Part shown: positions 1-64,000 of the stretch, in pieces
Numbering within the stretch: the stretch's first letter is position 1
How the letters are laid out: every line of letters starts with the position of its first letter
Origin: Planctomycetota bacterium
GTDB lineage: Bacteria; Planctomycetota; UBA1135; UBA2386
Direction: 5' to 3'
DNA length: 64,000 nt
Assembly (NCBI GenBank): GCA_016872675.1
Contig: VGZG01000008.1
Location: 1 to 64,000 of the forward strand
Translations under genes and position numbers: made by a program
Notes under the pieces: generated by a model
What the model was told of the DNA's origin: nothing
The model's database searches: none
Seen by the model: only the letters and a program-made list of their open reading frames with translations

Positions 1-1501
1 GCGTCGATGGCGTCGGGGTCGCGTCCGGCGCGGCGCTGGCTTCCGTCGCAGGTCCGGTGGCGAGGCCGCCGCAGGCGGCGGCGAGGCGCCGGTGGGTGCG
101 CAACCGTTCGGCGCGCGCGGCGGCGGCGCTGCGCGCGATCTCGCGGCAGGCGGCGCGCGCGTCGAGCACCTCGAGCAGCGTGCGGTTGCCGGCGGTGAAC
201 TCGGCTTCGATGGCGGCGCGCGCCGCCTCGGCTGGGTCGCGGGCGGCTTCGCCAAGCAGCGCGTCGGCGGCGCACGCGGCGTCGTGCTCGGCGTGCGCGG
301 CGGCGACGGCGGCGGCGGCTTCCGCGCGCACGGCGTCGAGCCGCAGTTGCGCCTGCCGCGCCGCCGACTGCGCGCGCAGGATGTTGCCCTGGTTGCGGTC
401 GAACAGCGGCAGCGCGAACTCGAGGCCAGCGCCCCACGAGTCGGCGTCGGGGAAGCCGATGGCGGCGCGCTGGCGCTGGCGCGCTATGCCGACGTTGCCG
501 CGCAGCCACGGCCAGGCGTTGGCGACCTCGCGGCCGAGCGCCTGCTTCGCCAGCGCCAGTTCGCGGCGCGCGGCTTCGAGGTCGGGCCGGCGCGCCTCGG
601 CGCCGGCCAGCAACTCGGCGAGCGGCGGCACGGCGGCGGTCGCGCGTTCGGCGTCGCTCGGCCACGGTTCGGCGCGGTCACCGCCGTCGACGCCGGCGAG
701 GAAGGCGCGGAAGTGCGCGCGCGCGGCCAGCAGGGAAGCTGCCGACGCGGCGGCGTCGCGCTGCGCCAGCGCCGCGGCGGTGCGGGCGCGATCGACCTCG
801 GGGCGCGCCACCGTGCCAGCGGCGTTGCCGGCGGCGAGCGCGTCGACGAGCGTCTGCGCCGACGCCGCGGCCTGCAGGTCGAACTCGTGCACGTCGCGCG
901 CGCGCAGCACGGCGCAGTACGCGTCGCTGGCGGCGACCATCACGTCGTTGGCGGCGGCGGCGTAGCGGGCCAGCTCCGCGTCGACCGCGAGTTCGGCGGC
1001 GGCGATGGCGGCGCTGCGCTTGCCGAACAGCAGCGCGTCGAGCGCGAAGCCCAAGCCCAGGTCGATCTGCGGCGGGCCGCCCTGGCGCGACGTCGCGTCG
1101 AACTTCGCGCCCGGGAACGGCGCAAGCGAGTAGCTGGCGCCGAGCGAAGGATTGGGCAGCAGCTTCATGGTGACCGAGTCGCCGCGCGCCTGCATCACGT
1201 CTTCGAGCGCGCCCCGGATGCGCGGGTGCGTGGCGGCGACGGCGCGCAGCGCGTCGTCGAGGCCGACCGGGATCGGCGCTTCGAAGGCGGTGGCGTCGCC
1301 GACGAGCTTTGGCCGACCAGTCGTCAACGACGCGCCATCGTCGGCGAGCGCTGGCTGCAGCGGCAGGTCGCCGACGAACAGCGCGGGCGGCGGCGCGCCG
1401 GCGTGTTGCTCGGGCGTGCAGGCGGCGAGAGCGGCGGCGAGCACGGCGAGGCGCAGCAGGCGCAGGCGGCCGGTCGGGCAGGTCGAGGTCGGGTCGTTCA
1501 C
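1..1501 (-). CDS. TolC/CusC-family outer-membrane efflux lipoprotein (3' end off the window)
   Basis: Outer-membrane channel component of a tripartite efflux pump. The frame opens with GTG at 1501 and stays open to the left edge, so about 500 residues are seen and the C-terminus is missing. A hydrophobic leader ends in a lipobox (LAAC, about residues 28-31). Next comes a segment typical of the family, with alternating Ala/Asp/Arg-rich helices: DDALRAVAATHPRIRGAL near residue 85 and a second copy of the helical repeat further on (PPLAELLAGAEARRPDLEAA). The reading frame was chosen because the other long frames here translate to Arg-rich nonsense. It follows the small Cys/His-rich gene on the same strand, about 70 bp downstream, as in metal-efflux operons where the channel gene precedes adaptor and RND pump genes. 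Those would lie left of the window. The substrate is unknown. Confidence 0.8.
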   Translation of the reverse strand, partial: MNDPTSTCPTGRLRLLRLAVLAAALAACTPEQHAGAPPPALFVGDLPLQPALADDGASLTTGRPKLVGDATAFEAPIPVGLDDALRAVAATHPRIRGALEDVMQARGDSVTMKLLPNPSLGASYSLAPFPGAKFDATSRQGGPPQIDLGLGFALDALLFGKRSAAIAAAELAVDAELARYAAAANDVMVAASDAYCAVLRARDVHEFDLQAAASAQTLVDALAAGNAAGTVARPEVDRARTAAALAQRDAAASAASLLAARAHFRAFLAGVDGGDRAEPWPSDAERATAAVPPLAELLAGAEARRPDLEAARRELALAKQALGREVANAWPWLRGNVGIARQRQRAAIGFPDADSWGAGLEFALPLFDRNQGNILRAQSAARQAQLRLDAVRAEAAAAVAAAHAEHDAACAADALLGEAARDPAEAARAAIEAEFTAGNRTLLEVLDARAACREIARSAAAARAERLRTHRRLAAACGGLATGPATEASAAPDATPTPST

Positions 1502-1574
1502 GCGGGTCGGTCGGACAGGTGGGAGCAAACGCGGCGGGGACGCGCAGCACGGCGGCTGCGACGGGCGCGCGGGC

Positions 1575-2012
1575 TCAGACCTGCAGACGGACGGTCGCCT
1601 GCTGGCGCAGGCGCGACGCCCACGGCGGCGGGCCGGTGGCGGCGGGGCGGGTGAACGCAGTCGCCCCGATGGCCGGGACGGCGGCGAGCGGCAACGGAGC
1701 GATCGCGAGCAGCGCCGACGCGTTGTTGCCGAGGTCGCCACCGCGCGGCGCTGGCGTGATCTCGATCGTCAGGCTGACGTGGTCGCAGTGTTCGTGCGCG
1801 GCGAGCGCCGGCGACCCGTCCGTCGGCGCGTCGGCGAGCGCTGGCATGGCCGCCTCGCAGCACGCACCCGGCGCGTGCATGAACTCGAGGTGCAGTTCGT
1901 CGCCGCCGGCCGAGCACAGCACGAAGAAGCGCGGCAGACCCAGCGCCAGCACGAGCCCGGCCAACGCCGCGAGGCGGCGGGCGAGCGTCAGGGCGCTGCG
2001 GGTCGGAAGCAC
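1575..2012 (-). CDS. Small secreted Cys/His-rich protein, possible metal-efflux accessory
   Basis: About 145 residues from GTG at 2012. An N-terminal Arg-flanked hydrophobic stretch (LAALAGLVLALGLP) looks like a signal peptide or anchor. The mature part has scattered Cys and His (FFVLCSAGG, HAPGACCEAAM, HEHCDH), a pattern that fits metal binding. The frame remains open upstream to 2195, but that extension has no signal-like character and would run into the promoter region of the divergent peptidase gene, so the internal GTG is preferred; no clear ribosome-binding site decides it. Position directly before a TolC-type gene is like that of small periplasmic metal-sensing or metal-binding proteins at the head of czc/cus-type operons. 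I do not recognise the family, and the metal role is inference. Confidence 0.6.
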   Translation of the reverse strand: MLPTRSALTLARRLAALAGLVLALGLPRFFVLCSAGGDELHLEFMHAPGACCEAAMPALADAPTDGSPALAAHEHCDHVSLTIEITPAPRGGDLGNNASALLAIAPLPLAAVPAIGATAFTRPAATGPPPWASRLRQQATVRLQV

Positions 2013-2224
2013 GCCGGGACTGTCGGCGGGGATGCGGGATGAATCAAGCGGGGGGGGGTCGGGTAGGGCTTCGATCGTGCCGGCGTGCGTGGCGCGATCT
2101 GGGCTGCCCGGCGCGCAAGCGAAGGCAGCGGGACCGTGGGCCGCCGTCCCGTCCCCGTCGCATCGGCGGTTGGCCCTCGCGCCCCTCGTGGCCATCGCGT
2201 ACGAGGCTCGCTCTGGAGATGCCC

Positions 2225-3859
2225 ATGCGCCGACCGATCCCTGCGTTCGTTCCCGTCCTCTTCGCCTGCACGTTGTCCAGCGCGCTCGCCGTCGCCCAGG
2301 CGCCCGGCGCGCCGACCGCGGCTCCGGCCGCAGCCGCCGAGCCGGTCGACGCAGCGGCCGTCGCGTTCTTCCGCGAGGAAGGCCTGCAGCGTTCGCAGGT
2401 GATGGAGCATCTGAGCTGGCTGTGCGACGTCTACGGCCCGCGCCTGACCGGCTCGCCCAACCTGCGCAAGGCGCAGGACTGGGCGGTGCAGCAGTTCGGC
2501 GCGATGGGCTACGCGGCGACGACGGAGGCGTGGGGGCCGTTCGGTCGCAGCTGGTCGTGCCAGTCGTCGGCGATGGCGGTCGTCGGCGGCAACCCGTGGC
2601 CGGTGATCGCCTACCCCAAGGCGTGGTCGCCGAGCGTGCCGCGCACCGAGGCCGACGTGGTCTACGCCGCGGGCATGACCAAGGCGCAGCTCGAAGCGGC
2701 CGACCTCGCTGGCAAGGTCGTGCTGGTCGAGGAGCCGCGCGCCATCAGCGAAGCCTTCGATGGCTACAGCCGGCGGCTCGCTGACGTCGAGTTGCAGCGC
2801 ATGGCCGACCCCAAGTCGGTCCCGCCAGCGCCGCCGGTCGAGCGCGCCGCCGCCGTGCGCAACGAGAACGACTTCCGCGTTGGCTTCCAAAGGCGCGAGG
2901 AGATCCTCGCCATCGTCCAGCAGAAGCGCCCGCTGGCGATGATCGACCGCGCCGGCAAGGGCGACTACGGGGTGGTGTTCGTGTCCGGCGCCGCCGCCGC
3001 GCCGAAGCCGGGCGCTGCGCGCGGGCGCGGCGATGTTCGCGCGGTCGGCGCCGAGGTGATTCCGCAGTTCACCATCGCCGTCGAGCACTACAACCGCATG
3101 GTGCGCCTGCTGCAGAAGGGCCTGCCGGTGCGCGTCGTCGTCGAGCTGCAGGCGACCTACCACGAACAGGACCTCGACGAGCGCAACGTGCTTGCCGACC
3201 TGAAGGGCGGCGACCCGGTTCTTGGCAGTGAGCTGGCGATGATCGGCGCGCACGTCGACAGCTGGCACGCGGGCGCTGGCACGACCGACAACGGCTGCGG
3301 CAGCGCGGTGGTGATGGAGGCAGCGCGGCTCGTCTCGGCGTGGCGCAAGAAGAGCGGCGTGGCGCCGCGGCGCACGATCCGCGCGGCCCTGTGGAGCGGC
3401 GAGGAGCAGGGCCTGCTTGGCTCGCGCGCCTACGTGAATAAGCGACTCGGCACGGCGAAGGAGCCAAAGGACGAGCACGGCAAGGTCGCCGGCTACTTCA
3501 ACCTCGACAATGGCACCGGCCGCATCCGCGGCGTCTACCTACAGGGCAACGACGCCTGCGGGCCGATCTTCCGCAGCTGGCTGCAGCCGTTCGCCGACCT
3601 CGACGCGAGCACGATCACGCGCGACGACACCGGCGGCACCGACCACCTCGCGTTCCACGGCGTTGGCGTGCCGGGCTTCCAGTTCATCCAGGACCCGGTC
3701 AGCTACAGCACGCGCACGCACCACTCGAACATGGACGTTTGGGACCACGCGGTCGCCAGCGACCTGCAGCAGGCGGCGGTGATCATGGCGACGTTCGTCT
3801 GGCACACCGCGCAGCGCGAACAGCAGCTGCCGCGGCCGGCGGCGGCGGAGGCGCGCTGA
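2225..3859 (+). CDS. Secreted M28-family zinc aminopeptidase with PA domain
   Basis: Zn-dependent exopeptidase, 544 residues, exported by an N-terminal signal peptide that ends near AVAQA. Metal-ligand motifs of clan MH are visible: GAHVDSWHAG (about residue 340), TTDNGCGSA, the catalytic GEEQG (about 392), a Asp-Asn pair in NLDNGTG, and late His in TDHLAFHG and HHSNMDVWD. The region before them (residues about 120-300) fits a protease-associated insert as in family M28 carboxypeptidase Q-like enzymes. ATG 2225 was chosen over ATG 2219 because GGAG at 2215-2218 sits six bases before it. Likely degrades peptides in the periplasm or outside the cell. The following lipoprotein gene starts two bases after its stop, so the two are probably one transcript. 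Confidence 0.9.
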   Translation: MRRPIPAFVPVLFACTLSSALAVAQAPGAPTAAPAAAAEPVDAAAVAFFREEGLQRSQVMEHLSWLCDVYGPRLTGSPNLRKAQDWAVQQFGAMGYAATTEAWGPFGRSWSCQSSAMAVVGGNPWPVIAYPKAWSPSVPRTEADVVYAAGMTKAQLEAADLAGKVVLVEEPRAISEAFDGYSRRLADVELQRMADPKSVPPAPPVERAAAVRNENDFRVGFQRREEILAIVQQKRPLAMIDRAGKGDYGVVFVSGAAAAPKPGAARGRGDVRAVGAEVIPQFTIAVEHYNRMVRLLQKGLPVRVVVELQATYHEQDLDERNVLADLKGGDPVLGSELAMIGAHVDSWHAGAGTTDNGCGSAVVMEAARLVSAWRKKSGVAPRRTIRAALWSGEEQGLLGSRAYVNKRLGTAKEPKDEHGKVAGYFNLDNGTGRIRGVYLQGNDACGPIFRSWLQPFADLDASTITRDDTGGTDHLAFHGVGVPGFQFIQDPVSYSTRTHHSNMDVWDHAVASDLQQAAVIMATFVWHTAQREQQLPRPAAAEAR

Positions 3860-3860
3860 C

Positions 3861-4463
3861 GTGCGCGCGGCGTGGACGATGATCGCCGCGGCGCTGGCGC
3901 TCGCGGCCTGCCGGCTCGGCGATCCGGAGCCGACGCCGCTCACGGGCCCAGCACCGGCGGTGGTCGCCGTGTGGCCGTTCGCGGTCGGCGGCGCCGGCAG
4001 CGTCGGCGCGCGCGAGCCGCTGCTCGCCGGCCTCGATGGCGCGCTACGCAGCCGCGGCTACCGCGTCGTCACCGCGCCGGTAGCCGCCGAACTGCTGGCG
4101 GCCGCCGGGCTCGGCGCGACGTCGGATCCGGCCGCGGCCGGACCAGCGCTCGGCGCCGACGCCGTGCTGGTCTGCGAGGCGCGGTCGTTCACGGCCACCG
4201 GCGCGCGGCCGCTGCAGAGCGCCGAATGGGACCTCGGCTGGCGGCTCGTCTCGACGCGCGGCGGCGGCGAACTGTGGCGACGCGACAGCCGCGCCACCTG
4301 GTCACGGCCGCGCGACGACGGCCGGCCGCCGGGCGAGCCGCTCGACGCGCTGCCGCAGGTCGTCAACGTCGGCGCCAACCCGGTGACCTACCGCGACGCC
4401 GCCGAACTGTGCGCGTGGCTGCACCGCAGTGCGCTGCTGCACCTGCCAGTAGTCGAACGATGA
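3861..4463 (+). CDS. Small lipoprotein, GNA1162/DUF799-like fold suggested
   Basis: 200 residues from GTG 3861, with GGCGGAG just upstream. The leader ends in a lipobox (LAAC, Cys17), so it is a probable lipoprotein. The mature part starts with a beta-strand segment (VVAVWPF), then helices with GLDGALRSRGYRVVTAPVAA and GADAVLVCEARSF. This order (strand, helix, 'RGYxVV', helix, 'GADAVL') is like the GNA1162/LptE-type periplasmic lipoproteins that assist outer-membrane assembly. The similarity is by eye only, so the role is tentative. Its stop overlaps the next start in ATGA, so translation is coupled to the B3/4-domain gene. Confidence 0.75.
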   Translation: MRAAWTMIAAALALAACRLGDPEPTPLTGPAPAVVAVWPFAVGGAGSVGAREPLLAGLDGALRSRGYRVVTAPVAAELLAAAGLGATSDPAAAGPALGADAVLVCEARSFTATGARPLQSAEWDLGWRLVSTRGGGELWRRDSRATWSRPRDDGRPPGEPLDALPQVVNVGANPVTYRDAAELCAWLHRSALLHLPVVER

Positions 4464-5086
4464 ACCTGCCCGTCGTGCCCTATCCTGGCCTCGCCGTCCA
4501 CGCGCTGGCGGTCACGCTGCCGGCGCTGCTCGGCGAACTGCCGTCGCCGCCGTGGCTGCTCGAACTGCTGCGGGTCGGCGCGCCGGCGCCGATCGCCACC
4601 AGCGAAGCGGTCCGCACCGCCATCCGCGACGTGCTGCGCGCGCACGGCTACCGGCCGACCGGCCGCGGCAAGCCGTCCAGCGAGTACCTCCTCGCCGCCG
4701 TCGGCGACGGCCGGCTCGGTCCGATCAACGCCGCCGTCGACGCCGGCAACGTCGTGTCGCTGCACGCCGGCGTGCCGATCAGCGTCGTCGACCGCGACCT
4801 GCTGCGTGGCAGCCTGCGCGTCGACGTGCCGCCGGCGGGCAGTTCGTACGTGTTCAATCGCGGCGGCCAGACCATCGACGTCGGTGGGCTGGTGTGCCTG
4901 TTCGACGACGAGGGGCCGTGCGCCAATGCGGTGAAGGACGCGCAGCGGACGAAGACCACGCCGGAGACGAAGCGCGTGATCGCGGTGGTGTGGGGCAGCG
5001 AGCAGCCCGACCCGGCGCACGCGGTGGCGACGGCGCGGTGGCTGCGCGAGGTGTTCGAGCGGCTGGGGGCGGTGGTGGAGAGGTAG
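4460..5086 (+). CDS. B3/B4 tRNA-binding domain-containing protein
   Basis: 208 residues. Residues about 65-190 match the stand-alone B3/B4 domain known from the phenylalanyl-tRNA synthetase beta chain: GRGKPSSEYLL, then NAAVDAGNVVSLHAGVPIS, then a D(L)RGSLRVD strand, and a C-terminal TKRVIAVVWGSE segment. Free-standing B3/4 proteins are common in bacteria; some are proposed to edit or bind aminoacyl-tRNA, but most have no known function. It lacks any signal peptide and is cytosolic. The start codon overlaps the stop of the lipoprotein gene (ATGA), an odd pairing of an envelope and a cytosolic protein. Confidence 0.85.
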   Translation: MNLPVVPYPGLAVHALAVTLPALLGELPSPPWLLELLRVGAPAPIATSEAVRTAIRDVLRAHGYRPTGRGKPSSEYLLAAVGDGRLGPINAAVDAGNVVSLHAGVPISVVDRDLLRGSLRVDVPPAGSSYVFNRGGQTIDVGGLVCLFDDEGPCANAVKDAQRTKTTPETKRVIAVVWGSEQPDPAHAVATARWLREVFERLGAVVER

Positions 5087-5272
5087 GGGCGAGGGCGTGC
5101 AGTGATCGATGGATCGCCGGAATATCGGGCTGCTCTCTCTGGCGGATTCAGAACGACTGGCGATCAGGCGCTCAGGCGAGCAGTCGCGACGGGAACGCGG
5201 CCGCGCCGAAGGGCCAGCCAAGAAGGCGCAGGACGGACACGCGGCGGCAAGCCAACCACGTCGTGGCTGGCG

Positions 5273-5797
5273 CTATCCCGCCATCCACTTCGCCATCTGC
5301 TCCGCTCCGCCCTTCTTGAACCCGGGCGCGAGCCGCTCCTTCAGGAACATCGCATATAGCCCCTGCACGATCTCGTGCAGCGCCAGCCAGTTGGCCGACC
5401 GGTCGGCGTTGCGATCCATGTCCGTCTCGCACTCCTCGGCGTCCTCGGGCAGCTTGACGCCGGTCAGCGTCAGGCTCGGCGCGTCCATCGTGGCGCTCCA
5501 CTGGCGCGCGCCCTCGGCGAAGAGCAGACGCGCCTTGCGCAGGCGGTTGCCCTGGCGCAGGGCGGTGCGGGCCTCGGCGGTGCGCGTCGGCAGGCCGCGG
5601 CGCAGCGTCTGCTCGGTCTCGTCGTCGCTCGTCGCCGAGAACGACAGGAAGTCGTCCAGCGCGACGCCGACGACGCGGCCGCCCGGCAGCGTGAATTCGC
5701 CGCCGTCGGTCTCCCATCGCCACCAGATCCAGGTGAGGAACTCTTCGCCGAGGAAACCGTGCGTCTCGACGGCCTGGTCCTGTTGTTGCTGCTTCAT
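5273..5797 (-). CDS. RdgC-associated companion protein
   Basis: 174 residues, starting MKQQQQDQAV at 5797. The start overlaps the stop of the RdgC-like gene upstream (ATGA), so both are translated together. Recognisable segments are FLGEEFLTWIWWRWE near the start, VGVALDDFLSF, TLRRGLPTRTAEAR, a central beta region and a C-terminal helix ending AKWMAG. I know this kind of protein as the partner of short RdgC-like proteins in several high-GC phyla, where it may correspond to the C-terminal half of the single-chain proteobacterial RdgC. That equivalence is inference. No catalytic motif is visible. Confidence 0.75.
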   Translation of the reverse strand: MKQQQQDQAVETHGFLGEEFLTWIWWRWETDGGEFTLPGGRVVGVALDDFLSFSATSDDETEQTLRRGLPTRTAEARTALRQGNRLRKARLLFAEGARQWSATMDAPSLTLTGVKLPEDAEECETDMDRNADRSANWLALHEIVQGLYAMFLKERLAPGFKKGGAEQMAKWMAG

Positions 5798-6477
5798 GCG
5801 TCTGCCTCCCCGTCGTCGCCGGCGGCGCGCGCCGGCGACGGGCGCTTCAGCGCGCGCGCCAGTTCGCCGGCCTTCTCGGCCCGCGGCCAGCGGATTGGCT
5901 CGAGCCGTTCGAGCTCCTGCTTGAGATTCGGCGCGATCTGCGCGCGCAGGCCGCTCTGCAGCGGGTTGGCGCGTTCGAGCGGCGTGCCGAAGGTCTCGAA
6001 GAACAGCTTGCCGAAGGTCTCGCGCGCCGTCTTGCTGGTCGCGAACAACTGCACCGTCTTGCGGTCGTGGTACAGCAGCGCGTCGACCAGAGTTATGGTC
6101 GGCAGCACGCGCGGCAGCAGCTTCTCCATCAGGTCGTCCTTGAGCTCGCGCCGCTCGCGCGCGGACAGCTTCTTGCCGCGCGCCTTCTCGGCGGCGTCGC
6201 GGTGGATCTGCAGCCACTTGAGCGGCATCTTCTTCTTGTCGATGCGGAAGCGCAGCCACGTGCCAGCGCCGCCGTCGAGGTCCTCGAGGTCGAACGAGTC
6301 GCCCGTCGGATCGCCTGCCGTCACCCAGCCGGACGAGATCTCCTCGCTGGCGGCGTTCTCGATGGTGCGGAAGCGGCGGTTCTTGAGCGCGTTGGCGAAC
6401 GCCTGGTCTTGCGGGTCGGTGAGCTTGCCGTCCCAGTGGAAGACGACGAAGCTGCCGCTCTTCTTGAGCGCGGCCAT
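5794..6477 (-). CDS. rdgC: RdgC-like recombination-associated protein
   Basis: 227 residues. RdgC is a ring-shaped DNA-binding protein that modulates RecA. Family features are the N-terminal beta region (GSFVVFHWDG), the ISSGWVTAGDP motif near residue 50, FRIDKKKMPLKWL, then a charged helix (LSARERRELKDDLMEKLLPR) followed by the strand pair VDALLYHDRKTVQLFATS and a helix FGKLFFETFG. It is shorter than the roughly 300-residue proteobacterial protein because the C-terminal part appears to be a separate gene overlapping it at 5797. A Pro/Arg-rich tail ends the protein. Start at 6477 lacks strong alternatives. Confidence 0.75.
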   Translation of the reverse strand: MAALKKSGSFVVFHWDGKLTDPQDQAFANALKNRRFRTIENAASEEISSGWVTAGDPTGDSFDLEDLDGGAGTWLRFRIDKKKMPLKWLQIHRDAAEKARGKKLSARERRELKDDLMEKLLPRVLPTITLVDALLYHDRKTVQLFATSKTARETFGKLFFETFGTPLERANPLQSGLRAQIAPNLKQELERLEPIRWPRAEKAGELARALKRPSPARAAGDDGEADA

Positions 6478-6569
6478 GGGGCAGGTCCCTGGTGGAGGTC
6501 AGCGGGCCGGCGGACGTCGGCGCGTGGGGGTGCGGGGATGCGAGCGCTCGGCGCGCCCGGGGGATGCGA

Positions 6570-7766
6570 TCAGTCCTTCTTCTTCACCGGCGGGGTCTTC
6601 TTCGCCGCGTTCTCCTCGATCTTCGCATCGATGATCACCGGCTCCTGGTCGGTCTCCTCGGTCTTGCGCAGCAAGGCCTTCAATTCCGCGTACTGCGCTT
6701 CGAGCCGGCGCAGCTGCGCGACCGACGCCTCATCGGTCTTGCCCTGCAGCGGCATCATCAAGGCCCCGAGCTCCTTGAGCTGCTTCTTGGTCGCCTCGGT
6801 GTCGATCACCGCCGTCGGCGCGACGATCGGCGCGACCTGCGGCTTGAACATCGCCGGGACGGCGGCCATCGCCTGCTCGTCGCGGACGAGCACGTCGATC
6901 TGCCCCTGATTGATCAGCGTCTGCGCCTTGCTCATCGCCTCGGCGTCCTTCGTGTAGGGCACCTGGACGACCGTGCAGTTGCGGCGGTCGAGCTCCGGGC
7001 GCTCGCCCTTGGCTTCGCCGTCGACGACCAGCAGCGCGATGCCGTCCGGCGTGCGGAAGGGCCGCGAGCGCTTGCCAACCTCAGTCGTGAACGCGACCTG
7101 CTCGAAGCGGACGCCGAACGGCGAGTACGGCGTGACGCCCACCTTGCCGTCGGCGTCGGCGCCGCGGACGCTGCCGTGCGCCTTGACGAACTCGGCGATC
7201 GGCTTGCCCTGGTCGAGCGCCTGCGCGATCTGGCCGATCTGGTCCTCGGTCTCCGCCTGGGCCTCGTCGAACGTCGACGCGATCGCCTCGATGCGGATCA
7301 GGTCGAAGGCGGCGCGCTGCGCGCGCATCGTGTCGTCGCTGCCCGCGGGCGTCTTGGCGAGGAAGGCCGTCAGCGCGTCGAGCTCGCGCGTTGCCACCGG
7401 CCGGCCGTTGACGACCATGACCGTGCCCTCGGGGAAGTTGGCCATCTCGTCGCCGCCTGCGACGCGCGCCATGCGCGGCATCAGCGGAGCTTCGGCTCTA
7501 GCCATCGGCACGGGCGGAAGGTTGGCGCCGGCGTCGATCGCCTTGTACTGCGGCTTGCCGCGCATCAGCTTCTCGGCGAGCAACTTCTTCTGGTTGGCGG
7601 CGCGGTCCTTGGCGTAGCCGACTTCCTTCTGCAGCCGTTCCTTCTCGCGCGCCAGTTCCTCGAGTTGCGTCTGCGGCGAGTTCTGCGGCTTGTCCGGGTC
7701 ATGCGTCTGCGCGACGAGGGTCGAGCCGAGGAACAGAAGGGAAACGGTCAGCAGTCGGAGTGCCAT
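6570..7766 (-). CDS. Exported SurA/PpiC-like peptidyl-prolyl isomerase
   Basis: 398 residues from ATG 7766, with a signal peptide (LLTVSLLFLGSTLVAQ). A predicted coiled coil (LEELAREKERLQKE, residues 30-60) comes next. The segment TVMVVNGRPVATRELDA (about 120-135) is the typical N-domain entry of SurA/PrsA chaperones. A parvulin-like core is seen around residues 200-260, with FVKAHGSVRGADADGKVG, then RFEQVAFTTEVGKRSRPFRT and GIALLVVDGEA. The C-terminal part is another Lys/Glu-rich helix ending in a run of Lys. It probably helps fold outer-membrane or secreted proteins, which suits the divergent neighbouring barrel gene. Enzymatic activity is not assured, as parvulin catalytic residues are weakly conserved. 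Confidence 0.75.
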   Translation of the reverse strand: MALRLLTVSLLFLGSTLVAQTHDPDKPQNSPQTQLEELAREKERLQKEVGYAKDRAANQKKLLAEKLMRGKPQYKAIDAGANLPPVPMARAEAPLMPRMARVAGGDEMANFPEGTVMVVNGRPVATRELDALTAFLAKTPAGSDDTMRAQRAAFDLIRIEAIASTFDEAQAETEDQIGQIAQALDQGKPIAEFVKAHGSVRGADADGKVGVTPYSPFGVRFEQVAFTTEVGKRSRPFRTPDGIALLVVDGEAKGERPELDRRNCTVVQVPYTKDAEAMSKAQTLINQGQIDVLVRDEQAMAAVPAMFKPQVAPIVAPTAVIDTEATKKQLKELGALMMPLQGKTDEASVAQLRRLEAQYAELKALLRKTEETDQEPVIIDAKIEENAAKKTPPVKKKD

Positions 7767-7983
7767 GGTGGTTGCAGGGTATCCGTCGGTGGATCGGTGG
7801 GGCATCAAATCCAGGGCTGCAGGAGGCCGCAAGGGCGGCTGCCCGGCGGCCAGGAACCGTCGGCGCCGCCAGCGCGCCGCGGGGCGTGTGCGACTGCGTG
7901 ATGCGGTCCGCCGTCGCAAGGGCGCGCGTTTGCCATCGTCGAGCCGTGGCAGCAGGATGGCTCGGTGTCATGATCGGTGCGCC

Positions 7984-9039
7984 ATGCCGTCCGCTCGCTG
8001 CCTGCTCGTCGTCGCTACCGCCGCATCCGGCGGCATCGTGACGGCGCAGGACGGCGGCCCGGCGGCGGCCGGCGGCGCGACGTCGTCGTTCCGCTACGCG
8101 ATGGCCCTGGAAGCGCACGGCGCCGAGCGGCAGGACTTCAGCATCGGCGTGCAACACGCGCTGCGCGGTTTCGACCGTACTGGCGCCGAACTGCACTCCG
8201 GCGTCGCGCTCGGCGCCGTCAACCTGATCGCAGCGGAGTGGCGGCAGCCGCTCGACGGCGACGGCCGTTGGTTCTTGGCGCCGCGCGGTCTCGCCAGCCG
8301 CGCCGACCCCAATCTCGTGCTGCGCGACGGGCCCGCCGCCGAGAGCGTGCAGGAACTCGGTGTCGGCGGCGATCTCGGTCGGCGATTTGGCGACGCCTGC
8401 GACCTGCGCCTCGGCTTCGACCGCGGCTGGACCGAGATCGACGATCGGCTCGGCGCGTTGACCGCGCCGGAGCTGAGGTACGACGATGCGGCGGTGCGGT
8501 TGCGGTTCGCGGCTGACACCACCGACGCGCCGCTGTTGCCGAGCCGCGGCGGCGCGCTGCGCTGCGACCTGCGCCACGGCGATCCGGCGCTCGGTGGCGA
8601 CTGGCGCTACGACCGCACCGACTTCGAGGCGGTGCGCTCGTTCGCAAGCGGGCCGTTCGTCGTCACGCCGCTGCTGCGCTGGTCGGCGACGTGGTCGGGC
8701 GACCTGCCGCCCGTGCGACAACCTGGCCTCGGCGGCTTCCTCAACCTCTCGGGCCTGCCGCGCAACAGCGACCCGGCGGCCAACGCCGCCGTCGCCGCAG
8801 TCGCTGGCCGCGTTCGCCTCGACACGTCCGAGTTGCTGCTCGACGTGCCGGTGTGGCTGGGCGGCTCGATCGAGGCCGGCGCCAGCGCCGACGACCGCTC
8901 CGAGTTGCTGCGGAACCCGCGCCTTGGCGGCAGCGTGTTCCTCAGCGTCGCCACGCCGCACGGCGCCGGCGTGCTCGGCGCCGGCTTTGCCGAGGGCGAG
9001 GGGGTTAGCGTGTTCCTCTTCGTCGGCTACGGCCGCTGA
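7984..9039 (+). CDS. Outer-membrane beta-barrel (BamA/PlpD C-terminal barrel-like)
   Basis: 351 residues with a short leader ending near VTAQDG. The rest is alternating polar/hydrophobic strands typical of a 16-strand barrel: RYAMALEAHG, FSIGVQHAL, RGFDRTGAELHSG, LPSRGGALRCDLRHG, FVVTPLLRWSATW. 'RGGALRCDL' matches the barrel entry seen after POTRA domains in surface antigens and patatin-like PlpD proteins, but no POTRA or patatin domain is present. The last residues (FLFVGYGR) resemble a barrel-assembly signal without the usual final Phe. ATG 7984 is chosen; an upstream in-frame ATG at 7957 is possible. It is divergent from the chaperone gene; 217 bp lie between the two starts. Confidence 0.65.
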   Translation: MPSARCLLVVATAASGGIVTAQDGGPAAAGGATSSFRYAMALEAHGAERQDFSIGVQHALRGFDRTGAELHSGVALGAVNLIAAEWRQPLDGDGRWFLAPRGLASRADPNLVLRDGPAAESVQELGVGGDLGRRFGDACDLRLGFDRGWTEIDDRLGALTAPELRYDDAAVRLRFAADTTDAPLLPSRGGALRCDLRHGDPALGGDWRYDRTDFEAVRSFASGPFVVTPLLRWSATWSGDLPPVRQPGLGGFLNLSGLPRNSDPAANAAVAAVAGRVRLDTSELLLDVPVWLGGSIEAGASADDRSELLRNPRLGGSVFLSVATPHGAGVLGAGFAEGEGVSVFLFVGYGR

Positions 9040-9207
9040 CCGCCGACGAATCGCCGCTCCGCGGTGGAAATAGGGCGGCGCGGCGGCGCATTATGCGCGT
9101 CCGGCCGCCGCCCGCGCGCGACAAACATCGCGGCCATGGCAGGTTGGGCGCGCGACCGGCCACTAGCCGCCCGCGCGCGCCCGCCACGGCGAACCGACAC
9201 TTCGGCC

Positions 9208-10671
9208 ATGAATCGTTCGATCTTCGTCCTGCTCCTCGTCGTCGCTGCGCCGGGTGGCTACTTCGCTTGGAGTAGCTTCCGGCCGAAGGCGCCGACGCTG
9301 GTCGTCACCGCCAAGGCCGAGCGCACTTCGGCGCTGCGCTCGATCGTGTCGGCGACCGGCGAGATCCGCGCCAAGGAGTTCGTCGACATCCAGGCCGAGG
9401 TCGCCGGCGTCATCACCGAACTGCGCGTGCGCGAGGGCGACGCGGTCAAGCAAGGCGACGTGCTGCTGCGCCTCGACGACCTACAGCTCAGGGCCGAGGA
9501 GGAAAGCGTGCGGGCGCAGGCCGGCGCCGCCGAGGCCGATGCCCGCAACGGCGACGTCGGCGTCGCCACCGCCGAGGCCAACCTCGCCGCCGAGCGCACC
9601 GCGCTCGCCAACGCGCGCCTCGAGACCGAACAGGCGACCACCTCGCGCGACCGCGCCAAGGCGTCGTTCGAGCGCAAGAAGCTGCTGCACGAGCAGGGCC
9701 TGATCGGCAGCGAGGAGTTCGAGATCGCCGCCGCGGAGGCGCGGCTGACCGAGCAGCGGCTGTCGCTGGCGCACGCGCGCGTCACCCAGGCGGAGGCCAA
9801 CGTCGCCGCGTCGATGACGCGCGTCGAGGCGGCCAAGGCGTCGCGCGACGCGGCGTCGCGCCGGCTCGACGCCGCCAAGGCAAGCGTCGCGCGCGCCGCC
9901 GACATGCTCGGCAAGACCGTGCTCAAGGCGCCGCTCGGCGGCCTGATCACCAAGCTCAACGTCGAGAAGGGCGAGCGCGCGGTGCCCGGCATCCAGAGCA
10001 ACCCGATCGCCACGCTGATGACGATCGCCGACATGTCGGTGATCGAGGCCGAGATCCGCGTCGCCGAGGCCGACATCGTCGACGTCAAGCTCGGCGCGCT
10101 GGCCGAGGTCGAGGTCGACGCCATGCGCGACCGCGCGTTCGCCGGCGTCGTCACCGAGATCGGCCAGAGTCCGATTCAGGCGGCCAATGCGGGCGGTGGC
10201 GGCGGCGGCCAGAACCAGGAAGGCAAGGAGTTCAAGGTCGTGGTCCGGCTGACGTCGCCGTCGCCGGAACTGCGTCCGGGCTTCACCGCGACCGCCGAGA
10301 TCACCACGGCGACACGCAGGGACCCGCTGGTCGTGCCGTTCCAGGCGCAGACTGCGCGCGAACTCGAGCACGACGCCGAGGGCCACTACGTGCCGCCGCC
10401 GGAGCCCGTCGAGGGCGAGCCCGAGAGGCAGCTGACCGCGGCCGAGCGGCAGATGCGCAAGGAGCGCAAGGGCGTGTTCGTGCGCCGTGGCGGCCGCGCG
10501 CGCTTCGTGCCGTGCGAGTTCGGCGTCATCGGCGAGACGATGGACGTCGAGGTGCTCGCCGGCCTGCAGGAAGGCGACGAGGTCGTCAGCGGCCCGTTCC
10601 AAGCGCTCCGCACGCTGAAGGAATGGGACCACATCGAGCTCGACGAGAAGCGCGGCAAGAAGAGCCAGTGA
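9208..10671 (+). CDS. macA: MacA/HlyD-type periplasmic adaptor of an ABC exporter
   Basis: 487 residues. An N-terminal membrane anchor ([18 protein letters not shown]) is followed by the lipoyl half-motif ([21 protein letters not shown]), a long coiled-coil hairpin (residues about 95-235), the second lipoyl half ([21 protein letters not shown]) and beta-barrel plus membrane-proximal domains. A Gly-rich insert (seven Gly in GGGGGG-type context near residue 330) is unusual. It links the inner-membrane ABC permeases to an outer-membrane TolC. The downstream ATPase starts inside its stop codon (GTGA), and permeases follow, so this is one operon. Confidence 0.88.
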
Positions 10672-11417
10672 GCGCCACGCCGATGGCCGCGACTGCCGAT
10701 GACATCATCCGCACCGAGGGCCTGACGCGTTCGTTCGCGATGGGGCACTCGACCGTGCAGGCGCTGCGCGGCGTCGACCTCGTGATCGGTCGCGGCGAGT
10801 ACGTCGCGATCATGGGGCCGTCGGGCTCCGGCAAGTCGACGCTGATGAACCTGATCGGCTGCCTCGACACGCCGACCAGCGGCACATACCGCCTCAACGG
10901 CCAACTGGTCTCGCAGATGGGCCAGGACGAGCTGGCGCGGATTCGCAACAAGGAGATCGGCTTCGTCTTCCAGACGTTCAACCTCCTCGCCCGCGCCACC
11001 GCGGCGCGCAACGTCGAGTTGCCGCTCGTCTACGGCGGCGTGCTGCCGGCCGAGCGCCGCGTGCGCGCCGAGCAGGCGCTGCGCGAGGTCGACCTCGCCG
11101 ACCGCATGGACCACTGGCCCAACCAGCTGTCCGGCGGCCAGCGCCAGCGCGTCAGCATCGCCCGCGCGCTGGTGACCCGGCCGGCGCTGCTGCTCGCCGA
11201 CGAGCCAACCGGCAACCTCGACAGCAAGACCTCGCTCGAGATCATGGCGCTCTTCGACGAACTGCACCGCAAAGGCAACACCATCGTCGTCGTCACGCAC
11301 GAGCGCGACATCGCCGACCACGCCCATCGCGTCGTCACCATCAAGGACGGCGTCATCGCCGGCGACGAGCGGCGGCCGCGCCGTGCGCCGGCGGCGGCCG
11401 GGGGCGCGGGCGGATGA
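10668..11417 (+). CDS. MacB/LolD-type ABC transporter ATPase
   Basis: 249 residues from GTG 10668, which overlaps the adaptor stop; ATG 10683 is an alternative. All ABC motifs are present: Walker [10 protein letters not shown] (about residue 50), Q-loop FVFQTFNLL, signature LSGGQRQR (about 154), Walker B LLLADEP and the H-loop VVVTHE. The family match is to the MacB/LolD/FtsE group, which powers mechanotransmission rather than direct substrate transport. In classical MacB, ATPase and permease are fused; here they are separate genes. The C-terminus has an Arg/Ala/Gly-rich tail. Confidence 0.9.
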
Positions 11418-12634
11418 ATGCCGGCGAGGCGACGCGGCTGGCGGTGGAGTCGATCTGGGCCAACCGCCTGCGGTCGTTCCTGACCCTGCTCGGCGTGATC
11501 ATCGGCATCGCCGCGATCGTCGCGACGGCGGCGGTGATCCAGGGCCTCAACGCCTACGTCAGCGAGAAGCTGTCGAACCTCGGCCAGGGCGTGTTCACCG
11601 TGCAGCGCCTGGGGTTGATCACCAACCGCCAGGAGTTCCTCGACGCCGTGCGCAAGAACCGGCGGCTGCTGCCGGCCGACGCGCGCGCGATCGTCGAGCG
11701 CTGCCCGGCGGCCGCCGAGGTCGGCTGGGAGGTGCACGCGACCGCCGACCTCAAGCGCGGCCTCGACGAGATCCGCGGCACGGACATCGGCGGCCTGACG
11801 CCCAACATCCTCGCGATCGAGCCGTACGACGTCGCCGACGGCCGCACGATCACCGAGTCGGAGGACGACGGCGCCGCGGCGGTCTGCTTCCTCGGCCACG
11901 ACGTCGCCGAGCGGCTGTTCCCCGGCGTCGATCCGGTCGGCAAGGAACTGCGCGTCCGCGGCCTCGGGCTGACCGTCGTCGGGGTCGCCGACAAGAAGGG
12001 CAGCTTCCTCGGCTTCTCGCAGGACAACTTCGTCAAGGTGCCGTACCGCCTGCACCGCAAGCTGTTCGGCGGCAACCGCTCGGTCAACATCAGCGTCCGA
12101 GCCGCTGATCCCGCCGACATGGCGACGGCGATCGACGAGGTGCGCGCGGTGCTGCGCGCGCGCCATCACCTGGAGCCCGGCGACGTCGACGACTTCAGCG
12201 TGGTGACCGCCGAGGGCATCAACTCGCTGTGGCGCAACCTGACGGCGACGATCTTCAGCGTCGCGCTGTTCGTCGTCGGCATCTCGCTCGTCGTCGGCGG
12301 CATCGTGATCATGAACATCATGCTGGTCAGCGTCATCGAGCGGACGCGCGAGATCGGCGTGCGCAAGGCGGTCGGCGCGCGGCAGCGCGACATCGTCATG
12401 CAGTTTCTGATCGAGTCGACGCTGCTGTCGAGCCTCGGCGGCGTGATCGGCATCGCCATCGCCTACGCGGCGTCGGCGGCGCTCGCCGCCAATACGCCGC
12501 TGCCGGCGCGCTTCCCGCCGTGGGCGCCGGCGGTGGCGTTCGTCGTCTGCGGCGCGATTGGCGTGTTCTTCGGCATCCATCCGGCGCGCCGCGCCGCCCG
12601 CCTCGATCCGATCGAGGCGCTGCGCACGGAGTGA
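11414..12634 (+). CDS. FtsX/MacB-like ABC permease 1
   Basis: 406 residues. The start overlaps the ATPase stop (ATGA). It has the MacB permease layout: one N-terminal transmembrane helix ([20 protein letters not shown]), a large periplasmic domain (about residues 40-280) and three C-terminal helices with the conserved cytosolic loop [20 protein letters not shown] then [14 protein letters not shown]. The family couples ATP hydrolysis to movement of the periplasmic domain, driving export through adaptor and TolC. The next gene is a homologous permease, so the pair may form a heterodimer. Confidence 0.9.
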
Positions 12635-12636
12635 CC

Positions 12637-13887
12637 ATGAAGGCCCGCCTCGTCGCCGCGCTGGAGAACGTGCGCCTCGCCTGCGAGACGCTGATGCTGA
12701 ACCGCTTCCGGTCGTTCCTGACCGCGCTCGGCATCTTCATCGGCGTGCTGCTGGTCGTCGCCGTCGCGTCGGTGCTCAACGGCTTCCGCCAGACGGTCGT
12801 CGATCAGGTCGAGCAGTTCGGCACCAACAACGTCTACATCTACCGGCTGCCGTTCGTGCAGCTCGGGCCGATGTCGCGCGAGATGCGCAACCGCAAGCCG
12901 CTGCGCCTCGCCGATGCCGAGGCGATCCGCCGGCATTGCCCGTCGGTCGAACTCTGCTCGCCCGACATCCAGGTGCCGACGTTCCTCAGGCGCGCGATCC
13001 ACGGCCGCGAGGAGATCGACTCGCCGCGCTTGCGCGGCGTATTCCCCGACAACGTCGAGGTCGCCAACCGCGTGGTCGCCGAGGGCCGCTTCTTCACCGA
13101 CCAGGAGAACGAGCACCGCATCCCGGTCGTCGTGCTCGGCTGGGCTGCGGCGGAGGCGCTGTTCCCCAACGGCGGCGCGGTTGGCAAGGAGATCCTCGTC
13201 GACGGCCGCAAGTACACGGTCGTCGGCACGCTCGAGAAGCGCAAGGAAGGGCCGTTCGGCGGCCAGAACGAGGAGGACACGCTGTTCCTCGCGCCGTACT
13301 GGACGATGCGGCGCTTCTACCCCGGCGAGGACGACCACTTCCTGGCGGCGCGCAGCGTCCCGGGCGAGCTGCCGCAGGCGATCGACGAGATCACGCAGAT
13401 CCTGCGCCGGCAGCGGCGCGTGCGCTGGGACGACGACAACAACTTCGAGATCGGCACCGCCGACACGCTGATCGCCTCGTTTGACGACATTGTCTTCGCC
13501 GTGCTCGGCGTGATGTTCCTGCTGTCGACCGTCGGCTTCATGGTTGGCGGCGTTGGCGTGATGAACATCATGCTGGTGTCGGTCAAGGAACGGACGCGCG
13601 AGATCGGCCTGCGCAAGGCCGTCGGCGCGCGCCGACGCGACATCCTGCTGCAGTTCCTGGTCGAGGCGATGGTGCTGTGCGCGATCGGCGGGCTCGCCGG
13701 CCTTGTCGTCGCCGAGGGCCTGCTCGGCCTCGTTGGCCTTGTGCTGCCGCAGCTGGCGGCGGATACGCCGATGTGGGCGCGCGTGTTCGCGTTCGCCGGT
13801 TCGGCGAGCGTCGGCCTGTTCTTCGGCCTGTGGCCGGCGTGGAAGGCGGCGAGCCTCGATCCCGTGGAGGCGCTGCGTTGGGAGTAA
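12637..13887 (+). CDS. FtsX/MacB-like ABC permease 2
   Basis: 416 residues, two bases after the stop of permease 1. Same four-helix plan: [19 protein letters not shown] at the N-terminus, a periplasmic domain, then [15 protein letters not shown] and [14 protein letters not shown] followed by two more helices. It is clearly a homologue of the preceding permease, diverged mostly in the periplasmic domain (for example the [10 protein letters not shown] loop). Two different subunits per ATPase fit a heterodimeric exporter. No TolC follows directly; one lies at 15045, beyond an unrelated minus-strand gene. Confidence 0.9.
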
Positions 13888-14076
13888 GAGGTCGCGACCG
13901 CGCCGCCGGCCGCCGCGCGCCGGTCGTCGTCGCCGGCGCTGGCCGCTGCGTCCGTTCTCGCCGCGGCCTGTGCCGTCGCCCCCGGAGCCATGCCTCGCCA
14001 CCTTGCGAACCCTGACGGTCCCGCGCGCGTCGTGGTGGCCTTCTAAAACCCCGACGTGCGCGCCGCCGCGCCGCGT

Positions 14077-14739
14077 TCACGTCGCCGTCAGCGTTCGCGC
14101 CCGCTCGGCCCGCCCGGGGTTCTTCTCGACGCCGATCGCGTCGAGGCCGCGCGCGTTCGCCACGGCCAGCGCGGTGCCAACACCGCAGAACGGGTCGACG
14201 AGGCACGACGGCTGCGCCATCGCGCACAGCCAGTCGACCGCGAATCGCGCCGCCGCGAGGCCCATGGCGCGCGGCCACAGCATCGCGCCGAGCTCGGGCA
14301 GCACGTCGGGCGTCGCCGCCTCGACCGGGTCGCGCAGCGCGCGGCCAAAGCCCAGCAGGTGTGCGTAGCCGACGCGGCCGAACGTCGATTGGCCAGCCGG
14401 CGCGCGGCAGACGACCTTGTGCCAGACCAGCGGCACGCCGACATCACGCGCCGCCACCTGCACGAGGAACGCCTTGTCGATCCAGCGGCCTTCGCGCTTG
14501 ACGTCGGTCTGGAAGAACACGGCGGCGCCGTCGTCGGGCGTTGCGCGCAGCACGGCCGCCGCGGCGGCGACGAACCACTCCTCCCAGCCGCTGCGCGCGC
14601 CAGGCGCGAGTTCGACCGCGTCGGGCAGCGAGGTGAACACCGCGGCCCGCGCCGGCAGTGGATTGGCCGCCAACCACGCCAGCGCGTCGGCGGTGTGCAC
14701 GGTGCGCAGCGGTCGGGGCGCGACGGCGGGCTCTGGCAT
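14077..14739 (-). CDS. SAM-dependent methyltransferase, DNA/RNA methylase-like
   Basis: 220 residues from ATG 14739. The C-terminal segment LVDPFCGVGTALAVANARG then LDAIGVEKNPGRAERAR (residues about 181-215) is the SAM-binding motif I with the following acidic residue, in the style of N4/N6-type DNA methylases and THUMP/RlmKL-like enzymes. The N-terminal half (TSLPDAVELAPG, then AVFFQTDVKREGRWIDKAFL) would hold motif IV, but a clear (D/N/S)PP(Y/F/W) is not visible; SLPD at about residue 36 may take its place. Motif order is permuted as in beta-class methylases. Target unknown. It sits convergent to the permease genes and divergent from tolC. Confidence 0.7.
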   Translation of the reverse strand: MPEPAVAPRPLRTVHTADALAWLAANPLPARAAVFTSLPDAVELAPGARSGWEEWFVAAAAAVLRATPDDGAAVFFQTDVKREGRWIDKAFLVQVAARDVGVPLVWHKVVCRAPAGQSTFGRVGYAHLLGFGRALRDPVEAATPDVLPELGAMLWPRAMGLAAARFAVDWLCAMAQPSCLVDPFCGVGTALAVANARGLDAIGVEKNPGRAERARTLTAT

Positions 14740-15044
14740 GGCCGCAAGGCTAGCGCGCCGCAAGCGCTGGCGTCCTCGCCGCCGTCGCCGCGCCACCCGG
14801 ACTCGTGCCCCGCGCGCGGAGCCGTGGGCGCGCGCTACCTTCATCGAGGGCAGCCTGAGCCATATCGCGCAGCGCGCCAGCCGCACACCACGTGGCTGTT
14901 GCCCGAGGCCGCGCGGCTCGACGACGAGCGCCAGCAGGCGGCCGACGGCGCGCTCGACCGCGTCTTGCCCGGCTGGTCGGCGCATCGCCTTTCTGCTGGG
15001 CATCGACGGCAGGCAGGGATACGAAGGGGCCACTGGCGCCCCGC
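14740..15044. other. 305-bp divergent intergenic region
   Basis: Lies between the starts of the methyltransferase gene (minus) and the TolC gene (plus), so it should carry promoters for both. I see no gene with a credible start. A stretch at about 14830-15000 has coding-like base composition in two plus frames, but no frame is continuous and no family is recognisable, so it might be a decayed fragment. No clear -35/-10 pair was found. Confidence 0.4.
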
Positions 15045-16598
15045 ATGTCCCGCAAGGTCCACCCGCTCCGCCTGATCGCCCTCGGCGTCGTCGCCGCCGC
15101 GCTGCCCGCGCAGGCGCCGACGACGCAGGACCCCAAGCCCGCCGAGCCGCCGCCGATCCCGGTCGACCTCGAGGCGGACGCGGCCGGCGCGCCGGTGCAG
15201 AGCCTCTCCATCGAGGAGGCCATGCGGCTCGGCCGCAGCGGCAACGTCGCGCTCAAGGCGGCAGCGCTGCTGCCGCAGCAAGCCCGCATGGACCTGCTGT
15301 TCAACGAGGCGGCATTCGTGCCGGAGCTGTTCGGCGGCGGCGGCATCGACCAGAGCCAGCGGCCGGGCTTCCGCAGCGCGCAGTTCGGCGGGCAGGACTT
15401 TCCCTCGGTCAGCACCCAGGCGCTCGACGCCCAGCTCGGCTGGCGCCAGCGGCTCGTGACCGGCGGCTTGTTCGAGCTCGCGTTCCAGCCGACGCGCACC
15501 GACTTCTACTCGACCAACACGACGCAGTATCAGTCGGTCTACACGGCGTCGTACCGCCAGCCGCTGCTGCGCGGCGCCTGGACCGACTACGCCACGGCGC
15601 CGATCAGCGCCGCGCGCCACCAGGCCAACCAGGCCGAGCAGCAGTACGAGCGCAGCGTGCAGGACACGCTGCTGCAGATCGTGCGCGCGTACTGGGAGCT
15701 GGTGTTCGCGCGCGAGAACTGGCGCGTGCAGCAGACCGCGCTCGCCGTCGCGGTCGAGCAGCTGCGCATCACCGACGAGCGCATCCGCGTGCAGGCGCTG
15801 GCGCCGCGCGACCGCGTCGCCGACGAGGCCGAGGTGGCCCGTCGCCGCGAGCAGCTGATCACCGCCGAGAACGCCATCCGCGCGCAGGAAGACGCGCTGC
15901 GGCAGTTGCTGTACGAGGGCGTCGACGCCGCGATGTGGAAGTCCAACCTGCGGCCGACGTCGCCGATGGTCGTCGAGCCGGCGGTCGACGGCCTCGCGTA
16001 CGAGCAGCTGGTCGAGGTCGCGCTGCAGAACCGGCCGGACGTCAAGGCCGTGCGCAGCGCCGTCGCCGCCGCCGAGGTCGTCCGCTTGCAGGCCGACCGC
16101 GACACGCTGCCGGGCCTCGACCTCGTCGGCGGCTACTCGAGCGACGGCGTCAGTATCGACGACTTCCGGTCCTCGTACTACGACGCCACCGACCAGCAGT
16201 TCCCCGACTGGTCGCTGCGGCTCGAGTTCTCGGTGCCGTTCGGCAACCAGGCGGCGCGCTCGCGCGCGCTGCGGGCCAAGCTCGAGGTCGAGCGCCAGCA
16301 GCGGCTGCTGCACGCCACCACGCTCGACGTCACGCGCCAGGTGCGCGAGGCCGTGCGCAACCTGCAGACCCTCGCGCAGAGCATCCGCGCGAGCGGCGAG
16401 TCGGTGCGCCTGGCCACGGTCAACCTCGACACCGAGCGCGTCAAGCTACAGGTCGGCTCGTCGACGGCGTTCGAGGTGCAGCGCCGCAACCAGGACCTGC
16501 TCGAGGCGCGCACGCGCCTGCTGCGCAACCAGCTCGACTTCCGCGCCGCCGAGAGCGCGTTGCTGCACGCGCAGGGCCTGCTGCAGGCGGAGGGCTAG
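15045..16598 (+). CDS. TolC-family outer-membrane channel
   Basis: 517 residues with a signal peptide ending near AALPAQA. Two homologous helical repeats are visible: LSIEEAMRLGRSGNVALKAA at about residue 55 and YEQLVEVALQNRPDVKAVRS at about 320, each followed by long helices (ARENWRVQQTALAVAVEQLR and RQQRLLHATTLDVTRQVREA). The beta-barrel strands lie in between (QLGWRQRLVTGGLFELAFQ, VYTASYRQPLLRG). It likely pairs with the MacA-MacB type exporter encoded 1.2 kb upstream, although a minus-strand gene separates them. Length is normal for the family. Confidence 0.88.
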   Translation: MSRKVHPLRLIALGVVAAALPAQAPTTQDPKPAEPPPIPVDLEADAAGAPVQSLSIEEAMRLGRSGNVALKAAALLPQQARMDLLFNEAAFVPELFGGGGIDQSQRPGFRSAQFGGQDFPSVSTQALDAQLGWRQRLVTGGLFELAFQPTRTDFYSTNTTQYQSVYTASYRQPLLRGAWTDYATAPISAARHQANQAEQQYERSVQDTLLQIVRAYWELVFARENWRVQQTALAVAVEQLRITDERIRVQALAPRDRVADEAEVARRREQLITAENAIRAQEDALRQLLYEGVDAAMWKSNLRPTSPMVVEPAVDGLAYEQLVEVALQNRPDVKAVRSAVAAAEVVRLQADRDTLPGLDLVGGYSSDGVSIDDFRSSYYDATDQQFPDWSLRLEFSVPFGNQAARSRALRAKLEVERQQRLLHATTLDVTRQVREAVRNLQTLAQSIRASGESVRLATVNLDTERVKLQVGSSTAFEVQRRNQDLLEARTRLLRNQLDFRAAESALLHAQGLLQAEG

Positions 16599-16637
16599 CC
16601 GACGCGGCGGTCGGACGCCGACGCGCGACTTTCCCGC

Positions 16638-18716
16638 TCAGCGGTTGCCGATGACGAGCTGCAGCGCGTTGCTGGTGAGCGCGGTGAACGCCGTGCGCAC
16701 GAACGCGAACTGCGCGTAGAGCGCAAAGCCGGTCAGCGCCGGGTCCGCTGGCACCACGAGCGGCGCGCTGGCTGCGGTTGGACCCGTGGCCAGCACCGCC
16801 TCGAGCGCCGCCGCCGGCGATAGCGGCGTGGTCAGAATGCAGCCAGGCTCGGTCAGGCCGGGGACCGGCAGGCCGGGCTGCAGCGCCAGCAGGTCGAGCA
16901 CGAACACGCCGATGCCTGGTTCGGCGGGCAGGTTCGCGGCGGTGAAGACCACGCTAGCGCTCAACGCCAGGCGGTCGCTCGCCGTCAGCGCCAGCGCCGC
17001 CGCCAGGCCGGCCGGCGCGCTCGTCACCGGCAGTTCCTGCGACAGGTCGCGCGAGCCGCTGTCGGCGACGTTGGCGCCGCCGGCGCTGCCGCGCGTGAAG
17101 CCCGCGATGCCCGTGCCCCAGCGGCAGCCGCTCATCGCGCCGTAGCGGAACTCAACGTCCTGCGTCGCCTCGAAGAACGCCGCCTGCAGGGTGTTGACCG
17201 AGTGGCCGCCGGTCGCGGCGACGGTGTTGTACTCGCCGACCTCGCGCCATGTGACGTAGGTCACGGCGTTGCCCGGGCCGCCGCTGGTGTCGGTGGCGAC
17301 GTACATGCCCGACGCCGGATGGGTCGTCAGGTTGCGACCGGCGTGGAAGTCGTGCCAGAACGGCGCCATGCGCGCTGGCAGCGGCGTGGCGCCGCCGCCG
17401 AGCCACTCGGCGATCGTCGGCGAGAAGTCGCCGGTCGTGTTCGCCGCCAGCCAGACGTAGCCGTTGGCGCAGGCGCTGAGCGTCGGCGTCGAGCCGCCGG
17501 GGAAGCGGAACGGCACGCTCCAGCCCGCGGTCGTCAGCGTCGTGCTGGCGATGCCGTCGTCAGTCGTGACCGCCGCGCCAGTGGCCTTGCTCAGGTCGAC
17601 CGCCGCCGTGCCGGCGGTGACGGTGTAGCGCGTCGGCGCCGCGGCGTTGTCGGGCGAGAATCGCAGGCTCTTCGCCGGCCCGCGCAGGTCGAAGTCCTCG
17701 ACGCCGAAGTACTGCGCGACGTTGGGCGACTGCGCGCCGCAGCCGGCGCCGAGCGACGTCACGCTCGCGGGCAGTGCGGCGTTGGGCGCGCCGCCGGGGC
17801 CGGCGAAGTCGAGCAGCACGACCGAGGCGAAGTCGGACAGCAGGCCGGTCGCGGCGGTGGCGCTGTTCTGCGCGACGCGCCGCGCCTTGCTGATCGGCGT
17901 CGCCGAGGTCGCGAACGGCACGATCGACGTCGCGTTGGGCGCGGGCACGGCGGCGCAGCCGACTTCGACCACGAGGTTGCCCATCGTCGTCGGGTCGTAG
18001 ACGAAGGCGCCGGTCGTCAGCGCCAGGTCGACGACGTAGTCGTTGGGGATCGCGCCGGACGCCGGCGCGACGGCGACGCTCGCGATCGTCTCCGTCGCGC
18101 CCGCAGCGCCGGCGACGTTGGCGGCGAACGCCTGCGCCATGGTGGCGAAGGTGATCGGCGCGCGCACGACGTCGAAGGCGTCGCCCGGCGCTGGCGCGCT
18201 CGGGAAGGCAGCGCTCACCGTGATCGTCAAGGTCGTGTTGCCGCTGACGAAGCGGCTGAGGCCGAGGTTGGCGCCGCTCGTGCCGACGAGCGTGAAGCAG
18301 CGCTGCGCGTCGGTCGTGCCCGACGCGAACTCGCTGGTCACGAGGCCGGTCGTCTGCAGGATCGTCGTCGTGCTCGCGATCGCCGAGGCCGTCACCGATC
18401 GCACCGTCGCGGCCGTCGTCGGCGACGCGCCCAGCCGCACGCTGACGTTGCTGTACACCTGCCCGCCGAGGTTCGCTTCGCCGTCCTCGGCGCGGAAGCG
18501 CAGCCGGCTGATCGCGATCGGCCCGTTCACGCCGCGGCTGGTGAACAGGCTGTTGTCGTACATCATCTGGAAGCGGAACGCCGTCGACCGCCACGTCGCC
18601 GTCGCGGTGCCGGGAGCGGCCTGCGCGAAGTCCGCGGGCAGCAGCAGTTGCTGTGCCTGCGCGAGCGCGGCGAGGGCGAGCAGGGCGGCGATGGCGCGGG
18701 CGAGGGCGTGGCGCAT
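16638..18716 (-). CDS. Large secreted surface protein A with lineage-type C-terminal module
   Basis: 692 residues with a signal peptide (ALARAIAALLALAALAQA). The body is beta-rich, Ala/Thr/Gly-rich, and low in Lys and Cys. No enzyme motif is visible. It is homologous to the protein encoded at 43787-45742: both have the entry 'F-Q-(M/V)-Y-(D/N)', then GxxGPIxIxxxxFRxEDxExNLGGQVY, a mid-protein FPGG strand with WL(A/D), a V(T)YVTW motif and C-terminal LALQPGL-type and PGC(I/M)L segments before a final strand with a SNA(L/I)Q motif. The shared C-terminal module is the type seen in many secreted proteins of high-GC Planctomycetota; probable extracellular or cell-surface location. Function unknown. 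Confidence 0.7.
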   Translation of the reverse strand: MRHALARAIAALLALAALAQAQQLLLPADFAQAAPGTATATWRSTAFRFQMMYDNSLFTSRGVNGPIAISRLRFRAEDGEANLGGQVYSNVSVRLGASPTTAATVRSVTASAIASTTTILQTTGLVTSEFASGTTDAQRCFTLVGTSGANLGLSRFVSGNTTLTITVSAAFPSAPAPGDAFDVVRAPITFATMAQAFAANVAGAAGATETIASVAVAPASGAIPNDYVVDLALTTGAFVYDPTTMGNLVVEVGCAAVPAPNATSIVPFATSATPISKARRVAQNSATAATGLLSDFASVVLLDFAGPGGAPNAALPASVTSLGAGCGAQSPNVAQYFGVEDFDLRGPAKSLRFSPDNAAAPTRYTVTAGTAAVDLSKATGAAVTTDDGIASTTLTTAGWSVPFRFPGGSTPTLSACANGYVWLAANTTGDFSPTIAEWLGGGATPLPARMAPFWHDFHAGRNLTTHPASGMYVATDTSGGPGNAVTYVTWREVGEYNTVAATGGHSVNTLQAAFFEATQDVEFRYGAMSGCRWGTGIAGFTRGSAGGANVADSGSRDLSQELPVTSAPAGLAAALALTASDRLALSASVVFTAANLPAEPGIGVFVLDLLALQPGLPVPGLTEPGCILTTPLSPAAALEAVLATGPTAASAPLVVPADPALTGFALYAQFAFVRTAFTALTSNALQLVIGNR

Positions 18717-18994
18717 GGGGGAGCGGGGCGTGGGAGCGCGGCGTGCCGGCGTGAGGACGCGCGGCGGGAACGAGCGGCCACGGTACCGGCGCGGCGCAAT
18801 GCGCCCAAGGGAGGCTTCGCGGCGAGGCTGCCGCCGGGCGGCAACTCGCGCCGGCGTCATCGTGCGTGGCAGGATCGCGGCGGTGACGACGCAGCCGGTC
18901 GCCGCGGTGCTCGGGCCGGAGGATCCGCGCGCGAACGGATACCGGCGGCGCGGTGGCGGCGTAAGCTGTCCGCCCGCCCAAGGCGCCGTCCCCG

Positions 18995-21529
18995 ATGCCT
19001 CGACCCCTTCGCACCGTCCCGTTCCTGGTCCTGCTGGCCGCCGTCGCCGGCCTGCGCCCCGTCGCCGCGCAGGACGCCTTCGCCAAGGAGGAGCAGGACC
19101 TGATCAAGGCCTGCGTCAGCACGCTGTCGAACTTCGCCAGCGTCGCCAAGTCGCAGAAGGTCGGTCAGCGCGCCAAGCAGGCCTACGACCTCGTGCTGCA
19201 GTACGACCCGAACCAGTCGGGAGCGCGCAGCGAACTGGGCTTCAAGAAGGAGAAGGACCAGTGGATCGCGCTGCCGCCCGAGAAGCGCAAGAAGTGGGTC
19301 GACAAGGCCAGCTACGAGGGCCGCTTCAAGGTCATGGACGAGTGGGCCAGGACCGCGGTCAAGCTCGGCGACCAGCACAAGAAGCTCGGCCTCAAGCTGA
19401 AGACCGCCGGCAACGCCGCGCGCGCCACGTACCACCTCGAGAAGGCGGTCTACTACAACCCGATGGACAAGGAGTCGAACCTTGCCCTCGGCTACCAGGA
19501 AGGCCCCGGCTTCTTCGGCACCGACGCGCAGATCGCGATGGCGGTGAAGATGAAGGAGATCGAGAAGCGCGCGGTCGAGCTGGCGCGCAAGCAATACCCG
19601 GTGACGCAGCTGCCCGAGTCCGGCATTCCCGAAGAACTCGTGGCGCTCCGCGACGCCGCGCCGGATTGGATGAAGAAGCCCAACTTCAACATCTTCGGCG
19701 CCAAGTCGGACAACTTCACCGTCTGGACGCGCGGCACGCAGGAGATGGCCGACAACGCCGTGCAGTGGGCCGAGCGCGCCGTCGAGTTCGGCGTCTACCT
19801 GCTCGGCGAGGACATGGCGAAGAAGCTGCAGTTCCGCGAGCGCGCGATCCGCAGCTACAGCTGGCACGCCTTCCTGGCGACCGAGCGCGAGCGCGAGGTG
19901 TTCCTGCAGGCCAACCCGGCGGTGCGCGGCGGCGGCGACGCGAAGGCGGCGATGCGCTTCGCCAACAACGCGTGGCGCAGCAAGACCGGCCCGGCGGTGC
20001 TGAAGGTCGGCGGCTCGCCGCGCTACATCCAGGACAGCCTCGTCGCGTACGTCGCGTTCGACGGCTTCCTCGCCGGCCGCAACGACGGCGTCGGCCAGGG
20101 CATCGTGCACGCGATCACTTGGTACATGAAGGCCACGTCGATCTCGCGCTGGGGCGCCCTGCCGGAGGGCACGCAGGGCGACGACGCGCTGGCGCTGCCG
20201 GAGGGCACCAACTGGTGGATGCGCACCGTGCGCGACCAGGCGATGTCCAACCAGGACTGGGCGCTCGGCCAGGTGCCGCGCGAGAAGCTGTCGCGCTTCC
20301 GCAACGACTGCCGCCTCAAGACCTGGAGCCTGATGACCTGGATGATGGCGGCCTATCCGACCAAGTGGCTCGAGTTCTTCCTGGCGCTGCCGGACGCCGA
20401 CAAGCAGGTGCCGACGCTCGAGCAGATCGAGGAGATCGTCGTCAAGGTGTTCGGCAAGTCGAGCGAGGCGATCGACGCCGAGTGGCGCGAGTGGGCCCGC
20501 GGCGACTCCGGCGTGGCGTTCGGCACCGGCTACGGCCCGCCGCTGCTGCCCGATCGGCCGAGCAAGGAGGAACTCGCCGCCCTCGACCGGATCAACCAGG
20601 TGCGCGGCCAGGCGATCGGCTTCGTGTTCCCCGTGTCCGGCAACATGACCGAGGGCAAGTTCGTGCCGCTGACCGAGTGCGAGATGGACGCCGAGACGTC
20701 GATCGGCACCGACCTGCACGCCAAGTACGTGATGAATCACCGCGAACTGGCCGACAAGGACGGCCCGGACATCCACGAGGAGGACCCGGCGCACGAGGAC
20801 TTCTCGCGCCGCGGCCAGCAGGCCGGCAGCGGCAACATCGTGACGGTGAAGGGCCAGCGCGGCGCCGAGTTCGCGCGCGACTCGGTCGACGGCTGGATCG
20901 GCACGCCGTACCACCGCTTCCCGATGCTGCGCCACAACATCAAGCGCCTGGGCTACGCGTACCTGACGGACACGGACTTCTCGGTCGGCGTGCTCGACAT
21001 GGGCTCGATGGAGGAGCCGTACGACCCGGCGACGAGCCCGAACTGGGTGGTCTGGCCGCCGCACAACCACGTCGGCGTGCCGACGGCGTTCCCGTCGTTC
21101 GAGAACCCCAACCCGCTCGAGGACCTGCCCGAGGGCCAGAACGACGTGCGCGCCTGCGGCTACACGATCAGCGTGCAGTTCAGCAACGAGATGCAGAAGG
21201 GCCTCGGTGAGGCGACGATCTCGCTGTGGGAGGCCAACAAGGGCGGCAAGCAGCCGGCGAAGAACTACTGCGCCAAGGGCCAGGAGGACTTCAACGCGTG
21301 GATGGCGCGCGGCAAGAAGGAAGTGCCGTGCCACGTCCACACGCCCAACGTCCCGCTCAACAAGAAGCAGGACCGCCGCGACGTGCTGTTCGCGCTGCCC
21401 AAGGAGCACCTCGACCCCAACAAGCACTACCAGGTTCGCTGCCTGCTGCAGGTCGGCACGGCCGACCCGCTGTGGTTCTTCTGGGAGTTCACCACCGGGT
21501 CGTCCGGCCGCGACCTCAAGCTGAAGTGA
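18995..21529 (+). CDS. Secreted CAP/SCP-domain protein
   Basis: 844 residues; signal peptide ends near RPVAAQ. A Lys/Glu-rich N-terminal region (residues 27-190) holds TPR-like helical segments (GQRAKQAYDLVLQYDPNQSG, AARATYHLEKAVYYNPMDK). The middle (200-500) is unrecognised. From about 525 it has a CAP-like region: LAALDRINQVRGQ, then ETSIGTDLHAKYVMNH, HEEDPAHEDFSRRGQQAGSG, SVDGWIGTPYHRFPMLRHN and KRLGYAY, which follow the order of CAP/PR-1 domains with a His/Glu-containing pocket. A C-terminal beta domain ends in WFFWEFTTG. The protein encoded at 62504 is related in the region before and through the CAP domain. Role unknown; CAP proteins act in the periplasm or outside. Confidence 0.7.
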   Translation: MPRPLRTVPFLVLLAAVAGLRPVAAQDAFAKEEQDLIKACVSTLSNFASVAKSQKVGQRAKQAYDLVLQYDPNQSGARSELGFKKEKDQWIALPPEKRKKWVDKASYEGRFKVMDEWARTAVKLGDQHKKLGLKLKTAGNAARATYHLEKAVYYNPMDKESNLALGYQEGPGFFGTDAQIAMAVKMKEIEKRAVELARKQYPVTQLPESGIPEELVALRDAAPDWMKKPNFNIFGAKSDNFTVWTRGTQEMADNAVQWAERAVEFGVYLLGEDMAKKLQFRERAIRSYSWHAFLATEREREVFLQANPAVRGGGDAKAAMRFANNAWRSKTGPAVLKVGGSPRYIQDSLVAYVAFDGFLAGRNDGVGQGIVHAITWYMKATSISRWGALPEGTQGDDALALPEGTNWWMRTVRDQAMSNQDWALGQVPREKLSRFRNDCRLKTWSLMTWMMAAYPTKWLEFFLALPDADKQVPTLEQIEEIVVKVFGKSSEAIDAEWREWARGDSGVAFGTGYGPPLLPDRPSKEELAALDRINQVRGQAIGFVFPVSGNMTEGKFVPLTECEMDAETSIGTDLHAKYVMNHRELADKDGPDIHEEDPAHEDFSRRGQQAGSGNIVTVKGQRGAEFARDSVDGWIGTPYHRFPMLRHNIKRLGYAYLTDTDFSVGVLDMGSMEEPYDPATSPNWVVWPPHNHVGVPTAFPSFENPNPLEDLPEGQNDVRACGYTISVQFSNEMQKGLGEATISLWEANKGGKQPAKNYCAKGQEDFNAWMARGKKEVPCHVHTPNVPLNKKQDRRDVLFALPKEHLDPNKHYQVRCLLQVGTADPLWFFWEFTTGSSGRDLKLK

Positions 21530-21649
21530 TGCGGTAGGGCTGATGCGGACCGCCGGTCGCCGCCCGCCCGCGCTTGCATCGCAGGCAGGAGGGCTCCACG
21601 ATCGCCGCCTTCCCAACCGCGGCCCGGACCGGGTCGCCCCAACCGATCC

Positions 21650-22570
21650 ATGAGCAAGCGCGTCGACGAGATCCTCAGCTGGTACGAGTCCGACAACCCC
21701 GGCGTCCTGAAGAACCTGCGCTGGATGATGGACACCGGCGCCCTGGCGGGCACCGGCAAGTTCGTCATCCTGCCGGTCGACCAGGGCTTCGAGCACGGCC
21801 CGGCGCGGTCGTTCGCCAAGAACCCGGCCGGCTACGACCCGCACTACCACTTCGAACTCGCGATCGATTCGGGCTGCAACGCCTACGCCGCGCCGCTGGG
21901 CTTCCTCGAGGCCGGCGCGCGCAAGTACGCGGGTCGCATCCCGCTGATCCTCAAGCTCAACAACAGCGACTCGCTGTTCGGCCCGAAGGATCCCAAGCCC
22001 GCCGTCACCGGCTCGGTCAAGGACGCGCTGCGCCTGGGCTGCGCCGCCATCGGCTTCACGATCTACCCGGGCAGCAGCCAGCGCGACGCCATGTACATGG
22101 AGTTGCGCAAGATCAGCGAGGAGGCGAAGGAAGCCGGCCTCGCGGTCGTCGTCTGGAGCTACCCGCGCGGCACCGCGCTGAGCAAGACGGGCGAGACGGC
22201 GATCGACGTCGCCGCGTACGCCGCGCAGATCGCCGCCCAGCTCGGCGCGCACATCATCAAGGTGAAGCCGCCGACCGAGGCCCTCGAGCAGGAGGCCGCC
22301 AAGAAGGTCTACGAGAGCGAGAAGATCGCCATCGGCTCGCTGGCCGAGCGCACCCGCCACGTCGTGCAGGCCGCGTTCGGCGGCCGCCGCATCGTCATCT
22401 TCTCGGGCGGCGAGGCGAAGGGCACCGACGAGGTCCTGGCCGAGATCAAGGGCCTCGCCGACGGCGGCGCCTTCGGCTCGATCATGGGCCGCAACGCCTT
22501 CCAGCGCCCGAAGGCCGACGCGCTGAAGCTGCTGAAGAGCGTGCAGGACATCTACCGCGCGGCAAAGTGA
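21650..22570 (+). CDS. fbaB: Class I fructose-bisphosphate aldolase (FbaB/DhnA type)
   Basis: 306 residues. Catalyses reversible cleavage of fructose 1,6-bisphosphate to DHAP and glyceraldehyde 3-phosphate by a Schiff base. Family motifs: KFVILPVDQGFEHGP (about residue 43), PLILKLNNSDSL, AAIGFTIYPGSS, the Schiff-base lysine in HIIKVKPP (about residue 203), and the phosphate-binding end FSGGEAKG plus GGAFGSIMGRN. It is the archaeal/DhnA-type, distinct from the class II enzyme. Cytosolic and complete. The neighbours are unrelated secreted-protein genes, so it looks monocistronic. Confidence 0.93.
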   Translation: MSKRVDEILSWYESDNPGVLKNLRWMMDTGALAGTGKFVILPVDQGFEHGPARSFAKNPAGYDPHYHFELAIDSGCNAYAAPLGFLEAGARKYAGRIPLILKLNNSDSLFGPKDPKPAVTGSVKDALRLGCAAIGFTIYPGSSQRDAMYMELRKISEEAKEAGLAVVVWSYPRGTALSKTGETAIDVAAYAAQIAAQLGAHIIKVKPPTEALEQEAAKKVYESEKIAIGSLAERTRHVVQAAFGGRRIVIFSGGEAKGTDEVLAEIKGLADGGAFGSIMGRNAFQRPKADALKLLKSVQDIYRAAK

Positions 22571-22636
22571 CGCGCCGATGCCGCCGCGTCGCCGCCGGCG
22601 AAGCGGCGCGCATGCGACGGCGGTAGGATGCGCGGC

Positions 22637-23917
22637 ATGTCGTTCCGCCGCGCCCTGCCGCCGTTCCTGTTGTTGTGCGTCGCTGCCGCGCAAAGCGCTG
22701 CGCCCGTTGCTCCGGCCATCGCCGCGAGCGGGCCGCTGGCGCTGCGCGGCCGCGTCGAGACGCACGCCGGGCTGACCGTGCTGCGCACGTGGGGGAGCCC
22801 CGAAGAGCGCGGCTACGCGCACGGCCGGTTGCTCGCCGAGCGCATCGCCGCAGCCGCGCTGCCGGAGTTCGCGGCGCGCTTCGGCCGCAAGCAGCCGCTG
22901 CTGCAGCAGGCGCGCGCGATGCTGCCGCGTCTGATCGAGCTGCCCGACGACGCCCAGCGCGAGCTGGCGGCGCTGTGGCGGGGCGTCGTCGACAGCAAGG
23001 TCGCGCTGCGCATGGACGCCCTCGAGCGCGACTTCGACTTCACCGACCTGCAGATCGTCACCGCGCTCGACGTCTTCGGCATGATGGGCTGCAGCAGCTT
23101 CACCGTCTGGGGCGAGCAGGCGGTCGGCGGCGGCGTGCTGACGGCGCGCAACTTCGACTGGCCGTTCACCGGCGCGCACATGCTCGACCAGACCATCGTG
23201 CACGTAACGCACCTGGAGAACGGCCGCGCGGTCGCCGCCGTGGCTTGGCCCGGCTACCTCGGCGCCGTCACCGGCGTCAGCAGCGATGGCGCGATGGCGT
23301 CGCTGCACGTCGGCTCGGCCAAGGTCACGCTGTCGCCGCAGCCGTCGTCGTGGCCGTCGGCGATCGCCACGCGCGCGATCCTGGCGCACGGCGTCGGCGA
23401 GCCGGCGGCGACCTTCGCCAAGGCCGCCGAACTGCTCGGCTACACCAGCCCGCCGGCCGGCTTCATGACGCACCTGACGCTGCCCGTCGCGCCCAAGGAC
23501 GGGCCGCCGACGCGCGTCTTCGAGACGGACGCGAGGTCGGCGGTCGCGCACGAGCACGGTGGCGGGCCGCTGGTGCTGACCAACCACTTCCGCACCCGCG
23601 CCGACGGCCGCAAGGCCAGCGGCGACAGCGTCGGCCGCGCGAAGGAACTGGCGACTGGCATCGCCGGCTGCATCGACGCCGGCGACCGCAAGGTCGACGT
23701 CGCCGAGGCGTGGACGATGCTGCAGTCGGTCGAGCGCGGCGGCAGCCACGCCTTCGGCACGCTGCACGCGCTGGTCTTCCGGCACGAGCCGTGGGTCTTC
23801 GAGCTGCGCGTCGGCGCGCTGCAGGACGGCAAGGTCGTCGCGGCGCCGTCGAGCGAACGGCGCCACGCGCTGACGCGGGCGCAGCTGTTCGCCGACGGCG
23901 AGACGCTGCCGAAGTAG
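22637..23917 (+). CDS. Secreted C45-family Ntn-hydrolase (acyltransferase-like)
   Basis: 426 residues from ATG 22637, chosen because TAGGA lies eight bases upstream; ATG 22628 is an alternative three codons earlier. Signal peptide ends near AAQSAAP. Cys at GCSSFTVW (about residue 152) is the nucleophile of the C45 family (acyl-CoA:6-aminopenicillanate acyltransferase type), followed by VLTARNFDWP, the characteristic RN(x)D motif. SSDGAMASL and LTNHF fit the oxyanion region and core strands. In the known enzymes an autocleavage before the Cys yields the active protein. The upstream GSPEERGYAHG motif is also typical. Substrate is unknown. Confidence 0.85.
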   Translation: MSFRRALPPFLLLCVAAAQSAAPVAPAIAASGPLALRGRVETHAGLTVLRTWGSPEERGYAHGRLLAERIAAAALPEFAARFGRKQPLLQQARAMLPRLIELPDDAQRELAALWRGVVDSKVALRMDALERDFDFTDLQIVTALDVFGMMGCSSFTVWGEQAVGGGVLTARNFDWPFTGAHMLDQTIVHVTHLENGRAVAAVAWPGYLGAVTGVSSDGAMASLHVGSAKVTLSPQPSSWPSAIATRAILAHGVGEPAATFAKAAELLGYTSPPAGFMTHLTLPVAPKDGPPTRVFETDARSAVAHEHGGGPLVLTNHFRTRADGRKASGDSVGRAKELATGIAGCIDAGDRKVDVAEAWTMLQSVERGGSHAFGTLHALVFRHEPWVFELRVGALQDGKVVAAPSSERRHALTRAQLFADGETLPK

Positions 23918-24043
23918 CGGCGCAGCGGCGATGGCCGCGTTGGAGCCTCCGGCGCCATCGGAGGGTCGCAGCGCGGGATTTCGCGATTCCTCGCCTGCGC
24001 AAGCGGGCTACCCTTCTGCGCCTTTCCGCTCGTCCGTGCCTGC

Positions 24044-26491
24044 ATGAATTCATTGTCGGAACGCAAGGTGCCGTGGGGGATGTTCCTCGGCATCGCCGTG
24101 TTGTCGGCGTCGCTGCTCGCCTTCCAGGTGCTGTTGACGCGTCTGTGCGCGCTGCGCCTCGCCTTCCACTTCAGCTTCCTGATCATCAGCAACAGTCTGC
24201 TTGGCATCGGCGCGTCGGGCTCGGCGCTGACCCTGCTGGAGAGGCGCTGGCGCAAGCATCCAGAAGCCTGGATCCTGGGCGCGACGGCGCTGTACGTGCT
24301 GAGCCTCGGCGCGACGTGGCAGTTCGCGCGCGCGATGCCGATGCCGGAGGCGCTGACCTTCGGCCTGTCCGGCGCCGAGGGCGCGCAGTTCCTGCAGTTC
24401 GCCGCGTTCAACCTCGGCATCACGGTGCCGTTCTTCTTCGGCGGCGCCGCCGTCGGCCTGATCCTGTCGGCGTACGCGCACCGCGTGCACGCGGTCTACG
24501 CCAGCGACCTGCTCGGCGCCGGCGCCGGCTGCCTCTTGTGCCCGGTCCTGCTCTGGCCGTTCGGCGCCGGCGGCTGCCTGTGCGCCGTCGCCGCGCTGGG
24601 CGTCGTGGCCTGCGCGTCGGTCGCGCCGGCGCGGGTCCGGCGGCTCGCCGCCGCCGTCGCGGTCGCCGCGACGATCGGCCTGCTCGCCTGGATGCCGTCG
24701 TTCGACGGCATCTTCCCGGTGCCGGGCAAGAAGTTCCTGCAGGTGACGCAGCAGCAGCGCCTCGACCTCGACAGCCCGCACCAGTTCTCGCGCTGGAGCG
24801 CCAACAGCCGCATCGACGTCATCCAGAGCCCGCTGCCCAACTGGTACGCCTACGGCGTCGGCAAGAACGACCTCGCTGCGGTGCTCGACCCGGCGAACCG
24901 CGAGAAGCTCGGCGCGCAGAAGTGGATCATGCAGGACGGCGACGCCGGCACGTTCGTGTCGGACTACACGCACGCGGCGATGGGGCGCGCGTACCTGCTG
25001 CGCACCGTCTACGCGCTGTCGGCCAAGGTGAAGGAAGGCAGCAAGCCGCGCGTGTTCGTCATCGGCGTCGGCGGCGGCCCGGACATCTGGGCGCACAAGC
25101 TCGCCGGCGCGTCGTACGTCAAGGGCATCGAGCTCAACCGCGGCGTGCTCGAGGTGCACGAGACCATCGCGGCGGAGTTCAGCAAGGGCCTGCGCGAGGA
25201 CCCCAACGTCGAGTTGGTGTGCGACGAGGGCCGCTCGGCGCTGATGCGCGAGACCGACCGCTACGACATCATCCAGATGACCGGCATCGACACGTGGACG
25301 TCGCTCGCGTCGGGCGCCTACGTGCTGGCCGAGAACTACCTCTACACCGTTGAGGCGGTGCGGCAGATGTACAGCCGGCTGCAGGATGGCGGCATCCTGC
25401 AGATCACGCGCATGGGCGCCAACATGGAGAAGCTGCGCCTGCTCGCCAATGTGCATCAGGCGTTCGCCGACATGGGCGTCGGCGACATCGCGCCGTCGGT
25501 CGCGGTGGTCAACTCGCCGGTCGACGGCCTGACGTCCGTGTTGGTCAAGCGCGGCGCCTTCGCCGAGGCCGAGGTCGCGCGGCTCGAGGCCTTCCTGGCC
25601 GTGACCGGGCACGAGAAGGAGTACCTGCCGCTGCGGCCGTCGTCGGGCAGCATCGTCGAGCGCTTCGTCGGCGAGAAGGACAAGGCGGCGTTCATCCGCG
25701 ACTTCCCGCGGCGCATCACGCCGACCACCGACGACCAGCCGTACTTCTTCAACTTCACGCGCTGGGACACGCCGACCGACGAGCAGAAGAAGCTGCTCGC
25801 CGAGGCCACCGAGGTCTCGCAGGGCAACCCGCTGTTCCTCTGGGGGCAGCTGGCCTTCTCGACCATCGTCGCGACGCTGCTGATCGTGCTGCCCTTGGCG
25901 TTCCGCCGCGGCGAGGGCAAGGGCCGCCACGTCGGCCGCTTCCTCGTCTACTTCGCCGGCATCGGCGTCGGCTTCATCTTCTTGGAGATCGCGATGATCC
26001 AGAAGCTGACGCTGCTGCTCGGCCAGCCGCTGTACTCGATCGTCGTCACGCTGCTGGCGATCCTCGTGTTCACCGGCGTCGGCAGCTGGCTGTCGGCGCG
26101 CTGGCTGCGCGGCGGCGTCGCGCGGGCGCGCATGATCCCGCTCGGCATCGCGGCGGTGACCGTCGCCATCGTGCTGTTTGGCACCGATCTCACCGACGCG
26201 GCGATCGGCGCCAGCCTGCCGGTGCGCGCCATGGTCGCCGCCGGCATGGTCGTGCCGCTGGCGTTGCTGCTCGGCATGCCGTTCGCGCACGGCGTCACGT
26301 TGGTGCAGCGCAGCAGCCCGGCCTTCGTGCCCTGGGCGTGGGCAGTCAACGGCTCGGCCACGGTCGTCGGCTCGGTGGTGACCGTCATCGTGTCGATGAA
26401 CTTCGGCTTCCACGCTGTGCTGCTGGTCGCCGTCGCGATCTACGCGGTCGCGTTCCTGGCGGTCGACAAGCTGGCGCGCGCACCGGACTGA
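24044..26491 (+). CDS. Membrane-bound spermidine-synthase-like protein
   Basis: 815 residues. About seven N-terminal transmembrane helices (residues 10-225) include MFLGIAVLSASLLAFQVLL with the LLTRL signature seen in membrane spermidine-synthase-like proteins. A central soluble SAM-type Rossmann domain follows (VFVIGVGGGPD at about 340, then KGIELNRGVLE, ELVCDEGRSAL, IIQMTGIDTW). A further five to six helices close the protein (FSTIVATLLIVLPLAF onwards). The Asp-rich aminopropyltransferase active site is not complete, so methyltransferase or structural use is as likely as polyamine synthesis. Such proteins are common in Planctomycetes and deltaproteobacteria. Confidence 0.8.
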   Translation: MNSLSERKVPWGMFLGIAVLSASLLAFQVLLTRLCALRLAFHFSFLIISNSLLGIGASGSALTLLERRWRKHPEAWILGATALYVLSLGATWQFARAMPMPEALTFGLSGAEGAQFLQFAAFNLGITVPFFFGGAAVGLILSAYAHRVHAVYASDLLGAGAGCLLCPVLLWPFGAGGCLCAVAALGVVACASVAPARVRRLAAAVAVAATIGLLAWMPSFDGIFPVPGKKFLQVTQQQRLDLDSPHQFSRWSANSRIDVIQSPLPNWYAYGVGKNDLAAVLDPANREKLGAQKWIMQDGDAGTFVSDYTHAAMGRAYLLRTVYALSAKVKEGSKPRVFVIGVGGGPDIWAHKLAGASYVKGIELNRGVLEVHETIAAEFSKGLREDPNVELVCDEGRSALMRETDRYDIIQMTGIDTWTSLASGAYVLAENYLYTVEAVRQMYSRLQDGGILQITRMGANMEKLRLLANVHQAFADMGVGDIAPSVAVVNSPVDGLTSVLVKRGAFAEAEVARLEAFLAVTGHEKEYLPLRPSSGSIVERFVGEKDKAAFIRDFPRRITPTTDDQPYFFNFTRWDTPTDEQKKLLAEATEVSQGNPLFLWGQLAFSTIVATLLIVLPLAFRRGEGKGRHVGRFLVYFAGIGVGFIFLEIAMIQKLTLLLGQPLYSIVVTLLAILVFTGVGSWLSARWLRGGVARARMIPLGIAAVTVAIVLFGTDLTDAAIGASLPVRAMVAAGMVVPLALLLGMPFAHGVTLVQRSSPAFVPWAWAVNGSATVVGSVVTVIVSMNFGFHAVLLVAVAIYAVAFLAVDKLARAPD

Positions 26492-26526
26492 CCGCGCGGA
26501 CGCCCGACTGCTTTGGTGGGGCGGCC

Positions 26527-26813
26527 ATGCGCCGGGCCGCCGTCGTCGCGCTCGTCCTCACCGCCTGGCTGCCACCGGCTCGCTGCTGCGTGGCCAGGCG
26601 CCGTCGGGCGACAAGACGTTCGAGAAGAAGTTGGCGCCGGTCACGCTCCACTATCCGGTCCTCTACGACGAGATGCCGCTGCCGCCGACCGAGCAGGTGA
26701 CGATCGCGAAGTTCCTGCGCAAGGCTCAGACCGAGGAATTGCAGCGCCTCGACGAGCGCGGAAGGCCGGCGCGCCGACAGTTCGGTCAAGACGTGGCGGT
26801 TTCCTCCCGCTAG
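26527..26813 (+). pseudogene. Small secreted protein gene with a frameshift
   Basis: ATG 26527 opens a signal-peptide-like start (AAVVALVLTA). After about 13 codons that frame turns into an Arg-rich run, while the -1 frame continues sensibly from about 26565 as LAATGSLLRGQAPSGDKTFE, then LHYPVLYDEMPLPP and FLRKAQTEELQRLDERG, ending at 26813. Joining the two parts gives a plausible protein of about 95 residues. A one-base change near 26562-26570 (a sequencing error or real mutation) would explain this. No homologue is recognised. It precedes the membrane-protein gene at 26829 by about 15 bp. Confidence 0.5.
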
Positions 26814-26828
26814 CCTCTACGCCCGCCA

Positions 26829-27692
26829 ATGGTGATGCGCAGCAACCCCGATCCGTCCCGCGGCCTTGGCTGGGATGTCTTCCTGGCCGGCTTCGTGCCG
26901 GGCCTGATGCAGTTCCACCTCGGGCAGAAGTCGCGCGCCATCCTGGCCCTGGTCAGTTGCCTTGCCCTCTTTTTCGCCGGCTGGGTGATGGTCGGCGAAC
27001 GCCTGTTCTACTGGGCGCTGGTCACGCCCGACGAGTCGGGCTCGCCGGCGCTGCGCTTCGCCGCCCGCTACGGCTTGCTGTTGACGCTGCCCGAGTTGCT
27101 CAACCTGCCTGGCAACGCGATCGGCGCGCTGCTGGCCTGGGATGGTTCGCCGTCCGGCGAACGGTTGTGGCGCCTGCCGCGCGCGATGGAGCACCTCGGC
27201 GGCTTCCTGACCGCCGCGTCGGGCATGCTGGCGGCGTTCTGGTCGGCCGCAGGCCACTGGGACCTGCGCCGGCGCCGCGACGGCGGCGACGACGCGCCCG
27301 CGCCGATCGCCAACCCCGCGCTTTGCGCCGGCCTGTCGTGGCTCGTGCCCGGCCTCGGCCACGCCCGCGCCGGCCAAAAGGACAAGGGCCTGCTGCTCGG
27401 CGCCGCCGTGCTCGCCGTGTTCGCGCTCGGCCTGCTGGTCTCGCACGGCCACGCCTGCGACCGCGCCACCGCCTCGGTGTGGTGGATCGGCCAGAACCTC
27501 TGCGGCGGCGGCTCGTTGTTCGCCGCACTGATCACCGGCCCGTTGCACATGGAATCAGCGCCCGAGCACCTGTCGCTCGGCGTGGTGCTCTGCACGGTGA
27601 GTGGCCTGATGAACCTCGTCGTCATGGTCGACGCATTCAGCGTCGCCGAGCGCTCGGTGTTTCCGGTCAAGTTGTCGGAGGCGACCTCGTGA
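26829..27692 (+). CDS. Polytopic membrane protein with duplicated VPGL segment (DUF6677-like)
   Basis: 287 residues with about six transmembrane helices. Two similar units are visible: LAGFVPGLMQFHLGQKSRAILAL near residue 18 and LSWLVPGLGHARAGQKDKGLLLG near 170. The repeated 'VPGL-(Q/G)-H-x-G-Q-K-x-(R)' motif is like DUF6677/TM2-type proteins from Planctomycetes, which are small membrane proteins of unknown role. The internal duplication makes this longer than the usual single-unit form. Start at 26829 with ATG 26835 as an alternative. The next gene overlaps its stop in GTGA. Confidence 0.65.
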   Translation: MVMRSNPDPSRGLGWDVFLAGFVPGLMQFHLGQKSRAILALVSCLALFFAGWVMVGERLFYWALVTPDESGSPALRFAARYGLLLTLPELLNLPGNAIGALLAWDGSPSGERLWRLPRAMEHLGGFLTAASGMLAAFWSAAGHWDLRRRRDGGDDAPAPIANPALCAGLSWLVPGLGHARAGQKDKGLLLGAAVLAVFALGLLVSHGHACDRATASVWWIGQNLCGGGSLFAALITGPLHMESAPEHLSLGVVLCTVSGLMNLVVMVDAFSVAERSVFPVKLSEATS

Positions 27693-27883
27693 GCCTGCTG
27701 TTCCGCTGCGCGGTCTACGCGATCGTGCTCTTCCTCGTCGCCATCGTCGTCGTCGGCCAGCGCCATGCGACTGCCAAGGACACGCTGCGCGCGGCGCTGC
27801 CACGCACCGGCCGCTGGACCCTGTGGTCGGCAGCTCTGGTCGGCGTGATGTTCGCGCTCGAGGCGGCGTTCATCGGCTGGTGA
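27689..27883 (+). CDS. Small membrane protein
   Basis: 64 residues from GTG 27689, overlapping the previous stop, and so translationally coupled to the DUF6677-like gene. Two hydrophobic helices (AVYAIVLFLVAIVVVG and LWSAALVGVMFALEAAF) flank a short Lys/Arg loop, with no signal peptide. Likely works with the upstream membrane protein. The last 14 bases overlap the 3' end of dprA on the other strand. Confidence 0.7.
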   Translation: MSLLFRCAVYAIVLFLVAIVVVGQRHATAKDTLRAALPRTGRWTLWSAALVGVMFALEAAFIGW

Positions 27884-28949
27884 GTCCTTCGCCCCGGCGC
27901 CACAGATCGCCGGGCAATCGCTGCAACGCGCCGCGATGTTCGAGCGCGAACAGGGCCCGTAGGAAAGCCGCCCGCGGCAGCGCGCACTCGCGCGCCAGCA
28001 GGTCGGTCGGTCGCGGCCCGCGCGCGAGAGCCTGCAGCAACCGCTCCTCCTCGGCGCTCGCCGCGAAGCGCAGCGCCTCGTCCGGTGTGGCGCCAGCGCG
28101 CAGGCCGAGCCCCTGCAGCAGCGCCTCGGCGCTCTCCAGCACCAGCGCGCCTTCGGTAAGCAGCCGGTGGCAGCCCTGGCTGCGTTCGCTCCGCCACGGC
28201 CCAGGCAGCGCGTAGACGTCGGCGCCGAGCTGCGCGCTGCTGCGCGCGGTGTGCAGTGCCCCGGACGCGAGGCTCGCTTCGACGACGACGACGGCGTTCA
28301 CGCCCATGGCGAGGATACGGTTGCGGCGCACGAAGTGCCCGCGGCGGGCGCGATGGCCCGGCGGCAGTTCGCTCAGCAGGCAGCCGCCGGTGGCGACGAT
28401 GCGCGCGGCGAGATCTTCGTGCTCGGGCGGGTAGATCGCGTCGAGCCCACCGGCCAGCACGGCGACGGTCGGCGCGCCAGCGGCGACGCAGGCTTCGTGG
28501 GCGATGGCGTCGACGCCGCGGGCGAGGCCGCTCCACAAGATCGCGCCGGCGCGCGCCAGGGCGGCGGCGAGTTCGCGCGCAGCGTCGACGCCGTACGGGG
28601 TGGGCGTGCGGCTGCCGACGAATGCCACCGCTGGCGAGCGATGGATCGCGGTGATGTCGCCGCGGACGAACAGGCACAGCGGCCGCAGCGGCGCCTGCCG
28701 CATCGCCGCCGGCAACTCGTCGGGCGCGAGCAACTGCTGGCCGGCGGCGGCGGTGGCGGCGAGCACAGCGGCGGCCTCGGCAGCGAGATCGGGCGCGCGC
28801 AGGCGACGAGCTACCCGCGGCGGCACTGCCGGCGGCGACGGCGGCGCCGCCAGCACGGCCGCAGGGTCGAGATCGGGCTGCAGCAGGGCTGCGACCGGGG
28901 CTTCGTCCAGGCCTTCAGCGAGGGCCAACATCACGTAGCGTTGGTGCAT
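27870..28949 (-). CDS. dprA: DNA processing protein DprA
   Basis: 359 residues. DprA loads RecA onto incoming single-stranded DNA in natural transformation. The Rossmann-like core shows VGSRTPTPYGVDAA (about residue 113), SGLARGVDAIAHEA, LAGGLDAIYPPEH, SELPPG, RRNRILAMGVNAVVVVEA and SGALHTA, all family hallmarks. The N-terminal part has an Ala/Pro-rich SAM-like helical region, and the C-terminal part a winged-helix-like segment (LLQALARGPRPTDLLAREC). No other competence genes are seen in this window. It is convergent with the small membrane protein gene, with a 14-base overlap. Confidence 0.92.
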   Translation of the reverse strand: MHQRYVMLALAEGLDEAPVAALLQPDLDPAAVLAAPPSPPAVPPRVARRLRAPDLAAEAAAVLAATAAAGQQLLAPDELPAAMRQAPLRPLCLFVRGDITAIHRSPAVAFVGSRTPTPYGVDAARELAAALARAGAILWSGLARGVDAIAHEACVAAGAPTVAVLAGGLDAIYPPEHEDLAARIVATGGCLLSELPPGHRARRGHFVRRNRILAMGVNAVVVVEASLASGALHTARSSAQLGADVYALPGPWRSERSQGCHRLLTEGALVLESAEALLQGLGLRAGATPDEALRFAASAEEERLLQALARGPRPTDLLARECALPRAAFLRALFALEHRGALQRLPGDLWRRGEGLTSR

Positions 28950-29048
28950 CGCTGCCCTCGTGACCCGACGTCGGCTGACGGTGGCGTCGTTGCAGCTTTG
29001 GGATGGCGTTGCGGTGGCGCGCGTTCACCGGCGGGGCAAGATGCCCGC

Positions 29049-29735
29049 ATGCCCCTCGGCGACGACCTGCCGCAGTTCCAGCCGCTGGCGTCGGCGCACG
29101 TCACCGTCGCTGGCGGCGCAATGTTCCGCAGCCTTGTGCTCGCCGTCGATGGTGAGCGCGCGCGCATGCGCCTGGAGCCGCCGCAGCCGGCCGACCTCGC
29201 GCCGCCCGGCGTGGGCGTCCAGGTCGCCGTCGAGGACGGCATGTACATGGTGCGTTTCCTCGGCCTCGTCTGCGACGAGCGCCAGGGCGCCGCAGGCGAA
29301 CTGTGGGTGACGATGCCCACCCAACGCAGCGGCTTCGAGGCGCTGCGGCGGCGCGCGCTGCTGCGCCGCAACCTCGCCTGCCAGGTGGTCGTCACTCGTT
29401 CGGTCGGCGGTCAGTTGGAGATCGCGCGCGGGATCACGGTCGACATCGGCGGCGGCGGCATCCGCATGCGTACCGAGGCGGCCCTGCCGGTCGGCGAAGT
29501 CGTCAACATGCGTCTGTCGCTCGATTCGAAGGAACTGCCGGTGAAGGCGGTGGCGAAGGTGCTCGATTGCGTCCTCGTCGACGCGCGGAATAGCCCGTGC
29601 CCCGTCGACCAGGGCCTTGGCTACGAGTCGCGACTGGTGTTCACCGCGATCGACACAACGGCGCAGCAGCGCATCATCCAGCGCTGCTTCGCGCAGCAGG
29701 TCGAGCGCCGCCAGCGCGGCCTCGGCCGCAGCTGA
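29049..29735 (+). CDS. PilZ-like domain protein with variant c-di-GMP motif
   Basis: 228 residues, cytosolic. The order is an N-terminal beta domain (PxDLAPPGVGVQVAV, MYMVRFLG), as in YcgR-type proteins, then a PilZ-like domain with RRRALLRRNLACQVVV at about residue 100 and DIGGGGIRMRTEAALPVGEVV at about 131. The Arg-rich start matches the c-di-GMP RxxxR motif. The second motif normally reads (D/N)xSxxG; here Ser is replaced by Gly. Binding of c-di-GMP is therefore possible but not sure. ATG 29049 is in frame; ATG 29041 is not. Confidence 0.75.
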   Translation: MPLGDDLPQFQPLASAHVTVAGGAMFRSLVLAVDGERARMRLEPPQPADLAPPGVGVQVAVEDGMYMVRFLGLVCDERQGAAGELWVTMPTQRSGFEALRRRALLRRNLACQVVVTRSVGGQLEIARGITVDIGGGGIRMRTEAALPVGEVVNMRLSLDSKELPVKAVAKVLDCVLVDARNSPCPVDQGLGYESRLVFTAIDTTAQQRIIQRCFAQQVERRQRGLGRS

Positions 29736-29758
29736 CGCTTCGGCGCCCTGGAAACGAC

Positions 29759-29784
29759 GACGGGCGGCCCGCAGGCCGCCCGTC
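29759..29784. terminator. Bidirectional hairpin terminator
   Basis: An 11-bp perfect stem (GACGGGCGGCC / GGCCGCCCGTC) with a 4-base loop CGCA. It lies between the stop of the PilZ-like gene (29735) and the stop of clpC (29812), which converge. Flanking T content is low, so termination would rely on hairpin strength. Confidence 0.75.
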
Positions 29785-29811
29785 TGTCGCGTCGGCGTCA
29801 GCGCGCCGCCG

Positions 29812-32391
<2,580 letters not shown>

Positions 32392-32444
32392 GCGCGTAAG
32401 TCCTCGGTGTGGCGAAGCGTCCGATCGTTAGATCGGCACGAGGG

Positions 32445-32473
32445 GGTATAGGATTTACATCACTTACAGTTCC
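32445..32473 (-). promoter_or_regulatory. Candidate promoter upstream of clpC
   Basis: In the 252-bp gap between mcsB and clpC the only AT-rich patch reads, on the minus strand, GGAACT, 17 bases, then TATACC, about 54 bases before the clpC start. The spacer contains TGTAA twice, nine bases apart. Spacing fits a sigma-70-like or ECF-like promoter, but the -35 match is poor. It would let clpC be expressed apart from the upstream genes. Confidence 0.35.
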
Positions 32474-32643
32474 AGTCCGCCGTACGTCCGCAGCCACTTT
32501 TTCGGCGTTGGAACTGCCGGAAGGAAGGGGCCTATGGAGGCAGGCTCAAGGCGGTGGCCGGCAGGGTCGGGGCGCGGTCGGTCGGGGCGCTCGGCCCGGC
32601 GCCGTCGGGCGGGCGCCCGGGCGGACGTTGGCCAGCGACCCGC

Positions 32644-33717
32644 TCAGCGGCTCAGGCCGAGGACCTCGCGCAGCAACTGGGCCCGGCGCTGGTCGCGCTC
32701 CTCGGGCCGCAGCAGTTCGCGGGTGTGGCGCTGCAGGTGGCCCGGCTGCGACAGCAGCAGGGCGCGGTTGACCGCCGGAATGTCGAAGCCCTCGGCCAGC
32801 CCTTCCTCACGGCCAAAGCGCAGCGCCGACAGGCAGCCGAGCGCCTCTTCGCTGGTCAGGATCTGCGCTCGCTCGATCGTGCCGAGCGCGCGCTGCACGC
32901 GGTCGAGGGTGCGGACGCGGGCCGAGCCGCGCAGCAGCGCGGTGCGCACCTCGCGCTCCCACTGCACGATGCGGCCGACGGCGAGCAGCACATCGGCCTG
33001 GATCTGCTGTTCGTCGCGGCCGAGCGTGACCTGGTTGCTGACCTGGTAGAAGTCGCCGAGCGCGCGGCTGCCTTCGCCGTACAGCCCGCGCACCGCGAGG
33101 TGGATCTTCTGCGCGGTGTTGGTGGCCTTGTCGATGTCCTCCGACCAGACGAGGCCCGGCAGGTGCAGCATCACCGACAGGCGCATGCCGGTGCCGGTGT
33201 TGGTCGGGCAGCTGGTCAGGAAGCCGAACTCCTCCGACCACGCGACCGGCAGCCGCTGCAGCAGCGCGTCGTCGAGCCGCTCGGCCCGCCGCCACGCGGC
33301 TTCGGTCTGCAGGCCCGAGGCGAACACCTGGATGCGCAGGTGGTCTTCCTCATTGATCATCACAGCGACGCTCTCGTCGGCGTCGACGGCGACGCCGCTC
33401 GGCCGCTTGCTGCCGGCGAGCTCGCGGCTGATCAGGTGGCGCTCGACGAGCACCGAGCGTTCGAGTTCGTCGATCGACTCGAGGTCGAGCAGTTGCAGCG
33501 GCTCGGGCAGGCCGCTCTGGCGCAGCCGGCCGGTGATGAAATCGTACAGTTGGCGCGACGGCGCGTCGTCGAGGCGCGGCGCAAACGGAAAGCCCTGCAG
33601 GTTGCGCGCCAATCGCACGCGCGTGCAGATGGCGATGTCGTGCTCTGGGCCGGTGGCCGCCAGCCAGGTGCCGGACTTCCACTCGGGGGACTTGTCGCCT
33701 TTGCGGGACTTGCTCAC
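32644..33717 (-). CDS. mcsB: Protein arginine kinase McsB
   Basis: 357 residues. Phosphorylates arginines on proteins, targeting them to ClpCP. Phosphagen-kinase fold motifs are present: ICTRVRLARNLQGFPF at about residue 30, LVERHLISRELAG, RPSGVAVDADESVAVMINEEDHLRIQ, and the active-site segment TSCPTNTGTGMRLSVMLHLPGL at about 190. NQVTLGRDEQQI near 250 is also family-typical. The end (after about 300) is Arg/Leu-rich. The upstream gene mcsA ends 43 bp earlier, so the two should be co-transcribed. Confidence 0.95.
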   Translation of the reverse strand: MSKSRKGDKSPEWKSGTWLAATGPEHDIAICTRVRLARNLQGFPFAPRLDDAPSRQLYDFITGRLRQSGLPEPLQLLDLESIDELERSVLVERHLISRELAGSKRPSGVAVDADESVAVMINEEDHLRIQVFASGLQTEAAWRRAERLDDALLQRLPVAWSEEFGFLTSCPTNTGTGMRLSVMLHLPGLVWSEDIDKATNTAQKIHLAVRGLYGEGSRALGDFYQVSNQVTLGRDEQQIQADVLLAVGRIVQWEREVRTALLRGSARVRTLDRVQRALGTIERAQILTSEEALGCLSALRFGREEGLAEGFDIPAVNRALLLSQPGHLQRHTRELLRPEERDQRRAQLLREVLGLSR

Positions 33718-33760
33718 GGCGCGTGCGGGTTCGGCGGTATCAGTCGGCGGGGTCAGGTGA

Positions 33761-34279
33761 TCAGGTGGCGGCGCCGCGTTCGAGCTTGCGCAGCTCGTCG
33801 CGCAGGCGGGCGGCTTCTTCGTAGCGTTCGCCGCGGACCGCGTCCTCGAGGCGGCGGCGCACGTCGGTCAGCGAGCGGCCGTCGATCGGCGCCGGCGGCG
33901 TGCCGATGACGGCGGGCAGACGGCCGGTGTGCAACTGCGCTTCGTGGATGCGCTGCAGCAGCGGCATCAGCTCGGCGCGGAAGGCGTCGTAGCAGCGCGG
34001 GCAGCCCAGCCGCCCCTTGCTGCGGAAGTCGACGACCGAGAGGCCGCAGCCCGGACAGCTGTCGAGGTGGGTGTGCGCGACCGCCTTGCGCGGTTGCTTC
34101 AGGCCGCCGAGCAGGTCCTCGAGGATCTCCGGCGAGAACTTCGGCGCCTTGGGCGCGCCGACGCCGAGCTGTTCGGCGCAGGCCTGACAGACATGCTGGG
34201 AGCCGGTGACGGCGCCTTCGGTCAGGTCCATGACGACGATCGTCGCGATCGCCTTTTGGCATGCGTCACAGTAGTTCAT
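33761..34279 (-). CDS. mcsA: McsA, zinc-binding UVR-domain activator of McsB
   Basis: 172 residues from ATG 34279; the frame extends upstream but without family features. Four CxxC motifs (CDAC near residue 4, CQAC near 30, CPGC, CPRC) give two zinc sites, followed by a central linker (HEAQLHTGRLPAV) and a C-terminal UvrB/UvrC-type UVR helix pair (LEDAVRGERYEEAARLRDEL). This is the classical McsA plan. It activates McsB kinase and helps recruit it to ClpC. The start is 16 bp after the murD stop, so murD and mcsA share a transcript. Confidence 0.92.
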   Translation of the reverse strand: MNYCDACQKAIATIVVMDLTEGAVTGSQHVCQACAEQLGVGAPKAPKFSPEILEDLLGGLKQPRKAVAHTHLDSCPGCGLSVVDFRSKGRLGCPRCYDAFRAELMPLLQRIHEAQLHTGRLPAVIGTPPAPIDGRSLTDVRRRLEDAVRGERYEEAARLRDELRKLERGAAT

Positions 34280-34295
34280 CGCAGTGTCGCGCAGT

Positions 34296-35687
34296 CTAGC
34301 CATCCGCCGCGCCGACCGCACGGCCGCCGACGAGCGCGTGGAACTCGAGAGCGCGGGCGCGGAAGTTCGGGTACTGGTCGAAGGAGGCGAAGCCGGGGCT
34401 CCACAGCACCGCGTCGCCGGGCGCGGCGGCGGCGAGCGCCTGCGCGAACGCCGCCGGCACGCGCGCGGCGGTCGTCGTCGGCACGCGGCCGGCGATCGCC
34501 GCGGCGAGCGGCTCGGCGGCGGCGCCGAACAGGTGGGCCGAGGCGACGTGGGGGACGACCGCGTCGGCGACGGCGCGGTAGTCGCCGTCCTTGCTCTTGC
34601 CGCCGCCGAGCCAGTGCACGCGGCCGCGCAGCGCCTGCAGCGCCGAGCGCGTCGACTCGACCTCGGTCGAGACGCCGTTGTCGTAGATGCGCACGCCGTC
34701 GCGCGTCGCCAGCAACTGCAGGCGGAACGGCAGCGGCTTGGCGGTCGCCATCGCCATGCCGATGCCGTGCGGCGTGCCGCCGACCATGCGCGCGGCGAGG
34801 CTGGCGGCCATCACGTTCTCGACCTGGAAGGCGCCGAGCAGCTGCAGCGCGTCCTCGTGCACGATGCGCGCGGCCGGACCGTCGCCGGTGCGCAGCGCGA
34901 TCCAGCCGTCCAGCACGCCAGCGCCGTGCGGCCCTGGCGAGCCGGCCGCGAAGCGCAGCCGCAGCGGCGCGGCGGTGGCGTAGGCCTGCGCCACCGCGTC
35001 ATCGGCGGCGTGCACGACGAAGTGCGTCGCTGCCGGACCGAGCCGGCCCTTGGCGGCGTGGTAGGCGGCGAGCGTGCCGTGGCGGTCGACGTGGTCCTTC
35101 AGCACGCGCGTGAACACGGCGCCGTGCACGCGCGCCGTCGGCGCCATGCGCTCGAGCTGGAAGCTGCTGATCTCCAGCACCGCGATCTGGTCGGACCGCC
35201 ACTTCGCCTCGTCGGCGAGCAGGCTGTGGCCGATGTTGCCGCCGAGCAGCGCGTCGACGCCGCTGTGGACCAGCGCTTGGTGCAGCAGCGTCGACGTCGT
35301 CGACTTGCCGTTGGTGCCGGTGACCGCGACGACGCGGCCTGGGTAGCCGGCGAGGAACAGGTCCGCTTCCTGCGTGAGCGCGAGTCCGCGGGCGTGCGCC
35401 GCCGTCAGCAGCGGGTTCTGGTCAGGCACGCCGGGGTTGGCGACGAACAGATCAACGCCGTCGAGCAGCGCCTCGTCCTCGCGGCCGAGCTGCCAGTCGA
35501 GCCCGGGCAGGCCAGCGAGGCTGTCGCGCACCGCCTGTAGGTCGTCGCCAGCGCTCTTGTCGGCGATCCGCACGGCAAGGCCGTGCTGGGCGAGGTAGCG
35601 GACCGCTTCGCGGCCGCCGCCAAAGCGCCCGAGGCCGTGCACGAGCGCCCGCTTGCGACCGTGCAGTAGCGGGTTGCGCGAGCTCAT
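34296..35687 (-). CDS. murD: UDP-N-acetylmuramoyl-L-alanine:D-glutamate ligase MurD
   Basis: 463 residues from ATG 35687, with AAGGGCGAG just upstream. Adds D-Glu to UDP-MurNAc-L-Ala in peptidoglycan synthesis. N-terminal UDP-binding Rossmann domain (ALVHGLGRFGGGREAV), then the ATP-binding VVAVTGTNGKSTTSTLLH (about residue 119), LEISSFQLERM, the VKDHVDRHG loop as LKDHVDRHG, and the C-terminal domain with DNGVSTEVEST, VHWLGGGKSKDGDY and VLWSPGFASFDQYPNF. The start overlaps the stop of the upstream lipoprotein gene in ATGA. No other mur genes are in the window, so this copy lies outside a dcw cluster. Confidence 0.94.
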   Translation of the reverse strand: MSSRNPLLHGRKRALVHGLGRFGGGREAVRYLAQHGLAVRIADKSAGDDLQAVRDSLAGLPGLDWQLGREDEALLDGVDLFVANPGVPDQNPLLTAAHARGLALTQEADLFLAGYPGRVVAVTGTNGKSTTSTLLHQALVHSGVDALLGGNIGHSLLADEAKWRSDQIAVLEISSFQLERMAPTARVHGAVFTRVLKDHVDRHGTLAAYHAAKGRLGPAATHFVVHAADDAVAQAYATAAPLRLRFAAGSPGPHGAGVLDGWIALRTGDGPAARIVHEDALQLLGAFQVENVMAASLAARMVGGTPHGIGMAMATAKPLPFRLQLLATRDGVRIYDNGVSTEVESTRSALQALRGRVHWLGGGKSKDGDYRAVADAVVPHVASAHLFGAAAEPLAAAIAGRVPTTTAARVPAAFAQALAAAAPGDAVLWSPGFASFDQYPNFRARALEFHALVGGRAVGAADG

Positions 35688-36133
35688 CGGCTCGCCCTTG
35701 CGGCGCGCGCGCGCGCCGCCAGTCCGGCGAGCTCGACGTTGACGATTTCGTCCTCGCCGCGAGGATCGGGCGCAGCGGCGTCGACGCGCACCGCCGCTGT
35801 CTGGTCGGGTCGGCCGGACAGCGCGCGCACGATCAGCTCGATCGGCAGATCGAACGGGAACAGCCAAAGCGGCGCTGGCGGCGGCACCGCGACCATGCCG
35901 CGAGTCGGCCGGTTGCTCCAGTCGGCGCGGCCGTCGACGTCGCGCGGCAGCGCGTCCCAGACCGTCGTGCCGTAGTAGCGATATGGCCTCTCACCGGCGG
36001 CGGCGGCGCGGCCGTCGAGGAACAGCGGGTGGCCGCTTTGCTCGTCGAGGCGCAGCGACGGGCCGGTGCACGCGGCGAGCGCGCAGAACAAGCCGCTGAG
36101 CAGGGCTTCGGGTCGCAGGATTTGGGGCGCCAT
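35684..36133 (-). CDS. Small lipoprotein upstream of murD
   Basis: 149 residues. Leader ends in a lipobox (LAAC, about residue 22), so it is a lipoprotein. The mature part has GERPYRYYGTTVWDALPRDVDGRADW, then Pro-rich VAVPPPAPLWLFPFDLPIELIVRALSG, which could be a membrane-associated segment. No family is recognised. The ATGA overlap with murD suggests coupled expression, maybe placing a cell-wall-related lipoprotein with peptidoglycan synthesis. Function unknown. Confidence 0.7.
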   Translation of the reverse strand: MAPQILRPEALLSGLFCALAACTGPSLRLDEQSGHPLFLDGRAAAAGERPYRYYGTTVWDALPRDVDGRADWSNRPTRGMVAVPPPAPLWLFPFDLPIELIVRALSGRPDQTAAVRVDAAAPDPRGEDEIVNVELAGLAARARAARASR

Positions 36134-36193
36134 GGTGCACGGAGCCGCCCTCGCCTGACCGGCGCGGGAACCCAGTTCCTCGCGCGAGGAAAC

Positions 36194-36283
<90 letters not shown>

Positions 36284-36676
36284 GGCGGCGGGCGAGGAGT
36301 TAACCCCCCGCCTCGGCATGGCGCAACAGTGTTTCGTGTGGCGAGGGCGGCTGGCTCGAGCCGTCGCGACCGACAGCAAGCGGCGCGGGTTGCCGTCACG
36401 CGCTCGCGGGCCGCGGTCCATGCCGACGCCGCGAACCTGGGACCAAGGCGTCGACCACTCGATACGGCAAGGTTGACCAGCAGGCGCGGCACGTCCGTCA
36501 TGCTGCCGACCTGCTGGCGCTAGTTCCTGCAGCCCGGCGTCGCCGCCGGCCCCGATGGCGCCACCGCGTGGGCCGGCGACTGGCAGGGCCGCGGGCGTCG
36601 CTTCGCCGTCGGCGGCAAGCGGAAGGCCTTGCCGACGGCCGCGCCGCTGCCGGCGCGGCCGTGAGCGGGCGGTCCG
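36284..36676. other. 393-bp region without a supported gene
   Basis: Between the tRNA-Ser and the 3' end of the S9 peptidase gene. No frame gives a credible start and protein, and no RNA structure is evident. A short plus-strand frame at about 36524-36663 reads WAGDWQGRGRRFAVGGKR and stops; it could be a relic but has no start. I see nothing else here. Confidence 0.5.
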
Positions 36677-38800
36677 TCAGCCGCCGAGCACGCGCCAGAG
36701 GAACTCGAAGCTGAGCGCGCTCATGAACGCCGCCTGCTTGTTGTCCGCCGCGCCGCCGTGGCCGCCCTCGATGTTCTCGTAGTAGAGGACGTCGTGGCCC
36801 TGCTCCTGCATGCGCGCGAACATCTTGCGCGCGTGGCCGGGGTGCACGCGGTCGTCGCGCGTCGAGGTGGTGAACAGCACGCGCGGGTACTTCACCCCCG
36901 GCCTGACGTTCTGGTACGGCGACCAGCGCTGCAGATACGCCCACTCCGTGGGCACGTCCGGGTTGCCGTACTCGCCCATCCAGGACGCGCCGGCGAGGAG
37001 CTTGTGGTAGCGCTTCATGTCGAGCAGCGGCACCTGGCAGACGACGGCGGCGAACAACTCGGGGTAGAGCGTCGTCATGTTGCCCATCAGCAGGCCGCCG
37101 TTGCTGCCGCCCTGGATGCCGAGCTTCTGCGGCGACGTGATCTTCTGCGCGATCAGATCGCGCGCGACCGCGGCGAAGTCCTCGTAGCACTTCATGCGGT
37201 TCTGCTTGAGCGCCGCCTGGTGCCAGCGCGGGCCGTATTCGCCGCCGCCGCGGATGTTGGCGACCGCGTACACGCCGCCCTGCTGCAGCCACGACGCGCC
37301 GACCGAGGCGCCGTAGCCCGGCGTCAGCGACACCTCGAAGCCGCCGTAGCCGTACAGCAGCGTCGGGTTGCCGCCGTCGCGCGCGAGGTCGTGGCGCGCG
37401 ACGAGGAAGTACGGGATGCGCGTGCCGTCGGCCGAGGTGGCGAAGCGCTGCTCGACGCGCAGGCCGCTGGCGTCGAAGAACTTCGGCAGGCTCTTCCACT
37501 GCGCCGCCGCGCCCTTGCCGACCGTGCCCTGCCAGAGGCTGGTGGGCGTCAGGTAGTCGGTGATCGTCAGCCAGTAGTCGTCGCCGTCCTCGTCGTCGAC
37601 CGGCGTCGCGCTCACCGCGCCGAACTCCGGCAGCCCGGGCAGCGGCGCGCTGGACCACTTGCCGTCGGCGAACGTCCACGCGGTGACGCGCGACTTGACG
37701 TCCTCCAGCGTGCTGACGAGCAGGTGGCTCTTCGTGCCCGACCAGCCGCTCAGCGACGTCGTCGGGCTCGGCGCGAACAGCACGTCGAAGGCGCGCTTGC
37801 CGGCGACGAAGTCGTCGAACCGGCAGGCGAGCAGCGAGCCGCCCTTGAAGGTGGCGCCGCCGACCGTCCAGTCGTCGCGCAGCTCGATCAGCAGCCACTC
37901 GCGGTGCACGCCGGCGTTGGCGCTGTCGGGCTTGGCGAGCTTCGTCGCCACGCCGTCGCGCAGCCAGTGCAGTTCGTTGGTGTAGAACGTCAGCCCGCGG
38001 AAGACGAAGTCGCGCTCGAAGCCCTTGGTCTGGTCGCGGAAGGCGAAGCAGTAGATCTCGTCGGGCTTGCCCTCGCCGACGACGGTCGCCTGCGCCAGCT
38101 CTGTGCCGCGCTGCCAGCGCTTGACGATGCGCGGGTAGCCGGAAGTCGTCAGCGAACCCGGACCGAAGTCGGTGGCGACGAAGATCGCGTCGCGCCCGTG
38201 CCAGCCGACCGTGCTCTTCGCCTCGGGCAGCGTGAAGCCGTCGGCGACGAACTGCTTCGTGGTCACGTCGAACTCGCGCACCACGGTGGCGTCGGCGCCG
38301 CCGCGTGAGAGCGACAGCAGCACGCGGTCGCGGTCGGGCAGCAGCCAGCTCGCGCCCTTCCACACCCAGTTCTCGCCTTCCTGCTTGCCGAGCGCGTCGA
38401 GGTCGAGCACGACCTCCCAGGCCGGCTGGTCCTTGCGGTACTCGTCGGCGGTGGTGCGCCGCCACAACCCGCGCGGGTTGTGCGCGTCCTGCCACAGGTT
38501 GTAGAGGTGCGGGCCCTGCTTGCCGACGTAGGGGATGCGTTCCTTGCTGTCGAGGATCGCCAGGATGCGCGCCTGCGTCTTGGCGAACGACGGCGACCCG
38601 GTCAGCTGCTTCGTGCTGACCTCGTTCTGCGCGCGCACCCAGGCGAGCGCTCGGTCGCCGCCGACGTCTTCGAGCCACAGGTACGGGTCGTCGGCGCTCG
38701 CTGGCGCAGCAACTTGCGGGTCGGTCATCGGCGTGCAGGCAAAGGGGAGAACGGCGAAGGTCGCGGCGAGCAGGCGCCGCAGGATCGGGGTCGGGTTCAT
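36677..38800 (-). CDS. Secreted prolyl oligopeptidase (S9A)
   Basis: 707 residues from ATG 38800. A hydrophobic leader with Cys (LPFACTP) suggests a lipoprotein. The N-terminal DDPYLWLEDVGGDRAL motif and a seven-bladed propeller (residues about 100-420) come before the alpha/beta-hydrolase domain, which has LLYGYGGFEVSLTP, the nucleophile GGSNGGL (about residue 565), the Asp in TSTRDDRVHPGHA (about 646) and the His in NIEGGHGGA (about 681). It cleaves short peptides after proline. Preceded by alr on the other strand (divergent, about 100 bp between starts). Confidence 0.93.
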   Translation of the reverse strand: MNPTPILRRLLAATFAVLPFACTPMTDPQVAAPASADDPYLWLEDVGGDRALAWVRAQNEVSTKQLTGSPSFAKTQARILAILDSKERIPYVGKQGPHLYNLWQDAHNPRGLWRRTTADEYRKDQPAWEVVLDLDALGKQEGENWVWKGASWLLPDRDRVLLSLSRGGADATVVREFDVTTKQFVADGFTLPEAKSTVGWHGRDAIFVATDFGPGSLTTSGYPRIVKRWQRGTELAQATVVGEGKPDEIYCFAFRDQTKGFERDFVFRGLTFYTNELHWLRDGVATKLAKPDSANAGVHREWLLIELRDDWTVGGATFKGGSLLACRFDDFVAGKRAFDVLFAPSPTTSLSGWSGTKSHLLVSTLEDVKSRVTAWTFADGKWSSAPLPGLPEFGAVSATPVDDEDGDDYWLTITDYLTPTSLWQGTVGKGAAAQWKSLPKFFDASGLRVEQRFATSADGTRIPYFLVARHDLARDGGNPTLLYGYGGFEVSLTPGYGASVGASWLQQGGVYAVANIRGGGEYGPRWHQAALKQNRMKCYEDFAAVARDLIAQKITSPQKLGIQGGSNGGLLMGNMTTLYPELFAAVVCQVPLLDMKRYHKLLAGASWMGEYGNPDVPTEWAYLQRWSPYQNVRPGVKYPRVLFTTSTRDDRVHPGHARKMFARMQEQGHDVLYYENIEGGHGGAADNKQAAFMSALSFEFLWRVLGG

Positions 38801-38906
38801 GGCCACACCGCGACGGTAGCGCGCCGCCGACGGTGGCCGCAATGTGCAGGACGAGACGCGAGCAAAGCCGCGCACGCTCCGGTACAGTGCGCCGCGCGGT
38901 TAGGGC

Positions 38907-40124
38907 ATGCTGCGGATTCCCATCGAAGCAGCGCCGGCGTTGTCGACGCCGGCGTGGGTCGACGTCGACCTCGACGCCGTCGCGCACAACGTGCGTGCGT
39001 TCCGTCGTCTGCTGCCTGCGGGCTGCCGCCTGATCGCCGTCGTCAAGGCCAACGCCTATGGCCACGGCATAGTCGCCTGCGCGCGCACGGCGCTGCAGCA
39101 CGGCGCTTCGGAGCTCGCGGTCGCCAACGTGCACGAAGGCGCGCAATTGCGCGACGCCGGCGTCATCGCGCCGATCCTCATTGCCGGCCCGACGGCGCCG
39201 GCCGAAGCGGGGCTCGTCGTGCAGCATGGCCTGACGGCGACGGTTGCGACCGTTGAACTGGCGCACGCGCTGGCGGCGGCGACGCGGCGCTACCTGCCGG
39301 TGCATGTCGAGGTCGACACCGGCATGGGCCGGCACGGTGTCGCGCCGCACGCGCTCAACCCATTCGTCGAGCGCCTTGTGCAGCGCGGCAAGCTGGCGGT
39401 CGCCGGCGTCTACACGCACTTCGCCGCCACGACGGTCGAACAGACGGCGGCGATGCAGGCGCAACTGGCTGCGTTCCACGCCGCCGTCGACGGCTGCCGG
39501 GCGCTGCGCGGCGCGCGGCGGCACGTCAGCAACACGCTCGGCACGCTCGCCGTGCCGCAGGCGCGGCTCGAGGCCGTGCGCGTCGGTGGCGGCCTGTACG
39601 GCTTCGATCCGTTCCACGGCGCGCGCGTGCGCGGCCCACTCGACCTGCGCCCGGCGCTGGCGCTGAAGGCGCGGCTCGTCGGCCTGCGCGATCTGCCGAC
39701 CGGCGCGCCGGTCGGCTACGGCAGCGCGTTCACCTGCGCGCGGCCGAGCCGCGTGGGTCTCGTGCCGCTCGGCTACGCCGACGGCCTGCCGCGCGCGCGG
39801 TGGGCCGACGCGCCGGTGCTGGTTCGCGGCGTGCGCGCGCCGATCGTCGGCGCGGTCAGCATGAACCAGACCGTCGTCGACGTGACCGACGTGCCGGGCG
39901 CCGCGCTCGGCGACGAGGTCGTGTGGCTCGGCGCGCAGGGCGGCGAGCGCATCGTCGCCGAGGAGCGCGTCGAGCCGGGTGGTTCGGCCTATGAAGTGAC
40001 GACGCTGCTGCGCGCGTCGCTGCCGCGGCGCTATCTGGCGGCGGCCGGCGCGAACGAGGCGCGCGAGGGCCGCAGCGGGCGCGGCGCGGCGATGGGCGAC
40101 GGCGCCGCCGCTGCGGGCGGCTGA
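38907..40124 (+). CDS. alr: Alanine racemase
   Basis: 405 residues. PLP enzyme making D-alanine for peptidoglycan. The PLP lysine is in VVKANAYGHG (about residue 46), the catalytic tyrosine in VGYGSAFTC (about 270), and VDTGMGRHG, LGYADGLPR and the SMNQTVVDVTD strand are family-typical. The C-terminus carries an Ala/Gly-rich tail of about 25 residues. Start ATG 38907 is the first codon of a well-conserved frame. It is transcribed away from the S9 peptidase and toward the RNA genes, with which it converges. Confidence 0.95.
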   Translation: MLRIPIEAAPALSTPAWVDVDLDAVAHNVRAFRRLLPAGCRLIAVVKANAYGHGIVACARTALQHGASELAVANVHEGAQLRDAGVIAPILIAGPTAPAEAGLVVQHGLTATVATVELAHALAAATRRYLPVHVEVDTGMGRHGVAPHALNPFVERLVQRGKLAVAGVYTHFAATTVEQTAAMQAQLAAFHAAVDGCRALRGARRHVSNTLGTLAVPQARLEAVRVGGGLYGFDPFHGARVRGPLDLRPALALKARLVGLRDLPTGAPVGYGSAFTCARPSRVGLVPLGYADGLPRARWADAPVLVRGVRAPIVGAVSMNQTVVDVTDVPGAALGDEVVWLGAQGGERIVAEERVEPGGSAYEVTTLLRASLPRRYLAAAGANEAREGRSGRGAAMGDGAAAAGG

Positions 40125-40172
40125 GCGGCGCATTCGCTCCACGCTGGCAGTCCGCCGCCGAGGGAAACGTCC

Positions 40173-40315
40173 CGCACGGCCCGCGAAGGTGGAACCCACC
40201 AGGCGCCCCGGGCACAAGAAGCTGCACGCTTATGGCTGCTTCCTTCCGGACCTGACCAGGTTCACGCCGCCCCCTTGCTCGGGACCCGGCGGACCCCACC
40301 TTCGCGAACCGTGCG
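40173..40315 (-). ncRNA. ffs: SRP RNA (4.5S-type)
   Basis: The minus strand carries the SRP core GTCAGGTCCGGAAGGAAGC with the GGAA tetraloop (CCGGAAGG), followed by AGCC. Flanking sequence folds into the long hairpin: CAAG/CTTG, and an outer helix of 20 pairs (two of them GU) between 40296-40315 and 40173-40192. This makes a transcript of about 143 nt, longer than the usual 100-115. The 5' end lies five bases after the tRNA-Ser 3' end, so both are probably cut from one transcript. Confidence 0.93.
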
Positions 40316-40320
40316 AGAAC

Positions 40321-40411
40321 TGGCGGAGAGGGGGGGATTCGAACCCCCGGCAACCTTGTGGGCTGCACTCGCTTTCCAAGCGAGCTCCTTAAGCCGCTCG
40401 GTCACCTCTCC
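40321..40411 (-). tRNA. tRNA-Ser(GGA)
   Basis: 91 nt with encoded CCA. GGAGAGGTGACCGAGCGGC start, anticodon loop CTTGGAAA (anticodon GGA), a long variable arm (GCAGCCCACAAGGTTGC), and a GGTTCGAATCC T arm. Minus strand. Its 3' end and the five-base spacer lead into the SRP RNA. The 3' half matches the tRNA-Ser(GCU) at 36194. Confidence 0.96.
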
Positions 40412-40561
40412 ACGCAGCCGCTTGCTCGCGCCGGACCGGGGTCCGAGGCGCCTGGGCGGAGAATGGGCGGGACGTTGTAGCGAGCTCGCCGCGCGCGTAC
40501 AATCGGCGAGCCGATTCGTTGCCGTCGGCATCGCCGCGCCGCCCGCGCGCGGCAGCTCGCC

Positions 40562-41707
40562 ATGCGAACGATCGTGCTGTCCTGCGTGTGCGCGTCGGCC
40601 GTGGCCGTGGCGCCGGTCTGCGCCCAGGCGGTCCTGACCGTCGGTCCTGGCGCCTTCGCGTCGATCCCGGCGGCGCTGGCCGTCGCGTCGCCGGGGGCCG
40701 TCGTCGCGATCGCACCCGGCACGTACCCGGCGTTCGCGTGCAGCGTCGGCGTGACGCTGCGGCCGACCGGCCCGGGCGCTGTGGTCATCGACCTCGTCAG
40801 CGGCAACCCGTTTCCGCCCGTCGGCACGCCGATGCAGTTCGCCGCGCCCGCCGGGCAGACGATCCACATCGTCGGCCTGACGTTCCAGTTCCCCGCCGCG
40901 GGGACGTTCGCCAGCGCGCATCCGGAGCTCTTCGTCGCGTCCGACGCGGTGTTCGAAGACTGCACGATCGCCGCGTCGCAGGGCTTCGCCAACGGCAGCC
41001 TGCGCGTCGGCTCGGGGGCCGTCGTGCACCTGCAGAACGTCACGTCGCAGGGGCCGACGCTGCGCGTCGAGGGGCGCGCGACCGCGAGCCAGTGCGCGTT
41101 CACCGGTGCGTGGGTGCTCGGCTTCCCGCTGGCGGCGGCGTGGGTCACCGGGTCGCTGCACGCTAGCCACAGTGTGTTCCTCGGCGGATCGAGCAGCACG
41201 CAAGCCGGCGGCGCTGGCGTCGACGTGTCGGCCGCGGGCCAGTTGTTCGCGACCGACGGCACGATCGAGCGCGGTGCTGGCATCGGCGCGTCGTGCGCGG
41301 TCGGTGGCGCCGGCGTGGCGCGGCTCGTGCGCATCGCTTCGAACACGCCGGCATGCCTGCCGGCGCCAGCGCCGTCGGGCCTCGGCGCGCAGCGCGCGGG
41401 CCCGGTGGTCCGCGGCGGCACGTTCGCCGTCGGCTACCGCGCCGGACCGATCGTGCCCGTCGGCGTGCACCTCAGCCACGCGATCGCGTCGACGCCGTTG
41501 CCGTTCACGTCGCAGCCGTGGGGCGCGCCGCTCGGCGGCTCGTTCGAGGTCGCGTTCGGGCTGACCGACGCCAGCGGCCAGGCGACGTTCGCGTTCGCCA
41601 TCCCCAACCTCGCCGCGCTCGTCGGCTTGCCGGTGTGGCTGCACGGCTGGTCGGGTTGGGCGTTCCCGCTCGAGGTCGCGCCACCGGTCGGCGGCCTGGT
41701 GCGCTGA
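40562..41707 (+). CDS. Secreted parallel beta-helix-like protein
   Basis: 381 residues. Signal peptide (VCASAVAVAPVCAQA). The early part looks like right-handed beta-helix rungs: TVGPGAFASIPAAL, ASPGAVVAIAPGTYPAF, VTLRPTGPGAVVID, IHIVGLTFQF, VFEDCTIAAS, VHLQNVTSQ. No catalytic Asp cluster is obvious. The C-terminal 110 residues, including ATFAFAIPNLAALVGLPVWLHGW, look like the compact beta module found at the end of many secreted proteins in this lineage. Likely a surface-exposed or extracellular protein that binds carbohydrate or is structural. The dnaX gene follows within about 55 bp. Confidence 0.65.
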   Translation: MRTIVLSCVCASAVAVAPVCAQAVLTVGPGAFASIPAALAVASPGAVVAIAPGTYPAFACSVGVTLRPTGPGAVVIDLVSGNPFPPVGTPMQFAAPAGQTIHIVGLTFQFPAAGTFASAHPELFVASDAVFEDCTIAASQGFANGSLRVGSGAVVHLQNVTSQGPTLRVEGRATASQCAFTGAWVLGFPLAAAWVTGSLHASHSVFLGGSSSTQAGGAGVDVSAAGQLFATDGTIERGAGIGASCAVGGAGVARLVRIASNTPACLPAPAPSGLGAQRAGPVVRGGTFAVGYRAGPIVPVGVHLSHAIASTPLPFTSQPWGAPLGGSFEVAFGLTDASGQATFAFAIPNLAALVGLPVWLHGWSGWAFPLEVAPPVGGLVR

Positions 41708-41760
41708 CGGCGGGCCCTTGCGGCTTCCCCGCCGCCCCGCGCGCCGGCACACTCCGTCCC

Positions 41761-43518
41761 ATGGCGGCAGCGCGCGACAAGGAACAGCCCGGCGACGCGA
41801 CCTACCAGGTCGTCGCGCGCCGGTTCCGGCCGACCTCGTTCCAGCAGATGGTCGGCCAGGACGAGGTCCTGCAGTCGCTGCGCGTGGCGCTGCAGCAGGG
41901 CCGCGTGCCGCACGCGTTCCTGTTCTCCGGCAGCCGCGGCGTCGGCAAGACGACCTCGGCGCGCATCCTGGCGCGCTGCCTCAACTGTGCGAAGGGCCCG
42001 ACGCCGGAGCCGTGCGGCACGTGCGCGACCTGCGTCTCGATCCTCGATGGCAGCAACCCCGACGTGCTCGAGATCGACGCCGCCAGCAACAATCTCGTCG
42101 ACGATGTGCGGCGGCTGCGCGAGACGGTCGGCTTCGCGACCATGCAGTCGCGCTATCGCGTCGTCATCCTCGACGAGGCGCACATGATGACGAAGAACGC
42201 GTTCAACGCGTTCTTGAAGACGCTGGAGGAACCGCCGCCCGGCGTGGTGTTCGTGCTGGCGACCACCGAGCTGCACAAGGTGCCCGACACGATCCGCTCG
42301 CGCTGCCAGGTGCTGCTGTTCAAGCGCGTCGGCGAGGACGACCTCAAGCGGCGGCTCGGCGCGATCGCCGCCGCCGAGAAGGTGGCGGTGCCCGACGACG
42401 TGCTCGCCGAGATCGCCATGTCGGTGCGCGGCGGCGTGCGCGACGCCGAGACGGCGCTCGAACGCGTGCTGCCGCTGGCGCGCGAACTCGGCGCGAAGTT
42501 CGACCTCGCCGCCTACCGCGCGCTGGTCGCGCGCGTCGGCCTCGACGCGGTCGTCGAAGTGGTCGAACGCCTGCTCGCCGGCGACGCCAAGGCCGGCGTG
42601 CACTTCGCCCGCACGCTGCAGGAGCAGGGCGCCGACGAACGCGAGGCGCTCGGCGAGATCGTCGAGGCGCTGCGCTGGCTGCTGCTGCTCCGCATCGACG
42701 GCGCCGACACCGGGCTCGTGCCGGTCTCCGGCGCGCTGCGCGAACGGCTGCAGGCGATGGCCGCGGCGACCGACGACAAGCGGCTCGACGCGATGGTGGG
42801 CGCTGGCCTGCTCGGCCGCGAGCGGCTGCGCCGGCTCGAAGACCGTGGCGTCGTGTTCGAGGTCGCGATGGTGCGCATGGCCGAAGCCGGCGCGCTGCCA
42901 TCGCTCGGCGACCTCGTCGCCGAGCTGCGCGCCGGCGGCGTCGCCGCGCCGGCCACCGCGCCAAAGCCGCTGTCCGGCGCCGGCGCGCGCCCGCCGGCCG
43001 GCGGGCCACCGGCGTCCGCACGCGCCGCCGCGCCGTCGTCGCCGAAGCCGGGCGCGCCGCTGCCGCCGGCCGCTGCCGGCGACCTCAAGGGCCGCGTGCT
43101 CGGAGCGCTCAAGGACAAGCCGCTGCTCGCCGGCACGCTGGAGCAGTGCGCGTTCCAGGGGCCGGACGCCGACGGTCGCGTCGTCGTCACGCTGCAGACC
43201 GAGCGCAAGATGTACCACGACCGCTTGGCGTCGACGGCGGTCCAGCAGGACCTCGTGCGCGCCATGCAGGACGCCGCCGGCCGGCCGCTGAAGGTCGAGT
43301 GGCGGCTGCCGACGCATGGCAACGGCGGCGTCGCTGCGCCGTCGCCGAAGGTCGATCCGGGCGACGCCACCAAGCGCGTGATGGGCGCCTTCAAGGGTCG
43401 CGTCGTGCAGGTCAACCCCGAGGATCGTGCGGCGAAGCCGAAGGACCCGGAGGCGCCGGCGAACGACGGCGGCAGCGATGCGCCGCCATGGGACGGCGGC
43501 GGCAACCTGCAGGAGTGA
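41761..43518 (+). CDS. dnaX: DNA polymerase III subunit gamma/tau
   Basis: 585 residues. Clamp-loader ATPase. Motifs: Walker A GSRGVGKTTSARILARCLNC (about residue 57), the zinc-binding Cys set between about 72 and 93 (CLNC, CGTC, ATC), Walker B VVILDEAHMMTKNAFNAFLK (about 135), and sensor 1 FVLATTELHKVPDTIRSRCQ. Domain III and an Ala/Pro-rich linker follow (residues 410-445), then the tau-type C-terminal region with LKGRVLGALKDKPLLAGTLEQ. A slippery A/T heptamer for a programmed frameshift was not seen. Its stop codon abuts the tandem repeat at 43519. Confidence 0.95.
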   Translation: MAAARDKEQPGDATYQVVARRFRPTSFQQMVGQDEVLQSLRVALQQGRVPHAFLFSGSRGVGKTTSARILARCLNCAKGPTPEPCGTCATCVSILDGSNPDVLEIDAASNNLVDDVRRLRETVGFATMQSRYRVVILDEAHMMTKNAFNAFLKTLEEPPPGVVFVLATTELHKVPDTIRSRCQVLLFKRVGEDDLKRRLGAIAAAEKVAVPDDVLAEIAMSVRGGVRDAETALERVLPLARELGAKFDLAAYRALVARVGLDAVVEVVERLLAGDAKAGVHFARTLQEQGADEREALGEIVEALRWLLLLRIDGADTGLVPVSGALRERLQAMAAATDDKRLDAMVGAGLLGRERLRRLEDRGVVFEVAMVRMAEAGALPSLGDLVAELRAGGVAAPATAPKPLSGAGARPPAGGPPASARAAAPSSPKPGAPLPPAAAGDLKGRVLGALKDKPLLAGTLEQCAFQGPDADGRVVVTLQTERKMYHDRLASTAVQQDLVRAMQDAAGRPLKVEWRLPTHGNGGVAAPSPKVDPGDATKRVMGAFKGRVVQVNPEDRAAKPKDPEAPANDGGSDAPPWDGGGNLQE

Positions 43519-43784
43519 GCGCCGCGGGGCTGGCGGCGTGATTCGCCAACCGTTGCTCCCCGCGTAGCGCCGGCGACCCAGCGCCTGCTGCGGCGGCGTG
43601 TGGAACGTCCATGGAGCCGGCGCCGCGGGGCTGGCGGCGTGATTCGCCAACCGTTGCTCCCCGCGTAGCGCCGGCGACCCAGCGCCTGCTGCGGCGGCGT
43701 GTGGAACGTCCATGGAGCCGGCGCCGCGGGGCTGGCGGCGTGATTCGCCAACCGTTGCTCCCCGCGTAGCGCCGGCGACCCAGC
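43519..43784. repeat. 101-bp tandem repeat, 2.6 copies
   Basis: Copies begin at 43519, 43620 and 43721; the third is cut off after 64 bases. By eye the copies are identical. Each unit holds a nested hairpin: CGCGGGG (43523-43529) with CCCCGCG (43558-43564), enclosing TGGCG/CGCCA (43531-43535 with 43544-43548). A second small dyad lies in GGAACGTCCATGG. The array fills the space between the stop of dnaX (43518) and the stop of the convergent surface-protein gene (43787), so it may act as a terminator on both strands. Confidence 0.95.
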
Positions 43785-43786
43785 AA

Positions 43787-45742
43787 TCAGTTCAGGCCGA
43801 TGACCTGCACGATTGCGTTGCTCGACGACGTGATCAGGTCGGCTGCGCCGAACAGGCCGCCGAGCGTGACGAACTGCGCGTGGATCGTCGTGCCGGAGAA
43901 GCCTGGCGGAACGGCCAGTGGCACGGTGCCGACCGCGGTCGACGCCGGCAGCACGAAGAGCTCCCACAGCGTCGCGCCGGTCGTCGTGCTGAGCATGCAG
44001 CCCGGCGCGGTGATCGTCGGGATCTGCAGGCCGGGGCGGCTCGACGCGAGGTCGATCAACTGCGCGCCGAGGAGCGTGCCGGCCGGCACGTTCGTCGCGT
44101 TCCACGTTGCGGTCTGGCCGGGGTAGAGGCGGCCACCGTACTGCGCGCCGCCGGCGTTCGGCGTGGTCAGCGCGACCTGCCCGATGTTGCCGACGCCGCC
44201 CTCGGGTTGCGTGCTGAACGGCGCCTCGAGCGACAGGTCGCGGTTCTGTGGATCGGCGGCGTTGACGCCGGCGAGGCCGCCGATGCGTCCTGGCGAGAAG
44301 CCGACCATCGCGGCGTAGCAGTTGACGGTCACCGTCGACGCGCCGACGTAGGTCGGCGTGCTGCCGTAGCGGTACTGCACGAGGCCGTTCTCGAAGAGGA
44401 CCATCTGGAGGGTCCAGCGCGCATGCCCGTTGACGCCCGTGCCGCCGACGATGTTGAACGGCGCGACGTCGAGCCAGGTGACGTAGCAGATGTTGTTGCC
44501 AGCGCCGCCGGTCGAGTCGACCAGCACGTGCAGGCCGGCGTTCGGGTTGAGGCCGACGTTGCGCTGCATGTTGAGGTCGCTCCAGAGGATCGCCAGACGC
44601 CCGCCGCTGTAGAGCGGCGCGGTAGTGCCGGTGACCGGATCGCCGAGCAGGCGCGCGGCCACGGCGGCGAAGGCGCTGTCGGTCATCGCGCCATCCAGCC
44701 ACACGAAGCCGTTCGTGCTCGGCACGATCGTCGTCGTCGCGCCGCCCGGGAACGGGAAGCTGAAGCCGAGCGGGAAGTTGACGACGCCGTCGTCGAGGAT
44801 GGAGTTCGGCGAGACGTTGACCTTGGTCAGGTCCGGAGCGGGGGCGCCGGAGGTGATGGTGTAGGTCGTCGGAGCGGAGCTGTTGTCCGGGATCAGCGTC
44901 AGGCCAGCGCCGAGGTCGAACCGCTGGCCGTTGACGAAGCCCTGGTAGAAGCTCGACGCGCTGCCGCCGCAGGCGCCGCCGTAGAATTCGTTGCTCGCCG
45001 CGACCACCGTCGTGTAGCCGCCCGGCCCGAGGAACTCGACGCCGATCACCAGCGGGTTGGCGTTGAGCGTGCCGGTCGCAGCGCCCGCAGCCGTCGCTGT
45101 CAGGCCCTGGCCGCGGATCTGCGCCAGCGTGCCGGTGGTGTTCTGCATGGCGATGAGGCCGAGCGGCGGCGCGTTGGCCGGCGCCGTCGGGACGTTGACG
45201 TCGATCAGCAGGTTGGGCTCGGCGCCGAGCGGGTTGAACTGCGCGACGATGCCCATCGCGACGAGGTCGAGTTCGATGTTCCAGTTGTTGGGCATCGTGC
45301 CGGCCGCCGGCGCGACGGTGACGTTGGTCGTGCCGACTGCGCCCATCGTCGTCGTGCTCGGCGCGGCGGGCGCGAGGTTGGCCGCGAACGTCGTGCTCAG
45401 TGCGCCGGCGGCGAGCGTCGTCGAGCCGACCTGCACGGTGACGCCGTTGTAGACCTGGCCGCCGAGGTTGGTCTCCGCGTCCTCGCCGCGGAACTTGATC
45501 TTGGTGATCGTGATCGGGCCGGTGACGCCCGAGTTGCCGGTGAAGTGGCTGCCGTTGTAGACGATCTGGAAGCGGCTGGGACCGGCGGCGCGCCACCAGA
45601 CGCCGGAGCCGGTGTTGCCGAGTTGGCTAGGGTTCTCCGACAGGTAGTGGTTGTCGGGCAGCGTCAACTGCTGGGTCTGCGCGACGAGGCCGCTGGCGGC
45701 GAGCGCCAGCGCGAAGGCGACGAGGGGGTGGGAGTGGGGCAT
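43787..45742 (-). CDS. Large secreted surface protein B, paralogue of the one at 16638
   Basis: 651 residues from ATG 45742. Signal peptide (LVAFALALAASGLVAQ). Beta-rich, Asn/Thr/Gly-rich, with NHYLS, then FQIVYNGSHFTG, VTGPITITKIKFRGEDAE, TNLGGQVYNGVTVQVG, a middle part with VTYVTW-like NNICYVTWLDV, and a C-terminal part with SSRPGLQIPTI, TAPGCMLST and SSNAIVQVIGLN. These segments line up with the paralogue at 16638-18716 in the same order. No enzyme motif is visible. Probably cell-surface or extracellular; function unknown. Confidence 0.7.
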   Translation of the reverse strand: MPHSHPLVAFALALAASGLVAQTQQLTLPDNHYLSENPSQLGNTGSGVWWRAAGPSRFQIVYNGSHFTGNSGVTGPITITKIKFRGEDAETNLGGQVYNGVTVQVGSTTLAAGALSTTFAANLAPAAPSTTTMGAVGTTNVTVAPAAGTMPNNWNIELDLVAMGIVAQFNPLGAEPNLLIDVNVPTAPANAPPLGLIAMQNTTGTLAQIRGQGLTATAAGAATGTLNANPLVIGVEFLGPGGYTTVVAASNEFYGGACGGSASSFYQGFVNGQRFDLGAGLTLIPDNSSAPTTYTITSGAPAPDLTKVNVSPNSILDDGVVNFPLGFSFPFPGGATTTIVPSTNGFVWLDGAMTDSAFAAVAARLLGDPVTGTTAPLYSGGRLAILWSDLNMQRNVGLNPNAGLHVLVDSTGGAGNNICYVTWLDVAPFNIVGGTGVNGHARWTLQMVLFENGLVQYRYGSTPTYVGASTVTVNCYAAMVGFSPGRIGGLAGVNAADPQNRDLSLEAPFSTQPEGGVGNIGQVALTTPNAGGAQYGGRLYPGQTATWNATNVPAGTLLGAQLIDLASSRPGLQIPTITAPGCMLSTTTGATLWELFVLPASTAVGTVPLAVPPGFSGTTIHAQFVTLGGLFGAADLITSSSNAIVQVIGLN

Positions 45743-45945
45743 GGCGATTGGCGCGATCGGGAATGGCCGCGGCAACCATGCGGCGGCAGCACCGCACGTT
45801 AGCCGATCCCGCTGGCGCCGGCAGGGGCGGTGCGCCCATCGGCGGCGGCGTCCCGGCGCCTTATTCGGGCCGGCGAATCCGACGTCGTGTATTGACCATC
45901 CCGTCGGGCACAGAGCACCATTGGATCGCGGACTCGGAGGTACCC

Positions 45946-48705
45946 ATGCGCCACCAACTCAGTGCTCTGCTTGCCCTCACCGTCACATCGGCCGCGGTGG
46001 CCCAGTCGTTGGTGAACTACGAGAGCGGCCCGATCCACCCGATGCGGATGTCGCCTGATGGCACGCGGCTGTTCGTCGCCGACACGGTCGGCGGCCGCCT
46101 GGGCGTGTTCGACCTGCGCGACCCGACGCAGCCGTTCCTGCTGGCCGAGATCCCGGTCGGCATGGACCCGGTGTCGGTGCAGCCGCGCACGCGCGACGAG
46201 GTGTGGGTGACCAACCTGCTGTCGGACAGCGTCAGCATCGTCAGCATCCCCGAGCGCCGCGTGATCGACACGCTGCGCGTCGTCGACGAGCCGAGCGACG
46301 TCGTGTTCGCCGCCGGCAAGGCCTTCGTCAGCGCGGCGACGACTGACCAGATCCAGGTGTTCGACGCGACGACGCGCGCCAGCCTCGGCACGGTCCCGAT
46401 CTTCGGCAAGGACCCGCGCGCGCTCGCGGTCAGCCCCGACGGCACGCGCGTTTACGCCGTGGTGCACCGTTCCGGCAACGGCACGACGATCCTGCCGTTC
46501 GGCGTGCAGGCGCCGCCGGCGCCGACCAACCCGTTGCTGCCGGCGGCGCCGGCGCAGGGCATCATCGTGCGCGCCAACGACCCGGCGTGGGCGAGCCAGA
46601 TCCCGTACACGCTGCCGGACAACGACGTCGCGCAGATCAACACGGCGACGCTGGCGGTGACGCGCTACTTCCCCGGCGTCGGCACGACCAACACCGCGAT
46701 CGCGGTGCACCCGACGAGCGGCGACCTGTGGGTGACCAACATCGAGGCGCGCAACCTCGTGCGCTTCGAGCCCAATCTGCGCGGCCACACCGTCGACAGC
46801 CGGGTGACGAAGATCACCACCGGCGCCACGCCGGTGGTCACGCCGATCGACCTCAACCCGGGCGTCAACTACAGCCAGTTGCCGAACACGGCGGCGATGG
46901 GCACGGCGCTGGCCGAGCCGTTCGGCGTCGCCATCGACGCGACGGCGGGCCTCGTCTACGTCGCCGCGCACGGCACCGACCGCATCGGCGTGCTCAACCT
47001 CGCCGGCGCCGTGCAGGCGCGCATCGAGATCGGCGTCACGCCGGGCAGCACGGTCAACACGCGGCAGAAGCGCGGCCCGCGGGCGCTGGCGCTGCACCCG
47101 AGCCAGCCGCGGCTGTACGTGCTCAACCGGCTGACCGACACGCTGAGCGTCGTCGACACCGGCACGCGCACGGTGCTGTCCGAGCGGCCGATCGCGACGT
47201 TCGACCCGATGCCGCTGGCGACGCGCGAGGGCCGCAAGTTCCTCTACGACGCCAAGCTGTCGGGCAACGGCACCATGTCGTGCGCGTCCTGCCACATCGA
47301 CGGCGACATCGACGGCATCGCCTGGGACCTCGGCGACCCGAACGGCGTGATGGAGGCGGCGCCGGCCAACCAGCCGCTGCCGTTCATCGGCCTCGTGCCG
47401 TTCCACCCGATGAAGGGTCCGATGACCACGCAGACGCTGCGCGGCATGCAGGGCACCGGCCTGCTGCACTGGCGCGGCGACAAGGCCAACTTCCAGGCGT
47501 TCAACGGCGCGTTCGCGTCGCTGATGGGCGGCGCGCTGCTGCCGGCGGCGGACATAACCAGCTACACGCAGTTCGCGATGGCGATCAAGCACCCGCCGAA
47601 CCCCAACCAGCTGCTCGACCGCACGCGCCGCACGGCGCCGGCCGGCAACAACGAGGAAGCGGGGTTCGTCGCCTACAACCAGCCGACGTCCGCGCTGCTC
47701 AGCTGCAACACCTGCCACGCGCTGCCGAGCGGCACCAACGGCTTCGTCATCAACGCCAACATCCTGCAGGAGCCGCAGCAGATGAAGGTGCCGCAGCTGC
47801 GCAACATGTACCGCAAGGGCGGCTTCAACCGCACGGCGGGCCCGCAGAAGAGCGGCTTCGGCTTCGTGCACGACGGTTCGCTCGACACCCTGACGAACTT
47901 CTTCGCGCAGCCGGTGTTCAACCCGTGGCCGGCGGCCACGAAGGACGACATCGTCACCTTCCTCAACGTGTTCGACACTGGCACGGCGCCGCTGGTCGGC
48001 TACCAGTTCCAGCTGACGCAGGCCAACGCGGCGGCGGCGGCGACGACGAACGCCTTCGCGCTGACCACGACGCGCGCGGCGGCCGGTGACTGCGAAGTCA
48101 CCGCGCACGGCCGCGTCGATGGCCGCATGGTCGGCCTGCTGTACGACGCGATCGCGGCGACGTGGCGCGCGGACGCCGCCGGCGTCGGGCCGTTCACGCA
48201 GGCGCAGCTGGTCAGCAAGGCGCAGGCCGGCAACGCCGCGCTGGCGTTCACCTGCGTGACGCCGGGCCAGGGCAACCGCGTCGCGCTCGACCGCGACGGC
48301 GACGGCACGCTGAACGGCGACGAAGGCCTGCTGGCCTACGGCGCTGCGAGTCCGGGCTGCGCTGGCCCGTCGACGCTGGGTGGCAACAGCGAGCCGAAGG
48401 TCGGCAACGCCGCGTACGGCTTCGTCATGGGCAACGCGCAGGCCAGCACGGTCGGCGTGATGGCGCTGGCGCTCGGCCAGTCGTCGCTGCCGGTGATCGG
48501 CATCAATGTGCTGGTCGACCCGGCGACGGCGGTGACGCTCGGCATCACGGCCGACGGCTTCGGCCAAGGCGTGATGCCGTGGAGCATCCCGCCGAGCGCG
48601 TCGAACGTCGGCCTGCAGATCTTCACGCAGGCGCTGTGGCTCGACCTGTGCGGCAGCCAGCTGTGGGCGAGCAGCCCCGGCTTGCGCGTGACGATCCGGC
48701 CGTGA
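45946..48705 (+). CDS. Secreted YVTN-propeller / di-haem cytochrome c fusion
   Basis: 919 residues. GGAGG five bases before ATG 45946 sets the start. A signal peptide is followed by an YVTN-type seven-bladed propeller (residues about 20-400): PDGTRLFVADTVGG, EVWVTNLLSDSVSIV, SPDGTRVYAV, LWVTNIEARNLV, VYVAAHGTDRIG. Two CxxCH haem sites follow, CASCH (about 445) and CNTCH (about 586), as in cytochrome-c-peroxidase-like proteins, then an EF-hand-like DRDGDGTLNGDE (about 782) and a C-terminal module of the type shared by other secreted proteins here, ending in VTIRP. Likely electron transfer or peroxide handling at the cell surface. Confidence 0.85.
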   Translation: MRHQLSALLALTVTSAAVAQSLVNYESGPIHPMRMSPDGTRLFVADTVGGRLGVFDLRDPTQPFLLAEIPVGMDPVSVQPRTRDEVWVTNLLSDSVSIVSIPERRVIDTLRVVDEPSDVVFAAGKAFVSAATTDQIQVFDATTRASLGTVPIFGKDPRALAVSPDGTRVYAVVHRSGNGTTILPFGVQAPPAPTNPLLPAAPAQGIIVRANDPAWASQIPYTLPDNDVAQINTATLAVTRYFPGVGTTNTAIAVHPTSGDLWVTNIEARNLVRFEPNLRGHTVDSRVTKITTGATPVVTPIDLNPGVNYSQLPNTAAMGTALAEPFGVAIDATAGLVYVAAHGTDRIGVLNLAGAVQARIEIGVTPGSTVNTRQKRGPRALALHPSQPRLYVLNRLTDTLSVVDTGTRTVLSERPIATFDPMPLATREGRKFLYDAKLSGNGTMSCASCHIDGDIDGIAWDLGDPNGVMEAAPANQPLPFIGLVPFHPMKGPMTTQTLRGMQGTGLLHWRGDKANFQAFNGAFASLMGGALLPAADITSYTQFAMAIKHPPNPNQLLDRTRRTAPAGNNEEAGFVAYNQPTSALLSCNTCHALPSGTNGFVINANILQEPQQMKVPQLRNMYRKGGFNRTAGPQKSGFGFVHDGSLDTLTNFFAQPVFNPWPAATKDDIVTFLNVFDTGTAPLVGYQFQLTQANAAAAATTNAFALTTTRAAAGDCEVTAHGRVDGRMVGLLYDAIAATWRADAAGVGPFTQAQLVSKAQAGNAALAFTCVTPGQGNRVALDRDGDGTLNGDEGLLAYGAASPGCAGPSTLGGNSEPKVGNAAYGFVMGNAQASTVGVMALALGQSSLPVIGINVLVDPATAVTLGITADGFGQGVMPWSIPPSASNVGLQIFTQALWLDLCGSQLWASSPGLRVTIRP

Positions 48706-48836
48706 ACGGCGGATGCCGCGCTGGCGCTGGCCGCGCGGCGCCGCAGTGATCGCGCGGCGGCGTCGCGACGGAAGCGCAGCGGCCGGTGGCGGGGGCGGCC
48801 CCGCGCCGGCATGATCGCCGCCGAGGTACACACGAC

Positions 48837-49163
48837 ATGGGACCCGGATTCGGCGACATGCAGAGCCTGCTCAAGCAGGCGCAGGACATGCAGCGGCGCA
48901 TGGCCGACGCGACGCGCTCGCTCGGCGAGCGCGTCCTGGAGGGCTCGGCCGGCGGCGGCGCCGTCAAGGCCTACGTCAACGGCAACCAGGAACTGCAGGC
49001 GGTCAAGATCCAGAAGGCCGCCGTCGATCCGGGTGATGTCGACTCGCTGGAGGACCTCGTCACCGCCGCCGTTCGGCAGGCGCTGCAGGCGGCCAAGGAA
49101 CTGCGCGAACGCGAGATGGGCAAGGTCACTGGCGGCCTCAATCTACCGGGCCTGGGCCTCTGA
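48837..49163 (+). CDS. ybaB: YbaB/EbfC nucleoid-associated protein
   Basis: 108 residues. The typical start GDMQSLLKQAQDMQRRMADA, a GGGAVKAYVNGNQELQAVKI strand pair and a DSLEDLVTAAVRQALQAAKEL helix fit the YbaB family of small dimeric DNA-binding proteins. ATG 48837 is set by the frame's family match. It precedes recR by 25 bases, as in most bacteria. In the usual order dnaX would come just before; here the surface-protein genes intervene. Confidence 0.92.
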   Translation: MGPGFGDMQSLLKQAQDMQRRMADATRSLGERVLEGSAGGGAVKAYVNGNQELQAVKIQKAAVDPGDVDSLEDLVTAAVRQALQAAKELREREMGKVTGGLNLPGLGL

Positions 49164-49188
49164 CCGCGGCTCGCCCGCCCACACAGAG

Positions 49189-49788
49189 ATGGCGCACCGC
49201 GACCGCACGATCGAGGCGCTGATCACGCGCCTCAACCGCCTGCCCGGCGTCGGCCCGAAGACCGCCGAGCGGTTGGCGTACCACTTGCTGCGCGTCGAGG
49301 CCGATGAGGCCCTGCAGCTAGCGAAGGCGATCGAGGAAGTGCGCGCGGCAGTCAAGTCGTGCAGCCAGTGCGGTCAGCTCGACGCCTGCGATCCGTGCAG
49401 CATCTGCAGCGACCCGGCGCGCGATCGGAGCATGCTGCTCGTCGTCGAGGATCCGCGCGAGGTCGCGCGTTTCGAGGACGTCGGCTATCAGGGTCTCTAC
49501 CACGTGCTGCAGGGGCGCCTGTCGCAGCTCGAGGGCGTGCGGCCTGAGGACCTGACGGTGGCCTTGCTGCTGCAGCGGGCCCGTTCCGGCACGTTCGCCG
49601 AGATCTGCCTCGCGACCAATCCGGACCTCGAAGGCGAAGGCACCGCGCGCGTGCTCGCCGAGCAGCTCGCCGGCACCGGCGTGAAGGTCACGCGGCTCGC
49701 GCGCGGCCTGCCGGCCGGCGGGTCGATCGCGCAGGTCTCGGCCTCGATCCTCGCCGACGCGATTGAGGGCCGGCGCCCGCTGTCGTGA
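49189..49788 (+). CDS. recR: Recombination protein RecR
   Basis: 199 residues. Helix-hairpin-helix RLPGVGPKTAERLAYHLL, the C4 zinc finger CSQCGQLDACDPCSIC near residue 58, and a Toprim domain (LLVVEDPREVARFE, CLATNPDLEGEGTA) are complete. It works with RecF/RecO to load RecA at gaps. The start ATG 49189 is about 25 bases after ybaB. Its stop overlaps the next gene (GTGA). Confidence 0.95.
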   Translation: MAHRDRTIEALITRLNRLPGVGPKTAERLAYHLLRVEADEALQLAKAIEEVRAAVKSCSQCGQLDACDPCSICSDPARDRSMLLVVEDPREVARFEDVGYQGLYHVLQGRLSQLEGVRPEDLTVALLLQRARSGTFAEICLATNPDLEGEGTARVLAEQLAGTGVKVTRLARGLPAGGSIAQVSASILADAIEGRRPLS

Positions 49789-52292
49789 CGCCGGTTCGCG
49801 AGCCGCTGCCGATCGACGACGCGCTGCCCGCCGTGCTGGCGGCGTTCCGGCGTGCGACCGCCGTGCTGCTGATGGCGCCGCCGGGCTCGGGCAAGACCAC
49901 GCGCGTGCCGCCGGCGCTGCTCGACGCGCTCGGCGAGCGCGGCGGCCAGGTCGTCGTGCTCGAGCCGCGCCGGCTCGCCGCGCGCGCCGCCGCCGTGCGC
50001 GTGGCGCAGGAGACCGGCACGGCGCTCGGCGACCTCGTCGGCTACCAAGTGCGCGGCGACAGCAAGGTGTCCGGCCGCACGCGCGTGCGCTTCGTCACCG
50101 AGGGCGTGCTGGTGCGCCAGCTGGTGCAGGATCCGTTCCTGGAGGGCGTCGCCGCGGTCTGTCTCGACGAGTTCCACGAACGCCACCTCGAAGGCGACCT
50201 GGCGCTGGCGATGCTCGCCGAGGCGCGCGCCACCGTGCGCCAGGATCTGAAGCTCTGCGTGATGTCGGCGACGCTCGATCCTGCGCCGCTGCGCGCGTTC
50301 CTCGCCGGCGCCGAGGTGGTGGAGGCCGACGGCCGGTTGCACCCGGTGCGCGTCGAGCGGTTGGAGCGCAGCGCGCCCGATGCGCTCGAGGTCACCGTGC
50401 GCAACCTGGTCGAGAAGGCGCTCGACGAGACCCCCGGCGACGTGCTGGTGTTCCTGCCGGGCGCCGGCGAGATCGCTCGCTGCGAGGACGCGCTCGCCAA
50501 CCTCGCGCGCAGGCGCGATGTGCTGGTGTTGCCGCTGCACGGCCGCCTCGAGCCCGCCGACCAGGACTTCGCCATCCGGCCACAGCGCCAGCGCAAGGTC
50601 GTGCTGTCGACCAACGTCGCTGAAAGCTCGCTGACCATCGCCGGTGTCACCGCCGTCGTCGACACCGGGCTTGCGCGCGAGCTGCGCTTCGACCGCGGCC
50701 GCGGCGTCGACGTGCTGCAGCTCGAACGCATCAGCCTCGCGTCGGCGACGCAGCGCGCCGGCCGCGCTGGCCGCACCGGCCCAGGCGTCTGCTATCGCGC
50801 GTGGACCGCGCCCGAGGAACGTGGCATGCCGGCGCGCGCGCTGCCCGACGTGCAGCGCATCGACCTGTGCGGGCCAGCGCTGCTGGTGCGCGCCTTCGCC
50901 GGCCGCGATCCGCGGCAGTTCGGCTGGTTCGAGGCGCCGCCGGCCGACGCGCTCGCCGCCGCCGACAATTTGCTGCGCGAACTCGGCGCCATCGATGCCG
51001 CCAGCGGCGCGTTGACGCGGTTCGGCCAGGCGCTGCTGGCGCTGCCGCTGCATCCGCGCCTTGGCGCCGTCGTGCTCGCCGGCCGCGAACTCGGCTGTGC
51101 TGTCGCCGCCGCGACCGCGGCGACGCTGCTCGCCGACGTCGACCAGCTCGGCCGCGGCGACGGCGCCGACTTGCACGTCGCGGTCGACGCCTTCCTGCTG
51201 GCCGAGGAGCGCGGTTTTTCCGAGCACCTCTGCCGCGAGGTCGGCCTCTCGGCGTGGCAGGCGCGCACCGTCAAGACGGCGCGCGACCGCCTGCTCGCCG
51301 GCCGCCGCGACGACGGCCGGGACACGACGTCGCTCGGCCGCTGCCTGCTCGCCGGCTTCCCCGATCGCGTCGCCGTGCGCAGCGAGGGCGGCGAACCCCG
51401 CACGGCGACGATGGTCGGCGGTCGCGGGCTCGTGCTGCCTGCCGCGGCCGACGGCCAGGAACTAGTGGTGGCGTTGCGGCTGCACGAAGCCGGCCGCCAG
51501 CAGCGGTCGAAGGTCGTGCTGTTCGCCGGACTCGCGCCCGCCGACCTGCAGGCCGCCGCCGGCGCGCTCGCCACCGTCGTCGTCGCCGAACTCGACGAAG
51601 CCAACGGTCGTGTTGTCGCCGTGCGCGAGCAGCGCTATCGCGACCTGCCGCTGCGCTCGGCGCGCGGCGGCGAGCTGCCGGCGGGCGCGGCCGCCGAGAA
51701 GCTGCTGCCCGTGTTCGCGCGCGATCCGTGGCGTTGGCTCGGCGAACAGAAGGACCTGCGCCGCTTGCTGGCGCGCTTGCGTTGGCTCGCCGTGCGCCAG
51801 CCGGACCTCGCGCTACCGCCGTTCGACGACGCCGCCGTCGCCGCGGCGGCGCTGCAACTGCTCGGCGATCGCACGGACCTGCGCGCGCTGCGCGACGCCC
51901 AGGTCGGTGAACTGCTGTTGGCGCAACTGACGTCGCCGCAGCGACGCGCGCTGCACCAGGGCGCGCCCGATCGCATCGAGCTGCCGTCGGGCCGGGACGC
52001 CATCGTCGACTACGACGCGCCGGCCGGACCGACGATCGCCGCCCGACTGCAGGAGTTCTTCGGCTTGCGCGCGGTCGGCGCTCTCGCCGGCGGCCGTGTG
52101 CCGGTGGTGCTCGAACTGCTGGCGCCGAACCATCGGCCAGTGCAGGTGACCACCGACCTGCCGAGCTTCTGGGCCAACGTCTATCCGCAGGTGCGCCGCG
52201 AACTGTCGCGGCGCTACCCGCGCCACAGCTGGCCCGAAGACCCGCTGGCGGCCAATCCGGAAGCGCGGCCGCAGCGCCGTCGGCCGAGCTGA
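49785..52292 (+). CDS. hrpB: ATP-dependent helicase HrpB
   Basis: 835 residues. DExH helicase of the HrpB family, unknown cellular role. Walker A MAPPGSGKTTRVPPALL (about residue 33), DEFHERHLEGDL (about 128), SATLD, RGR-like STNVAESSLTIAGV, and motif VI ATQRAGRAGRTGPGVCYR are in order, followed by the HrpB C-terminal region ending LPSFWANVYPQVRRELSRRYPRH(S)WPEDP, a family-diagnostic end. GTG 49785 overlaps the recR stop (GTGA), so it is read as part of the ybaB-recR operon. Confidence 0.93.
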   Translation: MTPVREPLPIDDALPAVLAAFRRATAVLLMAPPGSGKTTRVPPALLDALGERGGQVVVLEPRRLAARAAAVRVAQETGTALGDLVGYQVRGDSKVSGRTRVRFVTEGVLVRQLVQDPFLEGVAAVCLDEFHERHLEGDLALAMLAEARATVRQDLKLCVMSATLDPAPLRAFLAGAEVVEADGRLHPVRVERLERSAPDALEVTVRNLVEKALDETPGDVLVFLPGAGEIARCEDALANLARRRDVLVLPLHGRLEPADQDFAIRPQRQRKVVLSTNVAESSLTIAGVTAVVDTGLARELRFDRGRGVDVLQLERISLASATQRAGRAGRTGPGVCYRAWTAPEERGMPARALPDVQRIDLCGPALLVRAFAGRDPRQFGWFEAPPADALAAADNLLRELGAIDAASGALTRFGQALLALPLHPRLGAVVLAGRELGCAVAAATAATLLADVDQLGRGDGADLHVAVDAFLLAEERGFSEHLCREVGLSAWQARTVKTARDRLLAGRRDDGRDTTSLGRCLLAGFPDRVAVRSEGGEPRTATMVGGRGLVLPAAADGQELVVALRLHEAGRQQRSKVVLFAGLAPADLQAAAGALATVVVAELDEANGRVVAVREQRYRDLPLRSARGGELPAGAAAEKLLPVFARDPWRWLGEQKDLRRLLARLRWLAVRQPDLALPPFDDAAVAAAALQLLGDRTDLRALRDAQVGELLLAQLTSPQRRALHQGAPDRIELPSGRDAIVDYDAPAGPTIAARLQEFFGLRAVGALAGGRVPVVLELLAPNHRPVQVTTDLPSFWANVYPQVRRELSRRYPRHSWPEDPLAANPEARPQRRRPS

Positions 52293-52512
52293 CGGCGTCG
52301 GCTCGGGTCGCTCCGGGGCCGCTCGCTGACTGCCGGCGCGCGGTCTGCCCGCGGACGGCTGGCGTGGCGCCAGCCGCGCACCGATGCGGTCGCCCGGACT
52401 GCCGCCGTCGCCGCCGCTTGCGCTGGCTGTGTCGATTTCCGCGACACCGTCGCCCCCGGCTCAAGCTCGCTGCCGCGAACGGCCGAAATCCCGCTGGGAG
52501 CGACTGTTCGAC

Positions 52513-53892
52513 ATGTCCCTCGAATTCCGACTTGGCCAGCGACAGGAGCAGCGCCTAGCGCTGCTGCCGCAGATGCTGCAGTCGATCGAGGTGCTGCAAC
52601 TCGCCACGGCCGAACTGCTGGCGAAGGTCGAGGCCGAACTGCAGCAGAACGAGACGCTCGAAGCATTGCCGCCCGCCGCGGTCGAACCGCCGCCGGTTGT
52701 GCCGCCGCGCGCCGCGGCCGATGACGAGCGCTTCGACTGGCGCCGCGGCGGCGCCGCCGATGGCGAGGACGGCAAGTCGGCGTTCCTGGCCAACGTGCCG
52801 GCGCGGGCGGAGACGCTGCACGATGCCGTGCGCGGCCAGCTCGCCTTCCGCGGCGTGCCGGCGCTGCTCGCTGACGCCGTCGCGATGCTGGTCGACCACC
52901 TCGACGAGCGCGGCCTGCTGCCGGCGACCGACGACGAACTCGCCGCGCGCCTCGACCTGCCCGTGGACCTGATCGCGCAAGCGCGCGCGCAACTGCAGCA
53001 ACTTGAGCCGCGCGGCCTCGGCGCGCCGGATCCCGTGGCCGCGATGCTGCTGCAAGCGCACGCCGACCCGGACCTGCCGACCATCGAGCGCATCCTGCGC
53101 GAGCACCTCGCCGACCTCGCGCGCAACAAGGTGCCCGACGTCGCGCGTGCGCTGGCGCTCTCGGTCGACGAACTCGACGACTTGCTTGCCCGCATCCGCG
53201 TGCTCAACCCGCGCCCGGCCGCCGGCTTCGCCGACGCCGCCGCGCCCGGGCTGCACGCCGATGCCTACGCATGGTTGCACGACGGCGAGGTCCACGTCGC
53301 GCTCGACGACGCGTCGTTGCCCGACCTACAGGTCAACGCCGAGTACGCGGCGTTGGCGCGGGCCAAGGCCACGGCGCCCGAGGTGCGCGCGTACCTGCGG
53401 CCGAAGCTGCGCTCGGCGCGTGACCTGATCGAGGCGGTGGCGCAGCGGCAGGCGACGCTGCTGCGCGTCATCGACGCGATCATGCGCGAACAGCGTGGCT
53501 TCCTGCAGCAGGGCCGCGCCGCGATCAAGCCGCTGCGTATGGCTGACGTAGCCGCCGGGCTCGGCCTGCACTCGTCGACAATCAGTCGCGCCATCGCCGG
53601 CAAACACGTGCAGACTGATCGCGGCGTGTTCCGCCTGCGCGACTTCTTCGACGGCGGCCGCGCCGACGAAGCTGGCGCCGCCGCGCCGGGCCAGGGTCGC
53701 ATGGCCATCGCGCAGCAGATCGCCGAACTGGTCGCGGCCGAGGACAAGTCGGCGCCGCTGTCGGACGACGAACTCGTCGCCCGGCTGCAGGCGCGCGGCG
53801 TGCAATGCGCCCGGCGCACGGTGACCAAGCACCGCAAGGAACTCGGCATTCCGTCGAGCTACCTGCGCCGGCGATACGGAGGCCAGCCATGA
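52513..53892 (+). CDS. rpoN: RNA polymerase sigma-54 factor
   Basis: 459 residues from ATG 52513. Region I: SLEFRLGQRQEQRLALLPQ with LQSIEVLQL. Region II is short and Pro-rich. The core-binding region (about 110-280) and region III with LRMADVAAGLGLHSSTISRA (helix-turn-helix) follow, then the C-terminal RpoN box ARRTVTKHRKELGIPSS at about 433, close to the consensus ARRTVAKYR. Enhancer-dependent transcription is therefore expected in this organism. ATGA links it to the next gene. The usual neighbours (hpf, ptsN) are missing. Confidence 0.95.
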   Translation: MSLEFRLGQRQEQRLALLPQMLQSIEVLQLATAELLAKVEAELQQNETLEALPPAAVEPPPVVPPRAAADDERFDWRRGGAADGEDGKSAFLANVPARAETLHDAVRGQLAFRGVPALLADAVAMLVDHLDERGLLPATDDELAARLDLPVDLIAQARAQLQQLEPRGLGAPDPVAAMLLQAHADPDLPTIERILREHLADLARNKVPDVARALALSVDELDDLLARIRVLNPRPAAGFADAAAPGLHADAYAWLHDGEVHVALDDASLPDLQVNAEYAALARAKATAPEVRAYLRPKLRSARDLIEAVAQRQATLLRVIDAIMREQRGFLQQGRAAIKPLRMADVAAGLGLHSSTISRAIAGKHVQTDRGVFRLRDFFDGGRADEAGAAAPGQGRMAIAQQIAELVAAEDKSAPLSDDELVARLQARGVQCARRTVTKHRKELGIPSSYLRRRYGGQP

Positions 53893-54461
53893 CGCAGTAC
53901 GACCCGTTCTCCTGCGGCGCCGCGCCGATGAGCCAGAAGGGCGCCCTGCCGACGACGCCCGCCGACACCCTGTTCGCTGAGACGCCGTCGTCGCCAGTGC
54001 CGACGTCGCGCAAGGCAGCCAAGGCGCCCGCGCGCAGCGCTGGCGACGCCGATTGGGCGCCGGTCGCCGATGACGGTTTCGCCGCCATGCTGACGTTGGG
54101 CGCGATGCCGCAGCAAGCGACGGCCAACGCGCTCGCGTTTGGCGCCGACGCGCTCGGCGAGGTCGCGCCAGTCGCGTCGGCCGCGCCAAACAAGGCGCCG
54201 ACGCCGCCGCACGGCGCCCGCGCGCCGAAGGGGCCGATCAAGCCGAAGGAGGCGCTGCCGCGCCGCCTGACCGAGCTGCTGCCGGCGCCGCCGAAGAGCG
54301 TTTCCGCGGCGGGCGCCGCGATGGCGATGGCGTTCGCCGCCGCTGGCCTCGCGTGGTCGTCTTGGCTGTTCTTCGCCGCCGGCAACCCGATCCTCGCGGC
54401 GATCGTCGCCGCCGCCGCCCTCGTCGGCGGCGCGATGGTGTGGCTGCTGCTGCGGCGATGA
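53889..54461 (+). CDS. Hypothetical protein with Pro/Ala-rich N-terminus and C-terminal membrane helices
   Basis: 190 residues, translationally coupled to rpoN (ATGA). Residues 1-130 are low-complexity, rich in Ala, Pro and Lys. From about 140 two hydrophobic helices (AAGAAMAMAFAAAGLAWSSW, ILAAIVAAAALVGGAMVWLL) with a short turn finish the protein, so it is anchored by its tail with the soluble part in the cytoplasm. No family is recognised. Co-expression with sigma-54 suggests a possible membrane-linked regulator, but nothing in the sequence proves it. Confidence 0.6.
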   Translation: MTQYDPFSCGAAPMSQKGALPTTPADTLFAETPSSPVPTSRKAAKAPARSAGDADWAPVADDGFAAMLTLGAMPQQATANALAFGADALGEVAPVASAAPNKAPTPPHGARAPKGPIKPKEALPRRLTELLPAPPKSVSAAGAAMAMAFAAAGLAWSSWLFFAAGNPILAAIVAAAALVGGAMVWLLLRR

Positions 54462-54483
54462 TCGGCCGCGGCGCGGTCGCGCT

Positions 54484-55305
54484 ATGGTGCGCGCCGTGCC
54501 GACCTACCTGCTGACGATCGCCTACCACGGCACGGCCTTCCACGGCTGGCAATGGCAGGACGGCTACCGCACCGTGCAGCAGGCGCTGCAGGAAGCGTTC
54601 GCGGCGATCGGTTGCCCCGACACGCACGTCGAGGGCGCTGGTCGCACCGACGCCGGCGTGCACGCGCTCGGCCAGTGCGCGCACGCGACGATCGCGCGCG
54701 ACTTCGCGCCGGAGCGGTTGCTGCTGGCGCTCAACGCCAACCTGCCCGACGACGTCGCCGTGCAGCGCGTCGTGCGCGCGCCCGATGGCTTCCACGCGCG
54801 CTTCCACGCTCGTGGCAAGCGCTACGCCTACCGCTGCGTGACCGCGCCCGTGCGGCCGGCGATCGGCCGCGACCTGTACCACTGGGTCCGCCGCCCGGTT
54901 GACGTCACCGCCATGCGGCAGGCGGCGCAGTGTCTCGTCGGCCGCCACGACTTCGCGTCGTTCGCCAGCAATCCCGGCTACGCGCGCAAGCGCGGCACCG
55001 TGCGCACGCTGCACCACGCGCACCTCGTGCAAAGGCCGGCCGGCTTCGACTTCGTCGTGCAGGGCGGCGGCTTCCTCTACAACATGGTGCGCAACGTCGT
55101 CGGCACGCTGCTGGAGGTCGGCTACGGCAATCGCCCGCCGGCGTGGTTCGCCGAGGTCCTGGCCGCGCGCGCTCGCCGCGCTGGCGGCCCGACCGCGCCG
55201 CCGCAGGGCCTCTACCTGCTGCGCGTGCTGTACGCCGACGACCTGTCGCCTGCAGGCGACGAACCAGGGGTCGCCGGCGCCGAAGCCGGCGGCGACGACG
55301 GCTGA
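54484..55305 (+). CDS. truA: tRNA pseudouridine synthase TruA
   Basis: 273 residues; GTG 54496 is an alternative start. Makes pseudouridine at tRNA positions 38-40. Start YLLTIAYHGTAFHGWQWQ, catalytic Asp in GAGRTDAGVHALGQ (about residue 55), RYAYRC, CLVGRHDFASFA and the C-terminal GGGFLYNMVRNVVGTLLEVG are all classical. The tail has an added Gly/Ala/Asp-rich end. Confidence 0.95.
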   Translation: MVRAVPTYLLTIAYHGTAFHGWQWQDGYRTVQQALQEAFAAIGCPDTHVEGAGRTDAGVHALGQCAHATIARDFAPERLLLALNANLPDDVAVQRVVRAPDGFHARFHARGKRYAYRCVTAPVRPAIGRDLYHWVRRPVDVTAMRQAAQCLVGRHDFASFASNPGYARKRGTVRTLHHAHLVQRPAGFDFVVQGGGFLYNMVRNVVGTLLEVGYGNRPPAWFAEVLAARARRAGGPTAPPQGLYLLRVLYADDLSPAGDEPGVAGAEAGGDDG

Positions 55306-55414
55306 ACCGGCACCGCGGGTTCTCCCGCAGCTTCGGTGCGAGCGCTCAGGCATTCGCCGTGGCTCTGCAATACTGTGTGCCCAGAGCCGCATCGTCGGCC
55401 GCTCCGTACTGCGC

Positions 55415-57202
55415 ATGAACCAGCTCCGCCCCGCCCTGTCCCTGCTCCTGCTGCTCGTGCCCGCGCTGGCCCAGGAGACCCGCGCGCTGCCGCGCGTCGC
55501 CGAAGACCTGTTGCCGGCGTCGACCTACGCGACGTGGCGTTTCGGCGGGCTGGCGGCCTGCCGCGCCGCCGCAAGCGCGCAGCCGCTGACCGCGCTGATC
55601 GAGTCGACGCTGGCCACGCTGCCGGCCGACGTGAAGGAGTCGCGCATCGACGCGCCGCTCGACTTCGCCGCCAACGAGTTCGCCTCGCAACTCGATGATC
55701 AGGGCGTCAAGGTCGGTCCGCTGCGCGCCGCGCTCGGCCAGCCGATGACGCTGGCGCTCGGCCGGCTGGCGCTCGAAGGCATGGGCCCGTCGGTCGCGCT
55801 CGTCGTCGACATTGGCGACCAGCGTCGCGCGATCAACCAGATCGTGCAGTTCGCCGCACAGAGCATCGCCGCTGACGCCGGCGGCGCCGACACGCGCGAG
55901 GAGACGATCGGCGGCTTCACGTTCCACGCAATGACGCCGGACGACGGCCCGTCGCTGTTCGCTGGCGCGATCGGCAGCCTGTACGTGATCAGCAACAGCC
56001 GCGGCTTCCTCGCCGAGATGGCCGACGTCGCCGCCGGGAAGAAGCGGTCGCTGGCGCAGGCGACGCCGCTCGGCGGCCTGCGCGCGCGCCTCGGGGCGCC
56101 CGCGGCGATCGAGGCGTTCGTGCACGTGGCGCGCCTATGGGACGCGATCGCGCCGCACCTGCCGTACGAGTGGGACGCGCTCGCCGACCTGCTCGGACTC
56201 GGCGCCATCGACGCGGTCTACGGCGGCTACGCGCCGACGGCCGAGGGCGGCGCCGACCTCGTGCACCTCGGCCTGCGCGGCAGCGGCAAGGGTCTGCTGA
56301 AGGCGATGGTCAGCGCGCCAGTCGACTTGTCGTTTGCGCAGGCATGCTCGCCGAACACCGTGCTGTTCGCGGCCGGCAGCTTCGACAGCGGCGCGCTGGT
56401 CGACGCCGGCAGCCGCCTGCTGCAGGCGCTGCCCCCGGTGTGGCAGGATCGCATGCGCGGCGGCCTCGAGCTGATGACGCTCGCCTTCGACGACGAAGCC
56501 GACGCCGAGGCGATGGCGCGCGCGTTCGGGCCGCAGGTCGGGCTGGCGATCAGCCTGGAGAAGGGCGCGGTGCCCAAGCCCGAGCTGGTCGTGCGCGTCG
56601 GCGTGCGCGACGCCGCGCGCGTCGCTGCGCTGTTGCGCCAGTTCGAGGCCGATTCGGCGCGCGACCAGGGCGCGGAATGGAAGGTCCGCAAGGTCGACGG
56701 CAAGGAGATCCGCTACACGATCGCCAAGGCCGAAGGCGCGCCGTTGCAGCTCAGCCCGTGCTACGCGCTCGTCGACGGCGGCCTGTGGCTCGCCAGCGAC
56801 GTGATGGCGCTGGTGCGGACGCTGCGCCCGGCGGAGGACGCGCCGCCGCTCGCCGCCGAGCCGGACGTGCAGCAACTCGCCGGCGCGCTGGACGGCGCCA
56901 GCGGCGTCTTGCACTGGCGGCTGCACAAGCTCATCGAGTTGGGCTGGGTCGCCGTCGAAGCCAACGTCGCCGCTGCGCTCGACGCGCAGAAGGACGAACT
57001 CGGCTTCGGCAGCGAGGCGCTGCCCGACGCCGAGGCGCTGGCGCAGGCGTTTGGTGCGACCAGCTGGCTCTTGCGCGTTGGCGACGATGGCGTGACCGTG
57101 CGCGGCCGCGGCCAGATGACCTTCGGCTCGCTGTGCGGCGTGCTCGGCCTCGCGCTGGATGGTTTCCTGGCGCGCGCTAGCAAGCCAGCGAAACCGCGCT
57201 GA
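55415..57202 (+). CDS. Secreted protein, DUF3352-like
   Basis: 595 residues from ATG 55415. Signal peptide (LSLLLLLVPALAQE). Beta/alpha-mixed with repeating segments of the kind RLALEGMGPSVALVVDIGD, GFTFHAMTPDDGPSLFAG, RGFLAEMADVAAG, AQACSPNTVLFAAGSFD, LVVRVGVRDAARVAALLRQ. The early ASTYATWRFGGLAACRAAAS matches the opening of DUF3352-like proteins found in many Planctomycetes (a strand-helix repeat of unknown role). No enzymatic motif. Convergent with the RlmI-like gene. Confidence 0.6.
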   Translation: MNQLRPALSLLLLLVPALAQETRALPRVAEDLLPASTYATWRFGGLAACRAAASAQPLTALIESTLATLPADVKESRIDAPLDFAANEFASQLDDQGVKVGPLRAALGQPMTLALGRLALEGMGPSVALVVDIGDQRRAINQIVQFAAQSIAADAGGADTREETIGGFTFHAMTPDDGPSLFAGAIGSLYVISNSRGFLAEMADVAAGKKRSLAQATPLGGLRARLGAPAAIEAFVHVARLWDAIAPHLPYEWDALADLLGLGAIDAVYGGYAPTAEGGADLVHLGLRGSGKGLLKAMVSAPVDLSFAQACSPNTVLFAAGSFDSGALVDAGSRLLQALPPVWQDRMRGGLELMTLAFDDEADAEAMARAFGPQVGLAISLEKGAVPKPELVVRVGVRDAARVAALLRQFEADSARDQGAEWKVRKVDGKEIRYTIAKAEGAPLQLSPCYALVDGGLWLASDVMALVRTLRPAEDAPPLAAEPDVQQLAGALDGASGVLHWRLHKLIELGWVAVEANVAAALDAQKDELGFGSEALPDAEALAQAFGATSWLLRVGDDGVTVRGRGQMTFGSLCGVLGLALDGFLARASKPAKPR

Positions 57203-57208
57203 GCCGCT

Positions 57209-57227
57209 GCCGCGCCACGCGCGCGGC
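57209..57227. terminator. Hairpin between convergent genes
   Basis: GCCGCGC (57209-57215), five-base loop, GCGCGGC (57221-57227), extendable by three further pairs with two GU. It fits in the 27-base gap between the stop of the DUF3352-like gene (57202) and the stop of the RlmI-like gene (57230), so it could end transcription from both sides. Confidence 0.5.
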
Positions 57228-57229
57228 GG

Positions 57230-58228
57230 TCAGATGTGCGCCAACGCCAGCTTGAGCGGCGGCTTGCCGTCGAACGACGGGAAGTCGCCGTCGATCGGCA
57301 CGCGTTCGAGCGCGCGCAGCGGCCGGCCGGCCTTCTCGGCGCACCGGCGCAGCGCGTCGTGCCAGCCGGCCTCGTCAACCGTCGGCACGTGGTTGGTCGC
57401 CAGCACGGCGCCGCCGTCGGCGAGCGCCAGCAGCGCTGGCTTGAACAGCGACTGGTAGTCGCGCACGACGTCGATCGTGCCGAACGGCGTCTTGGCGAAG
57501 CGCGGCGGGTCGAGCACGACGAGGTCGAACGGCTCGTGTTCGACGCGCGCATACGGCAGGTTCTTGCCGCGGCGCTGCACCGGCAGCTTCGCGAGCTGGC
57601 GCAGCACCGGCAGGCAGTCGGCGCGCAGGAAGGCGCAGCGGTCGGCCAGCCCGTTCGCGGCGGCGTTGTCGGCGCCGACGTCGAGCGCGCTCTGCGCGAA
57701 GTCGACGTTGAGCGCGCGGCTGGCGCCACCGGCGGCCGCGGCGACGCCGACGCCGCAGGTGTAGGCGAACAGATTGAGCACGCGCTTGCCGGTGGCGCGT
57801 TGTTGCACGAGCGCGCGGCCGCTGCGGAAGTCGAGGAAGAGCCACGGATCCTGGCCGCGGTGCCGGGCGCGGAAGCGGCAGCGCAGGCCGCGCTCGCACG
57901 CGACGTGCTCGGCGAGCGCGGCCTCGCTCGGCGCATGCGCGACGAAGTCCGGCGGCGGCGCCGCGCCGCGGTGGTTGCACGCGATCGGCAGGTCGAGCCC
58001 GAGCGCATCGTTGGCGGCGCGCTGGAGTTCATCGACAGCGTGCGCCGCGAGCGGCGCGCGGAACGTCTGCACCAGCAGGCAGCCGCCGTAGCGGTCGACG
58101 CTGACGCCCGGCGCGTCCTCGGCGACGCCGTGCAGCAGCCGCACACAATCGGTGCCTTCGGCCTGCAGGCGTGCGAGCAGCGCGGCGCGGGCGTCGATGG
58201 CGGCGAGCAGTCGGTCGCGGAGCGTCAT
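57230..58228 (-). CDS. Class I SAM-dependent rRNA methyltransferase, RlmI-like
   Basis: 332 residues. N-terminal part (DAPGVSVDRYGGCLLVQTF, residues 38-56) fits a PUA-linked start lacking the full PUA domain. The Rossmann core has the SAM motif LNLFAYTCGVGVAAAAGG (about 150), LNVDFAQSALDVG, and VLDPPRFAKTPFGTIDVVRDY (about 238), the DPP motif of 23S rRNA cytosine-C5 methyltransferases. It resembles RlmI/RlmK-C type enzymes. Substrate position cannot be told. Its end faces the DUF3352-like gene across a hairpin. Confidence 0.85.
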   Translation of the reverse strand: MTLRDRLLAAIDARAALLARLQAEGTDCVRLLHGVAEDAPGVSVDRYGGCLLVQTFRAPLAAHAVDELQRAANDALGLDLPIACNHRGAAPPPDFVAHAPSEAALAEHVACERGLRCRFRARHRGQDPWLFLDFRSGRALVQQRATGKRVLNLFAYTCGVGVAAAAGGASRALNVDFAQSALDVGADNAAANGLADRCAFLRADCLPVLRQLAKLPVQRRGKNLPYARVEHEPFDLVVLDPPRFAKTPFGTIDVVRDYQSLFKPALLALADGGAVLATNHVPTVDEAGWHDALRRCAEKAGRPLRALERVPIDGDFPSFDGKPPLKLALAHI

Positions 58229-58320
58229 GGCGGGGGAGCGGAGCGCCGCATCATGGCCATCGTCGCGCGCGACGCCAGCCGAGGCTTGCGCCCGCCGTCG
58301 CGTTCGCCGACGGTGCGCCC

Positions 58321-58581
58321 ATGCCGACCGACAAGGAACTCGAACGCCTGCGCAAGACGCTCCGCCACAAGCTCGATGGCGCCGCCGGCGAGGTGACGAT
58401 CGCCGCCGACGACCTGCGCACGGTGCTCGGCGAACTCGGTCGGCTGCACCAGAGCAACGAGCGCCTGCGCCGGCAGAACCGCCGCATCCGACTCAAGCTG
58501 CAGCGCGCCGGCCTCGTCGACGACGACGGCGCCGCGGACGGTTCCGACGGCGGCGACGGCTCGACCGACGGCGACGTCTGA
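58321..58581 (+). CDS. Small coiled-coil protein
   Basis: 86 residues from ATG 58321. Helical with heptad-like LERLRKTLRHKLDG, LRTVLGELGRLHQSNERLRR and IRLKLQRAGL segments, then an acidic Asp/Gly-rich tail (from about 68). Good codon use supports it as real. No family known; probably a DNA- or RNA-binding or structural helper. It starts about 90 bases from the start of the divergent methyltransferase gene. Confidence 0.6.
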   Translation: MPTDKELERLRKTLRHKLDGAAGEVTIAADDLRTVLGELGRLHQSNERLRRQNRRIRLKLQRAGLVDDDGAADGSDGGDGSTDGDV

Positions 58582-58650
58582 GGCGCGGGTCGGTTTGCCG
58601 GCGCGCGCGCGGCGGCGTACTGTTACCATGACCATCGCACGGAGGCGTTC

Positions 58651-59526
58651 GTGAGCAAGTTGCCGCTGCTTAGGCTGATCATCGCGCTGCTGTTCGCCGC
58701 CGCTGCCGCCGCCCAGAACCGGGTGCTGATCCCCGAGAAGATCGAGCGCGCGACCGTCGCCGCCGACGATGGCATGCAGCGCTGGGCGGAGTGGAAGCCC
58801 GGCAAGTGCCCCAACTGCGAAGGCAAGAAGAAGGTCAAGTGCGGCACCTGCGAGCGCTTCGCCGAAGACGCCACGAACTGCATCGAGTGCAAGCGCAACG
58901 AGAAGAAGGAAGCCGACTGCCGCATGTGCGTCGGCACGGGCGAACTCGCCGATCCGCTCGACAAGGTGTCGTGCCCCGGGTGCCTCGGCGCGGGCTTCTT
59001 CCTGTGCACGATCTGCTCCGGCGGCGGTCGGTTGAGGATCGGCGACGCCAAGAAGTTCGGCGACTGCGTCGGCTGCCGCGGCGCTGGCGGCTGGAAGTGC
59101 GGGGCGTGCAACGGCGCCCGCCTCGTGGAGCCGGCCGCGCTCAAGCCATCGCTCCGTGAAGCCGCGCCGAAGGACCTCGCCAAGGCGGCGACGGTTACCG
59201 ACGCGGCGCTCAAGGAGCTCGAGGCCGTCACGCCGACAGGCGGCGACAAGGCGCGCAAGGAAGTGAAGGCGCTGGTCAAGGCCTTCGACGCCGCCGGCGC
59301 CGTGCACCCGGCGATGAAGCGCCTCGGCAAGCCGTTCGAGGACTACATGGGCAAGATCTACGCCGGCAAGCAGTTCCAGGGCTCGGCGGAGAACGAGGCG
59401 GAGACGATGAGCGCGGTGAAGGCGTCGGCCGAGTACTACCTCAAGCACCAGAAGCGCATGCTGGAGCTGGCGCAGAAACGCGCCGAGGCCAACGCCAAGG
59501 TCGCCGGCGAGCAGAAGGCCAAGTAG
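58651..59526 (+). CDS. Secreted protein with DnaJ-type CxxC zinc-finger repeats
   Basis: 291 residues from GTG 58651, with GGAGG five bases upstream. Signal peptide (LLRLIIALLFAAAAAAQ). Eight CxxC pairs (CPNC, CGTC, CIEC, CRMC, CPGC, CTIC, CVGC, CGAC) sit between about residues 50 and 160, several as CxxCxGxG, which is the DnaJ cysteine-rich domain pattern. No J domain, so no HSP70 call. The C-terminal half is Lys/Ala-rich helical (AKAATVTDAALKELEAV onwards), coiled-coil-like. Possibly a periplasmic zinc or redox chaperone, but the role is open. Confidence 0.8.
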   Translation: MSKLPLLRLIIALLFAAAAAAQNRVLIPEKIERATVAADDGMQRWAEWKPGKCPNCEGKKKVKCGTCERFAEDATNCIECKRNEKKEADCRMCVGTGELADPLDKVSCPGCLGAGFFLCTICSGGGRLRIGDAKKFGDCVGCRGAGGWKCGACNGARLVEPAALKPSLREAAPKDLAKAATVTDAALKELEAVTPTGGDKARKEVKALVKAFDAAGAVHPAMKRLGKPFEDYMGKIYAGKQFQGSAENEAETMSAVKASAEYYLKHQKRMLELAQKRAEANAKVAGEQKAK

Positions 59527-59583
59527 GCGCGACCCGCCGCGGCGCGCGTGGCGGGCCGAAGGCGCGCCGCCTACGCTGCGCGG

Positions 59584-62466
59584 ATGCGTTCGCGTCCGTC
59601 GCTGGTCCTGCTCGCCCTGTCCGTCGTCGCCGCCGTCCTGCCCGCGCAGGGCGACGTGCAGCCGACGCTGCTCGCGCCGCGCGCCGACGAGCCGGAGTCG
59701 CCGGCGCGCCGCGCCGGCCCGGCGGGCCTCGTCGCCAAGGTCCGGCCGGCGGTGGTGTGGGTCGCTGTCGAGGTCGACGGCGCGCGCGGCAAGTTCACCG
59801 TCGAGCGCGCCAGCACCGGCGTCGTCGCCGATGGCTCGGGCCTCGTGCTGACGCTGGCACGGCTGGTGAAGGAAGCCGTCGGCGCCGACGACAAGCGCAT
59901 GCTCGTGCAACTCGACGACGCCGGTAACACGCAACTGCCGGCGACGATCGTGCGCCTCGACGAGCGCTCGGGCCTCGCGCTGCTGCGCGTGCAGCCGCCG
60001 ACCGCCGACCTGCAGGCCGCCGCGTTCGGCCCCGATTCGCCGGCTGCCGGCGAGCCGTTGGTCGTCGTCGCGCGGCCGGACGGCAAGGAGATGCTCGCCT
60101 TCGGCGGCACCGCGAGTCCGGCGCAGGCCGGCGTGCTGCTCGGCGGCGTGCCCTTCGCCGCCGGCGACCTGTTCCTGACCGACTCGCGCAACGACGAACG
60201 GTGCGACGGCGCCCCCGTGTTCGACGCGGCGGGCCGGTGCGTCGGCCTGTACGACGCCGAGCACGTCCGCCGCGACGTGCAGGATCCGACGCTCGACGAC
60301 CTGCGCAAGCCGAGCTTCGGCGTCGCGCGGGCGGCGCGCGTGCTGCGCGGCGCATTCGCGGCGGAGTTCGCCAGTGCGAAGAACGCCTCGCTGCAGCGGC
60401 CAGCGTCCGGCGCCGCGCACGCGCAAGTTGCCGCGGTCGCCAACGCGGCCAAGGCGGTGGTCGGGGTGTGGTGCGGCGACGGCGACTGGCCGGCGCTCGG
60501 CGGCGACGATCCGGGCGCGGTGCGCCGGCGCGACGGCCTCGGCTCGGGCGTCGTGCTGACGCCGCAAGGCCTCGTGGTCGCCAACGCGCACGTCGTGCGC
60601 GGCGGCAGCCCGCGCGTGCGCCTCGCCGACGGCCGCGCCTTCCCGGCCAAGGTCGTGAAGACCGCAGCCAACCCCAACCTGGCGCTGCTGCAGGCGGAGT
60701 TGCCAGCCGGCACGACGTTGCCGGCCGCAGCCGCCAACGGCGATGGCGACGTCGTGCTCGGCGAAGGCGTGCTCGCGATCGGCAACCCGCTCGGCGGCCG
60801 TCCGATCGTCTCCGCCGGCGTGGTGTCGGCGCTGCGCAGCAACGGCGATCGCATCCAGGCCGACGCCAAGCTCGGCGCGCAGAACGGCGGCGGCGCGGTG
60901 GTCGACGCCAACGGCCGCCTGCTCGGCATCGGCGACGCCGGCGCGAGCGATCCGCTGGAGACGGCGTTCGCGCTGCGCGGCGACCGCGTGTCGACCGAGA
61001 CCGACCTGTCGACGTTCGTGGCGATCGCGCGCGTGCGCAAGGCCTTCGCCGCCGAGCTCGGCGCGCTGCCGGCAGCGGCGTCGTCGGACGCCGACCGCGC
61101 GCGGCGAGCGAGCCGGCTGACCGCGATGGTCGAGAAGGTCCGCGGCGCGATGCTCAACCTCTACGTCGCCGAGAACGTCGCCAAGCAGAAGGAGGACGAC
61201 CTGTTCCCACCGGAGCCGGTCTGGCTGGTCCGCAGCCTCGGCTCGGGCGTGGTGATCTCGCCCGACGGCCTCGCGATCAGCAACTGGCACGTCGTCGACG
61301 ACGCCACCAACCCCGACGGCTCGATGGTCGCCGACCGCCGCGTCACCGCGCGCGTGTTCGGCGGCAAGGAGCACGTCGTCAAGGTGCTCAGCATCTCGCG
61401 CGAGGACGATCTGTCGCTGCTGCAGCTGGAGCTGGCGCCGGGCGAACGGCTGACGCCGGTCGAGCTCGGCAGTTCGGCCGCGCTCGCGGTCGGCGAGGAG
61501 GTCGCGGCGATCGGCAATCCGCTCGGCCAGGCCAACACCATCACCGCCGGCATCGTCACCGCCAAGGGCCAGGAGCTGCGGGTCAAACGCCGCTGGGCCA
61601 AGCTCGAGCACCTGATCGAGAGCGACGCCACGATCAACGGCGGCAACAGCGGCGGCGCGCTGCTCGACCGCAACGGCCGGCTGGTCGGGATCAACAGCGC
61701 CGGCGGCGGCGTGTTCAACAACAAGGGCTACGCCATCGATGTCGACCATGTGCGCAAGCAACTGCTCGGCCTGCTGCTCTCGGCCTACAAGCTGCGCAGC
61801 CCCGACCTCGGCCTGCGCGTCGTCGACGAGGACGGCCGCACGCTGGTGTTCGACGTCGATCCGCGCGGCCCGGCGGCCGCGGCCGGCGTGAAGTCCGGCG
61901 ATCGGATCACTGCGCTCGGCGGCACGGCGATCGCGTGGGGGCCGGGCTTCGCGCTGACGCTGCTGCGCCTGCCGGCCGAGCAGCCGGCCAAACTCGAACT
62001 CGAGCGCGCCGGCGCCAAGGTCGCCGTCGACGTGGCGCCGATGGCGCCCGAGCGCTGGGCGGTCGTGCGGCAGTCGGGCCTGCTGGTGCGCGACTTCGCC
62101 TTCGCCGACGACCCCGACCGCGTGCGCGCCGCGGCGATCGCGCTGCACCGCGAGTTCACCGGCGACCGCAACGGCGAGCCGCAGTCGATTCCGCTGCAGG
62201 TGGTCGCCGTCGACAAGGTCATCCTGGGTGAGCAGCCTGATGGCGTCGACATCGCGGCGGGTGACTTCCTGCTCGCCTGTGAGTTCGTCACCGACAAGGG
62301 CGACGCCGTGCGCAAGGACATCGGCAGCGTCGCGGCGCTGCGCGACCTGTGGAACGACCGCGAACTCGGCGACTACGACCGCCAGCAGGCGCGCTGGAAG
62401 TGCTGGGTTGCGCGCGGCGCCGCGGTGCGCATCGTCGAGTTGCGCGCCAACCGGCTGTTCTGGTGA
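59584..62466 (+). CDS. HtrA-like protein with three trypsin-fold domains and a PDZ domain
   Basis: 960 residues with a signal peptide ending near VLPAQG. Domain 1 (about 40-260) has the GSGLVLTLARLV strand but lacks the His. Domain 2 (about 290-500) has GSGVVLTPQGLVVANAHVV (His about 335) and AIGNPLGG, but the Asp is replaced (NPNLALL) and the Ser motif reads QNGGGAV. Domain 3 (about 520-720) is intact: SNWHVV (His about 568), EDDLSLL (Asp about 607), GGNSGGAL (Ser about 687). A PDZ domain (about 740-820, GLRVVDED, PAAAAGVKSGDRI) and a further C-terminal region follow. Likely a periplasmic protein quality protease with two pseudo-protease modules. Confidence 0.9.
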   Translation: MRSRPSLVLLALSVVAAVLPAQGDVQPTLLAPRADEPESPARRAGPAGLVAKVRPAVVWVAVEVDGARGKFTVERASTGVVADGSGLVLTLARLVKEAVGADDKRMLVQLDDAGNTQLPATIVRLDERSGLALLRVQPPTADLQAAAFGPDSPAAGEPLVVVARPDGKEMLAFGGTASPAQAGVLLGGVPFAAGDLFLTDSRNDERCDGAPVFDAAGRCVGLYDAEHVRRDVQDPTLDDLRKPSFGVARAARVLRGAFAAEFASAKNASLQRPASGAAHAQVAAVANAAKAVVGVWCGDGDWPALGGDDPGAVRRRDGLGSGVVLTPQGLVVANAHVVRGGSPRVRLADGRAFPAKVVKTAANPNLALLQAELPAGTTLPAAAANGDGDVVLGEGVLAIGNPLGGRPIVSAGVVSALRSNGDRIQADAKLGAQNGGGAVVDANGRLLGIGDAGASDPLETAFALRGDRVSTETDLSTFVAIARVRKAFAAELGALPAAASSDADRARRASRLTAMVEKVRGAMLNLYVAENVAKQKEDDLFPPEPVWLVRSLGSGVVISPDGLAISNWHVVDDATNPDGSMVADRRVTARVFGGKEHVVKVLSISREDDLSLLQLELAPGERLTPVELGSSAALAVGEEVAAIGNPLGQANTITAGIVTAKGQELRVKRRWAKLEHLIESDATINGGNSGGALLDRNGRLVGINSAGGGVFNNKGYAIDVDHVRKQLLGLLLSAYKLRSPDLGLRVVDEDGRTLVFDVDPRGPAAAAGVKSGDRITALGGTAIAWGPGFALTLLRLPAEQPAKLELERAGAKVAVDVAPMAPERWAVVRQSGLLVRDFAFADDPDRVRAAAIALHREFTGDRNGEPQSIPLQVVAVDKVILGEQPDGVDIAAGDFLLACEFVTDKGDAVRKDIGSVAALRDLWNDRELGDYDRQQARWKCWVARGAAVRIVELRANRLFW

Positions 62467-62503
62467 GCCGCCAGACGCTGCGGGCGCGCCGGCGACGCGG
62501 CGG

Positions 62504-64000
62504 TCACTTCGCCGCGAAGGCGCCCTTCAGCGCAATCTGCTTGTCGCCGCCCACCCAGCTCCATTGGAAGCTGATCTTGCCCTTGGGCAGCGGGTCGAGC
62601 GGCCAGAACGTCGCCATGCCCGGCGCCGTCGTCGTGCGGATTTCGCCGTCGTCGTAGACGAGTTTGCCTTCGATCGGATCGCCCTTCGGGCCGACGACCG
62701 TGCAGGTCAGCGAGCCGCGCACGCCGATGCCGCCGGTGCTGCCAAAGTGCAGCGTCAGTGGGAAGCCGATCGTCTTCTTGCCCTCGCGGCCGTTGGCCTT
62801 CAGCACCGCCGCGGCCTCGGGGCCGAGCTCGGCGACCGGCACCTCGCCGTCGAAGATGAGGCCGGTGTCGTTGCGCGACGGGAAGCAGTCGGCGCCGGTG
62901 TTGGCGGCGCTGGGTTGGCCGATGCCGCTGGTGGCGTTGACCACCAGCACGTCGCCGTCGAGGAACATGCCGATCGTCAGGATCGTGTTGTTCATCAGCG
63001 CGTCGCGGTAGCCCGGCCAGTAGGTCCAGCGCTCGAAGATCTTCTTGGCGTTGCCGATCGATGCGTTGGGCTGCACCAGCGCCATCTGCGCGAACAGGCT
63101 GCCGACGTAGCTGCCGCCGAGGTCGACGGTCTGCGTGTGCATCGAGGCCGGGTCGCGCAGGTCCTTGTTCTTCTTGAGGTACTCGGCGTGCTCCTTGCAC
63201 CGGGCCGAGAAGTTGGCCGACCACGTCACCGGCGTCTTGCCGTTGGCCTTGCGCGCCTCGTTGAAGGCGACGATCCACTTGTCGACGCCCTTGCTGCTCG
63301 CCGACAGCGGCGGGGTGTTGTTCTGGATCGCCTTCAGCACTGGCGACGCGCCGGTCCAGAAGTCTTCCCACTCCTTGTCGAGCTGGGGGATGGTGACGTC
63401 CTTGTGCGCCTCGCCGAAGGCCTTCTCGAACTCGGCCGGCTGCTTGACGCGGCGCTTCTGCAGGTCGAGGGCGATCGCATCCATCGTGCGCAGCATCTGC
63501 GGGTCGCGGCGCATCAGGTAGTCGCAGAACGACCACGCCTTGATGCGTTCCTCGTTGCTGAAGTTGGACGCGTCGCAGAACGGCAGCTTGTTGGCGGGCA
63601 CGCCGCCGGTGCTCTTCCAGGCCAGCTCGAGGCTCAGGTTCTTCCAGACGTCGAAGTCCGGCGAGCTGAACTCGCGGTCCTCCTCGCTCGCCGCCGTGCC
63701 CTGCTGTTTCTTCAGGTCGACCGAGAACAGGCGGTTGTTGTTGAAGATCATGCCGACGAACGTGTGGCCGATGCCTTCGACGAAGCCGTCGGAGCCGAAG
63801 CCGGCGCAGCCGCGCGCGACGTTGCGCACGCAGCTGTCGAACAGCGTCTGCTTGCCGTTGGTCGATGCGATGGCGGTGTTGCCGATGCCGCTCGTCGACG
63901 TGTGCTCCAGCTTCCACTCGAGGTCCGGCACCTTGTTGGCGCGCAGGATCTGCTGGTAGGTCTCCTTCTTGTCGAAGCAGGCCCAGTCCTGCGGCCACTT
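62504..64000 (-). CDS. CAP/SCP-domain secreted protein (5' end off the window)
   Basis: 498 residues seen; the frame is open at the right edge (it begins with KWPQDWACFDKK inside the window), so the start lies beyond. The region around residues 255-360 has WIVAFNEARKANGKTPVTW, SARCKEHAEYLKKN, MHTQTV, FERWTYWPGYRDALMNN and a pocket-like HTQTV, in CAP order. The preceding EKAFGEAHKDVTIPQLDKEW aligns with the same part of the protein encoded at 18995, so the two are paralogues. A C-terminal beta domain (GLIFDGEVPVAEL, then TTTAPGMATFWPLDPLPKG) follows. Function unknown. Confidence 0.75.
   Translation of the reverse strand, partial: KWPQDWACFDKKETYQQILRANKVPDLEWKLEHTSTSGIGNTAIASTNGKQTLFDSCVRNVARGCAGFGSDGFVEGIGHTFVGMIFNNNRLFSVDLKKQQGTAASEEDREFSSPDFDVWKNLSLELAWKSTGGVPANKLPFCDASNFSNEERIKAWSFCDYLMRRDPQMLRTMDAIALDLQKRRVKQPAEFEKAFGEAHKDVTIPQLDKEWEDFWTGASPVLKAIQNNTPPLSASSKGVDKWIVAFNEARKANGKTPVTWSANFSARCKEHAEYLKKNKDLRDPASMHTQTVDLGGSYVGSLFAQMALVQPNASIGNAKKIFERWTYWPGYRDALMNNTILTIGMFLDGDVLVVNATSGIGQPSAANTGADCFPSRNDTGLIFDGEVPVAELGPEAAAVLKANGREGKKTIGFPLTLHFGSTGGIGVRGSLTCTVVGPKGDPIEGKLVYDDGEIRTTTAPGMATFWPLDPLPKGKISFQWSWVGGDKQIALKGAFAAK

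Follow-up and report, generated by a model that had tools for sequence, protein, structure and literature searches.

A tandem array behind a surface gene of a Planctomycetota bacterium as a probable local amplification of a REP-like two-hairpin element found at stop codons

The window, which is the whole stretch of 64,000 nucleotides analysed here, contains dnaX, whose closest relatives are found in Planctomycetota MAGs, and a convergent gene for a surface or secreted-type protein. The gap between both genes is occupied by a tandem repeat (43519-43784; period 101, 2.63 copies, 100% matches, 0 indels), which reaches a score of 532 with TRF compared to 84 for the runner-up array in the window. 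The array begins on the base directly after the dnaX TGA (43516-43518), with which the dnaX ORF ends at 43518, and on the other side two bases (43785-43786) separate it from the stop codon of the surface gene. Unit 2 is an exact copy of unit 1, and the third unit (64 bp) is the same as unit 1 from its first to its 64th base. In a preliminary description the locus was regarded as a perfect 101-bp repeat of identical copies filling the gap up to two bases before the surface-gene stop, and this is borne out. The array consists of 70-bp cores and two identical 31-bp spacers in the order core-spacer-core-spacer-core. The cores correspond to the second hairpin (H2) of an element that in related genomes comprises two hairpins, H1 and H2. 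The features are given below; bit scores refer to the covariance model R1, which was built from 16 aligned cores.

41761-43518, plus strand: dnaX (start approximate), convergent neighbour of the array
43787-45775, minus strand: surface/secreted-type gene, no Pfam match; its 3' end carries the array
43787-43789, minus strand: TGA stop codon of the surface gene, anchor of the array, followed by TT (43786-43785)
43519-43784, no strand: whole tandem array, 101 bp x 2.63, TRF score 532, 100% identity
43715-43784, minus strand (sense): H2 core copy 1, gene-proximal, 80.8 bits, E 2.6e-15
43684-43714, minus strand: spacer between cores 1 and 2, 31 bp, CATGGA plus 25 nt, at the place of H1 in relatives
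43614-43683, minus strand: H2 core copy 2, 80.8 bits
43583-43613, minus strand: spacer between cores 2 and 3, 31 bp, identical to the spacer between cores 1 and 2
43513-43582, minus strand: H2 core copy 3, 63.7 bits, outer pairs broken

The outer stem of core copy 3 is incomplete because its far end (43513-43518) is the 3' end of dnaX. The array fits the gap exactly since it is anchored at the surface-gene stop and the end of dnaX abuts its far side; dnaX adjoins the array by chance of position. A gene-proximal H1 is not recognisable in the window array, where the order is stop-TT-core, and judged from its position the inner spacer may be a degenerate H1. A comparison to Rfam gave only sub-threshold matches to the full RAGATH-31 model (RF03101), seen on the minus strand of the window at 43517-43773 in all three copies (E 0.018-0.049); with 26.2 bits they stay below the Rfam gathering cut-off of 71.8, and 12 other loci gave no match. 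Searches of plasmid records and of distant DNA with the repeat also gave no match.

The window MAG comprises 3.58 Mb in 182 contigs and the array lies inside a contig of 69 kb. Its copy number is uncertain, as a 266-bp run of identical units can collapse in a draft MAG. Contig ends adjoin 24 of 84 arrays (e.g., L131, L148, L151, L153, and L160) and the repeats seem to break short-read assemblies, so that array copy numbers are unreliable and have to be read as lower bounds. The element would explain the frequent contig breaks just behind genes in these MAGs. The idea that the arrays themselves are artefacts of MAG assembly, for which these contig ends would speak, has a negligible probability: independent assemblies hold arrays of the same family, including one in the orthologous dnaX gap, and the covariation described below cannot arise from assembly. 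For the element family as a whole an artefact is already excluded.

Searching for further copies, as the preliminary description had proposed, showed that its counter-case of a repeat present only once does not apply. No close second copy of the 101-bp unit is present in the window genome; its contig C9 carries a diverged second array (98 bp x 3.1), a relative of 68-75% identity, and many more arrays are found in related genomes. BLAST and TRF revealed arrays with units of 77-112 bp and a common core in the same genus and family, and many element loci have tandem units of 72-138 bp. In the sister species G001 the gap between the orthologues of dnaX and the surface gene (L046, also L089) holds its own 81-bp x 2 array. 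Copies inside one array are usually near-identical and different arrays diverge, which fits the recent expansion that had been suggested from the window alone. With R1, at least 9 cores were found in the window genome and up to at least 61 copies per genome in the search; at least 18 of the 61 relatives are carriers, and all of these belong to family f1. No copies were among the matches listed in 27 genomes of other families of the same order, and a phylum-wide draw of 392 genomes gave matches in 2 only, both members of the same family. Judged from these searches the element appears to be restricted to one family of uncultured Planctomycetota. Literature searches (mostly open-access) yielded no account of such repeats in Planctomycetota, and a two-hairpin repeat anchored at stop codons is apparently undescribed.

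Two side observations were made in the course of this survey. Genomes of three genera (G005, G016, and G009) have a common element subfamily with 80-84% core identity, which is above the expectation from kinship and reflects either horizontal spread or mis-binned contigs. At locus L009 (G000:C58, 1685-2007) a 42/84-bp unit forms a minisatellite of 3.8 copies with 99% identity, whose length is a multiple of three.

The anatomy of the element was read from 80 loci and the window, giving 135 cores in 84 arrays. The full element has about 105-117 bp and consists of H1, a short linker (often nTTGC), H2 and often a CTTGGA-type end. H1 comprises about 30 nt, starts at the stop codon, frequently has an unpaired mid-stem position, and its 3' arm ends with TCA or TCAG. 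As TCA(G) is complementary to (C)TGA, the stop codon closes the H1 stem. H2 comprises about 65-70 nt with a long stem, a 2-nt AC bulge and an almost invariant inner GCGGG/CCCGC. Most arrays are whole elements joined head to tail, since the period equals the element length; their last unit is cut off at varying points, and many internal units keep the TCA though no stop codon precedes them. In 49 full elements both sides had changed in 19 of 29 pairs. Both hairpins covary strongly, with 138 double-changed cells compared to 42 after shuffling and no more than 44 in slid controls (104 versus 32 for the core alone), and four full elements fold with z-scores of -3.4 to -8.1. For the hairpin that the preliminary description had seen in each copy, folding of a single 101-bp unit of the plus strand was uninformative as it was no better than for shuffles, but the comparison between elements supports the structure.

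The position of the element was determined relative to gene calls made with a codon model of our own, which had been trained on four genes of the window. In all 71 arrays with a gene visible on that side the element lies behind this gene in sense orientation. This orientation is found in all 33 codirectional gaps (p = 2e-10). Divergent gaps are absent among the 60 with an element and make up 35 of 128 in the background. A called stop codon is found at the start of the element in 67 of the 71 arrays, and in the other four the element starts at a CTGA with which an open frame of 167-273 codons ends. Among the 67 called stops TGA is used in 65, likewise counted as NTGA, and the preceding base is C (CTGA) in 47. 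A plain CTGA target does not explain this pattern, because intergenic CTGA outside of stops is equally common (64 versus 55) yet unused, and CTGA anywhere in intergenic DNA was ruled out as the target. H1 stems of at least 7 bp occur at 43% of the gene ends with an element, compared to 8% of the remaining gene ends and 4% in shuffles. As other gene ends resemble shuffles, H1 was ruled out as an ordinary terminator of all genes.

The preliminary description had further proposed a stacked bidirectional terminator, common to dnaX and the surface gene. The convergent gap and the strong hairpins on the sense strand agree with this, but it has to be regarded as highly improbable: the orientation of the element is strict and it is tied to a single gene, which in the window is the surface gene and not dnaX, and it occurs in the 33 codirectional gaps as well. 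The gene on the far side lies at a variable distance from 0 to hundreds of bp and is not convergent in 33 of 60 gaps. In addition, no terminator-like site with a T-run is present in 43000-44500, and the linkers of other loci have TTT at most.

The genes in front of the elements are mixed and mainly housekeeping, with DnaA (twice among the 67), PolA, GroEL, GAPDH, PEPCK, AdoHcyase, aconitase and ArgJ. One functional class or a transposase as the common feature of these genes was ruled out, as no family occurs in more than 2 of the 67. Behind unrelated genes of one genome the elements are 90-99% identical over 103-111 bp, their flanks are unrelated, and the homology between them starts sharply at the stop codon. 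Such likeness of up to 99% shows that copies of the element have spread recently. For eight loci of G001 the orthologues in G000 were compared. The coding homology reaches the stop and then ends, and 6 of 8 orthologous sites in G000 have no recognisable element while 2 have apparent remnants. In 7 of 8 cases the G000 gene has its terminal TGA at the position of the G001 stop, so the stop is independent of the element. No clean empty site was seen among these eight loci, because the intergenic DNA of G000 is too diverged from that of G001.

These data also bear on the possibility that the element is a functional but immobile 3'-end module of two hairpins, a terminator or exonuclease block, which is selected behind strongly expressed genes and homogenised by gene conversion. 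The strict sense orientation at stop codons, the compensatory changes in both hairpins and the presence behind housekeeping genes such as GroEL, GAPDH, PEPCK and DnaA would be expected of such a module. However, this origin is doubtful in view of copies with 99% identity behind unrelated genes with unrelated flanks and of the patchy presence between sister species; moreover, most genes have no such hairpin and a T-run is lacking.

REP elements are linked to Y1 (HUH) transposases, and these are numerous in the genus. The Y1/HUH transposase with the motifs NDHLH and Y...N (L109, G000:C98:4449-4910; loci L095-L124) is amplified there, with at least 45 copies in G005, 21 in G001 and 20 in G006, and is also present in G034 of another family; G000 has only one Y1 remnant, which is broken by a stop. 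A motif like TCTGCTAATTCA / ATTGCGGAATCA is found just upstream of the Y1 start. None of the Y1 loci examined has the element as the own flank of the Y1 gene, and at the one locus where Y1 neighbours an element, this element belongs to the convergent gene. Numbers of Y1 genes and elements are uncorrelated, as seen in G006 (20 Y1, at least 1 core) and G011 (0 Y1, at least 27 cores), and in G009 and G011, which carry elements, a threshold of E <= 5 still gave no Y1 match. A scan of five carriers with a strict 18-base motif for class 3 TnpA (NHVH, YV[VI]xEQ) gave one unrelated match only, which by inspection is a metallo-beta-lactamase-like frame. A true REP/RAYT system, in which a Y1 (HUH) transposase would use the hairpins with their CTGA/CnGA foot as ssDNA substrates in the way described for class 3 TnpA of Planctomycetes (PMC6006769), is thus quite unlikely, since the examined Y1 genes lack an own flanking element, Y1 and core numbers do not correlate and the motif scan found no class 3 gene. 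In its favor are the imperfect hairpin, which is preceded by CTGA as a foot and has an unpaired position in mid-stem, the high copy number with tandem clusters and the abundance of Y1 proteins in the genus.

We therefore favor, with a probability of about 0.68, that the window array arose by local head-to-tail amplification from a two-hairpin element which is REP-like and non-coding and belongs to one family of Planctomycetota. New copies of this element would insert immediately 3' of a (C)TGA stop that is already present, and TCAG may guide the entry by pairing. The element would be transcribed as 3' UTR and fold into two stable hairpins, which may define or protect the mRNA 3' end, and only the sense position behind stops would persist for this reason. 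Slippage or unequal recombination may then generate the tandem copies. The window array would have lost its gene-proximal H1, leaving H2 and a degenerate H1 as the repeat unit.

A more far-reaching version, which we regard as tentative and on balance unlikely, is a mobile element with a new insertion rule, entering solely directly behind stops and in sense, where its TCAG pairs with (C)TGA and a 3'-UTR hairpin forms on the stop as its base. If true, this would point to targeting through mRNA or through a link with translation or transcription, and to an as yet unknown enzyme that carries it out. It is an old question if the palindromic repeats of bacteria should be seen as selfish DNA or as regulators in 3' UTRs. 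The present element family makes this question cleanly testable: its members share a single orientation and a single starting point at the stop, both hairpins evolve by compensatory changes, unrelated housekeeping genes are followed by almost identical copies, and there are carriers with and without Y1 transposases.

Among known systems, integron attC sites are imperfect palindromes as well, with 60-140 bp and a fixed orientation relative to the gene they follow, but the element loci are scattered singly and do not form cassette arrays. An attC site was ruled out as by inspection the aligned elements have no RYYYAAC...GTTRRRY boxes; the AAC in them bulges out of one arm and has no matching GTT. 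Intrinsic (Rho-independent) terminators also have a GC-rich hairpin directly 3' of the stop in sense, whereas the element has no T-run, a near-identical dispersed sequence and a second, bulged hairpin, and is found behind some genes only. The structures associated with class 3 TnpA_Y1 are atypical hairpins with a CnGA foot in high copy and are known from Planctomycetes (PMC6006769). Compared by their published description, the element has a CnGA-type foot too, but its carriers yielded no class 3 TnpA by the motif tried. Of the known kinds, REP elements come nearest to the element. In difference to GTAG REP, the foot of the element is CTGA and a GTAG/GTGG-type foot 5' of the hairpin was not found ((C)TGA in 65 of 67), no linked RAYT was found, and the element combines two different hairpins in direct order over about 110 bp, forms head-to-tail arrays and lies at the stop codon in sense almost without exception. 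Foot and transposase thus set it apart from the GTAG/RAYT group, while by analogy the element may well work like a REP. In this respect the preliminary description was right in kind when it considered a REP-like element, as the repeats are dispersed, intergenic, imperfectly palindromic and locally amplified. GTAG REPs and BIMEs are likewise short imperfect palindromes, dispersed in high copy 3' of genes and in tandem-repeating clusters; their feet often provide the stop codon, and the clusters include units that are tandemly repeated together with flanking DNA (PMC3733652).
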